64,000 bases of DNA from the NCBI GenBank assembly GCA_000697055.1, contig JNDT01002076.1, forward strand, positions 1-64,000, given 5' to 3'. The stretch comes from Saksenaea vasiformis B4078. Taxonomy: Eukaryota > Mucoromycota > Mucoromycetes > Mucorales > Saksenaeaceae. The notes below the pieces were generated by a model. It saw nothing but the letters and a program-made list of their open reading frames with translations, made no database searches and was not told where the DNA came from. A program made the translations under genes and the position numbers. Below, piece after piece: positions 1-64,000 of this stretch. The first letter of the stretch is position 1. The number at the start of each line of letters is the position of its first letter.

Positions 1-1699
1 AGTATGAGGACAGGAAGAAGCATGCCATTTTCCTCCTACCGTGTTTGCGACACTCGAATACCACAGATGCGCCTACACCATCCGTTTCAAAATAGTAAGC
101 AAATTCAAGAGCAGTACGTTCAGCATTAACGACAGCTAGAATATAAATTAATTAGCAGCAGTTCGGAAGCACAGCGACCTACGTTCATTATTCCACCGCC
201 AGCGATTTTTCTGACACTTGTCGATGTTAAATAGTTGTTCCCAAAAATTTTCTCGCCAGACGGGATCTCGACAAAGAGCGTCAAATTCTTTGAGACTGAA
301 ATACCGTAGTTGTCTCTGTCTTGGATTCTCACGCTAGAATCAGAGCATTTAATGTACATGACGACTTAAAAGCACGATAGGCTCACTTACCATAAACAGT
401 GGAGGAACAGCATCGTTCGCAAGGAAGGCATCACGTAGGATTTTTCATAAACCCCCTCCCGTAATCGGAAAGTAACCGACTTGATGTGTTGCAATAGGCA
501 GAAGTGACCAACGGCTACCGTCATATTGAACTGTGTACGGATACAACTCGTACATGTATTTCACAATCCTTGGAAAAAGTGGATGGTTTCCTTCATCCTC
601 AGGATCGACCTCGTCAATCAGGATATCACCGAGGTGAGTCTGGTACAGATTGTATTGGTTCCTGTGACACTCGATATGATTAACAATGAAATTAATCACA
701 AGATATTTACTCAAAAAAAGTCAGCAGTTCGCCTCTGAAAGGCATATCTTGCCAGTGATGGTCCTCTAGTGGTTCATGATTTGTGATACGAGTAACGGCG
801 AATCGAGCTAGAAGAACCATTGTTAGTGAGATTTATTCGAACTTGTTTCGTACCATGAGCCGCGGGTCCTCCTCCAGGTAAGAAGCCTTGATGGCGCTCT
901 TTCAAAGCACGAAAATAGGCCAACCATACATATCGCAAATATGTCGAGACATTATTCACGAGGTGCCTGCGAACATCCATGGGCATGTTAGATCTATAAT
1001 CATTGAAAGACTATCTCATACTTTGTATTGCGTTGATTGCAAATGGATCAGGCATCTCGATAAAAAATCCCTCGATCTTTTCGATAGCGTACAGATCTAT
1101 TATGCCGAGATTAGTGTCATGCATTTTCAATTGATCAATGCTAACTTACATCCACCATGTTCGTCCTTCCGCAACGGCTCGAAGTGATCAATCGCCGTGG
1201 TCCAAAGGCTTCGTTCCCATGATGGTTACAAAATAAAGGCATGGATACTTGACCACCTCCCTGCATGTACACACTTACGGTTTGGGTGGTGTTGATGTGT
1301 AAGGGCCTGTACTGAACAAATCTGAATGTTGCTCTCCAAAATTCTCGAGTAGCAATTGGTGGAAATGTGAAGTTTCCGTGGTCGTGTCCCTCTTCCGCCC
1401 AGCGACGGACGTGTAGGTTTGCCAGGTTCAAAGCGTCACGTCGAAGGACGTGATATTGCTCGGCGATATGCCGGAAACGTTGCTACATGAAATATATGAT
1501 TAAGCAATGGATGTATCGTAGTTTGACTCACCCTTAGATGGCCAAACTGTGGCCTGAGAAAATTGGATACTTTTATTTTTCTTGTAACCCGCTGAAAGCG
1601 TCCTCGATCCCGTGGCAAAATCGAGTGCCTGCAGCGTTGCCTCTGCCGTTGTGCGGGTGGGCCTACTCCTTCTTCTTCTTCCCCGACAATAGGTTCCAT
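1..1699 (-). pseudogene. Fanzor-like (eukaryotic TnpB relative) gene, 5' portion, decayed, 3' end outside window
   Basis: Minus-strand gene starting at ATG 1699 (reads MEPIVGEEEEG) and running off the window start. Splice junctions are visible at 1482-1531 (GTGAGT...CATGTAG) and near 390 and 190. The N-terminal part has a helical stretch (HIAEQYHVLRRDALNLANLH). The last coding segment (about 3-150) contains FETDGVGASVVF, which matches the TDG(V/F)xxxxVF block of the Fanzor-like relic at 43.7-45.4 kb, where it sits just before the RuvC-I motif. The catalytic part would lie beyond the window. Decay: an in-frame TAG near 998-1002 and at least four frame changes (about 1150, 800, 717 in a T run, 455 in a G run). 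Family assignment rests on the shared TDG block and general layout, so it is moderate. It could instead be another mucoralean mobile-element protein. Confidence 0.5.
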
Positions 1700-2444
1700 A
1701 AAAATAAGTAAAAAGTGGATAGAAGGGTAGAGAAGTAAAAAGCTGTTTTGGAATGTGGTCATTATGTGTTTTCATTGTTGTCATTCAAAATTAATCATGA
1801 GGTTTCTTTGTTCTTCTACAATGCTCAATATCAGGTCATGATCTTGTTTCGCAGATAAACTAGCCACATGTGCGCAACTTGTTCTTTGTTTTACTGCCAC
1901 ATGAAGAGACAGCATATGCGGGATCAAGGAAGTGGACGTAACCAGCACAGACATAGTTCATTCAAATGGCAGCAAGGACATCGGATGCGAGCTCCCTGAG
2001 AGTTACTTGCTTTGAAAACGCACGAGATAAAGTTCAGACCATACACAAACAACAGTGTATCCCTCCTTTTCTTTCACTGTGAGTGTCTAGACTTTTTGCA
2101 GGTGCTGCTTTTGACGCACTCTTATGTCGCTCACTTTATTTGGGATTCAAAATAAGATAGCTTTGTTGCGCAACTACTTAATAATAGCTAGTCACTCAAA
2201 ACGTGTATCAGTCCTCCATATTTTGAAGAATAACTCACGAAAAAAGGCTGCAAAAAAGAACCAAAACTCATTTATGGATGAAGGATCAGTAGGATTGATA
2301 GGCAAAGAAACAAGGAGGCGACACAGTCTGTGCTCAAACTAATTCCGCGGTAGAAATCGGAATCATATTTACGGCAGTTACCAATTATTGGATGGTAATG
2401 ACTCTGACAATGACTGAAAAGGATGTCGGAATACGATAAACACA

Positions 2445-3557
2445 ACCCTTAATGCAACGGCTGACGTTCCTGAGGGATCACTACGACCTTGAATCGTTCA
2501 CAAAGCTGATGATTGATTGCAGCATCGTCAAGTACACTGTCATCTTTATCGCCTTCCCAAACACCATCACCCTCATTGTATTTGTTCGATGTGACTCGTG
2601 CATGGATGAAACATATCCGCAAATGAGCGAAGGTTGGCGCTGTAACCGGAAAATAAAAAAAAAGCGCACCGACAAATTATTACTCCCTTGAAGTCGCTAA
2701 TGTAAGAACGGGATCCTTCGTGTGCCATGGAATAAAGGACAAAGTTTATTGCAGATAATCAGCAACACACATCTTTCTCGCAATAATTTGACGAAGATTA
2801 AAAACTGGTGCGCAGCTTTCCAACCGCAGATTTTTACGAACATGGAAACAAACAACTACGTGGAAAGCTGGCACAATCAACTCAAGACGACATAGCTTGG
2901 AAGAAAACGCAACAGAAGAGTAGATCTCTTGATTTATATCTTGACGCATGATGTGGAGTTTGAATTCAAGATGACCACAGCACGCGTAAGCGCAAATGTC
3001 GGAAGAATGGGGCCCGCAGAAAGAGAGAGAAGACGACGAGAGATTGCAGCTGCCCAGATACCTAGTGCTGTAGTTGACGATATGGTCTCAGGTCATACTG
3101 TCAGATCATTCACACAGGAGGGCGTAGCATATAATATTTCTGTCGAAAATTCGAACATGACAGCATGCACCTGCAGAGACTTCGTCTGGCGCCAAGTAGC
3201 ATGCAAACATATGTATCTCCTCCAGCGTGCCAATCCCAACCTAAACGTCCTTCAAGGTATTGTAGAAAACTACTTGCATACAGCTTCTAACGCGTAATGC
3301 TGTTAATAGTGTCTACTTACTCACATGTGACATCAACTGTTCCAGTTCAAAACACGGAAAATGGCACATTGGACTTCGTGTCACAGAAGACAGTCTTGGA
3401 ACAGAGAATGCAAAACTTCCTGCAAGAGTTCCAAAGCTGTGAAGGATGCTCGCCTGAAAAGTTTCTGGAGATAAAGAAGTATTTTGATGCTATGGAGTAT
3501 GCTTGGAGCAAAGAAGAAGTGTCTCCCAATACGAATTTGTCAACCCAAAGATAAATA
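2445..3557 (+). pseudogene. Mutator-like (MULE) transposase relic with SWIM zinc finger
   Basis: A degraded plus-strand transposase. Around 2505-2560 the frame reads KLMIDCSIVKYTVIF, resembling the MULE segment that holds a catalytic Asp (MIDCS). Around 2835-2950 it reads NNYVESWHNQLK and then, after an in-frame TAG at about 2893, LGRKRNRRVDLLIYIL, a block conserved near the MULE C-terminus. At 3160-3215 lies a CxC-x9-CxH SWIM zinc finger (CTCRDFVWRQVACKH). A final charged segment (3345-3553, SCEGCSPEKFLEIKKYF) follows a probable intron. The internal stop and lost frames between blocks show it is dead. MULE transposases move DNA by a DDE mechanism, and SWIM fingers bind DNA or protein. No terminal inverted repeats were found. 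Confidence 0.7.
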
Positions 3558-3773
3558 AAGAAAAATGATCACATTTCGATTTCAATGACCGAATGAGAGT
3601 TTGTGACATAAATCGCTGTGTCTTGGGCAGATACCAAGTTTATTGAGGGGGCTCTGAGAAACTTTGCACCCACATTGAAATTGAGTATCCGCACAAATCA
3701 GCTCTTGCTAAAAACGTCCAAAAGAATTTGGGTAGCGCGCCCAAATGTGAAGCAAGTAAGCTCATCCTTCAAT

Positions 3774-4499
3774 ATGGCGGTAAGCCGTACATGCTAACCG
3801 AATTATGGCCATGGCGTTGATGTGTCAATACTAGATCAACTGGTTATTACTTGTAAGCCGGCAGGGAAAAGTGCGTTTGACAAAATGGTTCGTTACCATC
3901 CCACCCAAAGAGAAAGCGAAAATCGTGAAAGATGCCACGCAGCTTGTCTTGGCAAGAAGAATCAAGATGTGCAATTTCTTAGAATATAAAGGTAAAATCT
4001 TGCATTCATATGTTGTAGCGATGCTTAAGGACTGTACAACAAGATCAAAAAATTGTATACCGAAGGTAACAACATATGCAACAAATAGTTATCCAACGAT
4101 CAAATTCTGCAGGTACGCAAGCCTGTTCTTTGTCGTAGGTATCAGCCAAGACGACAACGAGTTGATCACACTTGAAATATTACATCGTTATGTCGAAATT
4201 CTTGATCGATACTTTGGCAATGTAAGTGGGACGAAACCTTCATGGGTGAAATGACTTATCTCCGTTGTAGGTGTGTGAACTGGATTTGATCTTTAACTTT
4301 CAAAAGGTGCATTCTCGTTTAAAAATATTACTTTATTCGCTAACGTAGGTTATTGTTATGCAAGGCGTACTTTATTCTGGATGAACTGCTGATTGCAGGA
4401 GAGTTACAAGAAACAAGCAAAAAATCTGTATTGCGAGTAATCACTCAACAGGACCAGTTCGAAGATCAAGAAGGAAACGAGCCAAAAACTGTCGCATAA
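3774..4499 (+). CDS. APS1: AP-1 clathrin adaptor complex, small subunit sigma-1
   Basis: Six coding exons join into a 154-residue protein: 3774-3779, 3835-3991, 4044-4065, 4113-4221, 4271-4306 and 4365-4499. All introns are GT-AG. The product starts MAINWLLLVSRQGKVRLTKW and contains YRRYASLFFVVGI, ITLEILHRYVEILDRYFGNV and CELDLIFNFQKAYFILDELL, all diagnostic of adaptor sigma subunits. The spacing and the FGNVCELDLIFNF signature favour AP-1 over AP-2 or AP-3. The length matches the family (about 155-160). Sigma-1 belongs to the heterotetrameric AP-1 core that selects dileucine cargo for clathrin vesicles at the trans-Golgi network and endosomes. Oddities: the first coding exon holds only two codons and the third is a 22-nt microexon, so naive ORF calling misses the start. 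It lies about 215 bp downstream of a MULE relic and looks intact. Confidence 0.95.
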
Positions 4500-4971
4500 A
4501 AATCGAAAATTGCAAAGAGTGACTAAAATTTCTACTACGATAAATCGATCATGTATTACATCCTTCTTTCTGTGGGTTATGTCTATTTGGGATAAGCATT
4601 TTTTTTTGATTCAGGACAGCGAGGGTATGGGAATTATCAACAGCTGTTGTTAGAAAAGCGCGGGTAACCTAACAAACGTCGTGAATTCACGCTGGTATAA
4701 AAGGGATTGGTTGTGACGATACTATACTTATTACCGCTTACGTCGGAGATTCTCATGGATAGGTAACTGAGTATAGCACAGGTAGTTCTATGAACTGCAA
4801 GTCAACGTCGCCGAAATGACTTTATTACAAATCGCTTAAAGCGCATATGTTAAGCGGATTTAGAAACTTAATTAGCATATCTATCTAACAAAGATAAAAT
4901 AAAACAGAAAGCAAACGGCAGTTATGTACAAGTTAGTATTCGTGCAAAAAAAAAGTAAAAGCGGTTGTAAC
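4500..4971. other. Intergenic, between two convergent genes
   Basis: Between the stop codons of the AP-1 sigma gene (plus) and the septin-like gene (minus). A TATA-like TATAAAAG occurs near 4696, but no ORF or RNA gene could be tied to it. Nothing else is recognised. Confidence 0.6.
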
Positions 4972-6884
4972 TTAAGGATACACATATCCACAAGCTGGAA
5001 TCCATGTGAAAGGGCGGAATGAACATGTCGTGGCAGTAGGAAAGGCGACGAGTAATACCACGGCGATCAACACTAGACATAAGGTTTCAAGCCATCCTGT
5101 TCGCAACTTCTGCTCTTTATCGCGTCGATTATTGATCAGGAAGCTGATATCACTTGATGTCATTGATGTCAAGGTCGATCCCGATAGCACGGTTGAAGGA
5201 ACAGATTTCACACTGAAGGAATCATCTTGTAGCAACTTGTTCAGCTCATCTAGCAAGATCGTTGCGCGTTTCCGACCCTCAACCAAGCTGAGTTCGTGCT
5301 TGAGTGCTTGCTCCCGCTCATACATATCGCGTTCCATGCTTTTGCGTTTCTCGCTGACGTAGCGAGATATGCGGAGATTCATATTTTGAAGCGTCCTTGC
5401 CCGGAGAGCATGTATGCGATCGACATTTTCAGCCGTCGATAACATTGATAGATCCATCGTAGATCTTAAATCTGACACTTGTGATTCGCGCCATTCAACG
5501 AATTTCGCGGCAGTGGAACGACGAAGATCATCGATACAGGTATAAAATAGGGCATCTTTGACGTGGTTCAGTTGGTTCGGGTTCTCCATACTGGCTACTG
5601 AAAATGGCGGTACTCTTGGATCCAATTTAGCATTCATATCCATTAGTTCGTCAAGTGAATAGCCGAATGTGAAAATATCGATATCGTTGTCCATCAGTTG
5701 TTGCACGATATCAAGCTTCAATTCTCTTTCTTGTTCCTGAGTCAGCAATTCTGATTTCATGATCACAGGGACGACGTTGCACAGACTGTCAATACTTCTT
5801 AGATATTCAATATCCACCTTCTTCAAACGTCCAAGCACCAGGTAGAGACAAACGTCGACATGCGTATGGGCACCATGCGAATTATGAGCTAAACGCATGA
5901 TACTGGTCGTATCAGGACACGCAGGATTCAGCATATTGTTTGTGCTTTCAAACTGACGTTCGATATATGATCTCACAGAAGAAATCACATCACCTGCCTG
6001 TGAACCGGTTTGAAAAAGAAAAAAGATAAATAGCTCACGTAAAGCTTTCGTTCTTCTGCATGGTTTTTTTTCCCTTTCTTTTCACTTGCTTACATCTAAA
6101 CAAGAACCATACCCTGGGGTATCCACGAAACAAATATTTTTCGGAAACAAACGTTGATAGTCATATTCTGAGCACTCATCCGTATTTTTCCAGGAGGAAA
6201 GTATCATCGTACTTGTAAATCGTTCGTGAATATTATCCACTCCTCCTTTAAGTCGATTGTCATCCAGTACTTCTTCATCTGGATGCATCATCATTGACGG
6301 TAAAGTAAGACTGTCATGGTCGTCTTCTGCTAGATCATCGTCGTGCATTTCAGGAAGATGCATCATTGCGTCGATCAATGATGACTTTCCTATTCCTATC
6401 GGTTTGTACCGTAGATCAAAGATGAACAAGAGAAGTCATCTTCTCAGAAAAAGGGCGCATTACCAGAATCGCCACAAACAAGGATACGGAGGTATCCGAT
6501 CCCTTGACTTCGGTCAGCTGCATCATTTCGGCGAATATGCCTCCCGATGGCGACCTTTGGCACAACCAGATCGGTATTACTTTCAGACAGATTGTCTTTG
6601 ACAGACCATGCCGCTGAACCTTTACTGATCGGTAATGAGCACTCACTTGTGTTGCTCAGGCGGTCACAGGAGAAGCCCGAGCAACGTGAGCGTTGGTCCT
6701 CCTGGCATTGTAAAGGAAGGTCCAGTCGCACCGGTTCTCGGGAGAAGCTCCCATAACTATTCAGGTCGTCGATGCTTTGTACACCATACTCCGTTGCAAG
6801 CGTTCCGCTTACAGAATTACCATTTAAATGAGTAGTTGTGTCTAAATTGGGTGAATTTCGTCGTTGTGGTAGATATTCTGTCAT
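4972..6884 (-). CDS. Septin-like GTPase with C-terminal transmembrane segment
   Basis: Three exons, 6464-6884, 6094-6395 and 4972-5997, give about 582 residues (start at the first in-frame ATG, 6884). Residues 1-130 are a Ser/Thr-rich low-complexity leader. The G domain begins YLRILVCGDSG and is completed across intron 1 as GIGKSSLI (Walker A). The DxxG switch is VDTPGYG (G3), and NVVPVIMKSELL stands where septins have the G4 AKAD block, so G4 is altered. A charged coiled-coil-like stretch (SEKRKSMERDMYEREQALKH) follows. The C-terminus has a hydrophobic segment, ETLCLVLIAVVLLVAF, about 20 residues from the end. Septins normally form cytoplasmic filaments, and a C-terminal anchor is unusual. 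I infer a membrane-bound septin-type GTPase. A related TRAFAC GTPase is the alternative. Confidence 0.82.
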
Positions 6885-7663
6885 ACTTGTGCAAAGACAG
6901 GAGAACGCTGCGGGCTGACTTATGTTGTAGGTGGTATCAACCAATCAGGATTGAGTGGAGTGGTTCGCCGCAGAAATATCTGAATCACATGGTGATGTGG
7001 ACATCATGCGCCGATAAGAAAAAGGAGAAACTTATAAAAGAAAACACCCAGCACAGTGGTTGCAAGGTAAGGCAAAATAGAGAAAAGACATACGCACGGT
7101 CAGAGCAATAACTGGCATCGAGAAGCAGTGTACAAAAGTGCCACATAGAATTGGTAGGTGAGGACTACTGGGAGCGTTTTTGCATGCAAGATCTACGATC
7201 TTCACAGTCATTGTTATCTATGACATCGGAAAAATTGCTGGAATATCTGGACAGATTCTCACAGATCACCAAGTGAACGTGTTATATCTTCATGTTGTCA
7301 ACTGCGTTACATAACTCGTGCCGGTGGTACGGAAACTTCTAAGGAGATTCCCTCCGGGCACACAGCCTTATGCATGAAGTATATTTGCAATTATGCTGCA
7401 CTAACTTCGTTTAACCATTCTCGACGACCGAACTCAACATTAAATTCCGTGTGGGCCAGGTTAAAAGCCGACCAATATATAATCCCATCAGGTATGCCCT
7501 GAAACCACCTTCACGTTCGTTTCTTCTCGTAGGCTCTTGGAAAGAAAGTTTTATTCCTTTGTAGAGTCTTGCACAAACAAATATACTGTATTTTAGCCTA
7601 CTCAAAATTAAAAAAAAATTATGTAATAATTTCATTGTATTCTGCTATTACATGGTCGAATAA
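6885..7663. other. Intergenic, upstream of septin-like gene
   Basis: No convincing gene. Contains the 5' flank of the septin-like gene. Short ORFs here are not supported by motifs or splice structure. Confidence 0.5.
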
Positions 7664-7993
7664 CGATGGGCATCGGATGGGCTGTTGGCTTTTTCTTTTC
7701 GTCAAAGAGACGACATTGTATGGAACAGTCAAAAGTCAAAAAATTTACGGAATATGGCTTACGTTGTGGAAGATATTGCGTACTTTATGGATATTTCTCA
7801 TCTTCCGGACCATCCGCATGTATCATCAAGAACTACAGGGGGCGATAATCAGGCAGGCAATATACCCTTTGAACATGCTTTTGATAACATACTCTCGCTT
7901 GGTGTCGCATGCGGTGCATGTTTCTCTGCGAGCTATTTACATACCAAAAATCCCATTCCGGTCAATTACATGTTGCATACCCGTTGTGTCTGA
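7664..7993 (+). pseudogene. Protein-coding fragment of an unrecognised family
   Basis: An open plus-strand stretch of 110 codons between stops reads RWASDGLLAFSFRQRDDIVW and later NMAYVVEDIAYFMDISHLPD and NIPFEHAFDNILSLGVACGA. The composition is that of a folded protein rather than random translation. It has no start codon of its own and is followed by repeat sequences shared with other loci in this window (8.1, 8.4 and 8.9 kb). It is probably one exon of a decayed dispersed gene family. Function unknown. Confidence 0.4.
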
Positions 7994-8110
7994 CCAGTTA
8001 AACGATAGGTTCCTCTCGCTTTCAGCATAGTTGTGGTCTTTGGCAATGTGACAATAATCGATGTGATCTCGTTAGACCGTTCCTCGTACATTTGTACTTA
8101 CAGGTTTTTT

Positions 8111-8215
8111 CCATGATTTTGCGTCTATTTGAAATTATTCGGCGTGACTTCCAGATGGACTCTGTCCTTCGAAGCACGTATTTTTACTTCCATACAATGA
8201 ATAGTATGCGCTCGG
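8111..8215 (+). repeat. Dispersed repeat B, copy 1
   Basis: Shares an extended diverged match with 36575-36680 in the same orientation (common cores: ttgcgtctat, gacttcc, agcacgtatttttac). No coding function seen. Confidence 0.6.
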
Positions 8216-8429
8216 ATAACTGGGGTTTGTGTTAGAATAGTTCATGTTTACAGCGATGGATCTCTTAGCATCCTACTGGAAAGCGTAAAATTGCCTTCAG
8301 AAAAGAAGATGTTCCACTGAAAGCAGTACGTCTTTTTGGCCTTGAAATGATTCATTGTATCAGTGACAGGTCTCTCTATGCCTTAGTACATGTCAAGATG
8401 ACGTTCCCACCATAGTAATCCGTATTTAA

Positions 8430-8670
8430 ACATACACATGAATTATTCTTCGGTCCTGTTTGTCTTTAACTTCCCGGTAAAAGATGTCAACTTTTCCTTA
8501 CACCTACAAGATTACTCATGCTTTCTGCCTGTTGTTTAGGCTGCATGATCACTGTCCCGAACCGTCTTGGCTGTGTAAGCAACTTCGTTCATCACTTAAA
8601 TAAGTAATTGTTGTCATACTCAGTATCACTTATTTTTTCGTGATAGATCGCCAGACGCTGCATTGCTTAA
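8430..8670 (+). repeat. Dispersed repeat A, copy 1 (decayed)
   Basis: Similar to 31330-31590 and 63745-64000 in the same orientation. Cores include caagattactcatg, cccgaaccgt and cgccagacgctg. In the better copies this is an exon ending at a GTAAGT donor, an intron, then a new exon beginning near cgccagacg. This copy has stops in the exon and lacks the clear donor. Confidence 0.6.
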
Positions 8671-8924
8671 AGCCCTTTGCAGGCCGTTCAACAATCGGAC
8701 ACTCCAAGACGCCGACGGTCTCCCTTCATTCGCTTCCACCGCTCCAGGTGTGGGGCTGGGTCCCCACGTAACCGTGGGACTACCCCTTTGAGGGTGAGTG
8801 AGAAGTCATCCAAGTATTATTCTGTTTACTAGCCATGAGTTATCTTTTATGCTGCTCGAATAATTTTTGCGGGCACCGGTGGGACCAAGTTCACGCAAGT
8901 TGATTAATCTTCCGACAAAAAATT

Positions 8925-9030
8925 GATGTACTAACGACCGCATATTCAGTTCTTCTTTAGCGTAAAATTTACCCTTCAGAGATGCGAGATTTGTTTAGAG
9001 TAGTGTAAAATATAATTGGATCAACAGTAT
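8925..9030 (+). repeat. Dispersed repeat D, copy 1
   Basis: Resembles 32090-32180 and 61105-61170. Shared cores include ctaacgac, ctttagcg/cttagcgc and tttagagtag(c/t)gt. It is a decayed part of the same dispersed family as repeats A-C. Confidence 0.45.
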
Positions 9031-10239
9031 ATGGATTACAGACATAGAAAGTCCAGCAGTTGGTTAGGTCCTCATGGTCTTTCCTGATCTATTTCTCCCA
9101 TACACTGAAACTCAGCTTATTTACAGGCAAGGATACATCCTGTTTCATGAAACTGTAAACAATCTTATCTGTGATTTCCTAACCTTCTAACCGTAATATT
9201 GAAAGCTCAATTTACTTCAGCAACAACGGCAGATGGATTAGTACCATGATGGTGGTAACAGCAACCTCTACGTGTTTTTAGTCAGGTACTGCTTGATAAC
9301 GCCCTTTTCATTGCTATTATAGGTACTATCAATGTACTTCTGCTGCTGTTTTCACTCCTCCTCAGATGTGTGGATGTGGACACTTAACCGCTCGTTGTAA
9401 TGGGAGCATCTATATACTCCGCAATCATAAAGTTGAAAGGATATGGGCTTGCTTTAACGAGTGTAAAGGTTATTATAGCTCGCGTTCATTACCTTGCACG
9501 AAAATATTCGTCTCTGAGCTTATCTACCTGCACAGCGTTAGCTCGGGATTTCTGATAAACTTTTCCCCAGCGAGTGACATCTTTGATTCCTAAGTGGGCC
9601 ACTCCTCTCACAAGAAATAATTTTGTTTGAAACAGCGCCCTTTACTTTTGTTGTTGCATGACAGAAGGATAAACGGCGTCTGTCAAATGCAAGTTTATCG
9701 TGAATAAACTATGGTTGTCGCATGTACAAAATTTACATCTTTTTGTATATTTAACTGCAACAATATGTATTCACATTTCCCCGATGCTTCCTCTCGGTAC
9801 CATTGAGTAAACATCCTATGTTTTTGCTACAGAAACTAATGGTACAAGATAGACAGTGCACCCGTAAGGGGTAATTCTTCTCTTTTAAAGTATAGCCACA
9901 AATATAAGCAAATATCCGTTTGGAAGACAACAATGACATGAAATACTTGAGTTGGTGCCTGAAAAGCGATAACGCGAAAACAAAAAAAGCACCGTATTCT
10001 ATGTGGAGTTAATCTGTTACAGTTACATTGTCCAAAAGCGGTGTGTCACCTGCATCTCTTGGGAAACAGTAAGATTCGGAATTCTTCCGTTCGAACTAAT
10101 TTAGTTCATTGATACAGAAAACAGAAATGAAGGAACAATCTACGCGTACACATGCTACAATGCTTATCTTTCTTGGCGTGAACACAAAGATAGCTTTATT
10201 CGCCAGATTAAAATAATTATCAATAGAGGGTTGCAAGCA
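9031..10239. other. Gene-poor stretch
   Basis: No ORF with recognisable motifs, no RNA gene, no clear repeat. It holds the 3' flank of the VOC gene at its right end. Confidence 0.5.
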
Positions 10240-10724
10240 TTAGTAGTTCGATACTTCAATTAGATGTCCATCAGGGTCGTAAGTATACACCGATCTAATT
10301 GGCCCTCGTGCGCCTGTGCGCTTTACTATGCCACCTTCCACAATCGTCTGCTTGTTGCCCTCCCAGTGCGCTTTAAATTCCTCCACTGGTTGTTCGGTGA
10401 TTAAGCAAAAATCGGCCGTGCCACACCCAGGAGTCCTGGCCATTGGAACTACCTTTGCGCCTTGTTGGTGTAAATTTATCTTCTGATCACCAAAAATCAA
10501 CGCGAAACGTTCAATTTCAGGTGCAGATGGAGATCGAAATCTTTCAACCTTCATTCCTCTGCAAATAGGCGGTAAATCCAAGTGCTGGATGCCAGTATTA
10601 AAACTTACAACATAGTTTCGTACCACATGCAAGAACGTTGCATATTGGAAACTGTCACCACTAAGTGGTCAATGCCGCTTACTTGCGGTCTGAATGAGGT
10701 CGTAACTTGAGTAGAAGCCACCAT
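10240..10724 (-). CDS. VOC superfamily protein (glyoxalase/bleomycin-resistance/dioxygenase fold)
   Basis: Two exons, 10609-10724 and 10240-10558, joined across a GTAAGT...TTTGCAG intron, give a 144-residue protein starting MVASTQVTTSFRPQVSGIDH. It shows the vicinal-oxygen-chelate pattern: an N-terminal metal-ligand His in GIDHLVVTVSN, FALIFGDQKINLHQ, GTADFCLITEQPVEEF, and a C-terminal metal-ligand Glu in YDPDGHLIEVSNY. The length fits single-domain VOC proteins (about 130-150). Members isomerise, add to or cleave small substrates using a divalent metal. The closest-looking group is the uncharacterised glyoxalase-family proteins often called virulence protein or YaeR-like, and the substrate is unknown. 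The start is supported by frame continuity and the position of the intron inside the first beta-alpha unit. It is an intact gene isolated among repeats. Confidence 0.9.
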
Positions 10725-11469
10725 GATTGCCAGAAAATTTTGCAGAAGAAAGACAACGAATGACGAGAGAACGGTGATGCATCTATGATATTTATGATCT
10801 ATTCATGCGTTGCACAGACGTGGTCGATCTTCTTATCTTGGTTCACTGAAGAAAACTTTAAAAATAATTCATAATTATCAGTCATATTAAATGCAAGTGA
10901 GGGTACCCATAGACGATGTCACCAGTTGACCCTATCGAGCACCAGTGCTCTGTGACATATTGAATCACGCCATGACGGGCACCTATTATTCGATGTACTA
11001 TTTACGTACTAGTGACGAGTCACCGAGAATTACAGCTTATACCAAAATTGCTTGTGGCAAGGGAAGTCCCGTCTGTTAAAAAAGAGCGGGTACCTTCAAG
11101 TGCGGAAAAAGCAGACACTAGATCGCTTAGAAAGGCGCGATAGAAGCGTCAGGCTTGTTGAACTGTAGAAGGCTATTCTCGGTGAGATGTTATCTATGGT
11201 CATCCTTGACGGATCCCACATGAAACGAAACTAGGTTTATCAAATCCAATTCAAACCAAATTCTAACTAGTGAGAACTGGAAGTTCAGAGATATTGCAGT
11301 ACAACAGCACATGTGCAATGAATAACGTATGCTACTGTTTTACCAGAAATGAACGTCGTGAAGGAAAAAATAATTGTCATTAGCAGACCACAAAAATGGA
11401 AATCAATTTTTTACAATACGTACGACGTTGTCTAAACGTCGCGAGCTTCTGGTGCTTGCGTTAGTTAGA
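10725..11469. other. Intergenic
   Basis: 5' flank of the VOC gene and unassigned sequence. No gene or repeat recognised. Confidence 0.5.
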
Positions 11470-11885
11470 AGATGTGATTGAATATTGGCGGACGACTTGT
11501 TGGCTGGTGGACACCTGCAATTCCGGGACATGGCCAAAGCGTGAATATTTCTTGCAGCGCTCAAATCTCAGTTGCCAAACGCGTGATCAGTTGTTGCGTA
11601 CCACCACCAAGTGCAAGTTCGATTTCTCCATTTGCAAGTTCGCCAATGACCTCGTTCCACGAATACTGCAGATTTTACTTGAATATGCTTCATTTACTGA
11701 CAGAATTATCAACCCGCTCTTGCGTCCCTGCAAATTTCAGCAACTCCCGTGCCTATTCGCCAGAGAGTGGTTTTCCGCTAAATGTACGTCGATTGACAGC
11801 AACACAGGCACCATCTACAACGTCATCGTTGGTACGAACAAATTCTGCCTTGCGCTACTTCTTGCAATACTCTCCAGATAACCGA
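11470..11885 (-). pseudogene. Decayed coding sequence, unrecognised
   Basis: On the minus strand, blocks such as EFVRTNDDVVDGACVAVNRR, YSWNEVIGELANGEIELALG and EIFTLWPCPGIAGVHQPTSR look like real protein and are separated by in-frame stops (two TAA/TGA-type) and a possible intron. An overlapping plus-strand ORF of 143 codons also exists (11478-11909), but its composition is less protein-like. Family not recognised, and strand is uncertain. It abuts dispersed repeat C. Confidence 0.3.
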
Positions 11886-11929
11886 TGCTTTAAACCGTAT
11901 GTTGCCTAGCCAGGTACGGAGTATCGTCG

Positions 11930-12145
11930 TGTCTCTCCGAACATCCGAAGGTTAAGTAAATGCTGCGTGCTCACGCATCACACATCATCTCTTTCAAAAG
12001 ATCTTTCTAAATAAAACGAGTGCATCCTCTTTAGAAACGTTTGTACTACCGTACGGCAGCGATCATTTCAATCAAGTGTTTCTTAGAACACTGGCGGTTG
12101 CTTGGATATTGCATACTTATTCGTCATCTTTCGAATCGGAAAACG
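11930..12145 (+). repeat. Dispersed repeat C, copy 1
   Basis: About 215 bp clearly similar to 31780-32005 in the same orientation (cores: aacatccgaa, taaatgctgcgtg, cgtcctctttagaa, ttcgtcatctttc; roughly 80% by eye). Confidence 0.8.
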
Positions 12146-12332
12146 TTTTCGTATTTGCTAATTTTCTTAGCATCCTCTCATACTTGATGCTGTGAGTACA
12201 CACAGTTGCGCCACCTAGTAGTCCCTTCGTTTGTTTTTTCAAGTGTGGTTTATGACCTGGACAGTTCCAATTCGACGCAAATGAGTGTGTTGGTGCTATC
12301 TCAATTCGAAACTGCTGTAATTCAAGATATTC

Positions 12333-12581
12333 TCATTGCTCTGCTTGTCTGGTGGCCCTCGTGCAATTACGACAACGTCTTATTGGCATACGCGTCTCGG
12401 TGCGAACACCAGCTTCTGGCTGATCGCAGGCTCCCTGCTTTTCTTTGTTCTCATTGGACGTTTGCTTCCTCTTTGTTGTACGTCTGGACTTGGCTCGATG
12501 CTCCCGTTTACGCTCTAGACGAGAAAGCGTTACATCCAAGAACTGTTTTAACAGACATGTAAGTGGCTCGTCCCGATCCAT
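12333..12581 (-). CDS. Small hypothetical protein (doubtful)
   Basis: An ATG-initiated 82-codon frame starting MDRDEPLTCLLKQFL, very rich in Arg/Lys and ending RRCRNCTRATRQAEQ. No domain recognised. It may be an exon of a larger or dead gene. The frame is also open on the opposite strand, so coding status is weak. Confidence 0.25.
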   Translation of the reverse strand: MDRDEPLTCLLKQFLDVTLSRLERKREHRAKSRRTTKRKQTSNENKEKQGACDQPEAGVRTETRMPIRRCRNCTRATRQAEQ

Positions 12582-13311
12582 CTCTCCCTCGTCAGTGGTC
12601 TCTGTACCCTGTTGTCATTGCATTCCTCCTCTTCCAATGGATGCTTTTTTTCTAACTTCTTTCTTTGATGAATTCACGAACAGTGCGTGATATGAGGATA
12701 AAGAACATGGTTGAAGAAAACGAAAACCGGATAAGTTATGAAAGACAAAGAAGAGAAACACTATGCCTCAAAGAAGAAGAAAGAGACGTTTGCGTCGAAC
12801 CAATCAGAGCGCATGGATACCAGCAATCAGAAGAAAGCTGCATGATGATCTCTGAATCAAGTTAATAAGCGTGATGGGCTGCCAAATACAAAGAAAAGAA
12901 ACAATATGCCTTAAAAAGAGAAAAAAAAACAAGTGTGCATCAAGTTACTTAGTAGACCAATTGGAGCATATGAATGCAACTGGATCAGAAAAAACTTCTT
13001 GAATCGAGTTCGTGAGCACGGTGGACCACATCGAAAATTACTTCCACAGTCTAAGCATAATGGATACTTCAAGCTTTTATTAGTTCGCGCTTTCCAGACG
13101 GTAACTCTTCTTTAATCAAACAGACTTAGTTGGTCTTGCTTTCATCATAACTAGACCTTTATTAATTATGTATTTTCATTCTTACATCAGATGTGCAGTT
13201 TTAATCAGTGCTTGACAGCGTCCCATTAGTTATATATAGTTGTAGACTCGATGAATGACTTGCACAAAAAAGAGAAAGAAAGCATGGAAGTGTGTACACA
13301 GTATGGTATTA
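12582..13311. other. Intergenic
   Basis: A-rich stretches near 12700-12900 with short ORFs but no protein-like motifs. Nothing recognised. Confidence 0.5.
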
Positions 13312-14441
13312 TCAATCGGATATCCACGATTTCGTCAAGTCAACAATGGTATATGGACCATCAGCGGCCCAAGTGACAACAGCCGGTGTACGATTGTTAC
13401 TAGAGGTATATCCGTGCAAAACGATGCGATACTGGCGCGTAAGCTGTAGACTGGTTGCGTTATACGGTGCCTGATAATAGAAACGCGCACTGTAAGCATT
13501 GACGTGCTCTGCTATAGTTATATTGCCAGTCGGAGGATCTGGATCCGTTGGCACCAGGTATAGACTAACTGTTTGGATATCATGGATTTTGCAGTACCAT
13601 GAAATAGGTATAGGCTGCATATCAATGAGATCACCGTAAAGTTAATTCAAATAACCTTGTCTCTTTTCCTTGTTAATTGACTTACGATTCCCACGAAAAG
13701 ACGGCCCATAGGGACTTTAGAAAGAAACCCAAGCCCATGTCCCAGGTTATTCAGCGAGGTGCCGTCTGCCATAACGCCAGGATCCGGACCGGTGACGAAA
13801 AAAAACTGACCGGGCTGACTCAGCAGTGTAAAAGGTCCTGCAATTTGATCGTGATTACGGCACTCTAGACCTCGTTCGCTCTCAAACGCTGACGGATCTT
13901 CGTTAAAGGACGCCTGCTCTTTCTCAGAGAGACCTTGCCAGCGCGACTGTAACACAATATAGAGCCGCTTGTTGAATGTTTGTCTGACACTGGCAGGCGT
14001 ATCCCATAGGAAAATCCCGGTAGAAGGATCGATGTTCGAAGCAATAATTCCCGTGCGGTTCGTATAGTTGTCGACCCACAAAAGGGTTAGTGTCAAACTG
14101 ACCGTACTTTCATGCCAACCAATGTTGTTTCGAAATGTGTCAATCGCTGACTTATTGTACATCCAACTAACAAGCAGGCTAGTCGATGTCAGGTACACCC
14201 CCCCAACCACCGGGGATGTTAGCATAATACAGGTGTTTGTGGCCTGGAATACTTCTATGGCGTTGCCAGCGATGGCCCATGAAACTGGGATCGCAGTACC
14301 TGTTCCGCCGCTTTCTTCGGGTCGAGGTGTTAGGCCGGCGATGGCGGCCGCAGACACATTGAACCCATCTCCATCTGCATCTGCATATGCAAACAGTAAA
14401 ACAAATAACCACCACAGGAGGGTAGGCGTTCGTGAACGCAT
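13312..14441 (-). CDS. Secreted Kre9/Knh1-like beta-sandwich protein
   Basis: Exons 13686-14441 and 13312-13614 are joined by a GTAAGT...ATGCAG intron and give 352 residues. It begins MRSRTPTLLWWLFVLLFAYADA, a clear signal peptide. The mature part holds two Ig-like repeats of the kind seen in fungal Ser/Thr-rich cell-wall proteins. The first includes LTSPVVGGVYLTSTSLLVSW ... SNIDPSTGIFLWDTP ... KRLYIVLQSRW. The second includes PIPISWYCKIHDIQTVSLYL ... QYRIVLHG. This order resembles the Kre9/Knh1 N-terminal domain involved in beta-1,6-glucan or cell-wall assembly. Several NxS/T sites fit secretion. There is no C-terminal hydrophobic tail, so no GPI anchor is evident. The general fold call is firm but the specific role is not. 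Confidence 0.7.
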
Positions 14442-15710
14442 AGAAAGTTCCGTGTAGTGTGATAGGCGGAGTAAGTTAACGAAAAACTTGCACTAGTAGA
14501 TGAACCTTGGCTTAGCGGCTAAAGTCAAATGACGGTCTCTTAGATTATAAGATGAAAAAGACGTCTATTGTTAGCATAAAAAGCATCTTTGCCATAAACC
14601 ACATAGAGTCTCTACAGTAATAGCCTCAGGAAGGACATGCAAAAAAGATCAATGTTTATTTTTATTTTTATTTTTTTACTGCAGACTGCAGGTACCTTTG
14701 CCCCGAAATCGAAGTCGCGGCCGCCAATATTGAAGTTGTATGGTGACAAATTTAGTAATCGTGCTTACCGAGAAACCTAAAACTTTTCGTTCTTATAAAC
14801 TATCTGTGCTCGCGTTGTCAATGCAGTAATGTATCTGTTAGTACGCACGAAGACAATCTAAAAGACGGAAGACATTCACAGGAGGGAAAGGGCGACTAAA
14901 CGAGATTACGCAATTTAGACGGATCAAGACAAAGCAGGTCCCTTTAAGCTACTATCTGGGAAGATTTGAATGCGCCAGCTGCAGCAGCTAGACTACATGT
15001 TCACTCAGCACGAAGATGCTTACTATAATATTGAAAAATCGCCTGACAGTATGTTTGAAAAACATAAAAGTATTGGGTCGACCTGGATCCTCCACAATGA
15101 AATCCAAGTTGCCATTTCCCTATGGATAACCATGTTTGACAATAAGACCCCTTTGAGCTTTTCGTAATGCTACTCGGAGAACAACATCAATCTTCATCAA
15201 GTAGATGCAGAAAAAAAAAAGCGGGCGGGAAGTAGATATAAAATATTTACACAGTAACCGTATCTCTAACGCGAGACAATCGACATAAATGTAACATGGA
15301 AGAGTATGACTTGCAAACCATAGCAGTTAATGGACGTAAAAAGTCCTGGTTCAATGCGCAGAATAACGCAGAATAATTTCAGATGAACGAAACACCAGAA
15401 GAGAAGTCATAGAAAAGGTAATTTGACAGTGAATGCGTGCGTTCGTGTCCTGTTCGTAAGATGAGATTTTGAAAGAGTTGGCGTTTCTGTTTTGTTGCTT
15501 GCTAATTTATATGAAATTTTCTGAAGCATTTGCAACCTTCATTCCTAACTAACTACACCGCACATGCGCACAAAAACGTTAATACTCGTTACATGTATGT
15601 ACCTTTCTGCTTTTTTAAGACGTTGAGTTTGAATTTGTTCAACCAGATCCGCAAACAGCTGCCCTTTTCTTTTTTCTTTTGGCGACACGTTGTGTGCCAT
15701 AGACTCCACC
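14442..15710. other. Intergenic between divergent genes
   Basis: Shared upstream region of the Kre9-like gene (minus) and UFE1 (plus), about 1.27 kb. T-rich tracts (about 14657-14676) and no convincing ORF. Confidence 0.6.
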
Positions 15711-16781
15711 ATGCCCGATCGTACAGCTGACTTTCGTTCCATTGTCAATGCCGTACCCACTCCAACAACTAAACCAAAGCGACGAAATGAAACAGAATCC
15801 TATGATTTATTTATAAAAGAAGCTTACCGCATCCACCAGCACATTGCCAGCTTGAAACGATTCCTGCTTTCTGTTCGTCAGGCATACCTCAGCACTGCTA
15901 CTAGACCCGTTGGACGAAAGCCAACCAAAAAAGCACCATTGGCCGATCTATCTACCGAAGGATCGTCGTCATCGCTATTTGCGCTGTTTCCCACTGATAT
16001 CACCTTTCTTACGGACAGTGAACGTGATGAGATAGACTTTCAAGCAAAAATGATTATTCGGCGCTGTATGGATCGAATTGAGGAGCTAGAGGAAGCAGAA
16101 AAGATACGACAGAAAAAGGAAGCATCGAGGCCAGCGAGCCGACTTGCATCGTTTTTTAGCAGCGTCGTCCTTGCCAGTGCGAATGTAGAAGATGTACTGG
16201 CTGTTCATCGGAGCAGTATTACATGGTTGCTGAATAACCGTCTGACAGCGGTATCAAAGCTTCAGAAGGAGCAACAGGAAATAAGATTGACGCGGGAAAT
16301 TGAGAAAAGTGAGAATCGACTTTTCCGTACCACCGCGATCATACCCGCCCTCACGAATCCCGACTCACCCTCTACAAAACCGCCACAGTCTACCATACGC
16401 GCGCCAGACTATACAGTCGAAGAACACACTGAAATGGACGCATTTGAGGAGCAGTTATCTAAGGAACAATTGCAGATGCTGGAACAAGAGAACTCGCAAA
16501 TGCTTGAGGAGCTGAGTAACACGCTCAACCAAGTGCGCAGTGCTGAAAAGGCACTATTGGAAATCTCAACCCTTCAATCACAGTTGACAAACCATCTAGC
16601 AGTGCAAACCGTACAGACAGATAAACTCTATGCAGACGCTATGGCAACGACGCAGCGTGTAGAACAAGGAAATCTACAGCTGATAAAAACTCGTGAACAT
16701 AATCAAGGAACACGAAAATTTATGCTTCTCTTTTTAATTTGTGCCAGTTTCGTCTTATTGTTTCTCGACTGGTATTCATGA
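15711..16781 (+). CDS. UFE1: Syntaxin-18/Ufe1-type ER t-SNARE
   Basis: Single exon, 356 residues. The start is the ACC-ATG at 15711 (MPDRTADFRSIVN), since the upstream in-frame codon is not ATG. Residues 1-80 match the syntaxin-18 N-terminal domain (DRTADFRSIV, then YDLFIKEAYRIHQHIASLKR and FLLSVRQAYLS). A long helical, Glu-rich region follows. The SNARE-like heptad region lies at about 255-330 (LEISTLQSQLTNHLAVQTVQ). The tail anchor KFMLLFLICASFVLLFLDWY is at the extreme C-terminus. Ufe1/syntaxin-18 is the Qa-SNARE for COPI vesicles returning to the ER and for ER membrane fusion, working with Use1, Sec20 and Sec22. Its stop codon is 53 bp from the stop of convergent RFC1. Confidence 0.92.
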   Translation: MPDRTADFRSIVNAVPTPTTKPKRRNETESYDLFIKEAYRIHQHIASLKRFLLSVRQAYLSTATRPVGRKPTKKAPLADLSTEGSSSSLFALFPTDITFLTDSERDEIDFQAKMIIRRCMDRIEELEEAEKIRQKKEASRPASRLASFFSSVVLASANVEDVLAVHRSSITWLLNNRLTAVSKLQKEQQEIRLTREIEKSENRLFRTTAIIPALTNPDSPSTKPPQSTIRAPDYTVEEHTEMDAFEEQLSKEQLQMLEQENSQMLEELSNTLNQVRSAEKALLEISTLQSQLTNHLAVQTVQTDKLYADAMATTQRVEQGNLQLIKTREHNQGTRKFMLLFLICASFVLLFLDWYS

Positions 16782-16834
16782 ATAAACAATAATGTAGAAA
16801 CAAAAGTACTTTCACGCTTGTAGCAAATAGTGAT

Positions 16835-19800
16835 TTATTTCTTCACTCGCTTCTTCGATGGCCCCTGACTACTTTCAGCTTTGGTCTTCCTTTTCTTACC
16901 ACCACCAGACTTGATAAGTTTATCCTTGTCGATACTTTCGTCCTCTTCTTCTCCTTCCTCCTCTTCTTCAATTTCCACCACTTCTTCTTCTGCTACCACG
17001 CCTTCGTCGTCAGCCAAATCTTCAACCACTGGAGCTTCCTTGGCTTTCTTGATGGGCACACCACTGGTCTGGAAGAGAACAGGATGGCTTCGCTTGCTGT
17101 ATCTAGAAATACAAACATATACAGATTAGAAGAAGTTACACCAAAAAGAAGTTACTTACTCTCTGGTGAACGCATTCTTAATTTTTGCTGGGATCTGGGA
17201 AATTGGTTTCTTCGTGGTTCCTACTTCCAGTTCGCTCAACGTTTCCAGACTTTCGCGATCCAGATGATAAGTGTCCATCAATGCAATTGCTTCGTCAAAT
17301 TGTTCCTGTTCGGGAGTACGTTATCAGACCCGACCACACACCATCTCCAGTGAACTTACTTGCTCCAAGTATTTGAAAATACGTGTAGTCAGAGTAGACA
17401 CATACGACAATCGCAGTTCGAATTTACTTGCCGAAGACTGAAGTCGAATACCAGCTTGCATGTCCGTTAAGAGCTTTTTGTATTTCGTAGCCTTTGAGTT
17501 CTGGCCAAGCCATCTATGACACAATGAGCAAACTTCATCACAAGCCTTTATGTGCCACTTACTGTGGAAAGTTACACCTGTTTCCGGCGAAACTTCCCTC
17601 CATGTAGGATGAAGGAAATACGCACGAAAACACGGAGTGGATAGGCATAAGAGAGTACTGCTGCGATGATCTATAGACACAGTAAAGTTAAGAGCTCAGC
17701 ACGGATAACAGGATCTTTAAGAGTTACCCATGGATTTTTGCATCGACTAAATCACCATCAGCCATCGCTTCAGCTGCCTTTGCAGCGAGTTCCAACTCGC
17801 GACACGCAATTTCCTTAGGGCTGCCAGTCTTGGCCATCAAGTTGGCTTTTGCAGGGCTAGATTTTGTATAGTTTTCCTATCATTTGATCAGTATTATTAC
17901 GACTTAATCATCACCTTACAAAAATCATTAGGGGTGACAAAGATGGCTCGTGGAAATAGATGTTGGATTTTTCGGCTAACGACTTTTCCTGCCAGCCTCG
18001 AGAGCTCATAAGCTCCAACGGAATATCGAAAAGGCTCATCTGGGCTGACTTCTCATTTGTCTTCCCTCTACAATGATGCTTTAGGACTTTGACCAAAAAA
18101 AAGGGGGGGGTACATACAATGTTTTGGCATCGTCATAAGACATCTTTGTTCCATTGCGCCTGTATGTCGACAGGATATTGATGATTTGACGAATATCGTT
18201 TCTTGTTGAATGCACAAGTTCTTCGATCGCATTAGCATCGAGTTGGAGTTTCTCACTTCATTGTATATTTAGCATGCAACGTATCAGAGCTAGAGAACTT
18301 ACCGAAAAGCGATAGTCATGATTCTCGAGCGTAGTTGGTTCGCTGGCGTCCTGTAGGAGAGAATGATCGTAAAACAGTATCCTCAGATGATATTAAGTCT
18401 TACCGTTTAAACTTTGCAGGGTAACATACTTTTACCAATGGTTGCACTTTTGTAGATCGGATATCATTGCAGATACAAATGATCGGTATCTAGCATAGCG
18501 CTAGTTAGGTAACTACTAGAGAAAATAGGTATCTTGCCTTTGTTTTTCGAACTAATGACGCTAGCTCAGCTCCTCCACCTCGATCACCAGCAGACATGCC
18601 ATCCACTTCATCCATCACTAACACAATCTTCTTTCCTTTTTCCGCCTTCGTGCCACGTTAAATCATGGCGTGCACTCACACCTTCATTAGTTTACCTTAG
18701 GTCTAAGATCGCCTTTGAAAAACTCTGTCATGGTACGGTTATCGATCATGTCCGTGATTTTTTCCTACGCGTTCGTTAGAAAGTCTATACCAGTAGCCTA
18801 AAGCAAGCACATACTTGCAGCACTTTCTTGCTTCGAACGTCACTGGCATTAAATTCCAAGACTTCGTACCCGAGTGATTCGGAAACCACATGAGCAGCTG
18901 TAGTTTTTCCAATGCCAGGTGGACCACTGATCAATACTCCGCGGAAACTAAAGATATCGTCCTTTGCAGCTCCTTGAAAGTTGTTGGCCAAGTTGTTCTC
19001 CCTGCAAAACCAGATTTAGCAATGAATCCATTGGTACACTGTTGCTATTACTTACCAGCTTTCCAGCCAGGCAGTAATTTTCTTCACCATCTCCTTATTT
19101 CCCATAATTTCATTTATCGTTTTCGGCTTATATTTTTCAGTCCATAATTGAGATGCTAATTCAGCGCTTGCTAGGGTTGATGTGCTACTTGGATTGTTAA
19201 ATCGAGAATACGTTTACAAAATAGACCTACGTAGTAGCAGCTTTGGTGTCAGCTGGCGCAGCAGCAGTAGTTTTGCTTGCGGCTTTCCCTTTTGATGCTG
19301 ATGCCTTTCCTTTTGGTGCCTTTTCTACCGGCGCCATTGATTCCGTCTCTTTCTCTTCTGATTTTTCAACGAGCTCGTAGAACGCGTCCTCATCCAAAAT
19401 TTTTGTGCCCAACTTTTCTGCTTTTTCTGTTTTCGTTGCACCGGCATCTCGACCGCGAAGCAAGTAGGTTGTCTTTCCACTGACAGCGCTTGTAACCCGA
19501 CTATGAAACAGCTAAGTGTTTGTTTCTAATGATGTATCATACCCTCCATATCGCTTGATAATATCAGTCGTGGTAGCTTTGTCCATAGTCTCAAACTCTC
19601 CTGATATGACAAAGGTGCATCCTTGAAAACAGTTTGGCTTTCCTACTGGCAATGGGCGAGTGCCCAGTGCCTTTGGTGGCTCTCTGTGCATCCTCTCGTA
19701 GAAACTATGTATACATGACATGTGTACTGAGTTACATATTGATTGAAGCGAATGATTGCCGTACCTCTTTCCTTTTTTCTTCGGTGGTTCTTCTTTTACA

Positions 19801-20367
19801 TCTTCATCTTCCCGTTCTTTCACTGGGGCAACTTGCTTTCGCTTTTTCTCCGCTTTTTCGGACGCTGTTGCTGCACTCTTAGCTTTGGAAGTTGCTAAAG
19901 CCTTTTTTTCGGGCTTGATATCTTCCTCGACATATTCGTCCTCCTCGTGCTCTTCTGCAGGTTCAAATTCTTCATCGTCTTCCTTTTTAATTGGCGCTGG
20001 AGCTTTCTTTGTCGGTTTAGCTTTCTCTGCCGGTTTGATTTTCTTTGGTGGTTGGGCCTTTTCTGCCGGTCGCGCTTGCTTCGTTGCTTTCTTCGACGAA
20101 CTGAAAAACTCTGCTGGATCTACAAGCGTATCTTCTTCCTTTGATTTGCTATGTAACATTGTTAATTAAGTAGATAACTTTAAGAAATCGCGTGATTACC
20201 TTTCGTCCGCAGCGCTTTTTGATTCGCGTGAGCGTGGAGACGACTGACTATTAAAGAATGTGTAAGCAGGTTGTCATGCCTACTCCTCAAATTTACAAAT
20301 CATCGTCATCGCCACTTTTCTCTCTTTTAGTTGAAGGCTTTTTTGCAAAATACTTGGTGATGTCCAT
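16835..20367 (-). CDS. RFC1: Replication factor C large subunit
   Basis: A multi-exon minus-strand gene (at least 14 exons by splice signals), about 900 residues. It starts at ATG 20367 (MDITKYFAKKPSTKRE), like other Rfc1 N-termini with a PIP-like IxKYF. A Lys/Glu-rich linker follows, then a BRCT domain (about 190-275; CFQGCTFVISGEFE ... DIIKRYGG, exon join, RVTSAVSGKTTYLLRGRDAG). The AAA+ core opens LWTEKYKPKTINEIMGN, with Walker A GPPGIGKTTAAH, the family motif LEFNASDVRSKK, Walker B VLVMDEVDGM and sensor-1 region IICICND. The C-terminal RFC1 domain is followed by an acidic stretch and a basic tail (KKRKTKAESSQGPSKKRVKK). RFC loads PCNA at primer-template junctions. All exons are open. Confidence 0.95.
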
Positions 20368-21388
20368 GCAGTAATAATGAACGATAGCGCGACACGCGAC
20401 TTCCCAAGTTTCATTTGTGCGGATCTCTGCCGTGACCACAGAAACCGGTCTTCCAAATCGGGTAAGTAGACAGTCCACAATTGGGCCAATATTCATTAAA
20501 TCAGTTTGTGATTTCTCGCATGAATCAGGTCTTGCATTGTGCTAAGCTGTTGGTGGTTAAAGGAATACAGGCTCTTCCGTAGAGATTGGAATAGTTACAA
20601 TTGGAAAAATGCCGAGACGAATTACAAAAAAATTGTAGAAAGACAGAATTGGGACAACGAAAGAGGTTACGCAAAAGAATGGACGGGCAAAGCATATCCA
20701 ACAGTGAGTAATCCACTTTAGCTAATCCCAGATCCGCACTGGGATCCATTAGTCATTGAACTGAAGCTAATCCTAAACTGTGCGCGGATTTAGTGCCAAA
20801 ATTATCGAAAATCGTCCCAAATCAGAGTGAGTAACTATTAGTGTAATTTTCTTTGCTCTAACGGTATGCAAAAAGCGTTGTTAAATATCACCACTGTAAT
20901 ATTTGATAAAGAGAGCGTATTCTCACATTTTACGACGAATACACATTGTGCAATTTCCAAGAAAACCCACTTCATTATTGTGATCTTCCCGTTTGCTTAG
21001 ATTTCCTGATCGCCATATGTCTTTAGAAGGATGTTGTTTCAGGAATGGTATTCCCAATTTTTGTAACCGTTTTACTGCATTTTTTCCCTGTTAAAAAAAG
21101 ATGGCATAAATTTTGATTTGGATGGTACATCAACCCGGTACGGCGCATGATACACTTTGTTTGGAAATAGATATCGCAATACAAGTAAAAGAAATGCCGC
21201 AAAACAAAACAGAACGATGTCGCGGATATAAAATAAGAGATATCGCCAAATGTAGTCAAGGCAAAGTAGACCAAGAAATATGTATCTACTTACGCGAAGC
21301 TGTTTTCACCACGTTGTGGTGGCCGCCGCCTCACACCATCACGGCATGGGTTTTGTTCGCGAAATTGAAAAACGATAACAGGTACCAC
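20368..21388. other. Intergenic, RFC1 promoter side and 3' flank of Fanzor-like relic
   Basis: No gene recognised. In Fanzor/TnpB systems the guide (omega) RNA is usually encoded at or just past the 3' end of the nuclease gene, so 20.8-21.4 kb is where such an RNA would be sought. No structure could be established by eye. Confidence 0.5.
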
Positions 21389-24300
21389 TCAAAAGCACAC
21401 GTCTTGCTTGGTGATCTGACCGTAATACCGGAGCGCAATGCATGTACAAGACAACGAGTCGCGTGGAAACGAGTTTTTACATTGTTTGTAGGATTCGCAA
21501 TTTTGGTTGATACAACAGCTCGTGCCATTGTTGGCTACAGTTTTTCCATTTTTCTTCTTTCTGGGGTGAATCACACGGCAACCGCAAAATGGACATATCA
21601 TCGAGGTGCGGCGCTCGTTCGTCAGAAGCACAATACTGTGATGCATGCAAAGGCGTTTATGCCATTTGCCTCCGTACCTAAGGTGGCCTTTGATCCGCGT
21701 TCCAACCCCCGTCCCTGCATTCCCAATGGCTCGAATCATTGACTTCATGTTGTCATGTTGTTGTTTCACGATCATTTTGTTTAGAACTTGATCCTTGTGC
21801 CAAGGTAGCCACCTTTGCTGTCGTCGAACCCACTTGGCTCCATAAAATAGTCGTAAAATTGGAACTTCATTTCGTATTTTACCGTAACGTTCCACCAAGT
21901 CACCGGCATCCTTTGCATGATAAGTTGTGTTATCACATAGAACCTTTTCGGCAGCGGTCGCGTTTTGACCAAGCTCTGTGTTCTATACAACAAAATTTGA
22001 CTACATGCGCAACAACAAGAAACAAGGGAGGTTTACCTTTTTTGCCCGTTTCAATTTTTTCGAAAATTGGTAATGACCAGTGGGTTCAGCTTCACAAATT
22101 TTCCTTCTTTGATCAATTCCAACTGTTCAACGGTGTGTGTAACACTGGTCGCCAAGGTTGCCACGCCGTAGTCAGTACCAGTGATGATTGTGTTGCCCAA
22201 ATCCAAGCCCAGAGTTACATGTTTTGGATCTTCTTCGATTCTTGAGGTTGTGATGAGCTTTGATGGTGTAGGAGGAGAGCCTTTTTTCTTTGAGCTTTTC
22301 TTATTGTCCTTGATACTATTCATTGCCTAAATTGTCACCAGTGTCGATCTTAGCAGAACCCGGAATATCTACGATACGAAGATAATTTACCTTTTCTAAG
22401 TTGTACTTTGTGCTTCGAGCTGTAGCTAAACTATCTTGAATCTTATGCACTGCATCCGTGGCCGCCTGTTGTTGTCGTTTTAACGTCCTTTTCTTCCCTA
22501 TATCTTTAAAAATTTTGGTCTTCTTGACCTCATCAGCATCAAACGTAGAAGACAGGTGACGACGCAATGCATCAGATTCCTTTGGCGCGGATAAAGGGAC
22601 CGCAAATAGCTCTTGTACATTAGGTGGCGAGAGTCCAGAATCACCAACGCTCCTACCTGCCGTTACTTCGCGAGCCACATCACTGACATTGGTTGGCTTT
22701 GATACAAACGATGGCGTCGGTCGCTTGTTGCTGTTTCCTTTACCGCTATTCTTTTGAGGCATCTGGGTTCGTTCATCATGCATTGCCTTGCGATGAGCCG
22801 CAAGCTCCTTGGTTGCATTTCTTTTCACCTTCAAAGCCTTGTCACGTTCTTTTTCCAACTTGCGAATCTCATCATTGATAGTAACAGACGTATGGCTGGT
22901 TTGGACTTGGTTCACGGAAATGTCCTCGGAAAACTGGAGTCGCTTTTGATATAAAGACTGTTGTCATGGTTTCCTTGTAACGCCAATTAAACAGGTATCG
23001 TTAGCAGGTGTTATGTCCATGCGATAGATGAATTCGAGGCCGTTCTTTTGACAAATGGAATTGACGATGTCCAAATCAATGAAGCAATCAAACACATCAC
23101 GCTTTTTATGACATGACATGGCATTGGACGTTATCCCTTTGTTGGCCATGTGAAGTGTATCACCGAAGAGTTCATACAAGGATGGTGCGTCGACGGTCAA
23201 GGAATAAATGGCACCCGCCGATATTGATGGTGAAAAGCGCATGCAGAATTGTTGGTAGCCGCAGAGACGCAGCACTTCATTGCAAAAGATAATTATGTTC
23301 AATCGTAAATAACGTGGCTGGTCATGACGAACAATAAAAGGCTTGAGATAAGGGTAGATGGTTTGCATTGCATGAATTTCCTTGTGCAATAACTCTAATC
23401 CCTTGGCTTGTCTCTTCAACAATGCTGCATCAATTGTAGTTGCTTGTTCTGATAATAACAATCGCATCACGACATCTTGCAGGGATCCAATTTTGCGGGC
23501 AGAGATATCGTCGTTTGTTGATGGTAGTTGCAAATCATCCAGTTCGTAGCCTGTATTGTCAAGATTATCATGCAGGGCAACCAACGCTAGATCTTCGTCC
23601 AATTCCTAGAGAAAACAATTTGTATTTAGTAACATAAGCGCACCTCCTACCATTCATGCAGAACACGTACATCGACGTTCTCATCATTTTGTTTTTTCCG
23701 ATTTTCATGGATTGCTTTCTTGTTTTGGTCCTGTTCTTGTTGCAATTTGATACGATCCACCTTTAATGCATCCTAAGAAAAAGAAAAGAGTTATGTCAAA
23801 TGATTTTGCAGACAAACAATATGGTTTACCATAACACTCTGTAAATGCTTAATCCGATTTTCATAACCACGGCGTCGCTTTGCGGTTAGTTGGTCATCAT
23901 GGCCCATCATCTTCATCTCGATTTTCTTCAATTCCGACTCTTGTCTCCGCTTGGCATTCCGAACGTGGTTCCAACGCCTTTTGGCGATCTTCAACGCATC
24001 TTCCCTGGCCTATAATCGAGTAAAATTTCAATTTTTATTTCTTTGCAATTACATTTGGTGGACAAACATGATATTGGTATACCTGCTTGGTATTCGATGC
24101 TTTCTCAGCAGAAGCCTTTTTCTTCATATCATGATGCCGTTGCTCTCTACAGGGCGCCAGCCAAAGTCGTAAGAGCAAGCGCACTAGATATCGTAGCATC
24201 TTGTAGAATGATTGGCCATTCCAAACGTTTTTCGTAGTAGTCCCAAGTTTGTTGTTGTAAATAGCTCGGAGGCTTCTTGTGACAAGTGCGTCGGGAGCAG

Positions 24301-25197
24301 AGTAGGGCCATTCAATATCCAGATATGCCCAAACTGGATGATTCTCTTTTGTAGATGCGCGAGTGTGGTTAAAATGTGAAGAATACAAATACTGCAAACG
24401 TTCTACCCCAAAGAGGTCGTTTGACATTTCCTTCGTGGGAGGCGGCAAGGTGATAAAGTTGTCGCCATTCAAGATAGAAGGATTACGGTGTGCATATCAT
24501 GGTACAAGGCCAATGGCTCTGATATGAGTAAAAGAATCTTCGAAGATAATCAGTTTCATCAAGCTTTTACACTTTGTCTAACCTTGATACCAATCTGATT
24601 TGGGTTGTGTGGCGAATCTGAGGATGGTCGCCTGTAACAATGCTGCCATGTCTTGAGAGTATGTAGTAACTGCATTTCTAGCATTTTCAATGGTTGACAA
24701 AATCATCTTCGACACATCTGGTGACGCTTTTATATTTTGTTTAAGGATGGAAGGGAGCGACTTAGTGGCATGAACGAAGCTATTCTTTTTTTTTTTTTTG
24801 AGGAAGATGCGCTGGACGACGAGGACGAGGACGACGTAGATGAGGACGACGATTTGGGCGGTACAGCATTTAATACGATGCTGTCGAATGATTGATTCAC
24901 CGTCTGTTTCCATGTATCCAAAAACGAGAATCTTCTACTATAGGACCCATGAAACCACTCAGGACGTCTGCTGCAGGCATTATCAATGTTCTGCAGCAAG
25001 CCCTTTGGTAAACGTTTTCTGTTCAGTAGATCAGATTTCAGCTTGGTGTGATCGGTATGACGTGCGGCCTCAGAAGTGATGTATCGCTTTATCTCGTCTG
25101 TTAATGCTTGTTTCGCTTCAACTGCCCCGGTTATTGTTAATAACGGCTTTGTCATTGGACGCTCCTCTTCAAACTGGTGCGCTCGTTTGCGACCCAT
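21389..25197 (-). pseudogene. Fanzor-like RNA-guided nuclease family (TnpB relative), near full length, inactivated
   Basis: Minus-strand, multi-exon, starting at ATG 25197 (MGRKRAHQFEEERP) and ending at TGA 21389. Introns are seen at about 24010-24053, 23777-23830, 23615-23690 and 21965-22033. In order: a Ser-rich linker; a helical N-terminal region; NPSILNGDNFITLPPPTKEM; a Lys/Arg coiled region; a large helical domain (22.96-23.6 kb); RuvC-I-like LGLDLGNTIITGTDYGV (about 22.2 kb); GTGVGTRIKGHLRYGG; ending with NERRTSMICPFCGCR, a second Cys pair (SCCINQNC) and RuvC-III-like FPRDSLSC. This order matches TnpB/Fanzor (RuvC-I, zinc ribbon inserted before RuvC-III). Lesions: in-frame TAG (about 24558), TGA (about 24501) and TGA (22964), plus frame changes at an A14 run (24786), at about 22320 and at an A6 run (about 22065). 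Family members cut DNA guided by a co-encoded RNA. Confidence 0.75.
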
Positions 25198-25805
25198 CAG
25201 AGGTACAAAACGATGAAAACAAGAGCGAAAGTTGAGTAAAAAGAAAAGGAGAGAACATGCCCTTCTTCTTTTTTTTCCTTTTTTCCCATATGCACACCAT
25301 GGGAGCCCAATTGTGGCGCTTGACATAAACCTAACGTAAGTTTGATTATCACACACATTATATCATAATCCAACACATCATAAACAGTGTAATATGTATG
25401 TCACAAATCTAACGTAAATCTAATGTAAATGTAACGTACGTCTAAACGATAAAGAAAGTAAAAGGAAACAAGTATAGATATGGTATCAGCAACCAGATAC
25501 TGAGTACAGTCGTATAGCATGCGTATGAGCATACATTTCCTCATCAACGACATAATCCGTAGGTTCAGGACAGCGACGCTTATGAACAGCATGACCCTGG
25601 CCCTCTTTGTAAAAGAAATTGACTAATCATTTCGAATGTAAGGTCGTATACAGAAATGGATCTACCACACCTTGTGGGATAACTTTTCCTGTCGACACGA
25701 CATTTGACTTGTCACCAAGCAAACAATTTCTGGGGACATACGACCTCTACTTTTGTCATCCTGCGACTTCATAATTGATGGCGGAGCGACATCGATTTTA
25801 GGAAA
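25198..25805. other. Intergenic, upstream of the Fanzor-like relic
   Basis: AT-rich. Near 25405-25445 there is a short imperfect repetition of (a)atctaa(c/t)gtaa units. No TIR of a Fanzor-carrying element was identified and no ORF is supported. Confidence 0.5.
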
Positions 25806-27145
25806 TACTGAGCAAGTGGGGGGGGGGACAAAGGTGTAGACCCTCCCCTTGAAATTTTTGATTTTTTTGAAGCCACTTTGTACTTCTATTCAGTGAAAGT
25901 CAACAACCTCTATAGCTCTGAACATGAAACTTTGAAAACTTTTTCTTTAGCTGATACTTTACCTACATGTAAAATTTCATGAGTATTAATCATGTAAAAA
26001 ATGGAACAAAACTATATTTAATACGAGGTGCTTCCACCTTTAGCTTTGATTACTTGAGCAAGCCTCTTGGGCATAGTGTCTATTAACTTGTTGATCTTCT
26101 CCAAATCAACTGCATCCCAAGCCTCTATAAGAGCAGTATTCATTTCTTTGGGCGATTTGACCTGCTCTTTTCTCTTCTGGATGTAGATTTTCATTTGTTG
26201 CCAAATGTTTTCGATTGGATTTATATCTGGAGATTGAGCAGGCCACTCCAGCTTTTCCAGTTCGTATGTCTGTCTCCATTCCTTCGCGGCTTTGCTTCTA
26301 TGAGTAGAAGCTCCATCTTCCATTAGGATGGGTGCAGTCATGGTAGAGAGTATGTCGAGCAATCCACCTTCGTACACCTTATCCACATAAGCATCAGCTG
26401 TCCTCTCTTTTTCGCCCATAAAGACCAAAGGAGCCTTCATGTTCCATGAGATAGCACCCCAGATCATCACTGATGATCTTCCACTTCGGAATGTTCGAAC
26501 TACACAGTCAAGTTCATATTCTTCTCTGGAGGTTCTCCACACATGCACTTGGCGTGAATTCTTGCCAATCTCAAACGTTGCTCATCGCTCCAAATAATCC
26601 TTTTCCAGAACTCTTTAGGGGCATTAATGTATTTCTTGGCAAACGCCAGCCTATCATCCTTGTGTTGCTGCTTCAAGAATGGCTTTTTGCGAGCAACTCT
26701 TGCATGTATGCCTTGTTGGTTTAGACAGCGGCGGACTGTACGGTTGCTGACAGTTACTGTGCAAGTATTCGTCAGTTCTGTCAGTGTGCTGCGACGTTGT
26801 TTCTTGCTTGTCTGCATCAGGTGCCTAGCTTCCCTGTCATATCTTCTTTGGCCTTCCAGTGACCTGCGGCGTCTCTACACTTCCGCGATCGCGAAAACGC
26901 TTCAAGACGCCCTTCACAGAACATACAGACAGGTCACAATTCTTGGCGATTTGCGAGGGAGTAACGCCATTTTTGCGCATTGTGACGATGAGTTCTTTTT
27001 GCTCAGTAGTAAATCTCTTTGTAGACATAATATTATAGCGCAGAAATGAGAAGAAAAGGGCAAAACGACTGATAGAAACATATGCACGTTTATCAAAAAA
27101 GCATCAAATTTCAGGCGGAGGGTCTACACTTTTGTCCCCCCCCTG
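25806..27145 (-). mobile_element. Tc1/mariner-type transposon, inactivated
   Basis: About 1.34 kb bounded by inverted repeats with a G-run. The left end has GGGGGGACAAAGGTGTAGAC after TACTGAGCAAGT, and the right end (reverse complement) has TACAGGGGGGGGACAAAAGT. TA dinucleotides border both ends, as expected for Tc1 TA target duplication. It carries one transposase gene on the minus strand with frameshifts, so this copy is not autonomous. It lies about 600 bp from the start of the Fanzor-like relic. Confidence 0.85.
26018..27028 (-). pseudogene. Tc1-like transposase (DD34E), frameshifted
   Basis: Starts MSTKRFTTEQKELIVTMRKN at 27028. The N-terminal helix-turn-helix reads QIAKNCDLSVCSVKGVLKRF, followed by GRPKK. 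The DDE core shows IIWSDEQ (first Asp), MEDGASTHRS (second Asp) and SPDINPIENIWQQMK (Glu), with 34 residues between the second Asp and the Glu. Two frame changes are visible: at about 26845 (after GRPKK, before YDREARHL) and at about 26575 (after SDEQ, before FEIGKNSRQVHVW). Otherwise the full family length (about 335 residues) is present. The catalytic triad is intact, so the loss of activity comes from the frameshifts. Confidence 0.88.
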
Positions 27146-27830
27146 TACAGTGACTGCAGCGTATTGGCCAAGAAATGCATGTAGATGCCTTCTCGTTAAT
27201 CTATATATCGTGGGGAAACGTTGTTCCCGATTACTTACTAGAAGTCGCACATTGCATAGTCAGTAACTCTGTACCACACTAGTCCGGGGAGATGGCTTTT
27301 TTCCTTTTTTTTCTTTTTTTCTCCCCTCCAAGTTTCCACATCTTGAAAACGCTACATGATAGTTATTTCAGTGGAGGAATTCGTGCTTTTTTCATTGTAC
27401 TACATGTTCCCTTTCTATGGAATTAATAGACAAAGATAAAAGGAGAAGCAACGAAAAGTCCATAAATAGCGATGGCGTTGTATGACTCGATCGTAACTTT
27501 TGCTATTTGTTTGCCAACACCGTTTTCTAAAATCGTTTGCAAAGAATAGCCGTCCCATAACAAAGCCTTCAAAGAGATCGAGGTATGCTCCCGTATCCTC
27601 TGAAAGTGGACTCTACATCTTTCACATGCGTCAGCTTTCAAACCCGACTCTAAAACCGAATTTCATCATCAATCACTTATCAAAGCGCATCTGTGAAGAT
27701 ACGATCTCGATTAAGTGTAATATGAAGCTGTATTCGAAAGTAGGTGACTTGGCAAATTGGAATCAGATAACTTAAAATATGGCTACCTCCATGCATTGTC
27801 ATCTTTTTCGCACATTTAGCATTCACTATG
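27146..27830. other. Intergenic
   Basis: T-rich stretch at 27295-27325. Short ORFs without motifs. Nothing recognised. Confidence 0.5.
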
Positions 27831-27833
27831 GGG

Positions 27834-27997
27834 AAAAGTTACCGACAACTCACCTGTTTTTGTCATTTTCAGGTAAATAGTCGGAATCATTGTGTCAGCT
27901 TCAGGACATACTTGGCAGTAATGTGCTACACTGCAACGACTATCTACCTGAAAATGACAAAAACAGGTGAATTGTCGGAAACGCATTTCCCCCAGTG
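27834..27997. mobile_element. CACTA-type MITE, copy 1 (164 bp)
   Basis: Starts CACTATGGGG and ends CCCCCAGTG. Long inverted repeats of about 60 bp (core CACCTGTTTTTGTCATTTTC and its complement) flank a short central segment. A 3-bp direct repeat ATT borders both ends (27831-27833 and 27998-28000). CACTA termini and 3-bp target duplication are the hallmarks of the En/Spm (CACTA) superfamily. No coding capacity, so it must have been moved by a transposase elsewhere. Confidence 0.85.
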
Positions 27998-28000
27998 ATT

Positions 28001-28985
28001 TGTATTTCTCGTAATCTGGACAGAAAATTGCGCTATGCATTTAACGAATGACGTAGCTTCTATCAGTTCAGATAAAACAGTGCTGGTCTTGAACTGTAGG
28101 GTGGTAGCACGACTTCTATGAATTGAGATGCAGCCGGGCCAAATTACAAGATTCGGCGCGGTTTCCGCCTTTGAATTGAATACCAATGGCCGATGGAAGT
28201 CATTAAAGGCTACTGTACCACTCTCCACGGTTTGGTGCGACATGCCTCAGCGATGGAACGTATTTGTGCACGTTTTGTTACAAACAAGGGTATGATGTAT
28301 TAAGCGCTTGGAACCCTCTATCAATATATAACTGATTGACTACTGTTACCAGGTAATGAGTTACGTTTGGCACGAACGCTTTGTACAACATCGGACTTGA
28401 ATCTTTTCATGAGGGATTTAATTGCACCCAATCAACGAGGAGTATTTACAATCGTCCAGCGAAAGTTTTGTTCCAGCCGTTGTCTGTGCATCTAGAACCC
28501 AAATGAGATGCACGCTATGCTATAATTACACGCATGTAACCTACGAACAAAAAATCGCGGTGTTGTTAATGTTTACCTTCGCCACATTGTAGAGGTACTG
28601 GTCCATTTAACATTTAAGTTTGTCCCACGAGATCCAGGTCGCAGCGCTTACGGCCTAAGAGAAACAAGCTATCATTGCATCCAAAGTGACACCGTTGTAT
28701 GGTTCTAAGGGCTAATCATATTGCTATAATGTTGCTACGCTTTGATCGAGATGCAGCACGTACTATGATTTTACTTTTCATGTAGGCATTGCGGAGTCGG
28801 GGGGATGACGGGCTCAGGCGGTGCGACAATCGTAAAGCAAACAGAAAAAAAAAGATCCTATTGCGTACCTACTTCAAGCGCTCAGCGTGACTTCCAGGGA
28901 TCTTGCGTATTTAATACTTTTCTTTTTCGAGATCTCTTTGTTACCGTTGATTTTCTTATAGATAGTTTTATTAAATTTCTGAACA
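28001..28985. other. Intergenic, MFS gene promoter side
   Basis: No supported gene. The last 180 bp is the 5' flank of the MFS transporter gene. Confidence 0.5.
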
Positions 28986-30781
28986 ATGGCTGCCAGTGAA
29001 GGCTATCGATCTCGCATCAAGCATGCCTTCCTATCCAGACTTCAGCTACGTCCACCTGTGGAGAATGACCCACGAGAATTTAGTACAGCGAAAAAGACGT
29101 TCATCATCATGAGTATTGCTTTATGTGCCGGTACATCAGGCTTTGCAAGTACCATCTATTTTCCAGGTAGAAGATAGGCGGTGTTGTCAAACTTGATGAT
29201 TAAATGTAAAATCCAAGGATTGCCCACAATAACCTCTGACTTAAGCGCTCCACCCATGGCGACGACGTTGACAGCAGCTCTTTTTATCCTGTTCATGGGT
29301 ATCGCACCAGTCGTATGGGCATGTATCTCCGACCACTACCAAATACGACGTGCGCTATTTGTAGCATCGATGTCGATCTTCGGCGTGGCTTCACTGGGCT
29401 CAGCCTTCCTCAATAATATCTGGGGCATTGTTGTTTTGCGTTGCGTTCAAGCCATTGGATCATCATGTGGTCAGTCTGTAGGCGCAGGTAAGTAAAAAAA
29501 AAAGATGGCGATTTGACTGCATGGCACTGTGCTAAGCGTTATTTATGTGCCCCTTCATGGAATCGATCAGGCGTCATAGCGGTAAGTTATCCTTAACCCG
29601 CGTTATGTCTCTAACCAAAATCACGCAACAGGATTGCTACCCGATCGAACAACGAGGAGCAGCCTTCGGAAAGTATTTCTTTGGTGTTTTCTTCGGACCT
29701 TTACTTGGTAAGGTTCCTTGTGTAGGTTAAGCACAGCACATTGATAGCTTAACAATAGGGCCTATTGTCGGTGGATTTGTTATCATGAGTAATAGCTCAT
29801 GGCGGGCTACTTTCTTTTTCTGTGTTGCATTGGCCGTATTTAATATCATGATTGTCTTTTTCCTACTCCCCGAGACGTTCCGTGTAAACGAGAAGTTTGA
29901 CGCCCAGCTTCCTGTATCCACTCCTCCGAAGAATGATCTGGCGTCAAATTCCAACAGTTCTTCAGCGACAGTTTCCGAAAAAAGTGAACAAGCTCCTATC
30001 AAGACCAACACAAACAATGAAAAAGCACTACCTAAAACAAGCTTTAATCCATTCGCGGTATTCCTCCTTCTACGCCATCCATTCATTTTAATGGGATCCT
30101 TGGTATCTGGAATTGCATTCGGATGCATGTTCGCCACAGAGACTATAATTCCTATCTTATACACGCAGTACTACGGGTTCACGTCGTGGGAAACAGGTAC
30201 GTCTCGGTTTCTGCTTGAGGTCTAGACGAATTTCTTATCTTACTAGCGGTGCGTTATTTTCATCAGGTCTCTCGTATCTCGGAGGTGGTGTCGGTAATTT
30301 GCTTGGCTCGCTCGTAGGAGGACATTTATCCGATCGTTTGCTCTTACGTTCGAGGCGACTCCGGGGTGGTCGTGCGGTTGTTGAAGATCGTATCACCTTG
30401 AACCTTTGGCCTTGTGGATTTATTGTTGTACCTTTTGGGGTGTTATTGTTTGGTTGGGGAATCCAAACTGGGAAAACAGTATGGGCGCCGATTATTGCGT
30501 TTGGTATACAGTGCTTTGGCGTTAATCAAGTAATGACAGGCTCGTCGGCCTACCTCGTGGATGCCATGCCGGGACGTGGTGCATCGGTAACGGCGGTGTC
30601 CAACTTGGTGCGAATGGTTTTAGCATGTGTTTTCACTCTTATTGCCAATCCTCTGGTGGAATCGATAGGTCCAGGTTGGACTTCTGTCTTGCTAGCGGCA
30701 TTGGCCTTAGTTTCCGTGCTGTTACTTCTGTGCCTAAAGATCTGGGGAGAAAGGCTGAGACATTGGAGCGGATTTGTATAA
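28986..30781 (+). CDS. Major facilitator superfamily transporter, DHA1 (drug:H+ antiporter) type
   Basis: Six exons (28986-29166, 29218-29487, 29571-29581, 29632-29707, 29759-30196, 30267-30781) join in frame to 496 residues. About twelve hydrophobic helices are seen, six before and six after a hydrophilic Ser/Asn/Lys-rich central loop (about 230-285). The MFS motif A region reads VVWACISDHYQIRRAL between helices 2 and 3. Helix 4 has LRCVQAIGSSCGQSVGAG, and motif C lies around GPLLGPIVGGFV, typical of DHA1 antiporters. LGSLVGGHLSDRLLLRSRR repeats motif A in the C-terminal half. The family exports drugs, polyamines or small organic compounds at the plasma membrane, and the substrate cannot be told. 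Exon 3 is an 11-nt microexon; without it the frame is lost. Confidence 0.92.
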
Positions 30782-31329
30782 TAGATAGAATATAAACACA
30801 CGCACATATATATTATGTAAATTTTACTAATCATATCAAAGATCGACATTAATGAAGGTACAAGCACCACTTATCAAAACGTATTGTATCGCGGTCCCAA
30901 CAGCAGATTTTCCCATCTCACGATTTTTGGAGAAAACCGCATACTGATAGATTGGAAAGCAAGGTTTAGTTTATGCAGGATGGAGTTTGTTCATGTGGCC
31001 TTGTACGTCTGGGTTATACAAGAACATCACCACATGTGAACATTTATGCACGCAACATAAACACCTTGCACAGCAGTAACACTGAAAAGTAACTGAAAAA
31101 GATACATTCGACTTTGAAGAGACGCCTCCATCAGTTAAATATTGTTTTGCGATAACGTCGACTAAATCTTGAATTGAGAAGTAACTCATTCTGCATAAAC
31201 TTGAAGGACTAGTTTGCGATTGGATAACATGATACTTTGCATTGAGATGACTCAATGTTGCTTCCCAGTATCCTGTCGGATGGGGCAGAAATATCCCGAA
31301 ATAAAGGGAAGCCTCGCCCAAAATAGTCC
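30782..31329. other. Intergenic
   Basis: 3' flank of the MFS gene, then sequence leading into repeat A copy 2. Nothing else recognised. Confidence 0.5.
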
Positions 31330-31590
31330 CTATCCAAAGGCACGCATGGATAATTTTTTATCTCTTGGTTCTGTTTTTCCTCAAGAAGTCCGTGTTAAGA
31401 ATGTCGGTTTAGATCCACAGGATTACTCGCGCCTTTATGTCTGTTCTTTAGCGTGCATGGCACTGATCTGAACCGTTTTACTGTGTCTGTAGCTCTCCAT
31501 TCACTACCAGGTAAGTAGTCGTCGTCACATGCAATATTGCTCCTCTTTCATAACAGAATGGCGCCAGACGTTGCGTCGCTTCTGTTTCCT
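31214..31590 (+). repeat. Dispersed repeat A, copy 2, with residual spliced coding sequence
   Basis: Best-preserved copy of repeat A. The plus strand reads SPYPKARMDNFLSLGSVFPQ ... GLDPQDYSRLYVCSLACM, then (after a frame slip) NRFTVSVALHSLP up to a GTAAGT donor at about 31510. Sequence resumes near 31555 after an AACAG acceptor (ATGGCGCCAGACG). The same peptide (DPYLKARMNHF; DYSCFYVYSLACM) and the same donor are found at 63.75-63.93 kb. This shows that the dispersed family derives from an intron-containing protein-coding gene of unknown function. Confidence 0.6.
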
Positions 31591-31779
31591 CTGCTTGCGT
31601 ATTCATGAACCATCCCCCTTTCTAAAATCTCCTTCGCCACTCTTACGTATCGCAGGTGCAGGGTGCGCATCAGCCGCACGGCAGAACTACCTTCGGCATA
31701 AGCAAAATGACAAATATCTTTCCGTTTACCAGCCACGAATGGATTTTTATGCATCTCACATGAATTTCGTGCCTATAGG

Positions 31780-32005
31780 AGGATGGTCGTGTCTCATCGG
31801 AACATCCGAAAGTTTAGTAAATGCTGCGTGTTCGCACATCACACGTCATTTCTTTCAAACGACCCCTTCTAAATAAAGTGAGTGCGTCCTCTTTAGAAGC
31901 GTTTATGATATCGTACAGCGGCAATCATTTCAATCAATCATATTTCTTCGAACATCGGCGGCCGCTCAGACGTTGCATATTCATTCGTCATCTTTTAATT
32001 CGGAA
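31780..32005 (+). repeat. Dispersed repeat C, copy 2
   Basis: Pairs with 11930-12145 in the same orientation. It follows repeat A copy 2, so A and C may be parts of one larger element. Confidence 0.8.
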
Positions 32006-32089
32006 AACAATCTCATATCTATGAAACTTCTGAACATTCGCCATAGCGAGAGACCAAGTCGACGTACATGACATATCTCTTTGCCATCA

Positions 32090-32180
32090 ATTCATTAACT
32101 AACGACTGAATATCTAATTGCTTTCTTAGCGCAAACCTGGCACCCATATACGTGGATATATTTAGAGTAGCGTGAATATC
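32090..32180 (+). repeat. Dispersed repeat D, copy 2
   Basis: Resembles 8925-9030 and 61105-61170 (cores cttagcgcaaac and tttagagtagcgt). Same order after repeat C as expected if A-C-D belong to one element. Confidence 0.45.
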
Positions 32181-32513
32181 CGTTCGATAGATGGTATTGA
32201 TCTATCGTTTGGAATCTGCCAGACACGGATGATATCAATAACATTTCCGACCCGATCGTTTAAACTGCAGGACTGTACACACTCTAGCAAGACGATATCC
32301 AAATACAGTTCCCTTTACTGGCGTCAATGCAACTTATGCCATTTAAATGGATTTCGCATCTGGTGGGGACCAGGTTGAAGTAAATATCGTACGAGCTTGT
32401 CGCCGATTTATGTACTAATGACAACATATCCAAGTCCTTCCTTTGCCAAAGCTTGGTTCTTCATGGAATGTAGGGGAAAAATTCATTCGAGAGAGATATT
32501 ACATTATCTTATG
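32181..32513. other. Intergenic
   Basis: 3' flank of the PalC-like gene. Nothing recognised. Confidence 0.5.
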
Positions 32514-34123
32514 CTAAAAGTAGCTCCCATCTCTTGCGTATTTTGCTGTCTGAGTGTCAGCAGTGTCTTCTTTTGTTGGCCCGAATTTTGGTGATGGAGG
32601 TTTGTACCTTTTTAGTTCCAGCACGCCACGCCCACTTGGGATTAGACGCTGCAAGTCCTGTCGGGATGGCACACGTTGACAGGAAAACTGAAGACGTTGT
32701 GTAAGCAAACTTGTAAGTAATTTTTTTTTTCAAAATGGTACCTTGTCGTTGAAATTTGTATATTTTTGTATTAGTTCGGTCACCGATTCTTCTTCTTTAC
32801 CAGCACGCGATGCCACGGCTGACTTCCGAATGTGGGGCTTTGAAAGACCTTGATGCTGAACTGCCCGCAAATCAGCTTTACAATCTCTCAAAAATCCAAC
32901 CGCTTCTCCAATTTTGCTATCGTTTTTGATTAACGGAGACAATAAGACAAGTACGTGACACCTACTTGCTATCATATGCGTCGAGAGCGAGGTTTTTCTT
33001 CGCCATAGCCTGTTGCATCCAGCGCATTAATCTTCTTCTGTCCTAGATCTGTAGCTTCTGCTTACCATATAGAACTGAGAGCCATCCAATAAATATTTTT
33101 TAAGATCTGAGCAAACTTCATGCCCACCGGTAATAGACGATATCAACCCATACGCCATTTCGTATTCCCTAGCTACACCAATGTATAGTTTTGCAATCAA
33201 GGATTTCGAATAATTGCTGGTGACAAGTGCTCTGCTAATTGCAATCGACTGTGCATCCGCGAGAGCCATTCTTAGGGAAGGAAAAAAAAAAAGAACAGAA
33301 CGTGTTTAGTCCCGAACGTGTTTAGTCCCGTACGTTACTTCATTGTTTCCCTTACTTTGACAAAGCTGTAGGCAGTTCTTTGATCGTCTCCACAGGGCGA
33401 TTGCTAGATGGCTGATTCCATTTGGGAATCACTTCGTTGGCCACGTACTGAAACACGCCCGCTGCCGTGTTCAGTGCATCAGCAGCCTTTGGAATCATCA
33501 TCATTATCACATAGAACGCATTGTTTTGCTTTTATGTTCCCTGTTTTACCCGCATACCTTATTGTACAGGATCGGTGCGCCAGCTGTATCTTCATGTATT
33601 GTGCTTAGTAGATCATTACTTTGCAAGGAACATGCGTAGGCGTAGGTCATTAGAACAAATATAAGTTCATAATAAATATCAGAGCATACGATCCGTGGCG
33701 CGTTGCTCCCAGTGTGGATAAGGTGGTCGCTTAATGTAGATCTCCACGAAGTTTCTTCGTCATGCCATCAGTGCTTCCATTGCACGGAATTCAAAGACGT
33801 ACCAATATTCTTTTGTTTCTGAAGTTTCAGTTCACCATGTTCTAGACAATTAATCATACCAATCAGATATGGTAGATAATCTTCAATTGTCTTTTTGTAA
33901 CGGGATCAGTCGAGTGAAGAATACAGAAATTGTCACTCACGTTGATAATGAGACGATAATCACGCGATTCCTGGGCTTCCTTCTTAAGACCCTTCAGGAC
34001 AGTTCTGACTCTGCCCCGCTGGGCAGTCGCATCAGAGATTTCGGATGAATAGGTTCCTGCATTGCTCAGAAAGTCTACAAAGGACATGGTCCCAGTAGTT
34101 GGTAAAGAATAAGGATAACTCAT
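32514..34123 (-). CDS. BRO1-domain protein, PalC-like (pH signalling/ESCRT-linked)
   Basis: A multi-exon minus gene starting at ATG 34123 (MSYPYSLPTTGTMSFVDFLS) and ending at 32514. Joined exons read QRGRVRTVLKGLKKE; IEDYLPYLIGMINCLEHGEL; TSWRSTLSDH; ELIFVLMTYAYACSLQ; AADALNTAAGVFQYVANEVI; then MALADAQSIAISRALVTSNY, IGEAVGFLRDCKADLRAVQH and ESVTELIQKYTNFNDK, ending with VPSRQDLQRLIPSGRGVLEL. This is the helix order of a BRO1 domain. The C-terminal VPSxxxLQxxIPxGR block and the absence of a V-domain or Pro-rich tail match PalC/BROX rather than Rim20/Bro1. PalC links ESCRT-III (Vps32) to ambient-pH signalling at the plasma membrane. All exon joins are GT-AG, and no break was seen. Confidence 0.85.
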
Positions 34124-34181
34124 GATGGTATTGCTGTCTAACCCGCCGGGAAAGATGACCCTGTAAAAAAGGGACAGACAC

Positions 34182-34457
34182 TTACTGGGCTTGTCCAGTC
34201 AGAAATCTTCGTGCCACCAAAGCGAATTGCTCTTTGACGGAGTCACACCTGGCTACCGTCAGGCTGCCTTTCTCATATGCATCATGAGGACCGAGTAGCG
34301 AACTACACAGAATCAGTACATATACTGAAAGCAAGGGAAATATAATCTTTGACCGGTGACGCATAGTCTTTAAAGGGTATCCGGCATAGAATTGGAAGAA
34401 ATGACTCGCAGAAAAAGCAAGACATGACGCCAAACATATTGCCTGGCTGAATACCAC
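34182..34457 (-). CDS. Small hypothetical secreted or membrane protein (doubtful)
   Basis: An open frame whose internal ATG (about 34364) gives MRHRSKIIFPLLSVYVLILC, a signal-peptide-like start, followed by about 40 polar residues ending RRFLTGQAQ. No family recognised. Its 3' end lies only about 60 bp upstream of the PalC-like start codon on the same strand, so it may be 5' UTR sequence instead. Confidence 0.25.
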   Translation of the reverse strand: MVFSQAICLASCLAFSASHFFQFYAGYPLKTMRHRSKIIFPLLSVYVLILCSSLLGPHDAYEKGSLTVARCDSVKEQFALVARRFLTGQAQ

Positions 34458-35105
34458 GCCTTATTATCTACAGCGATAAATGCCGGTGGCCTACAAGATG
34501 ACAAATATCCATTTTCTAATCCACACAAACACGTAAAGGGATACATAACTGTAGTGCACTTTGGTTTATCCTAGCATTACAGAGTCAGGTCATAGCTGTG
34601 TCTGACAAAGTAATGAATGTTGCTAAAGCTTTTGCAAGGTATATGTACCATACAGAGTTGTAAGGAGCAGGACATAAGAGGGCGCACTATAAAAAGTACT
34701 AGAAGGGCTTTTTGTCCCTTTATTTGAAAAAACTTCAAAGCATTTATGACCAACGATGTTTCATGACAGATGTCACGTAGACGCAGCGCGTGAACAACTT
34801 GCATGTAGCATTTAACCAAGATCCTCACAGAGATTTAGTGGGAGGCTTTTTTAAACAATTTAGAAGTAGCTTCTTCTTTCTAAATGGTTCTGTCAGTGAG
34901 CCCAAAACACATAGTCTTACATTGCCGTCGAAAGCAGTAAAAAGGGACCTGCTTCCCAATAATCGACTCATCCGTTATCCATAGCGGCTATCATCGTCGA
35001 ATGTGTAAATGTATTAACTTAGAAGATAAATGCGCCCAAAAATACCCAGCAATTCCAAATTTCTATCAGTTTAAACTTCCCAGTTATCTATACAGCTAGT
35101 TTCTA
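34458..35105. other. Intergenic
   Basis: Between the PalC-like and TFB1M-like genes. Nothing recognised. Confidence 0.5.
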
Positions 35106-36499
<1,394 letters not shown>

Positions 36500-36574
36500 C
36501 TAAATTGCCCTAAAGGGGACTGCCTTATGTATCCATCATCGGCCGAACTTTTGCGCTTCGTTGTTTCATAATTA

Positions 36575-36680
36575 TTGGATTTTTCCCGTGCCTTTGCGTC
36601 TATTCGAAGATATTTGACGTTACTTCCCAGATAAACTCTGCATTTTGGAGCACGTATTTTTACGTTTATCCGATGCTGCG
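36575..36680 (+). repeat. Dispersed repeat B, copy 2
   Basis: Matches 8111-8215 in the same orientation (see that copy). Confidence 0.6.
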
Positions 36681-36734
36681 GTTTTCATATCATACTCTTC
36701 CATGTTACGTTTGAGCCATTGATAGCTTCCCATT

Positions 36735-37030
36735 ATCTAAGGCAGAGACAGGGTTTCATTGTCTCGTGCAAAGGACATGTTAAAGCCGCGTTAAAGGTAG
36801 GGTTCTTTATCTTACGCGGAAGACGTGTCAGTGATCGGAATTTTTTACTTCATGCCAAAGGTGTGCGAAAGGCACTTTTTCTTTATTTCATGCAGAGTGT
36901 GTCGGTGATGAGGTCCTATCGTGTCATGCAAACGATAGATCAGTGATCGGGTCCTTTTGACTCATACAAGCAGTGTCTCAGAAACAGAATTCCATCGTCT
37001 CATGCAAAAGTGTGGTGAAGATATCTCCTC
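36735..37030. repeat. Degenerate ~38-bp minisatellite, about seven units
   Basis: Successive units carry the pattern ttt-(c/a)-tcatgcaaa-gtgtgtcagtgatcgg with many changes, for example atttcatgcagagtgtgtcg, gtgtcatgcaaacgatagat and gtctcatgcaaaagtgtggt. Spacing is about 36-44 bp. No coding capacity evident. Confidence 0.65.
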
Positions 37031-37340
37031 AGTATTGTAAAGCGCAGATCATCAGTATTATGCAATCTAATTGTCGGTCACGTTTGTAATGCTGACATAA
37101 CGCTGGTGAACTTGCAACCATGAGAACGCAATTACTTATGTTATACGCGAAATTTTTGGAAAACGACAATTTCAGACGCAATATTGCCTTATTCGAATGA
37201 CGGGAAAAGAACAGCTTACACGTTCCACTGGGGTATGGCCGCTAATGATGAATGTACAAAGTAGAAACATAAAGTACAAATGCCGAACCTTTTCTTGCGA
37301 CATATAAAATAAATTACGCGATAAAATTTTTTGCAAGTAA
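37031..37340. other. Intergenic
   Basis: 3' flank of the Csn12/PCID2-like gene. Nothing recognised. Confidence 0.5.
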
Positions 37341-39118
37341 TTATTTTTGGGAGGTATTATATTGGGCAGCGATATGGGCTTGATGACGATTCATGGCTTC
37401 TTCATTATAGATCTCCGTGTGCAGGCGTACTTGACTGATAGCGGGGAATGGGTTCACCTTGCTAAGCACAACCTGCTGTTTTTGATGATGTAGATACCCA
37501 CGAATGTATTTCTGAAAGATCGCAGTTGAGAAGGTAGTAGCTGTTTTCATTCCTTTGTACCTGAGTGATTAATGACACAAGTATACTCTCCATATCATTG
37601 ATGTCTAATGTCATGTCTTTTGCTGAGAGCTGGAGGGATTTGACGCAATCTTTATATAATAATATATGACCACCGCTAGGTGCGCAAGTTAAAAGCCAAC
37701 TGTAGCATGGTCAGAAAAGCATGGGGAATAGTAGGCAACATGTACTCACGTCCTCCGCACAAGGCTCCGCCAAACTAAAACTGACCCACGTTCTCGCAAC
37801 ATCACGTAGGTATATGTTTTATAGAAGAATTGAAAATACTTGTCGATGTGGGTCAAGTAAGCTTGCAAGTCGCCCAACTTAATTTGATGGATCAAATCAG
37901 AGAATGGGCCTGACAGTTGGTACTTGCTGAGCAATGCTGCATTTGGAAATCGGCCCAGTAGTATGCGGCAGGGTATCAGATATTTCAGAATAAGACTAAC
38001 CGTGTTACTCATTAGCGAGGGGCAAAGTGACGAGATGCTACGACATACCGCTTATTATGCCATTGTTGTGCAGGACACCTCTCAAACGCGAAGGATAAAT
38101 GTTCTTCTGCCTAATGGTATGTTAGCACACATGAAGCCAACGTATCTCCGTCATTACAGTCTTTAAGCGGTTTTGATATAACAAATAACGTCCAAGATAG
38201 TAACGGTAGGTTACTTGATCAGCCATGGGAAATAGCAAAATATCCACGCCTCCTGTTCTAATGTTGGTAATGAACGTTTGGCACAGGCGTGTTGCATCAA
38301 GCTACGTTGACAAATATTGAGAGGCGGGGGGAGATCACGGCCCAATAGCCAAGTACCTTGAAATAAACCCTGAATGCAAGATTTGTAACATAAAAGATGC
38401 CTTGACGTTTTGACGTTTCCATAGGTGATCTGCAGTGAACGATGCTCGATTAGAATAAAAGATTCGAGAGGACAATAGCGTTACCGGTCCGCTAGCATAA
38501 TGTTGAACATCTTTGATAGCAAGCGCGCTGATGCATGCGCTTTACTTGCTTTCCCTCGTAGATTAGCACATCGATCAACCTATAACCGTAAACAGAATAC
38601 GGTCAGTAAAATCGGCCACACGAGTTTTAACGCACGTTGAAACCTAGCTGAACTAGCTTGCTGGATAACGTTTTGACCAGAGGGATCTGATAATATGTAT
38701 CAGGGCCATTGAATACAGGAACCAGGCAACTATGGAAGACAACAATCAATAAAGGTACGAGCAGACTGCCGAACGTTTACCTATAGAACTTCTCGAAATT
38801 GTCATATACAAGCACGAGATCTGGGTCTGTTAGACATCGGAGGAGTTGCAAGTACGCGACAACGAATGATACGAGCGCTGCTGAATCGTCACCCAGAATA
38901 GATTCTACCATTTGTTCGCATTGCACATCATCGATCTAAGGATACATGTTTGTCGTGCTTCCTTCGCCTTGAATGTCTCTCACCTGTGACAGCGCCTGGC
39001 GTAAGGAGATAACACCCGGATTCGCTGGTTCTAGCTGAAACAAAGTTGCAAACATGGCAGGATCTTGGGCGTTGAATGCCATTTGCACATGGCTGGAGAA
39101 GGTCTCTATGAGGGACAT
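37341..39118 (-). CDS. CSN12: PCI-domain protein, Csn12/PCID2/Thp1 family
   Basis: Minus-strand gene with several introns. ATG is at 39118 (MSLIETFSSHVQMAFNAQDP) and TAA at 37341. Recognisable blocks in order: IDDVQCEQMVESILGDDSAA and LLRCLTDPDLVLVYDNFEKF (helical repeats); LILKYLIPCRILLGRFPNAA and KYQLSGPFSDLIHQIKLGDL, the PCI helices; YKTYTYVMLRERGSVLVWRS; SLQLSAKDMTLDINDMESIL; and the winged helix KYIRGYLHHQKQQVVLSKVN-PFP. The SK(Q/V)NPFP ending is diagnostic of the PCID2/Csn12 group. These proteins act with the COP9 signalosome or, as Thp1/PCID2, in the TREX-2 complex for mRNA export. Which of the two applies cannot be decided from sequence alone, so the symbol is provisional. Confidence 0.88.
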
Positions 39119-39911
39119 GGATAAGGAGAGAGAGAGAACAACAGAACAAAGTCACGTAGTTGAAGGAGATCGTGTTCTATCCGATTCAAAAAAAAAAGTT
39201 TGGGATGAAGCTTTCAAGCACTTTCTTGAGCATTTCCTCTAATGTTATTAGAATGATGGATTGATTTAGGATTAATGATAAACGATAGGTTGTATAGTGA
39301 CAACAATTCTCACAGATTCTGAATAAATGGTCCAGCAAAATTAAAGTTGTACGAAGCGCCAGAATTAGCAGCAGCAACTTCTCTTTCTGAAGTATGGTGC
39401 AGTCCCAAATGTTGCATCATTCTCACCTTTCAACATCGTCAGATACAACAGAGAAACATTTCTTCAGGTGTTGTGCTTGCGGAACGGACTTTGCATTTAC
39501 AAGATCAGTACCGAGCCAGTGGCAGCGGACAATCATCTGTGCTCATTGATATACCTCTCAGGCATGATATCGTTCGCTCCCTATTCAATGCAAAACTAAA
39601 GTCCCGTCGAACTGCAGTCAATCAATAAAACGGAAACGCGTTAAGCAACAAAAATTGACGTAATCGCCAAGCCGATGGTGGTAAAATGGATGAACACTAC
39701 GGTGTCATAGCACTAAGCACATGAAGAGCGAAGACAGACTAATTCTTTACTTTATTCTCGATAAACTAGTAACGGCGAGTACCATAACGAGAAAATTCCT
39801 GTGAAGACGATGGTGGCACGTCCCTGCCAGAAACCAATTGATCCGAATACATTTTGCCCGAGGACCTAATTTTCGAGTCAATCCCTGCTAATTTTATTTA
39901 AAGTGTATCGC
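39119..39911. other. Intergenic with a doubtful ORF
   Basis: Between the Csn12-like gene (start side) and the ALY-like gene (3' side). A plus-strand open frame at about 39347-39628 (LYEAPELAAATSLSEVW ... IPLRHDIVRSLFNAKLKS) looks somewhat protein-like but lacks a clear start, homologue or splice context. Confidence 0.4.
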
Positions 39912-40971
39912 TTACGCAGACGTATATCCAGAGCGAGTAGGGGCAATCACGGATCGTACAGTAGGTGTCGCAAAAGAAGATGCTGGCGTATGAACTGGAG
40001 TATGAGAAATTCCGCCGCTGGATCTAGTCCTCAGAATAGCACGCAGGACGCGACCTATATACACATAAGCATACATGATTATTCCTGATTGCTTGTCATT
40101 TTATCTTTACCATCAGCAATTTCGTTGTCTAGTTTTGCGATGCAATCCAGCGCTGCTGCTTTCGTCGCAAACTCGATTTCTGCTTCACCAAATGATCGAC
40201 CTGCCCGATCTGTCAAAAGTTCACACCCTAATACTGACCCAAACTGAGAACATGCTGTCTGTTGTGTAAACGGGTTGCATTTAGCAAACAGGATCCTATC
40301 TACAAAATTGACTTGCCTTGACATCATCAGCATTTGTTCCAGGATCTAGATTGCTAAGTAGTACAACCGCCGGTCCAGATTCGCCACGGATAGAAATTCC
40401 GTTGTTCGTAGCTGACGAGTACGATAAACCACGGATCGTAAACATGCGATCCTCGGAAGTAACTGTGGGCTGGTACAGCGGCTGCTGTTGCGGCTGTTGC
40501 TGTCGCTGCTGCTGTTGTCGCTGTTGTGCCTGGGGAGAAGAGCGTGATTTTAATTCTCGGCCTTGTGCTCGCCCTGAAATAGCGCCACCTGGGCCAAGTC
40601 TGCGGTTGATAGCCTTTGTAATTACGATATTGGAAGGATCAGGTCTTGCATTCACTGCTGGACGATTTTTGGCAGTAAAGAGCGGTTGCTTCTTGGGGGC
40701 CTTTGGTGCAATGGCATTAGTTTACTTGTCAGCCGAAAGAAATTACTACCATTCGCGACAACGCCGGGCGAGCTGCCGGCTTGCTTATGCCTCTTGACTT
40801 TGCATTGATGAGTGGCTTTCCCTGTCCGGTACGTTTTCCTTTGGAACCTGCAGGCTGCTTTTGTTGATTTGGTCGTGATCCTTTATCATCACGCTTGTTT
40901 TGTTTCGCCTTCCTTTTGTTCTTGATGATATCATCAAGAGATGAATCAAGATCCATTGCAGAGGTGCTCAT
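39912..40971 (-). CDS. YRA1: ALY/REF-type mRNA export adaptor (Yra1-like), RRM protein
   Basis: Four exons, start at ATG 40971 (MSTSAMDLDSSLDDIIKNKR). DLDSSLDDIIK is the N-terminal UAP56/Sub2-binding motif of the ALY family. A basic Arg/Lys/Gln-rich linker follows (exon join after ARPALSRM to APKKQPLFTAKN), including a Gln-rich run. The RRM spans VVLLSNLDPGTNADDVK, then TACSQFGSVLGCELL and GRSFGEAEIEFATKAAALDC. The C-terminus is Ser/Thr/Pro-rich and ends GYTSA. Intron 2 (about 40268-40319) uses a GC-AG pair (AAG/GCAAGT donor). Yra1 is loaded by Sub2 onto nascent mRNP and hands mRNA to the export receptor. An upstream in-frame ATG at 41157 would add 62 residues, but the family starts near the UAP56 motif. 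Confidence 0.85.
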
Positions 40972-41500
40972 CCCTTTCACAAGCGCGAAGTCCACAAATT
41001 GCCAATTTGTGAAGTAAGGTTTTGAATCGTCTGGATTATTCACGTGATATACTTGCATTTCCTCGGCACATTGTTTATCCACATACCAAACTTTTGTGGT
41101 GGCGTGAAGCAATTGCTGGTGCAGGCATGAGCTACTGTATTGCTTTGTGGGATGCATATATCTAATGGACGCTTAAGGATAACACTTTTCTCAGGTTTAT
41201 GTGTCAAACTTCATTTGGCCCTGTTTTCTGTCCAGAACTTCCTTTTTCTGACATAAAGATTTTTTTTTTGGCGCTAGCGAGAAGTCTGTTTGACGCCCAT
41301 TGGCTGTGAATATAGAAAATATTTGTAATGCCGTTATAACAGGTTTAATAATAATATACATAAAGAGTTGTGAGGGAATGATATATGGACTGGGGGAGTA
41401 CTCGTCATAAAGCAGAAAACAGAAGAAATCAAACGGTCAATAAAAAGAGAAAAGAAAAAAGAAAAAGAAGATGGTCATCATGTTCGCTATCAGCTCAAAT
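40972..41500. other. Intergenic
   Basis: 5' flank of the ALY-like gene and A-rich sequence. Nothing recognised. Confidence 0.5.
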
Positions 41501-43360
41501 AGACAGGAAGTCTTCGGGCAGAAGGAGGGACCACTGAAGGACTGCTCTGCTTTGGGCCAAGCCAGGTATCTTTCAGGAAACGCTCGTCTTGGACAGGGCT
41601 CTGGCTTCCGAAGGCACTTCTGTCACGGTTCAATCCATGTCGTAGTATCTTTGCGTTCTTTTCCGCGCAGTCCTGTCATTGTAACTATTTGAATATTACA
41701 AGTCTGACTAAAGCAATCTCACAGTTCGTACAAAACAAAAAAAAAAGGCACGTTTGTATTAGCACAATATGAACACTTGTAGGCAGCCTTTATTAAAGCA
41801 TTCATCAAAGAAGTCGATCTCAATCCTGGATAAATCCTTAAATAGAACTTAAATAAAAGTGTTCACATTCGCTAACAAAAAATGTGCCAGTGATTTTGGG
41901 GAAAAAAGGGTACCTACCTTCATCAAATAGACGTATGGGATCATCGTTGCGAAGAATTGGGGCAACATACCCACATTGGTGGGGAACCGCGATGTTGGCC
42001 CAATCTTCTTTGCAACGTAGTCTTTGTCGTCCTTCTCAAGTCACAGCCCGAATATTGCTGCCTTCATTCCTAATCGTTAAATACAACGTTAACAGCGCAT
42101 TCAACTATATACCGTTGGTTCGAACGGACTAGTCAAGTGCCACAAATTTGCATATTTAGGATTCGCCGTTTCTTCGCTTTTTTGTGATCAAGGCAGGCAA
42201 TCTTCACTGTCTGGTCAATAATGCACTTTCCTTCTAGCATGACCTTCGCCATATCAGTCGTGTTCTTCCGTTCAATATTTCCGCTCTTGGCAAATTCGGC
42301 GTTGGCTACATCATAGAGTTTCTGGCGATGCTTCATCACAACCCGTAGATCAACCTTCAGTGCATCTCGGCTTTTGTTTTCGGCAAAGTGCTCGCGAACC
42401 TTCGACGCCACTCTGCTTTCATTGTTTTCGGATTCACCGCTATAAGCCCTGTTAAAAAAGAACGGCCTCGACTGATTTCTTCCTTGCAGTCTGACTTGGA
42501 TATTCGACCGCTCGAACACTATGTTGAACATAGGTTCAAAATATTTTGCAACGATATCAGCTTCAGTCATGCTGGTCCACTCATTGATGCTGGCAGACCG
42601 ATACGCAAACTCCTCTGATCTGTGAAAGTTTTGTGAGCAAAGACTGGATGATAGACACCCACTGGAGGTCTTATAATCGGCTATAATGCCTGAACATTTG
42701 GCGTTCGAAACCCCTCACAGTTTTAGGGATCAGTTGAAGACTATCCAAATAACTCTCTTCATCTGTTGCTTGCAGCTAAAGTCAAGATTAATTCATTACC
42801 ACGAAATTGCTCTATTCACCAATCTCAATATGCCTTTTAATATTATCTACAATGTCATCGCGGATCTTGACGTCGATACGACCGAAGTCGTCCGCAGGTT
42901 GCAGCTCGGCGAATCTGTCATCGGAGCGTTTGAGAAACCTCTTCGTATCGTCAGACAGGTATACTATCGAATTGTACGCTAGCCTAGACACACAAAAAAT
43001 TAGTCCATTATTGATCAGTAAAAAATTATTCGAAAGTGTGTAAATCAGTTACAGGCAGATTGAACATTCCAAGAACCCTAGCGACGCATATCTTCCATGC
43101 GACTCTGATGTCTTGACTGCCAACTCACCAAATATGTCACCAATAGTCTGTCAAATAAAGAATTACGACACAGCAATTTATACTCGTGGCATACTCTGAC
43201 GCGTTTCGAAGATCGTTTCTTGCTTGTCCCACTTTCAATCTCTCGTTTGCGTTCTCTCGATAGCGCTGTCATTAACGACAACTCCTCTTCATGACGCGCA
43301 GCGACGTAATCTTTGACGTTATTTTCTGACCTATTTCGAATATCGTAAACAACTTGCATC
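41500..43360 (-). pseudogene. Unrecognised multi-exon gene family, copy A (one nonsense codon)
   Basis: Reads on the minus strand from ATG 43358 (MQVVYDIRNRSENNVKDYVA). Exon 1 is a Glu/Arg-rich helical segment; exon 2 is TIGDIFGELAVKTSESHGRY; exon 3 is AYNSIVYLSDDTKRFLKRSD ... RHIEI. Further exons read ESYLDSLQLIPKT, MTEADIVAKYFEPMFNIVFE, and KLYDVANAEFAKSGNIERKN through MAKVMLEGKCIIDQTVKIAC. Late exons are KKIGPTSRFPTNVGMLPQFF and a segment near 41520-41690 matching copy B. Copy A has TGA (FGL-stop-LEK, near 42048) where copy B has TGG (IGIWLEK). No known domain recognised. The two copies share exon order and introns over about 1.9 kb, so they are true duplicates of an intron-containing gene. 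Confidence 0.6.
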
Positions 43361-43737
43361 CTTAGATCATATCAGATTGCCTGATTTACATTGTTGCCAT
43401 AGATACAGTGGTTCCATAGTTACGCAGTTGATAGAGGAAGATCGGTCTTCAGACTCAGTCTTATCTAACAGCTGAGTTTCGGACGGATACTGAAATATCC
43501 GAAAAGAATCTGAAGTATACTGTTTATCGACCGCTTTTACGCTATTGCCAGGGACTCTGCCCTCTTCTCTGCCTGCCGATCAGACGCCTAAGTGGATCCC
43601 GTACTCTGACTCCCCATAACTAGACAAAAAAACCAGTCGCTGTGTTCATTGGCGTCTTGCTTGAATGCCCAGTGGAAAGTCATGGATATGCCGCAACTGC
43701 TTAATCTTGAAAAATGTCTCAAAAAACAATCTACATA

Positions 43738-45445
43738 CTACTGGTGGCATTGCGATGATGCCGTTTTACTGGTATCTAAATCCGCCTCGATCGCAGTAAT
43801 TCCGAGTCTATCCTTCTCTTTCTGAAGTTTTTTTGCGCTTCTAGTGGACCCAGTCATTGCATAGTACTCTTTACTGCTAATGCGTCGGACTTGATGAGAT
43901 TGTTGACCGCTTCCGTCGACTGCAGTAAAGATTTGATTCAAGCCAGGATCTAACGACCATGTCTCGAACCGCGTTTCAGCCTTATGCAAATTGAAGTCGT
44001 CTAAATCGCCTTCTGTACTTGAAAGTTCCTGTTTGGCCTTTCTTGCGAAAACGAGGTTGACCGCGAATCCGTCTGTAAGGATCTTGCAAGCGAACTTGCA
44101 ATTCGGATTCCCGATAAATAATTACCAGCTAAATACATGTATATAAGAAAGCGAACATTTTGTAGAAAAGATAGATCTGTATGCTTCATACCTGTTAATT
44201 CTTAACACAGAGAAATCAAGGGCTTCAAAGAACGTTTTGGGGTAGTCGCTGGGTTTCTTCGGACTACTCACAGGCAACAGGCTCGCTAGGAGTTTAGCGT
44301 TGACAGAGATAAATCGCCATCTGGTTGTTGGCCTCGGTGAAATCGCAAAAAGCTTTGGAAGAGAGCTATCATCTAATGCTTCTTGTGAAGTTCCAGTTAT
44401 GCAATGATCTTCTTCATCAGATTCCGAAGAGCTATCATCTGATGCTTCTTGTGAACTTTCGGCGATGCGATGCTTCTCTTCATAAGATTTCAAGATGTAT
44501 TTTAACGCAGGTAAATACGAACAAGGAGATGCGGATATGGCCTGAGGTGTTGCAGGTTTGGGTGTGAGTTCTTCGAGTTCCTCACAAATACTATCAGTGA
44601 TAGCCACCAAAGGTAAGGATACTTCAACAGAATCCGGCCAGTAGGTTGACCCTCCACCGATCCGTTCGAAAGCATAGCTAGATGCAATAGCCTTCGCATC
44701 TTTCTTAGCAAGCGACTATGGATAGATATTAGTCCTGGTGGAGTATGACCGCAAAATACCATACTTACGGGGAATGACATAGAAAGCTCGTGCTGAACAA
44801 AAGTACAGACCCTTGCTTCAAAATTCTCCACTATGTTGTTCACATAAGATGTGGCGAGCGTAACGCACGCTTCACTTAGGACATCAGAACTCCGTAGGCT
44901 TGTACGCGGAATCTCCCGCAAAGATGGGTGTTCGTTTTTAAACGCCTCCAGTGCGCTCTTGAGGTCTTCAGGCATCTTGTCATTAGTAGTGGTCATTTTC
45001 TTGGAAAGTACGAGTTGCGTAACGGAATAGAAAAAATTCTGCGTATAGCAAATCGCAGGTACCGTTTCATGATCCAGGATGTACTGATTTGCAAATAACT
45101 GCGTTCTTGTGATGACCTCCCTGGAAAACGTTGAAAGCTCTCGTGTAGCTTGACAAAATCTTTCGCGATACTCTTCTCGGACAACCGAGTGCACAGTGCA
45201 TTTCCGAGGAAACAGCTCCATATGCTTTCCAAGGTGGTCTTCCAAGATTTCTTGAGTTGACTTGCTATGCGCAGCGCAGTCTCGCGATCTAGAGCTGTGG
45301 TGTGTAGTTGAACTGCAAGCAGGACAAGGCTTTGGAATGAAGTTTGCATTGCTTGTGCTCGCCTGCATCTGCTGTCGCCCACGCTTCTTAGATCGTTTGA
45401 CACTCTCACTCTGTTCTTCCTGCTGTCGGCGACGCTTACTTCCAA
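43738..45445 (-). pseudogene. Fanzor-like (TnpB relative) relic, truncated after RuvC-I
   Basis: Minus strand. The first visible exon starts after an acceptor at 45446 and reads SKRRRQQEEQSESVKRSKKR. Then comes a zinc-knuckle-like CPACSSTTHHSSRSRDC and a helical domain (ELSTFSREVITRTQLFANQY). A clean intron ends at about 44716, followed by an acidic linker and LPKLFAISPRPTTRWRFISV. After another intron come KFACKILTDGFAVNLVFARK and, crucially, WSLDPGLNQIFTAVDG (about 43930), a RuvC-I-type DPG motif of the Fanzor kind. The frame continues EYYAMTGSTRSAKKLQ ... LDTSKTASSQ and stops at TAG 43738. RuvC-II, zinc ribbon and RuvC-III are missing. An in-frame TAA lies near 44123. No ATG is seen upstream, so the 5' end is also lost or in an unseen exon. 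Confidence 0.7.
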
Positions 45446-45950
45446 CTACAGGTCTCCGTTAAGTAATGGGCATCAGTTGGAAAATACAATACGAAGCTTT
45501 CAAGTCTCGCAATGGGCACTGATAGGAATGCTTATCTCGGTGCCCACGAAGGCCGCATGCACTGCATTCAAGTCGATATTCTGAGAGTTTTCGAGGTCAG
45601 TTTGCGCCTGTAAGGATGGACACATGCCCTTTCTTCTTCCTCCTTTTCCATCAACTCTTTACGCAGTTGATTGTCAGTCGAATTTTTCGCTTTTTTCTTG
45701 GTAATATAGCTCTTGTTATCGTACATGTTAACAGAGAGCATAAAAAAGGACCATATTGGCGAATGTACTGCGAAACAGGAGCTATCCATAGTAAATCAGA
45801 GTGTCGAGGAAAGAGAAAATAATGAGAGAAAAATAAAAGAGAGAGATTTGCCAAAATGATCACGACTCTTTTCCTAAATGACAACAATTCGATAGGAAGA
45901 TAGCTGTCACATCATCAACTTCAGTACAGCATCGAAACTTATAGCATCAC
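45446..45950. other. Intergenic
   Basis: A-rich sequence with short ORFs. Nothing recognised. Confidence 0.5.
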
Positions 45951-46652
45951 TTGTTCCTGCATCACGTACACACATGCTTACATATATTATTCTTATTATT
46001 TCTACATCAAGTAAGAAATTATTACAGCAGGAAGGACACTTCCAGCAAACGAGGAAAGAATGAGCAAGAAAAGATAAAGGTGATTATACAAATGATAGGC
46101 GAGCTCCTGATACAGCAGATGACCTGGTGTAAGGAAAAGACCTCTAAGAGTTCACAAAAACACGGTGTGAGCTCTAATAAATTTACATCTATTTCGGATG
46201 AGAATACTGTGAAGAACCAAGGACTGCTAACGAAGAGTGTCTGGAATTCGCTACAAGTTATTGTACAATCAGATAGGTATTTACAGCTTGTATCCCCCGA
46301 TCAGCCTCCCACAAATATGCTGAATGAGTCCCTGAGAGGCCATACACTTGAAAATGGTGATGAGTACGTAATATCCCTCAATCCAAGTTCACAGATGTTC
46401 TGCTATATCGACGCGTCGTTTGACATGCTATTGCGCAATTATGCCTTCAATTGGCAATACTCTTACATATTTTGACGAGACCAACATATTTGACATGATG
46501 TTGCCGGATGCACTCTCTCGTTATCGCCAGAACAATCAAGCCTCAGATTCAAAGCTTCTGAAATGTCGGTTAATTGAGTGTCGAGAATCAGGCGGTGGAG
46601 TACGTGAGACTCGGTTAGGGATGCTTTTATTCTGTAGAAGAACAAGGGACTG
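45951..46652 (+). pseudogene. Unrecognised coding region with apparent frame change
   Basis: A plus-strand open frame to 46475 contains ENTVKNQGLLTKSVWNSLQV, SDRYLQLVSPDQPPTNMLNE and EYVISLNPSSQMFCYIDASF. A second frame takes over near 46450 with TLTYFDETNIFDMMLPDALS and SDSKLLKCRLIE. Composition suggests real protein with a frameshift or an unseen intron. No family recognised. It sits in the transposon-rich block. Confidence 0.35.
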
Positions 46653-47065
46653 ATTATAATCTGCTATCCAATTAACCGAACCGACGGAGTGATGCTGAGT
46701 ATACATTGTAGTAGTAAATGTACGACAAAGAAGTCTGGATACAACAGCTTTAGACGCTCTCTGTTATTTCGCGTGGAAGAGCACTTCATTCAAGGTGTAA
46801 ATGAACGAACAGCCTGAATCAAGCATTCTCAGACACTATTGCACGTTTATGACAACTATAGCAAGGCCCTTAGTGAGAGCACTGGAATACACTTTTGTTA
46901 TATTACAAAAAATATAAATTAAATGGAACATAGTATTTGAAAATAGTTAAGAATAATTTATTCGTTCTGTTGTGTCCAAACAACTCAATTCTACAGAATT
47001 GTTCCTAATAAGTGTATCACACATCACTCCGCTGAATTCGGTTATCTAGACGAGTTTTTAGTAAA
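46653..47065. other. Intergenic
   Basis: AT-rich, nothing recognised. Confidence 0.5.
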
Positions 47066-47068
47066 TCT

Positions 47069-47242
47069 CACTGTGGGAAAGGCGTTCCCGACAATTCACC
47101 TGTTTTTGTCATTTTCAGGTAGATAGTCGTTAGAGTTTAGCACATTACTGCCAAGTATGTCTTGAAGCTTACACAATGATTCCGACTATCTACCTGAAAA
47201 TGACAAAAACAGGTGAATTGTCGGTACCTTTTCCCCATAGTG
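47069..47242. mobile_element. CACTA-type MITE, copy 2 (174 bp), opposite orientation to copy 1
   Basis: Starts CACTGTGGGA and ends CCCCATAGTG. The same long inverted repeats as copy 1 (CACCTGTTTTTGTCATTTTC and complement). A 3-bp direct repeat TCT flanks it (47066-47068 and 47243-47245). The central part (gttagagtttagcac...attccgac) corresponds to copy 1 read on the other strand. Confidence 0.87.
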
Positions 47243-48055
47243 TCTAGTTCCTCGTTCTTTTTCACAAGAATAAATAGTGCAGAGTCTCACGAACTTCAAC
47301 GTTTCGATTTCGTTAAATAACCAATACTATATTATCAGTCGTGCTAGATATAAATCTGGTGTACATGGATGAAACTACGTATTACTACTGTACCTATAGC
47401 TAATATTACGAAATATGCCAATGGGCGTTTAAGGAAATACTAAAAGCTATGAACATTAGTTTCCGACAGGAAAGTGCGCTATAATGGACCACATGCTGTA
47501 TATAAAAAGTCGGTTATTGGGTCTTCTTGCTGTGGATAAAGGCACATCGCTCCTCCAATCCAAATTATGATACATCGTCATAACGACGGTCAACCGTTGT
47601 TAGCATCAGGGATGCCACTGCCACAGCGCTCATCCAAGCCTTAGATAGATTCCTAAATGCCTACATGACACAAACCAAAAAAAAAAAAAAAACTGCTTTG
47701 TAAAAGAAAAAAAGATACCAATGACCAATGCGCTTCGACAGCGCATTTATGTTCTCTTGGTCAAACTTAAGAAAGGGACTATAGCATTCTAACGGTGTAG
47801 TAGGGGAAAGTAGTAACATGGTTCTCGCCTGCGAGAAAGACAACAATGACGAGGGTCAAGGACTGAGTTGACGGAATCGCAAGTGAACTGGAGGGAGCGG
47901 CCGGATCAAAGAGGAGGAACCGGTCTGAAGTTTTGTTGGTTTGTTCCTGAAATGGTTATGGAAGGACGTTGTCGGGAGCGTAAAAGTGAGAAACAGGGAA
48001 GTTATCACACTTTATAAGATTTCCACGGGTGATCCGTGTCTCTGGGGTTAATCCT
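47243..48055. other. Intergenic
   Basis: Includes an A-run at about 47679-47692. No gene recognised. Confidence 0.5.
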
Positions 48056-48059
48056 ATAG

Positions 48060-49452
48060 CCCTTTTTCTTCATTTTTACAGCGCGGAAGGAACGATACAG
48101 CATGTCAAATCCATGCCTGGCAGTCTGATAGGGTCACTTTGTTTACTGACTCACAGATTCAGTCCGTAAGTCGATCGTCCACTTTCAGCACATTTCGCCT
48201 AATATCTGCTTTTACCTTTGACCAAAATTCCTCAATAGGATTTAAGAAAGGGGGAATATGATGGTAAGTACAGACAGTTATAGCCTCTACTCTCAATCAG
48301 ATTGCGGACGACTGCAGGTGTGTGAATTGGGGCATTATCCATTACGGTGTAATGGCTTTTCATATTATTTCTATCCAACACATCCATTACATTTGATATA
48401 TAGGACAGAAAATATCCTGTTCGTGTACCAATCCGACCATTAACTGTCTTCGTTTGTTTTCCGTTAAATTTTCTCTTTTTGGACATAGATACAGCCTGAG
48501 GTTTTCTCAAAGATATATCTATCACTCCAGCCTCAGATATGGCGCCTGATATAGTAATTGTAAATCCCTTTCCTGTTGGTACAATGCCTTTTGCTGGTGT
48601 TCCCTTCAAAGAACGATCAAAATTTCTTTGAGTGTGCAAGTTGAAACCAGATTCATCGATAAAAACGCAATTTATGATGAAGTCCAAGTCTTACATCTTC
48701 TCCCACTCTTCAATTTTCTCCTTTCTCAAAGCTATCACTCGATCCGAATTTCTTGCTGCAGGAAGTTCTTCCAACTTTTTCAAAGTTATACGGCATTTAT
48801 TGACCAGATGCCTATGCAACGCTGATTCTGAGATAAACAAGTCTTCGAATGCCTCACATAAGCTCCTTTTGATATCATTCAGGATAGCAGTGGGATTTCT
48901 GTCAATATAATCTACAAGAAACTGGGAGTGAGCTTCAGTAAGCTTACCAGAACATCTCATATGACGCTTTCTCTGAACACCAGGCAGACGTCTTTCTTCA
49001 TCCCTATTGTACGTTTTGATATAATGTTGAGCAGTTCGAATATTTATGCCTGTAATCAGCCCTGCATCCTTTGCTGTCCTTCCTTATTCAATCACCAAAT
49101 CAAACAACTTTTCTATTTGATGCGGCGTATATCGTCTGTATGATCCTCTCGTTCTAGTTTTAGTCAACTGTTCACACGCTCCCTGCGTGTGTTGTTGGTT
49201 TGGAAAGTGAACGAGGTTCGTTAAATATTTCTTTCCAGTGTCATCAACAGATAATCGATCATCTGCCAAGCTGCGCATATGCACAAAGGCATCGTCTACA
49301 TTAGCACTTCTTTCCCGCCATACTTCATTCGAGATAGCTGCATATGAATGAGGCAATCCTGTCAGCTCATTTGGTTCATCATCAATGATGCATGTCGACT
49401 TCAGATGAGAAAAATCATTGATATCCATATAATCACATAAGTCAACCATCAT
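48060..49452 (-). pseudogene. IS630/Tc1-superfamily transposase, inactivated
   Basis: Minus strand. N-terminal acidic part, then a helix-turn-helix region (YTPHQIEKLFDLVIE; AKDAGLITGINIRTAQHYIK), a second HTH-like segment (ILNDIKRSLCEAFEDLFISE) and a DDE core. The core shows CVFIDESGFNLH (first Asp), HYTVMDNAPIHTP (second Asp) and YLPSYSPF then NPIEEFWSKVKADIRR (Glu, reached after a frame change in a T run near 48240). The tail reads ICESVNKVTLSDCQAW and AVSFLPRC. In-frame stops: TAA at about 49086 (IE-stop-GRTAKD), TAA at about 48690 (EKM-stop-DLDF), and two TGA in the tail (about 48166 and 48110) at positions where CGA (Arg) is expected. All catalytic residues persist. No terminal repeats found. 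Confidence 0.85.
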
Positions 49453-49714
49453 TTTTCAAGAGAAAGATGCGCTTCCTGCAAAAATCAGCAAATTCCTTTT
49501 TGGCGAACAGCTGAGTTTCTATGACGCAAAAAAGTGTTATTCAGCTAGCGCAAATTTGTTCGATTGGTCAACGCAAAGTCACTGTGCAAAAAATCTGTAC
49601 AGATGCGATTTACGTAAATCGGCGAAACACATCCGAAGATACAACGACGACGACTCAATCCACCATGACGGCCTCGGGGATGCAATGAACGATGCCCTTT
49701 TTTCCCAAGAGTAG
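49433..49714 (+). CDS. Open coding segment upstream of the tandem array (unrecognised)
   Basis: A 93-codon open frame without ATG start. It reads STIIFQEKDALPAKISKFLF, YSASANLFDWSTQSHCAKNL, RCDLRKSAKHIRRYNDDDS and ends GLGDAMNDALFSQE at a GTAGGT donor-like site (49711). Its 3' end aligns with the 239-bp units where they read YCDAFWDAIKR before their own donor. It is therefore probably the ancestral upstream exon of the repeated gene fragment. Function unknown; partial. Confidence 0.4.
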   Translation, partial: SHKSTIIFQEKDALPAKISKFLFGEQLSFYDAKKCYSASANLFDWSTQSHCAKNLYRCDLRKSAKHIRRYNDDDSIHHDGLGDAMNDALFSQE

Positions 49715-49786
49715 GTGCAGTAGTTGGTTTTATTTGATAACAAACTCATTGATAGATATTTTAGGTGTTTCTTTTCTATTTACTAG

Positions 49787-50750
49787 CTGCATCAAAGAAC
49801 ATCCCACACTTGACCTATCCCAATTACCGTGTAGGCGTGAGGGATAATGTCGAGTGATAAAGCACGCAGGTTAGCACTTGGTGTAGGCCTGGGCTACTGC
49901 GATGCTTTCTGGGATGCAATAAAGAGAACCTCTTTTTCCTCTTTTTAAACGTAAGTGCAAGAATCTACGGTTTGGTACGAACTTTTACTAACTGGTGTTT
50001 TTAGACGCTGGTTCTGTGTTCAGCAACCATTTCCAAAACATCTCGCATTTAACCTACCCCAATTATCGTGTAGGCGTGAGGGATAATGTCGAGTGATAAA
50101 GCACGCAGGTTAGCACTTGGTGTAGGCCTGGGCTACTGCGATGCTTTCTGGGATGCAATAAAGAGAACCTCTTTTTCCTCTTTTTAAACGTAAGTGCAAG
50201 AATCTACGGTTTGGTACGAACTTTTACTAACTGGTGTTTTTAGACGCTGGTTCTGTGTTCAGCAACCATTTCCAAAACATCTCGCATTTAACCTACCCCA
50301 ATTATCGTGTAGGCGTGAGGGATAATGTCGAGTGATAAAGCACGCAGGTTAGCACTTGGTGTAGGCCTGGGCTACTGCGATGCTTTCTGGGATGCAATAA
50401 AGAGAACCTCTTTTTCCTCTTTTTAAACGTAAGTGCAAGAATCTACGGTTTGGTACGAACTTTTACTAACTGGTGTTTTTAGACGCTGGTTCTGTGTTCA
50501 GCAACCATTTCCAAAACATCTCGCATTTAACCTACCCCAATTATCGTGTAGGCGTGAGGGATAATGTCGAGTGATAAAGCACGCAGGTTAGCACTTGGTG
50601 TAGGCCTGGGCTACTGCGATGCTTTCTGGGATGCAATAAAGAGAACCTCTTTTTCCTCTTTTTAAACGTAAGTGCAAGAATCTACGGTTTGGTACGAACT
50701 TTTACTAACCGACGTTTTTATACGCTGATTGTTGTGTTTAGCAACCACTT
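49787..50750 (+). repeat. Tandem array, 239-bp unit, four near-identical units plus diverged edges, each with an intron-like segment
   Basis: The landmark gtaggcgtga recurs at 49831, 50070, 50309 and 50548, exactly 239 bp apart, and units are almost identical. Each contains GTAAGTGCAAG ... TTTTACTAAC ... TTTTTAG (49951-50004, 50190-50243, 50429-50482), a perfect 54-nt intron with a TACTAAC branch site. In the last unit (50668-50721) the acceptor reads TAT instead of TAG. After the acceptor, one frame reads NHFQNISHLTYPNYRVGVRD-NVE-stop. The diverged first unit has KNIPHLTYPNYRVGVRDNVE-stop. Downstream, ATG TCG AGT GAT opens MSSDKARRLALGVGLGYCDA ... to the next donor. It may be a tandemly duplicated exon or gene fragment. 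Confidence 0.85.
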
Positions 50751-51738
50751 AAACAAAGGCACCCTATAATGTATGTTGTCTGTCGTAGTGTCCATCATGC
50801 AAAAACGTGTTCCACAACGGTACGATCGTGATTATTGTATGTCCATTTACAGTCAGCTTCTCTATATTCGAACATCGCCGAGCCCATTAATAAGGTGCAC
50901 TGCTATAGCAATACTCATTAACGGTATACACTTATCTCCGAGAAGAATGTCCGCTAAACACTTAATTCGGAAAAGATTGAACAAATGTATATGCAGTCAA
51001 ACCGAATCAAACAAAGATATCGAATAATTTCAAAGGATTCTATCCGTTTGCCTTATTGTTGAGCATATGCAAATACACAAGTTGTAGCGAACTTTTGCGG
51101 CACGTGGTTAAACTGTAGAGTTGTGGGCATAATTATGCTTGTGATTTGTGAACTGACCAAGTGGATGTGTTTCTATAATCTCATAAAATCATCTAGATTT
51201 TGTTACTAAGACCATTGTTTTTACTCTAACTTCTTAACGCAGTATCCATTGATAATGTACCATAGAAAGCTGTTGAGTTGCATTGAACATATGATAGCTG
51301 GAAAAATGGATGCACTAAGAAGGACTTCCCTGCAGGAAGAAGTGCTGTATAGCCCTCTTTGTCTCAAGAAAAGAAACAACAGAAAAGCGATCGCAAGAAG
51401 AGCCGAAGTAAAGATCTCTGCAAGTTATTTAGGAAAAGAAGATAAGTGGTAACGCATTACTGTATAATTAAGAAGCATAACAAAAGGAAGGCACTGCAAG
51501 TACGGACATAATGAGAGCCATGTAAAATAAGCACAATGTAAAAAAGAATATAGCAAAGAAAAACTGTCAACGTCATTTGCAAAGTAAAGCAAGACATCCC
51601 AGATAGAAGACATCGTAAGAAGAAAAGAAAAGGCACAGCAAGAGGAAAGAGGGGCTGTAGGAAAAAGCAGACACTGTGAGATTAAGAGGGCATAAAAGAG
51701 GAAATGTTAAGAAAAAAAAAGAAGGCATATCAACGTGC
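50751..51738. other. Intergenic
   Basis: No gene recognised. An AT-rich to A-rich region leading to the end of family copy B. Confidence 0.5.
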
Positions 51739-53609
51739 TCATTCGCATAAGAAATCTTGAGGAAGAGAGGGAATGACAGAAGGACTGGACGGCCTTGGGC
51801 CGAGCCAAGTGTCCTTGATGAATTGCTTGTCTGGGACAGGACTTTGGCTTCCGAAAGTGCCTCTATCACGGTTCAAGGCGTTTTCCAGCATTTTGCTATT
51901 TTTTTCCGCGAGTCCAATCTTAAGCGATTTCAAAGTTTGCTCAAAAAAGCACAATTTTCACTAGCGCAATATGAAGCGCTTGCAGCGATCTTGTATTTGA
52001 GCATTCATTTGAATGGCCGCACTAGTCTTGAGATGTTGTATCTCCTTTCAGTGCCCTTCACATGAAGGCTTAAATAAAAGCATGCTACAAGGGTCCACAT
52101 TTGCTAATGAAATATTGCCAATAGCGCTATGGGAAACGGGTTCCTGATTAAATATTTTCATAAAGAAAAATAGTCGATCAGGAACCGAGATAATGTAGGG
52201 CCCCGACTATTTTTTACTTAAGAAACAATAGTCAATCAGGAACCCGTTTCCAATTTTTTGACTGACATATCCTCTTCCATCTTTTTCCAGCCAAATACCT
52301 ATTACCGCCGCTTTCATGCCTAACGATCAAATACAGCGCTAATAAAGAAAACATTCAACTGTGTCCTGCGGGTTCAAGATGGGCTGGTGGACGTACCGCA
52401 GACCTGCATGTTCAGCACTCGCAATTTTCTCGCCTTCTTTCCGTCTAGATTGCCGATTTTCACCATGTGGTCGATGATGCATTTTCCTTCCAGCATCACC
52501 TTCGCCATGTCAGTTGTGTTCTTTCTCTCTATATTTCCGGACTTTGCAAATTCTACATTGGCCACATCATATAGCTTATTACGATGCTTCATCACAAGCC
52601 GCAAATCAACTTTCAGTGGGCCTCGAGACTTTTTGTCAGGAAGTTGCTGGCGAACCTTTGACGCCTCTTTGCTTTCATTATTCTCTGATTCACCGCTATG
52701 AGCGTGGTTAAAAAAGTAGTATCTGTCGATTTATACTTACAGTCTGACTAGAATCTTCGAGTCCTCAAACACAATACTGAACACAGGTTCAAAATACCTG
52801 CCAACGATATCAGCTTCAGTCATATCATTCCATCCGTTGATACTGGCTGATCGATACGCGAATTCCTCCAATCTGTTAAACTTTTATGAATACAAGCCGA
52901 AGGGCAGATAGTCACGAGTACTTACAGCCGACTATACAGCCTGAACATCTTCCGCTTCGACCCAGCTGCAGCCCTGGGAATCAGATGGAGGCTGTCGAGG
53001 TATTTTTCCTCGTCCGTCATCTGCAGCTAAATATAGCGTTAGTCCATTGCAGTAAATCTGCTCCATTCACCAATCTCCACGTGCTTCTCCACGCAGTCAA
53101 TGACTTCACCATCAGGCTTGAGCCCGATATTGCCGAAGTCATTCGCAGCCGCGAGTTGGCTGAAGGTCTCGTCCGAGCAGCCGAGGAACTTCTTGGTGTC
53201 GTCAGACAAATAGATGATAGAGTTATATGCCAACCTAGAAACACAAAGAATCAGTCCATTGTTGAGCAGTAAAAATCTAATCGCAAGAGCATAAATAATT
53301 ACAGGCATATCGAACGTTGCATGGCGCCCAGAGTTGCATATCTTCTATGTAGATATGCAGTCTCTGCCGCCAGCTCCCCAACTAGGTCACGAGAAGTCTA
53401 TTAAATGAGTAAGTACGATGTTACAAATTATGCCTGTAACATACTTTCACGCGTTTACAAGACTGTTCGTCTCCCATGCAATTCTCGATCTCTCGTTGAC
53501 GTTCCCTGGATAGCAACGTCATTACGCCGAGCTCCTCTTCACGGCGCGCAGCAATGTAATCTTTGACACTGTTTGTTGACCTATTTGAAAGATCATAAAC
53601 CACTTGCAT
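51739..53609 (-). pseudogene. Unrecognised multi-exon gene family, copy B (interrupted by a palindromic element)
   Basis: Duplicate of the gene at 41.5-43.4 kb. Starts at ATG 53609 (MQVVYDLSNRSTNSVKDYIA). Exon 2 is TSRDLVGELAAETAYLHRRY. Exon 3 is AYNSIIYLSDDTKKFLGCSD ... HVEI. Then come MTDEEKYLDSLHLIPRAAAG, KLYDVANVEFAKSGNIERKN, MAKVMLEGKCIIDHMVKIGN, and GMKAAVIGIWLEKDGRGYVS/QKIG. At that point the 120-bp element at 52132-52251 replaces the segment that copy A continues with. The C-terminal exon (51739-51950) reads NRDRGTFGSQSPVPDKQFIK and DTWLGPRPSSPSVIPSL. Family function unknown. Confidence 0.6.
52132..52251. mobile_element. 120-bp palindromic MITE-like element
   Basis: Perfect terminal inverted repeats GGAAACGGGTTCCTGATT / AATCAGGAACCCGTTTCC, with further internal symmetry (TTTTTCTTTAT and AATAGTCG arms around TAGGGCCCCGA). 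It lies inside an exon of family copy B. The left flank (CGCTATGGGAAA) recalls the CACTA MITE terminus CACTATGGGGAAA, so a distant relationship is possible. No target duplication was seen. Confidence 0.7.
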
Positions 53610-54100
53610 CTTTCGAGAGTATCCGGCTGTCAGATTTACATGGTTACTATAGCTACGCTGTTTCTATGGGTGATAACGAGTGTACTGCGTGGAGCACCAA
53701 ACAGCTCAAATTTTTCTTTGTGCAAGTGTCAGGTGCTCTACGGACCACGAAAATTTCACCGGCATAAAATCATTGAGAATCCGCATTTCACCGTAATCCA
53801 ATTACCTGGGCACCTCTACGGGGGTCGTAGGACCAGCCCATTTTTCCTATGGGCTTGCTTGCGGTACAATAGTGTGGCCTGCTCTGCGTGCTTTGAAGCT
53901 TGCAGTTTGATTGCGCAGGTTATCCGACACATATAGGATATAAAAAGAGTAAGACAAAATCGAATGAACCGTTACAAAAAAAACATACCAAAGGACCAAA
54001 GGTGAGAAGAGACGGTTTCGATACGGTGCGCCGTCTCTAATTTCAAGTCCTCCGTTCCTTGCAAAGTGCTTGAAAATTCCGGGTTTTGATGTTATAGAGG
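53610..54100. other. Intergenic
   Basis: 5' flank of family copy B. Nothing recognised. Confidence 0.5.
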
Positions 54101-54378
54101 ATGTGTCATAAAGCCTTCTGAGTATGAACTGAGCTATGTGGTGGACAGAGCTCTCGTTTGACACGCTAAAACGCAATCCTAATACCATCCAAAATTGCTG
54201 GCGAAAGACAGGCCTCGTTGATGAATCTGTCCATGGAGATGAAGCAACCTCAGTGCTGGATGAACTTGTGACAAGCATAAATTGTCGCCTTCAGGCTATT
54301 AAGTGGACCACAAATGACAGTATCCGATTTCGAGAGTGGCTGCCGAGAAGAAGAGGATACTGTCGATACAACAAATGA
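54101..54378 (+). pseudogene. pogo-type transposase C-terminal relic
   Basis: The plus strand reads WWTELSFDTLKRNPNTIQNC-WRKTGLVDE, the characteristic helix just after the DDE core of pogo/Tigger transposases (TIxNCWRKTGI/L), then LDELVTSINCRLQAI and a short tail to TGA/TAA. The catalytic core upstream is not recognisable. Truncated remnant. Confidence 0.5.
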
Positions 54379-55885
54379 ATAAGACGTATTCACTAACACG
54401 AAGACGAGGAAATTGTGAATGATGACATACCCCAAAACCTGTTGAAAAGAAACGCTGCATTCCACTTAAAGATCAACTGTTTCGCATTGACACAATGATA
54501 GATTTTCTTGATGAGAAGGTATTACATCATATTTTGCAAAGGATCAGCGCGATTAGTAAACCTTTGAGCACTAGATCTCCCCCGATAAGAGATTCAACCT
54601 CCTTTTCAGGCTTGAACTTGATATTACAGAGGATTTGAAAACCTACACTATGTTTTCTGGCGGTGGATCCGAAATTTCTTGAAAAAACCGGCATTTCAAA
54701 TTAGAGAGGTTGCACTGTATCAGTTTATGTGCAGAGATGAGAAGATGACTGTTGCAATTGCTCACCTTGACATAAGCGGTAAAGTGACTGGCTGAGAACA
54801 GTACTACTTTTGCAAGGACGATGTTGCGTTTTATGAATATTTAACAATACTATTTATATGAAGCGTGTTATAATCCGCAATCAATCCAAGTATACAGGAA
54901 AATAGTGATTGTAACGTCGTATATGGTATCCAGCGGGATACAGCGACAGAATCTATAATCACTGCCGGCCACAACAGCTTCCTGATGCATGAATTTATCT
55001 GTACCAATCATCGTATACATATGAAAGGTGGAATCAATGGGCTCGTAGTTCTATCTCCAATCGTATCCCTTCTGGAAAGACCACGATGCTTATTGAGGCA
55101 TACTGGAAAGTACTAAAGTGAGGTTTCTTATATTGGATCATTATTGCACAAATGAACATATCCCTTAAGTGAATATTCCTTAATGGAGCGGCTACTGTAC
55201 AAGAAAAAAAAGAAACCTTTTTCCTCTTTGCTCATTTGAGGCGGTTGCTCTCTGATCGACTGGTGGAGGAAAGAAAAAAAAAAGGAAAGACGTGTGATTT
55301 TTCTTCAACAGGATTCCACCATTCCCGACCGGTTCTCTCAAGACAAAAGGCAAGCCGTCACCAGACACGAAGATTTAAGGATATCGGCTTCTCGATCATG
55401 CGATGAAATCTTCTGGTGACGTTTTGAAGCTCCTGCCAGCGATTGCTCGACCCCTTGGCATTGTTGAAGCAAATGGCCAAGCAGATAATTCAATCTCTTA
55501 ATGACAAGACCGCTATGAACCGGTTGTCGCAAGCATTCTGCTCGATAGCACCGAATGATGATGTGCAACCACAAAGCATGGCCTTTTTTTTTCAGATACA
55601 TTTACATCACTGCGCAGTGACTGCAACAATACGTCTGAATACGACAAAAGGTACTGAGGTGATTACTTTAGTAGAACATGGCTATAGACATATTTCATCC
55701 CATCTATCTGTGGTGGAGATACCAGCGGACAGAGAATACACAATTAACCAGGATAAACATAATGATTCCAATCTCGTAAAGGAACATCTATAGATATATC
55801 TAAACCCCTCTGTCTCTGTTACCCGCAAGCACCGTGAATTATTTAAACAGTACAATATCGTCATTTTTAATAAAACAACCATTTT
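54379..55885. other. Intergenic, no supported gene
   Basis: About 1.5 kb with scattered short ORFs and A-rich tracts (55203-55290). Nothing recognised. A plus ORF at 55443-55793 lacks motifs. Confidence 0.45.
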
Positions 55886-56431
55886 TTGAATTTCACTGAC
55901 TTAGCGTCCCATTATATCAAATTTGGATACAACACCCATATTTCCTCAATTTTCGCCGTGTACTTTGCAAAGTACCCCCTAAATGATCTGAAGAAACTCA
56001 ATATGCTAAAATGGCTTGCTAGTAAGGAGCGATTTCTCAATCTAGTCTCACGACGAGTTATCGATTCTGGGAGTAATAGGTTCCTGAAAATTGCAACGTT
56101 TTCAGGTGCTTTCAAGGATGTCGCGAAGGTGGAGGAAGAAAGATCCCGTAGATTGAAAGACATTCCTGATTTCTCTGTGATGGCATTACTGAAGGCAATT
56201 GGATCAACTTTCAAAGAGATAGAAAAACGCGACGATTTTCACCGATTTAGTTCATTATTTGAGTTGTCATGCTCATCAGTTTTGTCTGAGACGCACAACG
56301 ATTTATTCGGTATACTATATTCGTCTTTTGCAACCGGCTTGACTAATACTTTTGCTACTACGGAAATTAATTCATTAAGGTCGATCATTTACTTACGAAG
56401 GGCAGTAGCAGGTATTTCGGGACCTGTTTAA
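55886..56431 (+). CDS. Hypothetical protein (unrecognised)
   Basis: An open frame of 181 codons from ATG 55886 (MNFTDLASHYIKFGYNTHIS) with blocks such as LNDLKKLNMLKWLASKERFL, SRRLKDIPDFSVMALLKAIG and HNDLFGILYSSFATGLTNTF. Mostly helical and polar, with no signal peptide or recognised domain. The opposite strand is also open for 100 codons, so strand is not certain. It could be an exon of a larger or decayed gene. Confidence 0.35.
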   Translation: MNFTDLASHYIKFGYNTHISSIFAVYFAKYPLNDLKKLNMLKWLASKERFLNLVSRRVIDSGSNRFLKIATFSGAFKDVAKVEEERSRRLKDIPDFSVMALLKAIGSTFKEIEKRDDFHRFSSLFELSCSSVLSETHNDLFGILYSSFATGLTNTFATTEINSLRSIIYLRRAVAGISGPV

Positions 56432-56878
56432 ATTCGGAAAGACAATCAACTTTAAAATAAACTTGTCCCGTATTTTGCCTGGTGGTCATGGCCATTTATG
56501 AAACATTACCAGATTTGGTTTTCCAGTGTCTGGAACCGTTTTAGTAAGGAAGAAATGAAAAGCAACAATTGACACATGAATGCAGACAGTCTAGAATCTT
56601 GCAGATAGTATCATAATGCAGCCTATCAAACGTGCTCGTCAGTGCTTGATACCATTTTGAAAATGTAAGGCGGAACTGTATATCATGCACAGTTTTTTTT
56701 TTTAAAAAAAAACAAGTTTGCGGATACCATCAACCCATTAACCCCTGATGAAGTTCCCGCTGGTATCATTGAGTAGTCACGCTGTCTTGCGCATTCAACC
56801 TGCTTTTTGATTCCGGTGTCCGAAAAGGACGGGTCCGAACCTTTCCTATTTTTCTTTGGAAAAACAACAACTTTGGTC
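56432..56878. other. Intergenic
   Basis: 5' flank of the FYR-domain gene, including an A/T homopolymer run near 56693-56711. Confidence 0.5.
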
Positions 56879-57976
56879 ATGGCAATTCAAGAGAAAAGCG
56901 ATGTATGCTGTCAAACAGATGGCAATTGGAATGATGAGAGAATGCGAAAGTACAGAAGAATGAAGCGAAAAATCTTGGAGTTTATTGCTGTATGAATGGT
57001 GTGCTGTTACAAATATAGCTCTTTAACTGTGGGGGAAATTATATAGAAACAAAAATCAGCACAAGCAGCCCTGGATAAAGCGAATAGAAAAATCCAGGCA
57101 CTTCAACGAGAAAAAAGGTACCCAAAAAGACCACTTGACACGCGTCAACTCAAATGTCATTTTGCAGGCGTTCCATGCGAAGAAGCAAATCAAATGATGA
57201 TGCGATGGATATCAGCGAAGAGGAAGAGGAAGAAGAGGGAGAGGCGGATGAGGAGGGGGATGAGGAAGAGGAAGATGAACTAGATGAAGATGAAGACATG
57301 CAAGGTAACACCAATCAAGAGGAGTACATATGTTGATTCCTATAGTTACCAAAGCAGATACAGTTGTTGTAAAAAAACGTGTGCCTCTAAGGCGGAAGCG
57401 CGTGGAAATCCCAAGGGATGAAAATGGCAATGTTCAGCTACCCTTTAGCATTGCCTCCCTGACAGTCCTCAACCTTGGCAAAGTGGTATGGGATCGCCCA
57501 GCATTCCATAGTGAGCGTTATATTTGGCCTCTTGGTTATACCGTAGAAAGGTAAATAGAATAGACGCATCATGATATCGTGAAACTAACCGAAATATATA
57601 GAACGTACATGAGTATGGTGGATCCCAACAATCAGACGACTTACACATGCAGGGTGGAGGAAGACCAGGATGCACCGTTGGTACTACATGAGTGGTGTCA
57701 TCATGACAGACTATAGTTAACCATTTATCCTAGTTCACGATCCGCGCCGCAGATGCACCTGATCAGGAACTATCAGCAAAAACGCCAACCGGCGCGTGGG
57801 CATTGGTGATCAAGCGGGCCAATGAGGTCCGTCACAAGGAGAGTGCTAATGCTATATCGGGACCAGAATACTACGGCTTTGCCCATCCCCTCGTGATAGA
57901 AATGATCGAGGAACTTGACGGGGTTGACAAGTGCTCCCGATATGTGCTTAAACGAGAGACAAACGGCAATGCTTAA
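56879..57976 (+). CDS. FYR-domain (FYRN/FYRC) chromatin-associated protein, TBRG1-like
   Basis: Six exons (56879-56989, 57047-57117, 57168-57304, 57346-57550, 57602-57680, 57734-57976) join to 281 residues. The N-terminus is basic and coiled (ERMRKYRRMKRKILEFIA; ALDKANRKIQALQREK). A long acidic Glu/Asp stretch (about 80-105) follows. The FYRN part is LPFSIASLTVLNLGKVVWDR ... AFHSERYIWPLGYTVERTYM. The FYRC part is PTGAWALVIKRAN ... NAISGPEYYGFAHPLVIEMI ... CSRYVLKR. FYRN and FYRC pack together in chromatin proteins such as TBRG1 and MLL-type methyltransferases. The order and small size match TBRG1-like proteins, and no SET domain is present. Its stop is about 175 bp upstream of the next gene on the same strand. 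Confidence 0.87.
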
Positions 57977-58086
57977 TTGCCAAAAAAAGCTGGTGACCGA
58001 CATGACGTGAGCAGCACATTCATTGACAGTGGAGTCTCACCTGTAAAAAGAAGAATGATGTCAATCTGTCTAATCCCCTTCATCAT

Positions 58087-58095
58087 TATATAAAG
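58087..58095 (+). promoter_or_regulatory. TATA box of the bZIP gene
   Basis: TATATAAAG about 56 bp upstream of the bZIP start codon, within a 175-bp intergenic space. Confidence 0.5.
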
Positions 58096-58150
58096 AAGCG
58101 CCACCATTATGGACCAGACTCCCTAATTTCTTCCTCTCTCTCTTGAGGCT

Positions 58151-58555
58151 ATGTCTCGCCAATGTATGTCTATTAACGCCATCGTCACACCGCCACCGGC
58201 CGAACCGTTATCACCGCCACCTGATGCTTCTACACACATCATGGCACCTCGTTTAAAACATAACACGAACAACAGCAACCATAATAACAGCAATCACAAC
58301 AACAGCAACCATAGTAACACGACAGATCATCCAATGACATTAGAAGAACGACGACAACGTAATAAAATTGCCTCGGCTAAATACCGGGCAAAGAAGCAAG
58401 CTAGTTTACGGTCAATGACTAGTCGGTTGTCACAGTTGGCAACAGCCAATGCGGCACTTCAAAGAGATCTTTCACAAGTCAGGCAAGAAAACGAAGCGTT
58501 ACGACGGTTTTGTAAAGCACTTATGTCAGACCAAGCCATGCCTGCACCGCATTAA
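58151..58555 (+). CDS. bZIP transcription factor
   Basis: A single exon of 134 residues from ATG 58151 ([20 protein letters not shown]). A Pro-rich N-terminus is followed by an Asn/His repeat tract (about 38-58). The basic region is [17 protein letters not shown] (about 68-84), with the N-x7-R signature (NKIASAKYR). A leucine zipper follows, with leucine/hydrophobic heptads in [20 protein letters not shown] and [16 protein letters not shown]. The SAKYRAKK basic region resembles the Met4/Cys-3 sulfur-regulator and related small bZIP groups, but the target cannot be told. It would act as a nuclear dimer. A second ATG (58163) would shorten it by four residues. Confidence 0.9.
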
Positions 58556-58658
58556 AAATCATCTGCATGTTTTTCCTTTGTCTCAGTTCATTTCGTCATT
58601 TACCCAATGAGGAAAGTTGGTTTCCCTACGATTCTTTTTTATTCTTTTTTATTTTCGA

Positions 58659-58665
58659 TATAAAA
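58659..58665 (+). promoter_or_regulatory. TATA box of the HSP70 gene
   Basis: TATAAAA about 88 bp upstream of the Hsp70 ATG in a T-rich promoter. No perfect three-part heat-shock element was seen in the 197-bp intergenic space. A GAAAGTTGGTTTCC partial inverted pair sits at about 58612. Confidence 0.45.
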
Positions 58666-58752
58666 CCAACACCCATCACACAAAAAAAAGCCAGTATCTT
58701 TTCCCTTTTTCTTTCTTTTTCCCATTTTTTTTTATTCTTCCTCAAGAGCGAC

Positions 58753-60766
58753 ATGCCAAAAGCCATTGGAATTGATTTGGGTACCACTTACAGCTGTGTT
58801 GGTGTCTGGCAAAACGACAGAGTCGAAATCATTGCCAATGATCAGGGTAACCGTACTACCCCGTCGTATGTTGCCTTTACCGACACCGAACGTTTGATTG
58901 GTGATGCTGCCAAGAATCAAGTAGCTGTATGTATACAATCTTACTCTTTTTAAATGATATCACTAAAAAAATGAATATAAATGGGATAATTAGATGAATC
59001 CGCATAACACCGTTTTTGACGCGAAACGTTTGATTGGCCGTCGCTTTAATGATGCAGAAGTACAAGCTGACATGAAGCATTGGTCCTTCAAGGTTATCGA
59101 CAAGGGTGGAAAGCCTTTCATTGAAGTGGAACATAAAGGCGAAAAGAAGCACTTCACTCCCGAAGAAATTTCATCCATGGTGCTTGTCAAGATGCGCGAG
59201 ACGGCTGAAGCTTACCTGGGAGAGAAGGTTGAAAGTTCTGTCATCACCGTCCCAGCTTATTTCAATGACTCCCAGCGTCAGGCGACAAAGGATGCCGGTA
59301 CCATTTCTGGTATGAATGTGCTGCGCATCATCAATGAACCTACCGCTGCTGCTATTGCTTATGGTTTGGACAAGGCCTCCAGAGGTGAACATAATGTGCT
59401 CATCTTTGACTTGGGTGGCGGTACCTTCGATGTGTCCCTCTTGACCATTGAAGAGGGTATTTTTGAAGTGAAGGCCACCGCAGGTGACACACACCTGGGT
59501 GGTGAGGATTTCGACAACCGCTTGGTCAATCATTTTATCCAAGAATTCAAGCGCAAGTTCAAGAAGGATATCTCTCAGAATCCACGTGCCGTACGACGAC
59601 TTCGAACGGCTTGTGAACGTGCCAAGCGTACCCTTTCTTCCGCAGCACAGACTTCCATTGAAATTGATTCCCTCTATGAGGGCGTCGATTTCTACACATC
59701 ATTGACCCGTGCTCGTTTCGAAGAATTGAACCAAGATCTCTTCCGTCAAACTATGGAGCCTGTGGAAAAAGTGTTGCGTGATGCAAAGATTGACAAGGGA
59801 TCGGTGCATGAAATTGTCTTGGTCGGAGGTTCCACTCGTATCCCCAAGATTCAGAAGATGGTTTCAGACTTCTTCAACGGCAAGGAGCCTAACAAATCTA
59901 TCAATCCCGATGAAGCTGTGGCCTATGGTGCAGCCGTACAAGCTGCCATTTTGACGGGTGATACTTCGGAGAAGACCGATTCTCTCCTGTTATTGGATGT
60001 TGCTCCTCTCTCACTTGGTATCGAAACCGCAGGTGGCGTGATGACAGCCTTGATCAAACGCAACACAACTGTTCCAGCCAAGAAATCAGAAATTTTCTCG
60101 ACTTATGCAGACAACCAGCCCGGTGTATTGATCCAGGTGTACGAAGGTGAACGTGCGCGTACCAAGGATAACAATTTGCTTGGTAAATTCGAACTTTCCG
60201 GCATTCCACCTGCACCACGAGGCGTGCCTCAAATCGAAGTGACTTTTGATATCGATAGCAACGGTATCTTGAATGTATCTGCAATGGATAAGACCACCGG
60301 AAGATCCAACAAGATCACCATCACCAACGATAAAGGTCGACTGTCCAAGGAAGAAATTGAACGCATGGTTTCCGATGCCGAAAAATACAGGGCGGAAGAT
60401 GAGGCAGCAGCAGCACGAATCTCAGCCAAGAACAGTCTTGAATCCTATGCCTATAACTTACGCAACACATCTCAAGAAGAGAAGGTATCGAGCAAACTTG
60501 AGGCAGCAGATAAAGAGAAATTGGACAACGCGATCAAGGAAACAATCGAATGGTTGGATAACAGTCAGGAAGCTAGTAAGGAGGAATATGAATCCAAGCA
60601 AAAGGAACTGGAAGAGATTGCCAATCCAATCATGATGAAACTCTACCAAGGTGCTGGTGGCGCTCCAGGTGCCGGTGGTCCTGGTGGCGCGCCTGGTGGC
60701 TTTCCAGGTGCTGGTGGTGCTCCTGGCGGTGAAGACTCTGGCCCCACTGTTGAGGAAGTCGATTAA
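58753..60766 (+). CDS. SSA: Cytosolic Hsp70 chaperone (SSA type)
   Basis: Two exons, 58753-58926 and 58994-60766, give 648 residues. It begins [20 protein letters not shown] (ATPase phosphate-1 signature). It carries [15 protein letters not shown] and [17 protein letters not shown] (Hsp70 signatures 2 and 3), [15 protein letters not shown], and the substrate-binding domain from about 395. The tail is Gly/Pro/Ala-rich ([20 protein letters not shown]) and ends in PTVEEVD, the EEVD motif that docks TPR co-chaperones in the cytosol and nucleus. The length equals the family. The only intron lies after residue 58. It folds nascent and stress-damaged proteins with J-proteins and exchange factors. 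It sits 197 bp downstream of the bZIP gene. Confidence 0.98.
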
Positions 60767-61104
60767 AATTTTTTAGCTATAAGCATTCCCTTTTTCTTTT
60801 TCTTTCGCTTGTGTTGTCTCTCTCTCTCTTCTTCTATATTCTTAAAAAGTAACCTTTTTTGTCACAAAGAAAAGAAACACTGGAACTTTGAAGAAACATC
60901 TATCTTGTGATGAGGTCAGATACTGGAGTATGTAGCAGTCGTCTTAACAAAATAAAGGGGATGTAGTTTTAGTAAAGCAACAAAAGATCCTCTTCACTAT
61001 TAAGAGATATGTAACGTTGTTGTACAATAGCTTCTTCCCAAAAGAGGCTAGTTCGCGAGTGCAGAATTGCACCATGCATAGACAGTACAATACCCTGTCA
61101 CGTA
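60767..61104. other. 3' flank of HSP70
   Basis: T/C-rich 3' untranslated-like sequence, then unassigned DNA. Confidence 0.5.
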
Positions 61105-61170
61105 AAGAACGTAACACTTGTCTTAGTGCAAACTTGGTTCTCATTTAGAGTAGCGTAAAAAATCATTCAA
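61105..61170 (+). repeat. Dispersed repeat D, copy 3
   Basis: Core cttagtgcaaacttgg ... tttagagtagcgtaaaa, as at 8925-9030 and 32090-32180. Confidence 0.4.
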
Positions 61171-61700
61171 TAACTGATACGACGATCTGTAGGTGCAACA
61201 GATGTATGAAATACTAAAAGTAGGTTGATTCTCTATTTCTGAAACGCAAAGCAAACATGTATAGTAAAACAGAGGAATCGGTTCTCCATCCTACTTGTCA
61301 ATTTCCCCTACTTGGGCAGTTTCCCCATAGAATTCTGGAACTCATTCTCTCCATATCTATCCCGTCTTTACTCCGAGTATCTCTAGTCAATGGAAGTAGT
61401 GAGGATTTAATTTCATCTCTTCTGGGAGTGCAAGTACTCATCCACCTCCAAAACTTTTCTATCATTCTGAAACGCATGTATTTGAAACTTCCTTAAAAGG
61501 ATTAAGCTGGCTGTTTCACAGAGGTCATATTATTGAATTCATCTTGTCCATTTTTTTGTAGCTCTCCTTAAAGCAGAAATGCATCCGTTTAACTTGAAGT
61601 ACAGTCTAGACACCAATTTCATAATAGAAGATTAAAAAGATACATCTGGTTCTTTTTTTAGCGTGGACACCGAGGAGCGGATGAAAATTTCCTTTTTTAA
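61171..61700. other. Intergenic
   Basis: Nothing recognised. Confidence 0.45.
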
Positions 61701-62411
61701 TCAAACACCTTGAACATCCTCCTGTATTAGCGCATTGTCATCCGTTTTGATGAGGTTGTCCTCAAGGGGTCCATCAACTAAGGGTCCGTCACGATCCAGT
61801 GGCGCCCCGTCGGTTCGCGTAACTTCTCCTTGCTGTCCTTTCCAAAAACAGAAACATGTGGGACCCACTGAGGTGATAGTTGTGTAGCGGTACCTGTTCC
61901 AGCAGTTCGTGCTATGAAGTGGCATGAAAGCACACATGAACATGACTTCTTTTTTTAGTAGCAAGGATGGGATGAATATACCCTTCCGATTGTAAAAAGG
62001 AAATGCGCTGTATAGCAGAAGAGGACAAGATCGTGATTGTATTCTCTTCAGCAGGAGTAGATGCTCCGACCCTGATCTTCGGTTTCTGTTGCTTTGCTCC
62101 TGTTATCTTTTACTGTATTCTGCTATCAAGGAGTTATCGCTTCAATCCAATCTTACGATAAAATTTTTAAGGAGTTTCACCAAAACATACTTTCATACAA
62201 ACCTGTAGCATGACGGCTCTATCGGGGCACGGAAATGCGAAGCAAAAAAGCTACTACAGCAATCATTGGAAACGTGATAATACATACAACCACTAACATA
62301 ATCCACGTGATATACTGTCAAGGAGTTTTTGTACGTGGCTTCGCTCATCTTTTTCCCGAAAAGAGGATAAACATGTCTAAACGGTGATAGGATGAAAAAA
62401 AAATTCCCCAC
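61701..62411 (-). CDS. Possible spliced small membrane protein (doubtful)
   Basis: On the minus strand, one frame near 62210-62320 reads ITWIMLVVVCIITFPMIAVV-AFFASHFRAPIEPSCYR, a convincing transmembrane segment preceded by a TTGACAG acceptor. Near 61701-61840 another open segment reads GEVTRTDGAPLDRDGPLVDG ... LIKTDDNALIQEDVQGV and stops at TGA 61701, an acidic tail. They may be exons of one single-pass membrane protein, but the joining exon and the start are not identified. No family recognised. Confidence 0.3.
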
Positions 62412-63744
62412 GTTGAGAGTTAAAAATGATTACCATGATGACATATTTTAGATCTCAATGGAGCTGGCGCTCGAAAAGAAGGACTTCAGCAAATAATACG
62501 CGAGGAACTTGAGCTTTGTGCATTGTCACTTCCCGTGACAATTGAAGAATGCGCACTACACTGAGATACCGCTGATCTGAGGAAAAGGAAAACTGCACAT
62601 CATCTAGTTTGGTCCTGACACGTCCAAAACCAAGAGAGTTATGGCACCTTAAAAAGATCTTTTATCGTAAATCCAACGTGTTGATGTACACTGCGGAAAA
62701 ACGGGAAGATCCCCCAGATAACGGCTGCTGCAATGATGTACCTACGTTGAGTTGACCACCACGTCAGAAGCATGATTAGGGAGGAAGATAAAGCCTTTTA
62801 TTCTTTGTCGTTTTCTCTTGATTACATATCCAATTTGTACTTATATTGATCATCCATATGGGATCACTCAGATTTTTAATCTTCTTTTAAGCTATATGAG
62901 CTCTCTTCAAACTGCTTCAGTTGCAGTGTAACTCTTGTTCATTACCAAGCAGGCGTTATTACACATCGCGTCATTCTCCTGCTGTAATTATTCGCAGGAC
63001 GCTGCATGGTTCCAAGTCCTGCAGTCATTATCTTACGAAGCTAGCATAGCGCCCTAAAATCAAGAGAAAATTGCCTCAGCTGAAAGTTAGACTGCCTCGA
63101 ACGTGTGGCTATATGAGTTGGAGTAAATCTATAGTTATAGCTTTGGAAAGCTTTCTTGCGATAGATTTTGTAGCAACGTACATATTACAATGCCTTTTCT
63201 TACAATCAATCCTCTTCCTGTGTGGTATTTCAGAATGCACCTTATTGCGATGTGTATTTTCTAACACGTGAGAAACCGCGGCCTGCGTTCTCTGATAACC
63301 TCTTTTCTAGCTGCTGTACATACCTCTGGTACTATATTTCCTTAGCATGCGTCGTCTATCAAAAAATCTTCTCCATATTGTATTTTAACAAGCGTGTACT
63401 GTTTACATTACCTATTATGCATAGTCCCAAGCGTGTTGGTGTAAATTCGTAATGTCGTCATTTTGTCATACGAATCTAGAAAGGGAATATGTCCAAATCG
63501 CCAAGGAAAGCAGGTACATAGTAAATTGATTAGCCAAACCCTACGATAGATCGTATAGCTCAACATCAGTTTGCATTAAAGTGCTTCAACGATGGGATTT
63601 CAGTATCCTTCGGAAGCAGTAAAAATGTTTTAAGGCAAGAATACTATCTTTGCATTGAGGTACTTTAGTGATCGATTTCCCAATATTCTGTCGGAAAGCA
63701 GTAAAAATGCTCAAGGTAACAATAGGTTTTATCCAAATGATCCG
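62412..63744. other. Intergenic
   Basis: Gene-poor, with short ORFs lacking motifs. Confidence 0.45.
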
Positions 63745-64000
63745 TATTTAAAGGCTCGCATGAACCATTTTTAAATTCTTCGGCTCTGTTTTTCAAAAAG
63801 ACATCCCCGTTAAGGATATCAATTCATATACATACAAGATTACTCATGTTTTTATGTCTATTCTTTAGCCTGCATGACCTCTGTCCCGAACCGTTTCCGC
63901 TGTGGTGTAGCCCACTGTTCAACACCAGGTAAGTAAATGTTGTCACGCGCAGCCTCACTCAACTTTTACGACAGAACCTCGCCAGACGCTGTATTGCTTC
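63745..64000 (+). repeat. Dispersed repeat A, copy 3, runs off window end
   Basis: The plus strand reads NDPYLKARMNHF, then DYSCFYVYSLACMTSVPNRF and CGVAHCSTP up to a GTAAGT donor at about 63930. The sequence resumes near cgccagacgctgtattgctt at the window edge. Same exon/donor/exon pattern as the 31.2-31.6 kb copy. Confidence 0.6.

What the first reader, a model, noticed from the sequence alone, without database searches (positions are those of the whole stretch)
21389..25197. Nearly full-length Fanzor-like (eukaryotic TnpB) gene with recognisable RuvC and zinc-ribbon blocks
The minus strand carries, in TnpB order, a helical N-terminal region, a RuvC-I-like LGLDLGNTIITG, the GTGVGTRIKGH block, NERRTSMICPFCG with a second Cys pair, and a RuvC-III-like RD. 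Fanzor proteins are established eukaryotic relatives of TnpB/Cas12 and are RNA-guided DNA nucleases. A long, intron-rich member (about 900 codons) next to RFC1 widens the known layout. It is inactivated by stops and frame changes, so it is a fossil, but intact sisters may exist in the genome.
Basis: partly seen in the sequence, partly recalled or inferred. Interest (0 to 1): 0.82.

Follow-up and report, generated by a model that had tools for sequence, protein, structure and literature searches.

The report
Broken, oversized Fanzor-like fungal transposon gene
A dead copy of a fungal jumping gene that encodes an unusually long relative of Fanzor, the eukaryotic cousin of CRISPR-Cas12 nucleases; related copies, one with an apparently complete reading frame, exist elsewhere in the same genome.

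Summary
Window 25197-21389 (minus) is a broken gene of seven exons (six GT-AG introns, about 1,144 codons, not 900), with a TnpB-type zinc ribbon, the alternative RuvC glutamate and an RD motif. Alone the copy passes no family cut-off, but its family does better: an intact relative's RuvC half is predicted to fold like Fanzor1 (SpuFz1 best), and profiles link the family to other Fanzor-like proteins of the genome. The element, about 4.66 kb, has a sister (94-96% identical, also broken) with paired terminal inverted repeats flanked by TA, and short derivatives without most of the gene. The two query pieces match 92 places in the genome; one (C102) has an apparently intact 1,260-aa frame. The lineage departs from described Fanzors in length (most are 600-700 aa) and in DYG where Fanzors are nearly always DPG. 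None of the 24 public relatives found carries a Pfam domain. Guide RNA and nuclease activity are untested; the 3' region gave no RNA-structure signal.

The parts
21151..25808 (-). Fanzor-like transposable element, about 4.66 kb (5' end approximate, abutting a Tc1/mariner element)
   Evidence: extent of similarity to the C623 sister and the short derivatives
21151..21169 (+). 3' terminal inverted repeat, with TA at its outer edge
   Evidence: exact match to the TIR pattern; paired TIRs seen in sister L062
24583..25197 (-). exon 1, contains a frame change at an A-run
24083..24518 (-). exon 2, one in-frame stop
23830..24009 (-). exon 3
23671..23772 (-). exon 4
22391..23605 (-). exon 5, N-terminal and possibly wedge-like region, one in-frame stop near its middle
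22037..22326 (-). exon 6, RuvC-I GTDYG (D codon 22173-22171); frame does not join exon 7 under this intron model
21389..21982 (-). exon 7: GTGVG block, alternative Glu (21616-21614), C4 zinc ribbon (from 21595), RuvC-III RD (D 21460-21458), stop
21151..21388 (-). 3' non-coding region kept in short derivatives; candidate guide-RNA region by analogy only
   Evidence: no structural support
25531..25808 (-). 5' non-coding terminal region kept in short derivatives

Best explanation
This is a dead copy of a fungal DNA transposon whose only gene seen encodes a long, E_alt-type relative of TnpB/Fanzor. Shown here: the gene structure (splice sites inferred from sequence), the conserved D-E-D plus C4 zinc-ribbon arrangement in the family, the Fanzor1-like RuvC/TNB fold predicted for an intact relative, TIRs with TA at their edges in the sister, short derivatives lacking most of the gene, and purifying selection between copies of the related C102 group. 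Inferred: intact members bind a guide RNA made from the element's own 3' end, cut matching DNA (for example the emptied donor site) and so help the element persist, while a Tc1/mariner-type transposase supplied elsewhere moves the TIR-bounded DNA. The window copy does none of this now.
Against: RuvC-I is DYG in 19 of the 21 sequences read by eye and DPG in none. A second profile (A2) gave weaker PDB hits (0.022, 0.086), below a ribosomal protein match at 0.012. VIA Z for Cas-phi3 (12.3) and AsCas12f (11.9) is close to SpuFz1's and above PpFz1's (11.6). The N-terminal 852-aa model is weak (pTM 0.29) and had no PDB match at E <= 0.001. No RNA-structure signal at the 3' end.
Confidence: 0.82

Rival explanations
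1. The protein is the element's own transposase: a RuvC/RNase H-fold enzyme that acts directly on the TIRs, its long N-terminus binding DNA.
For: No other gene was seen in the element, yet TIR-bounded derivatives exist.
Against: TnpB-type zinc ribbon and alternative Glu; best fold matches are RNA-guided nucleases; TA duplications fit Tc1/mariner-type transposases (recalled), whose genes are present in the genome.
Confidence: 0.07
2. A lineage of eukaryotic TnpB descendants separate from Fanzor1 and Fanzor2, from TnpBs with E_alt and a D-hydrophobic-G RuvC-I.
For: DYG plus E_alt, a combination that PMC10711439 (passages read) reports for a TnpB clade distinct from the DPG clade that holds the Fanzors.
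Confidence: 0.2
3. A chance assembly of Cys-rich and RD words with no relation to TnpB.
For: The window pieces alone pass no family cut-off.
Against: Family-level profile, fold and conservation.
Confidence: 0.02

Closest known systems
Fanzor1 of Spizellomyces punctatus (SpuFz1; SPu-1 element)
   Same: RuvC/TNB fold, alternative Glu, C4 ribbon, RD; SPu-1 has TIRs, putative TA duplications and a single ORF (PMC3627910)
   Different: SPu-1 is about 2.1 kb with one 633-aa ORF; here about 4.66 kb, intron-rich, 1,144-1,260 codons, DYG RuvC-I
Parasitella parasitica Fanzor1 (PpFz1), a Mucorales protein
   Same: second-best Fanzor by profile and by Foldseek
   Different: PpFz1's extra length is an insertion of about 100 aa in RuvC (PMC11423790, passages); here RuvC-I D is residue 916 of 1,260 in C102, so the excess is mostly upstream
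Fanzor1 families of Mucor, Rhizopus and Phycomyces listed by Bao and Jurka 2013
   Same: same broad group of fungi, transposon-borne
   Different: their sequences are in supplements I could not read, so identity with this lineage is untested
TnpB / Cas12f
   Different: no Glu at the canonical RuvC-II place (Gly at the end of that strand); alternative Glu present

Membership tests
Fanzor (Bao and Jurka motif) | D-X(125,275)-[TS][TS]-XX-C4 zinc finger-X(5,50)-RD | tested here: met
   C102: D916 to SS spacing 231, C4, RD at D1201; same order in the window across an intron
Fanzor | alternative Glu six residues before the first CxxC | tested here: met
   NERRTSMIC in the window; E286 invariant in A2
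Fanzor | DPG in RuvC-I (near exclusive in Fanzors, PMC10711439) | tested here: not met
   DYG in 19 of 21 sequences read by eye; DPG in 0
Fanzor1 | RuvC/TNB fold as in solved Fz1 structures | tested here: met
Fanzor1 | usual size 600-700 aa (PMC11423790) | tested here: not met
   1,260 aa in C102, about 1,144 codons in the window; a usual trait, not a strict criterion
Fanzor1 | carried by a eukaryotic transposon with TIRs and target duplication | tested here: met
   sister L062: paired TIRs, TA on both sides; TA on both sides also in L070 and L075 by eye, not at the window's 5' end, nor by eye in L064, L066, L071
Fanzor | omega/reRNA at the element's 3' end | tested here: inconclusive
   z +0.58; 0 of 13 pairs with compensatory change
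Fanzor | RNA-guided DNA cleavage | not testable with these tools
   needs an assay
TnpB (canonical) | RuvC-II Glu about 50 residues before the zinc ribbon | tested here: not met
   the strand at 244-250 of the model ends in Gly250, invariant in A2; a nearly invariant Glu227 lies in a helix and is absent from the window copy

The most novel reading that the evidence does not exclude
Mucoromycota carry a third kind of eukaryotic TnpB descendant, about twice the usual Fanzor size, with E_alt plus DYG and a large extra N-terminal module with a predicted helical hairpin before RuvC-I. It would have arisen apart from Fanzor1 and Fanzor2 and have been recently mobile in this genome.
Probability: 0.2. 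Interest if true: 0.75.

Novelty: new variant of a known kind. Interest (0 to 1): 0.46.

Why it matters
Fanzors are sought as compact eukaryotic RNA-guided nucleases and as evidence of how TnpB entered eukaryotes. This lineage breaks the published DPG fingerprint, is nearly twice the usual size, and is largely missed by standard domain models (no precomputed Pfam domain in 24 of 24 public relatives). Surveys that rely on those criteria could overlook it. The family also has a copy with an apparently complete frame and a subfamily with near-identical young copies, so it can be tested.

Tried and rejected
Tried without result: direct family searches with window pieces. Pfam was run on eight pieces (exon 4 not among them); the only hits were weak and unrelated, all under cut-off (V-ATPase_G 0.0061, PHM7_cyt 0.0011, DUF7815 0.025). 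NCBIfam and PDB were run on the exon 7 piece alone. RNA fold and covariation of the 3' region. Structure of the N-terminal 852 aa (pTM 0.29, no PDB match at E <= 0.001). Window-to-sister dN/dS (six of eight pieces before the script stopped with an error; 0.21-1.71, too few changes to use). Search for an autonomous Tc1/mariner with the same TIR: with up to 3 mismatches the TIR pattern is no commoner than its reversed control (47 against 62). Of the 12 places with at most 2 mismatches, 11 lie in stretches I hold, in or within about 0.4 kb of Fanzor-like copies or derivatives; C527 shows only a 3' end, and its 2.8 kb were only read by eye for ORFs; C173 was not fetched.

That LGLDLGNTIITG is RuvC-I. 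That exon 2 carries a frame change (my first reading; it is an in-frame stop) and that the exon 6 break is special to the window copy (same spacing in four copies). That the neighbouring Tc1/mariner is part of the element (no match to it in the C623 sister). That nearness to RFC1 is meaningful.

Full report
What is there. The window is contig C492:1-64000 of an unnamed 38.7-Mb, 666-contig assembly. On the minus strand, 25197-21389 holds a gene of seven exons separated by six GT-AG introns of 54-73 nt; exons sum to 3,432 nt, 1,144 codons with the stop. The splice sites are inferred. It is broken: exon 1 changes frame at an A-run, and exons 2 and 5 each have an in-frame stop that the sister lacks. 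Exons 6 and 7 do not join in frame under this model, but the spacing is the same in the four copies aligned (window, L062, L072, L077). That break is therefore ancestral to these copies or an error in the intron model.

Motifs. Exon 7 has the GTGVG block, NERRTS with the zinc ribbon starting six residues after the Glu, a CxxxxC pair and RD. Related proteins show GTDYG (GADYG in two) at RuvC-I. The C482 copy keeps GTDYG but has lost the D and the G of the upstream block, and the C623 sister lacks TDY through a 12-nt deletion. DYG was read by eye in 19 of 21 sequences covering the place: C102, C511, C431, C153, C606, C482, the window and P0001, P0002, P0003, P0006, P0008, P0009, P0011, P0015, P0016, P0017, P0018, P0029. 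The two misses are L013 (damaged there) and C623. None is DPG.

Family in the own genome. The exon 7 piece gives 75 matches at E <= 1e-5 and the exon 5 piece 60 at E <= 1e-3, the window included. Grouped by strand within 6 kb they make 92 places on 82 contigs, 40 with both parts; some weak ones may belong to other Fanzor-like lineages. C102 has an apparently complete gene: a two-codon first exon, introns at contig 4908-4959 and 7540-7596, 1,260 aa, with D916, E1145 and D1201 in place (splice sites inferred). Copies of the C102 group diverge under constraint: dN/dS 0.21-0.38 in the N-terminal part against five paralogues (in which about 20 residues near the end were out of frame) and 0.19-0.47 in the C-terminal part against five; only matches above 60% identity were counted and stop codons were skipped. 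A different subfamily (C561) has five further copies at 96-98% identity over about 880 nt (C531, C604, C342, C270, C282), and seven of the eight copies inspected share a sharp 3' end, so it probably moved recently.

The element. Similarity to the C623 sister (L062) and to short derivatives sets the limits at about 21151 and 25808. In the sister the TIR arms are 53 nt at 75% complementarity, the outer 29 nt (TA and two further nt included) matching at 26 by eye, with TA at both edges. TA is also readable on both sides of L070 and L075, but not at the window's 5' end, nor in L064, L066 or L071. The window keeps the 3' TIR exactly (21151-21169); its 5' TIR is cut short where a Tc1/mariner element abuts. 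Nine short relatives keep the 5' and/or 3' non-coding ends and lack most or all of the gene (L064, L066, L069, L070, L071, L075, L088, L089, L090); L069 showed only the 5' part in the stretch aligned. In most of them the retained 3' part starts about at the stop codon. That would fit a guide-RNA region, but it also fits simple transposon ends, and folding gave no support (0 of 13 pairs with compensatory change; z +0.58, 138 of 200 shuffles fold as well).

N-terminus. The 852-aa N-terminal ORF of C102 gave a weak model (pLDDT 59.8, pTM 0.29): mostly helical, with a beta pair at 679-699 and a long helical hairpin at 732-838 just before RuvC-I; no PDB match at E <= 0.001. Its role is unknown; calling it REC/WED-like is inference.

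Distribution. Public relatives (24 at E <= 0.01 among 7,997 candidates scored) include Umbelopsis, Mortierella, Lunasporangiospora and Apophysomyces proteins plus unnamed ones; none of the 24 has a precomputed Pfam domain. The assembly itself is not Apophysomyces sp. BC1034. The genome also holds 149 PF07282 matches at E <= 0.01 (150 of 388 candidates scored, a lower bound), including lineages with DPG (L083), DFG (L085) and DLG (L086).

Literature. Bao and Jurka 2013 (PMC3627910: abstract and parts 1 and 2 of 3 of Results read) define the motif met here and list Fanzor1 in Mucor (10 families), Rhizopus and Phycomyces; I could not compare sequences. PMC10711439 (passages) calls DPG plus E_alt the fingerprint of Fanzors and describes a separate E_alt clade with D-hydrophobic-G. 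PMC11423790 (passages) gives 600-700 aa for most Fz1. PMC10432273 (passages) describes Fz1 as widespread in fungi. A search for 'Fanzor' with 'Apophysomyces' found no paper, 'Fanzor' with 'Mucor' two. I saw no description of this long DYG lineage in what those searches listed or in the passages read; they cover open-licence papers only, and of 82 papers with 'Fanzor' 40 were listed.

Verdict. A fossil of a Fanzor-like transposon of an unusually long, DYG-type lineage: known in kind, new as a variant. The mechanism is inferred from Fanzor/TnpB; nothing here shows activity.

Noticed in passing
window 25820-27143: Tc1/mariner element with 51-nt TIR arms (84%), DDE_3 and HTH_Tnp_Tc3_2 domains in separate frames, abutting the Fanzor-like element at its 5' end.
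   Followed up: partly
window 19515-20165 (-): RFC1 exon with part of the BRCT domain (PDB RFC1, E 5.1e-10), about 1 kb from the element.
   Followed up: partly
window 25295-25531: Repeat of about 240 nt inside the element's 5' non-coding region, found at about 20 other places, mostly at 76-82% identity; nature unknown.
   Followed up: partly
own genome (G000): 149 PF07282 zinc-ribbon matches at E <= 0.01 (lower bound): a large and varied stock of TnpB/Fanzor-like proteins with DPG, DFG, DLG and DYG RuvC-I forms.
   Followed up: partly
C606 copy (L007, L042): Fanzor-like gene interrupted by a stretch that reads like a Tc1/mariner transposase by eye.
   Followed up: no
C561 subfamily (L016, L025, L026): Multi-copy Fanzor-like elements, several 96-98% identical, sharing a sharp 3' end ...GTTCAGATA, often followed by CTG; it does not look like the window subfamily's TIR.
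   Followed up: partly
exon 6/7 border, window about 22056-21982: The reading frames of exons 6 and 7 fail to join in the same way in four copies: unexplained; inherited break or wrong intron model.
   Followed up: partly
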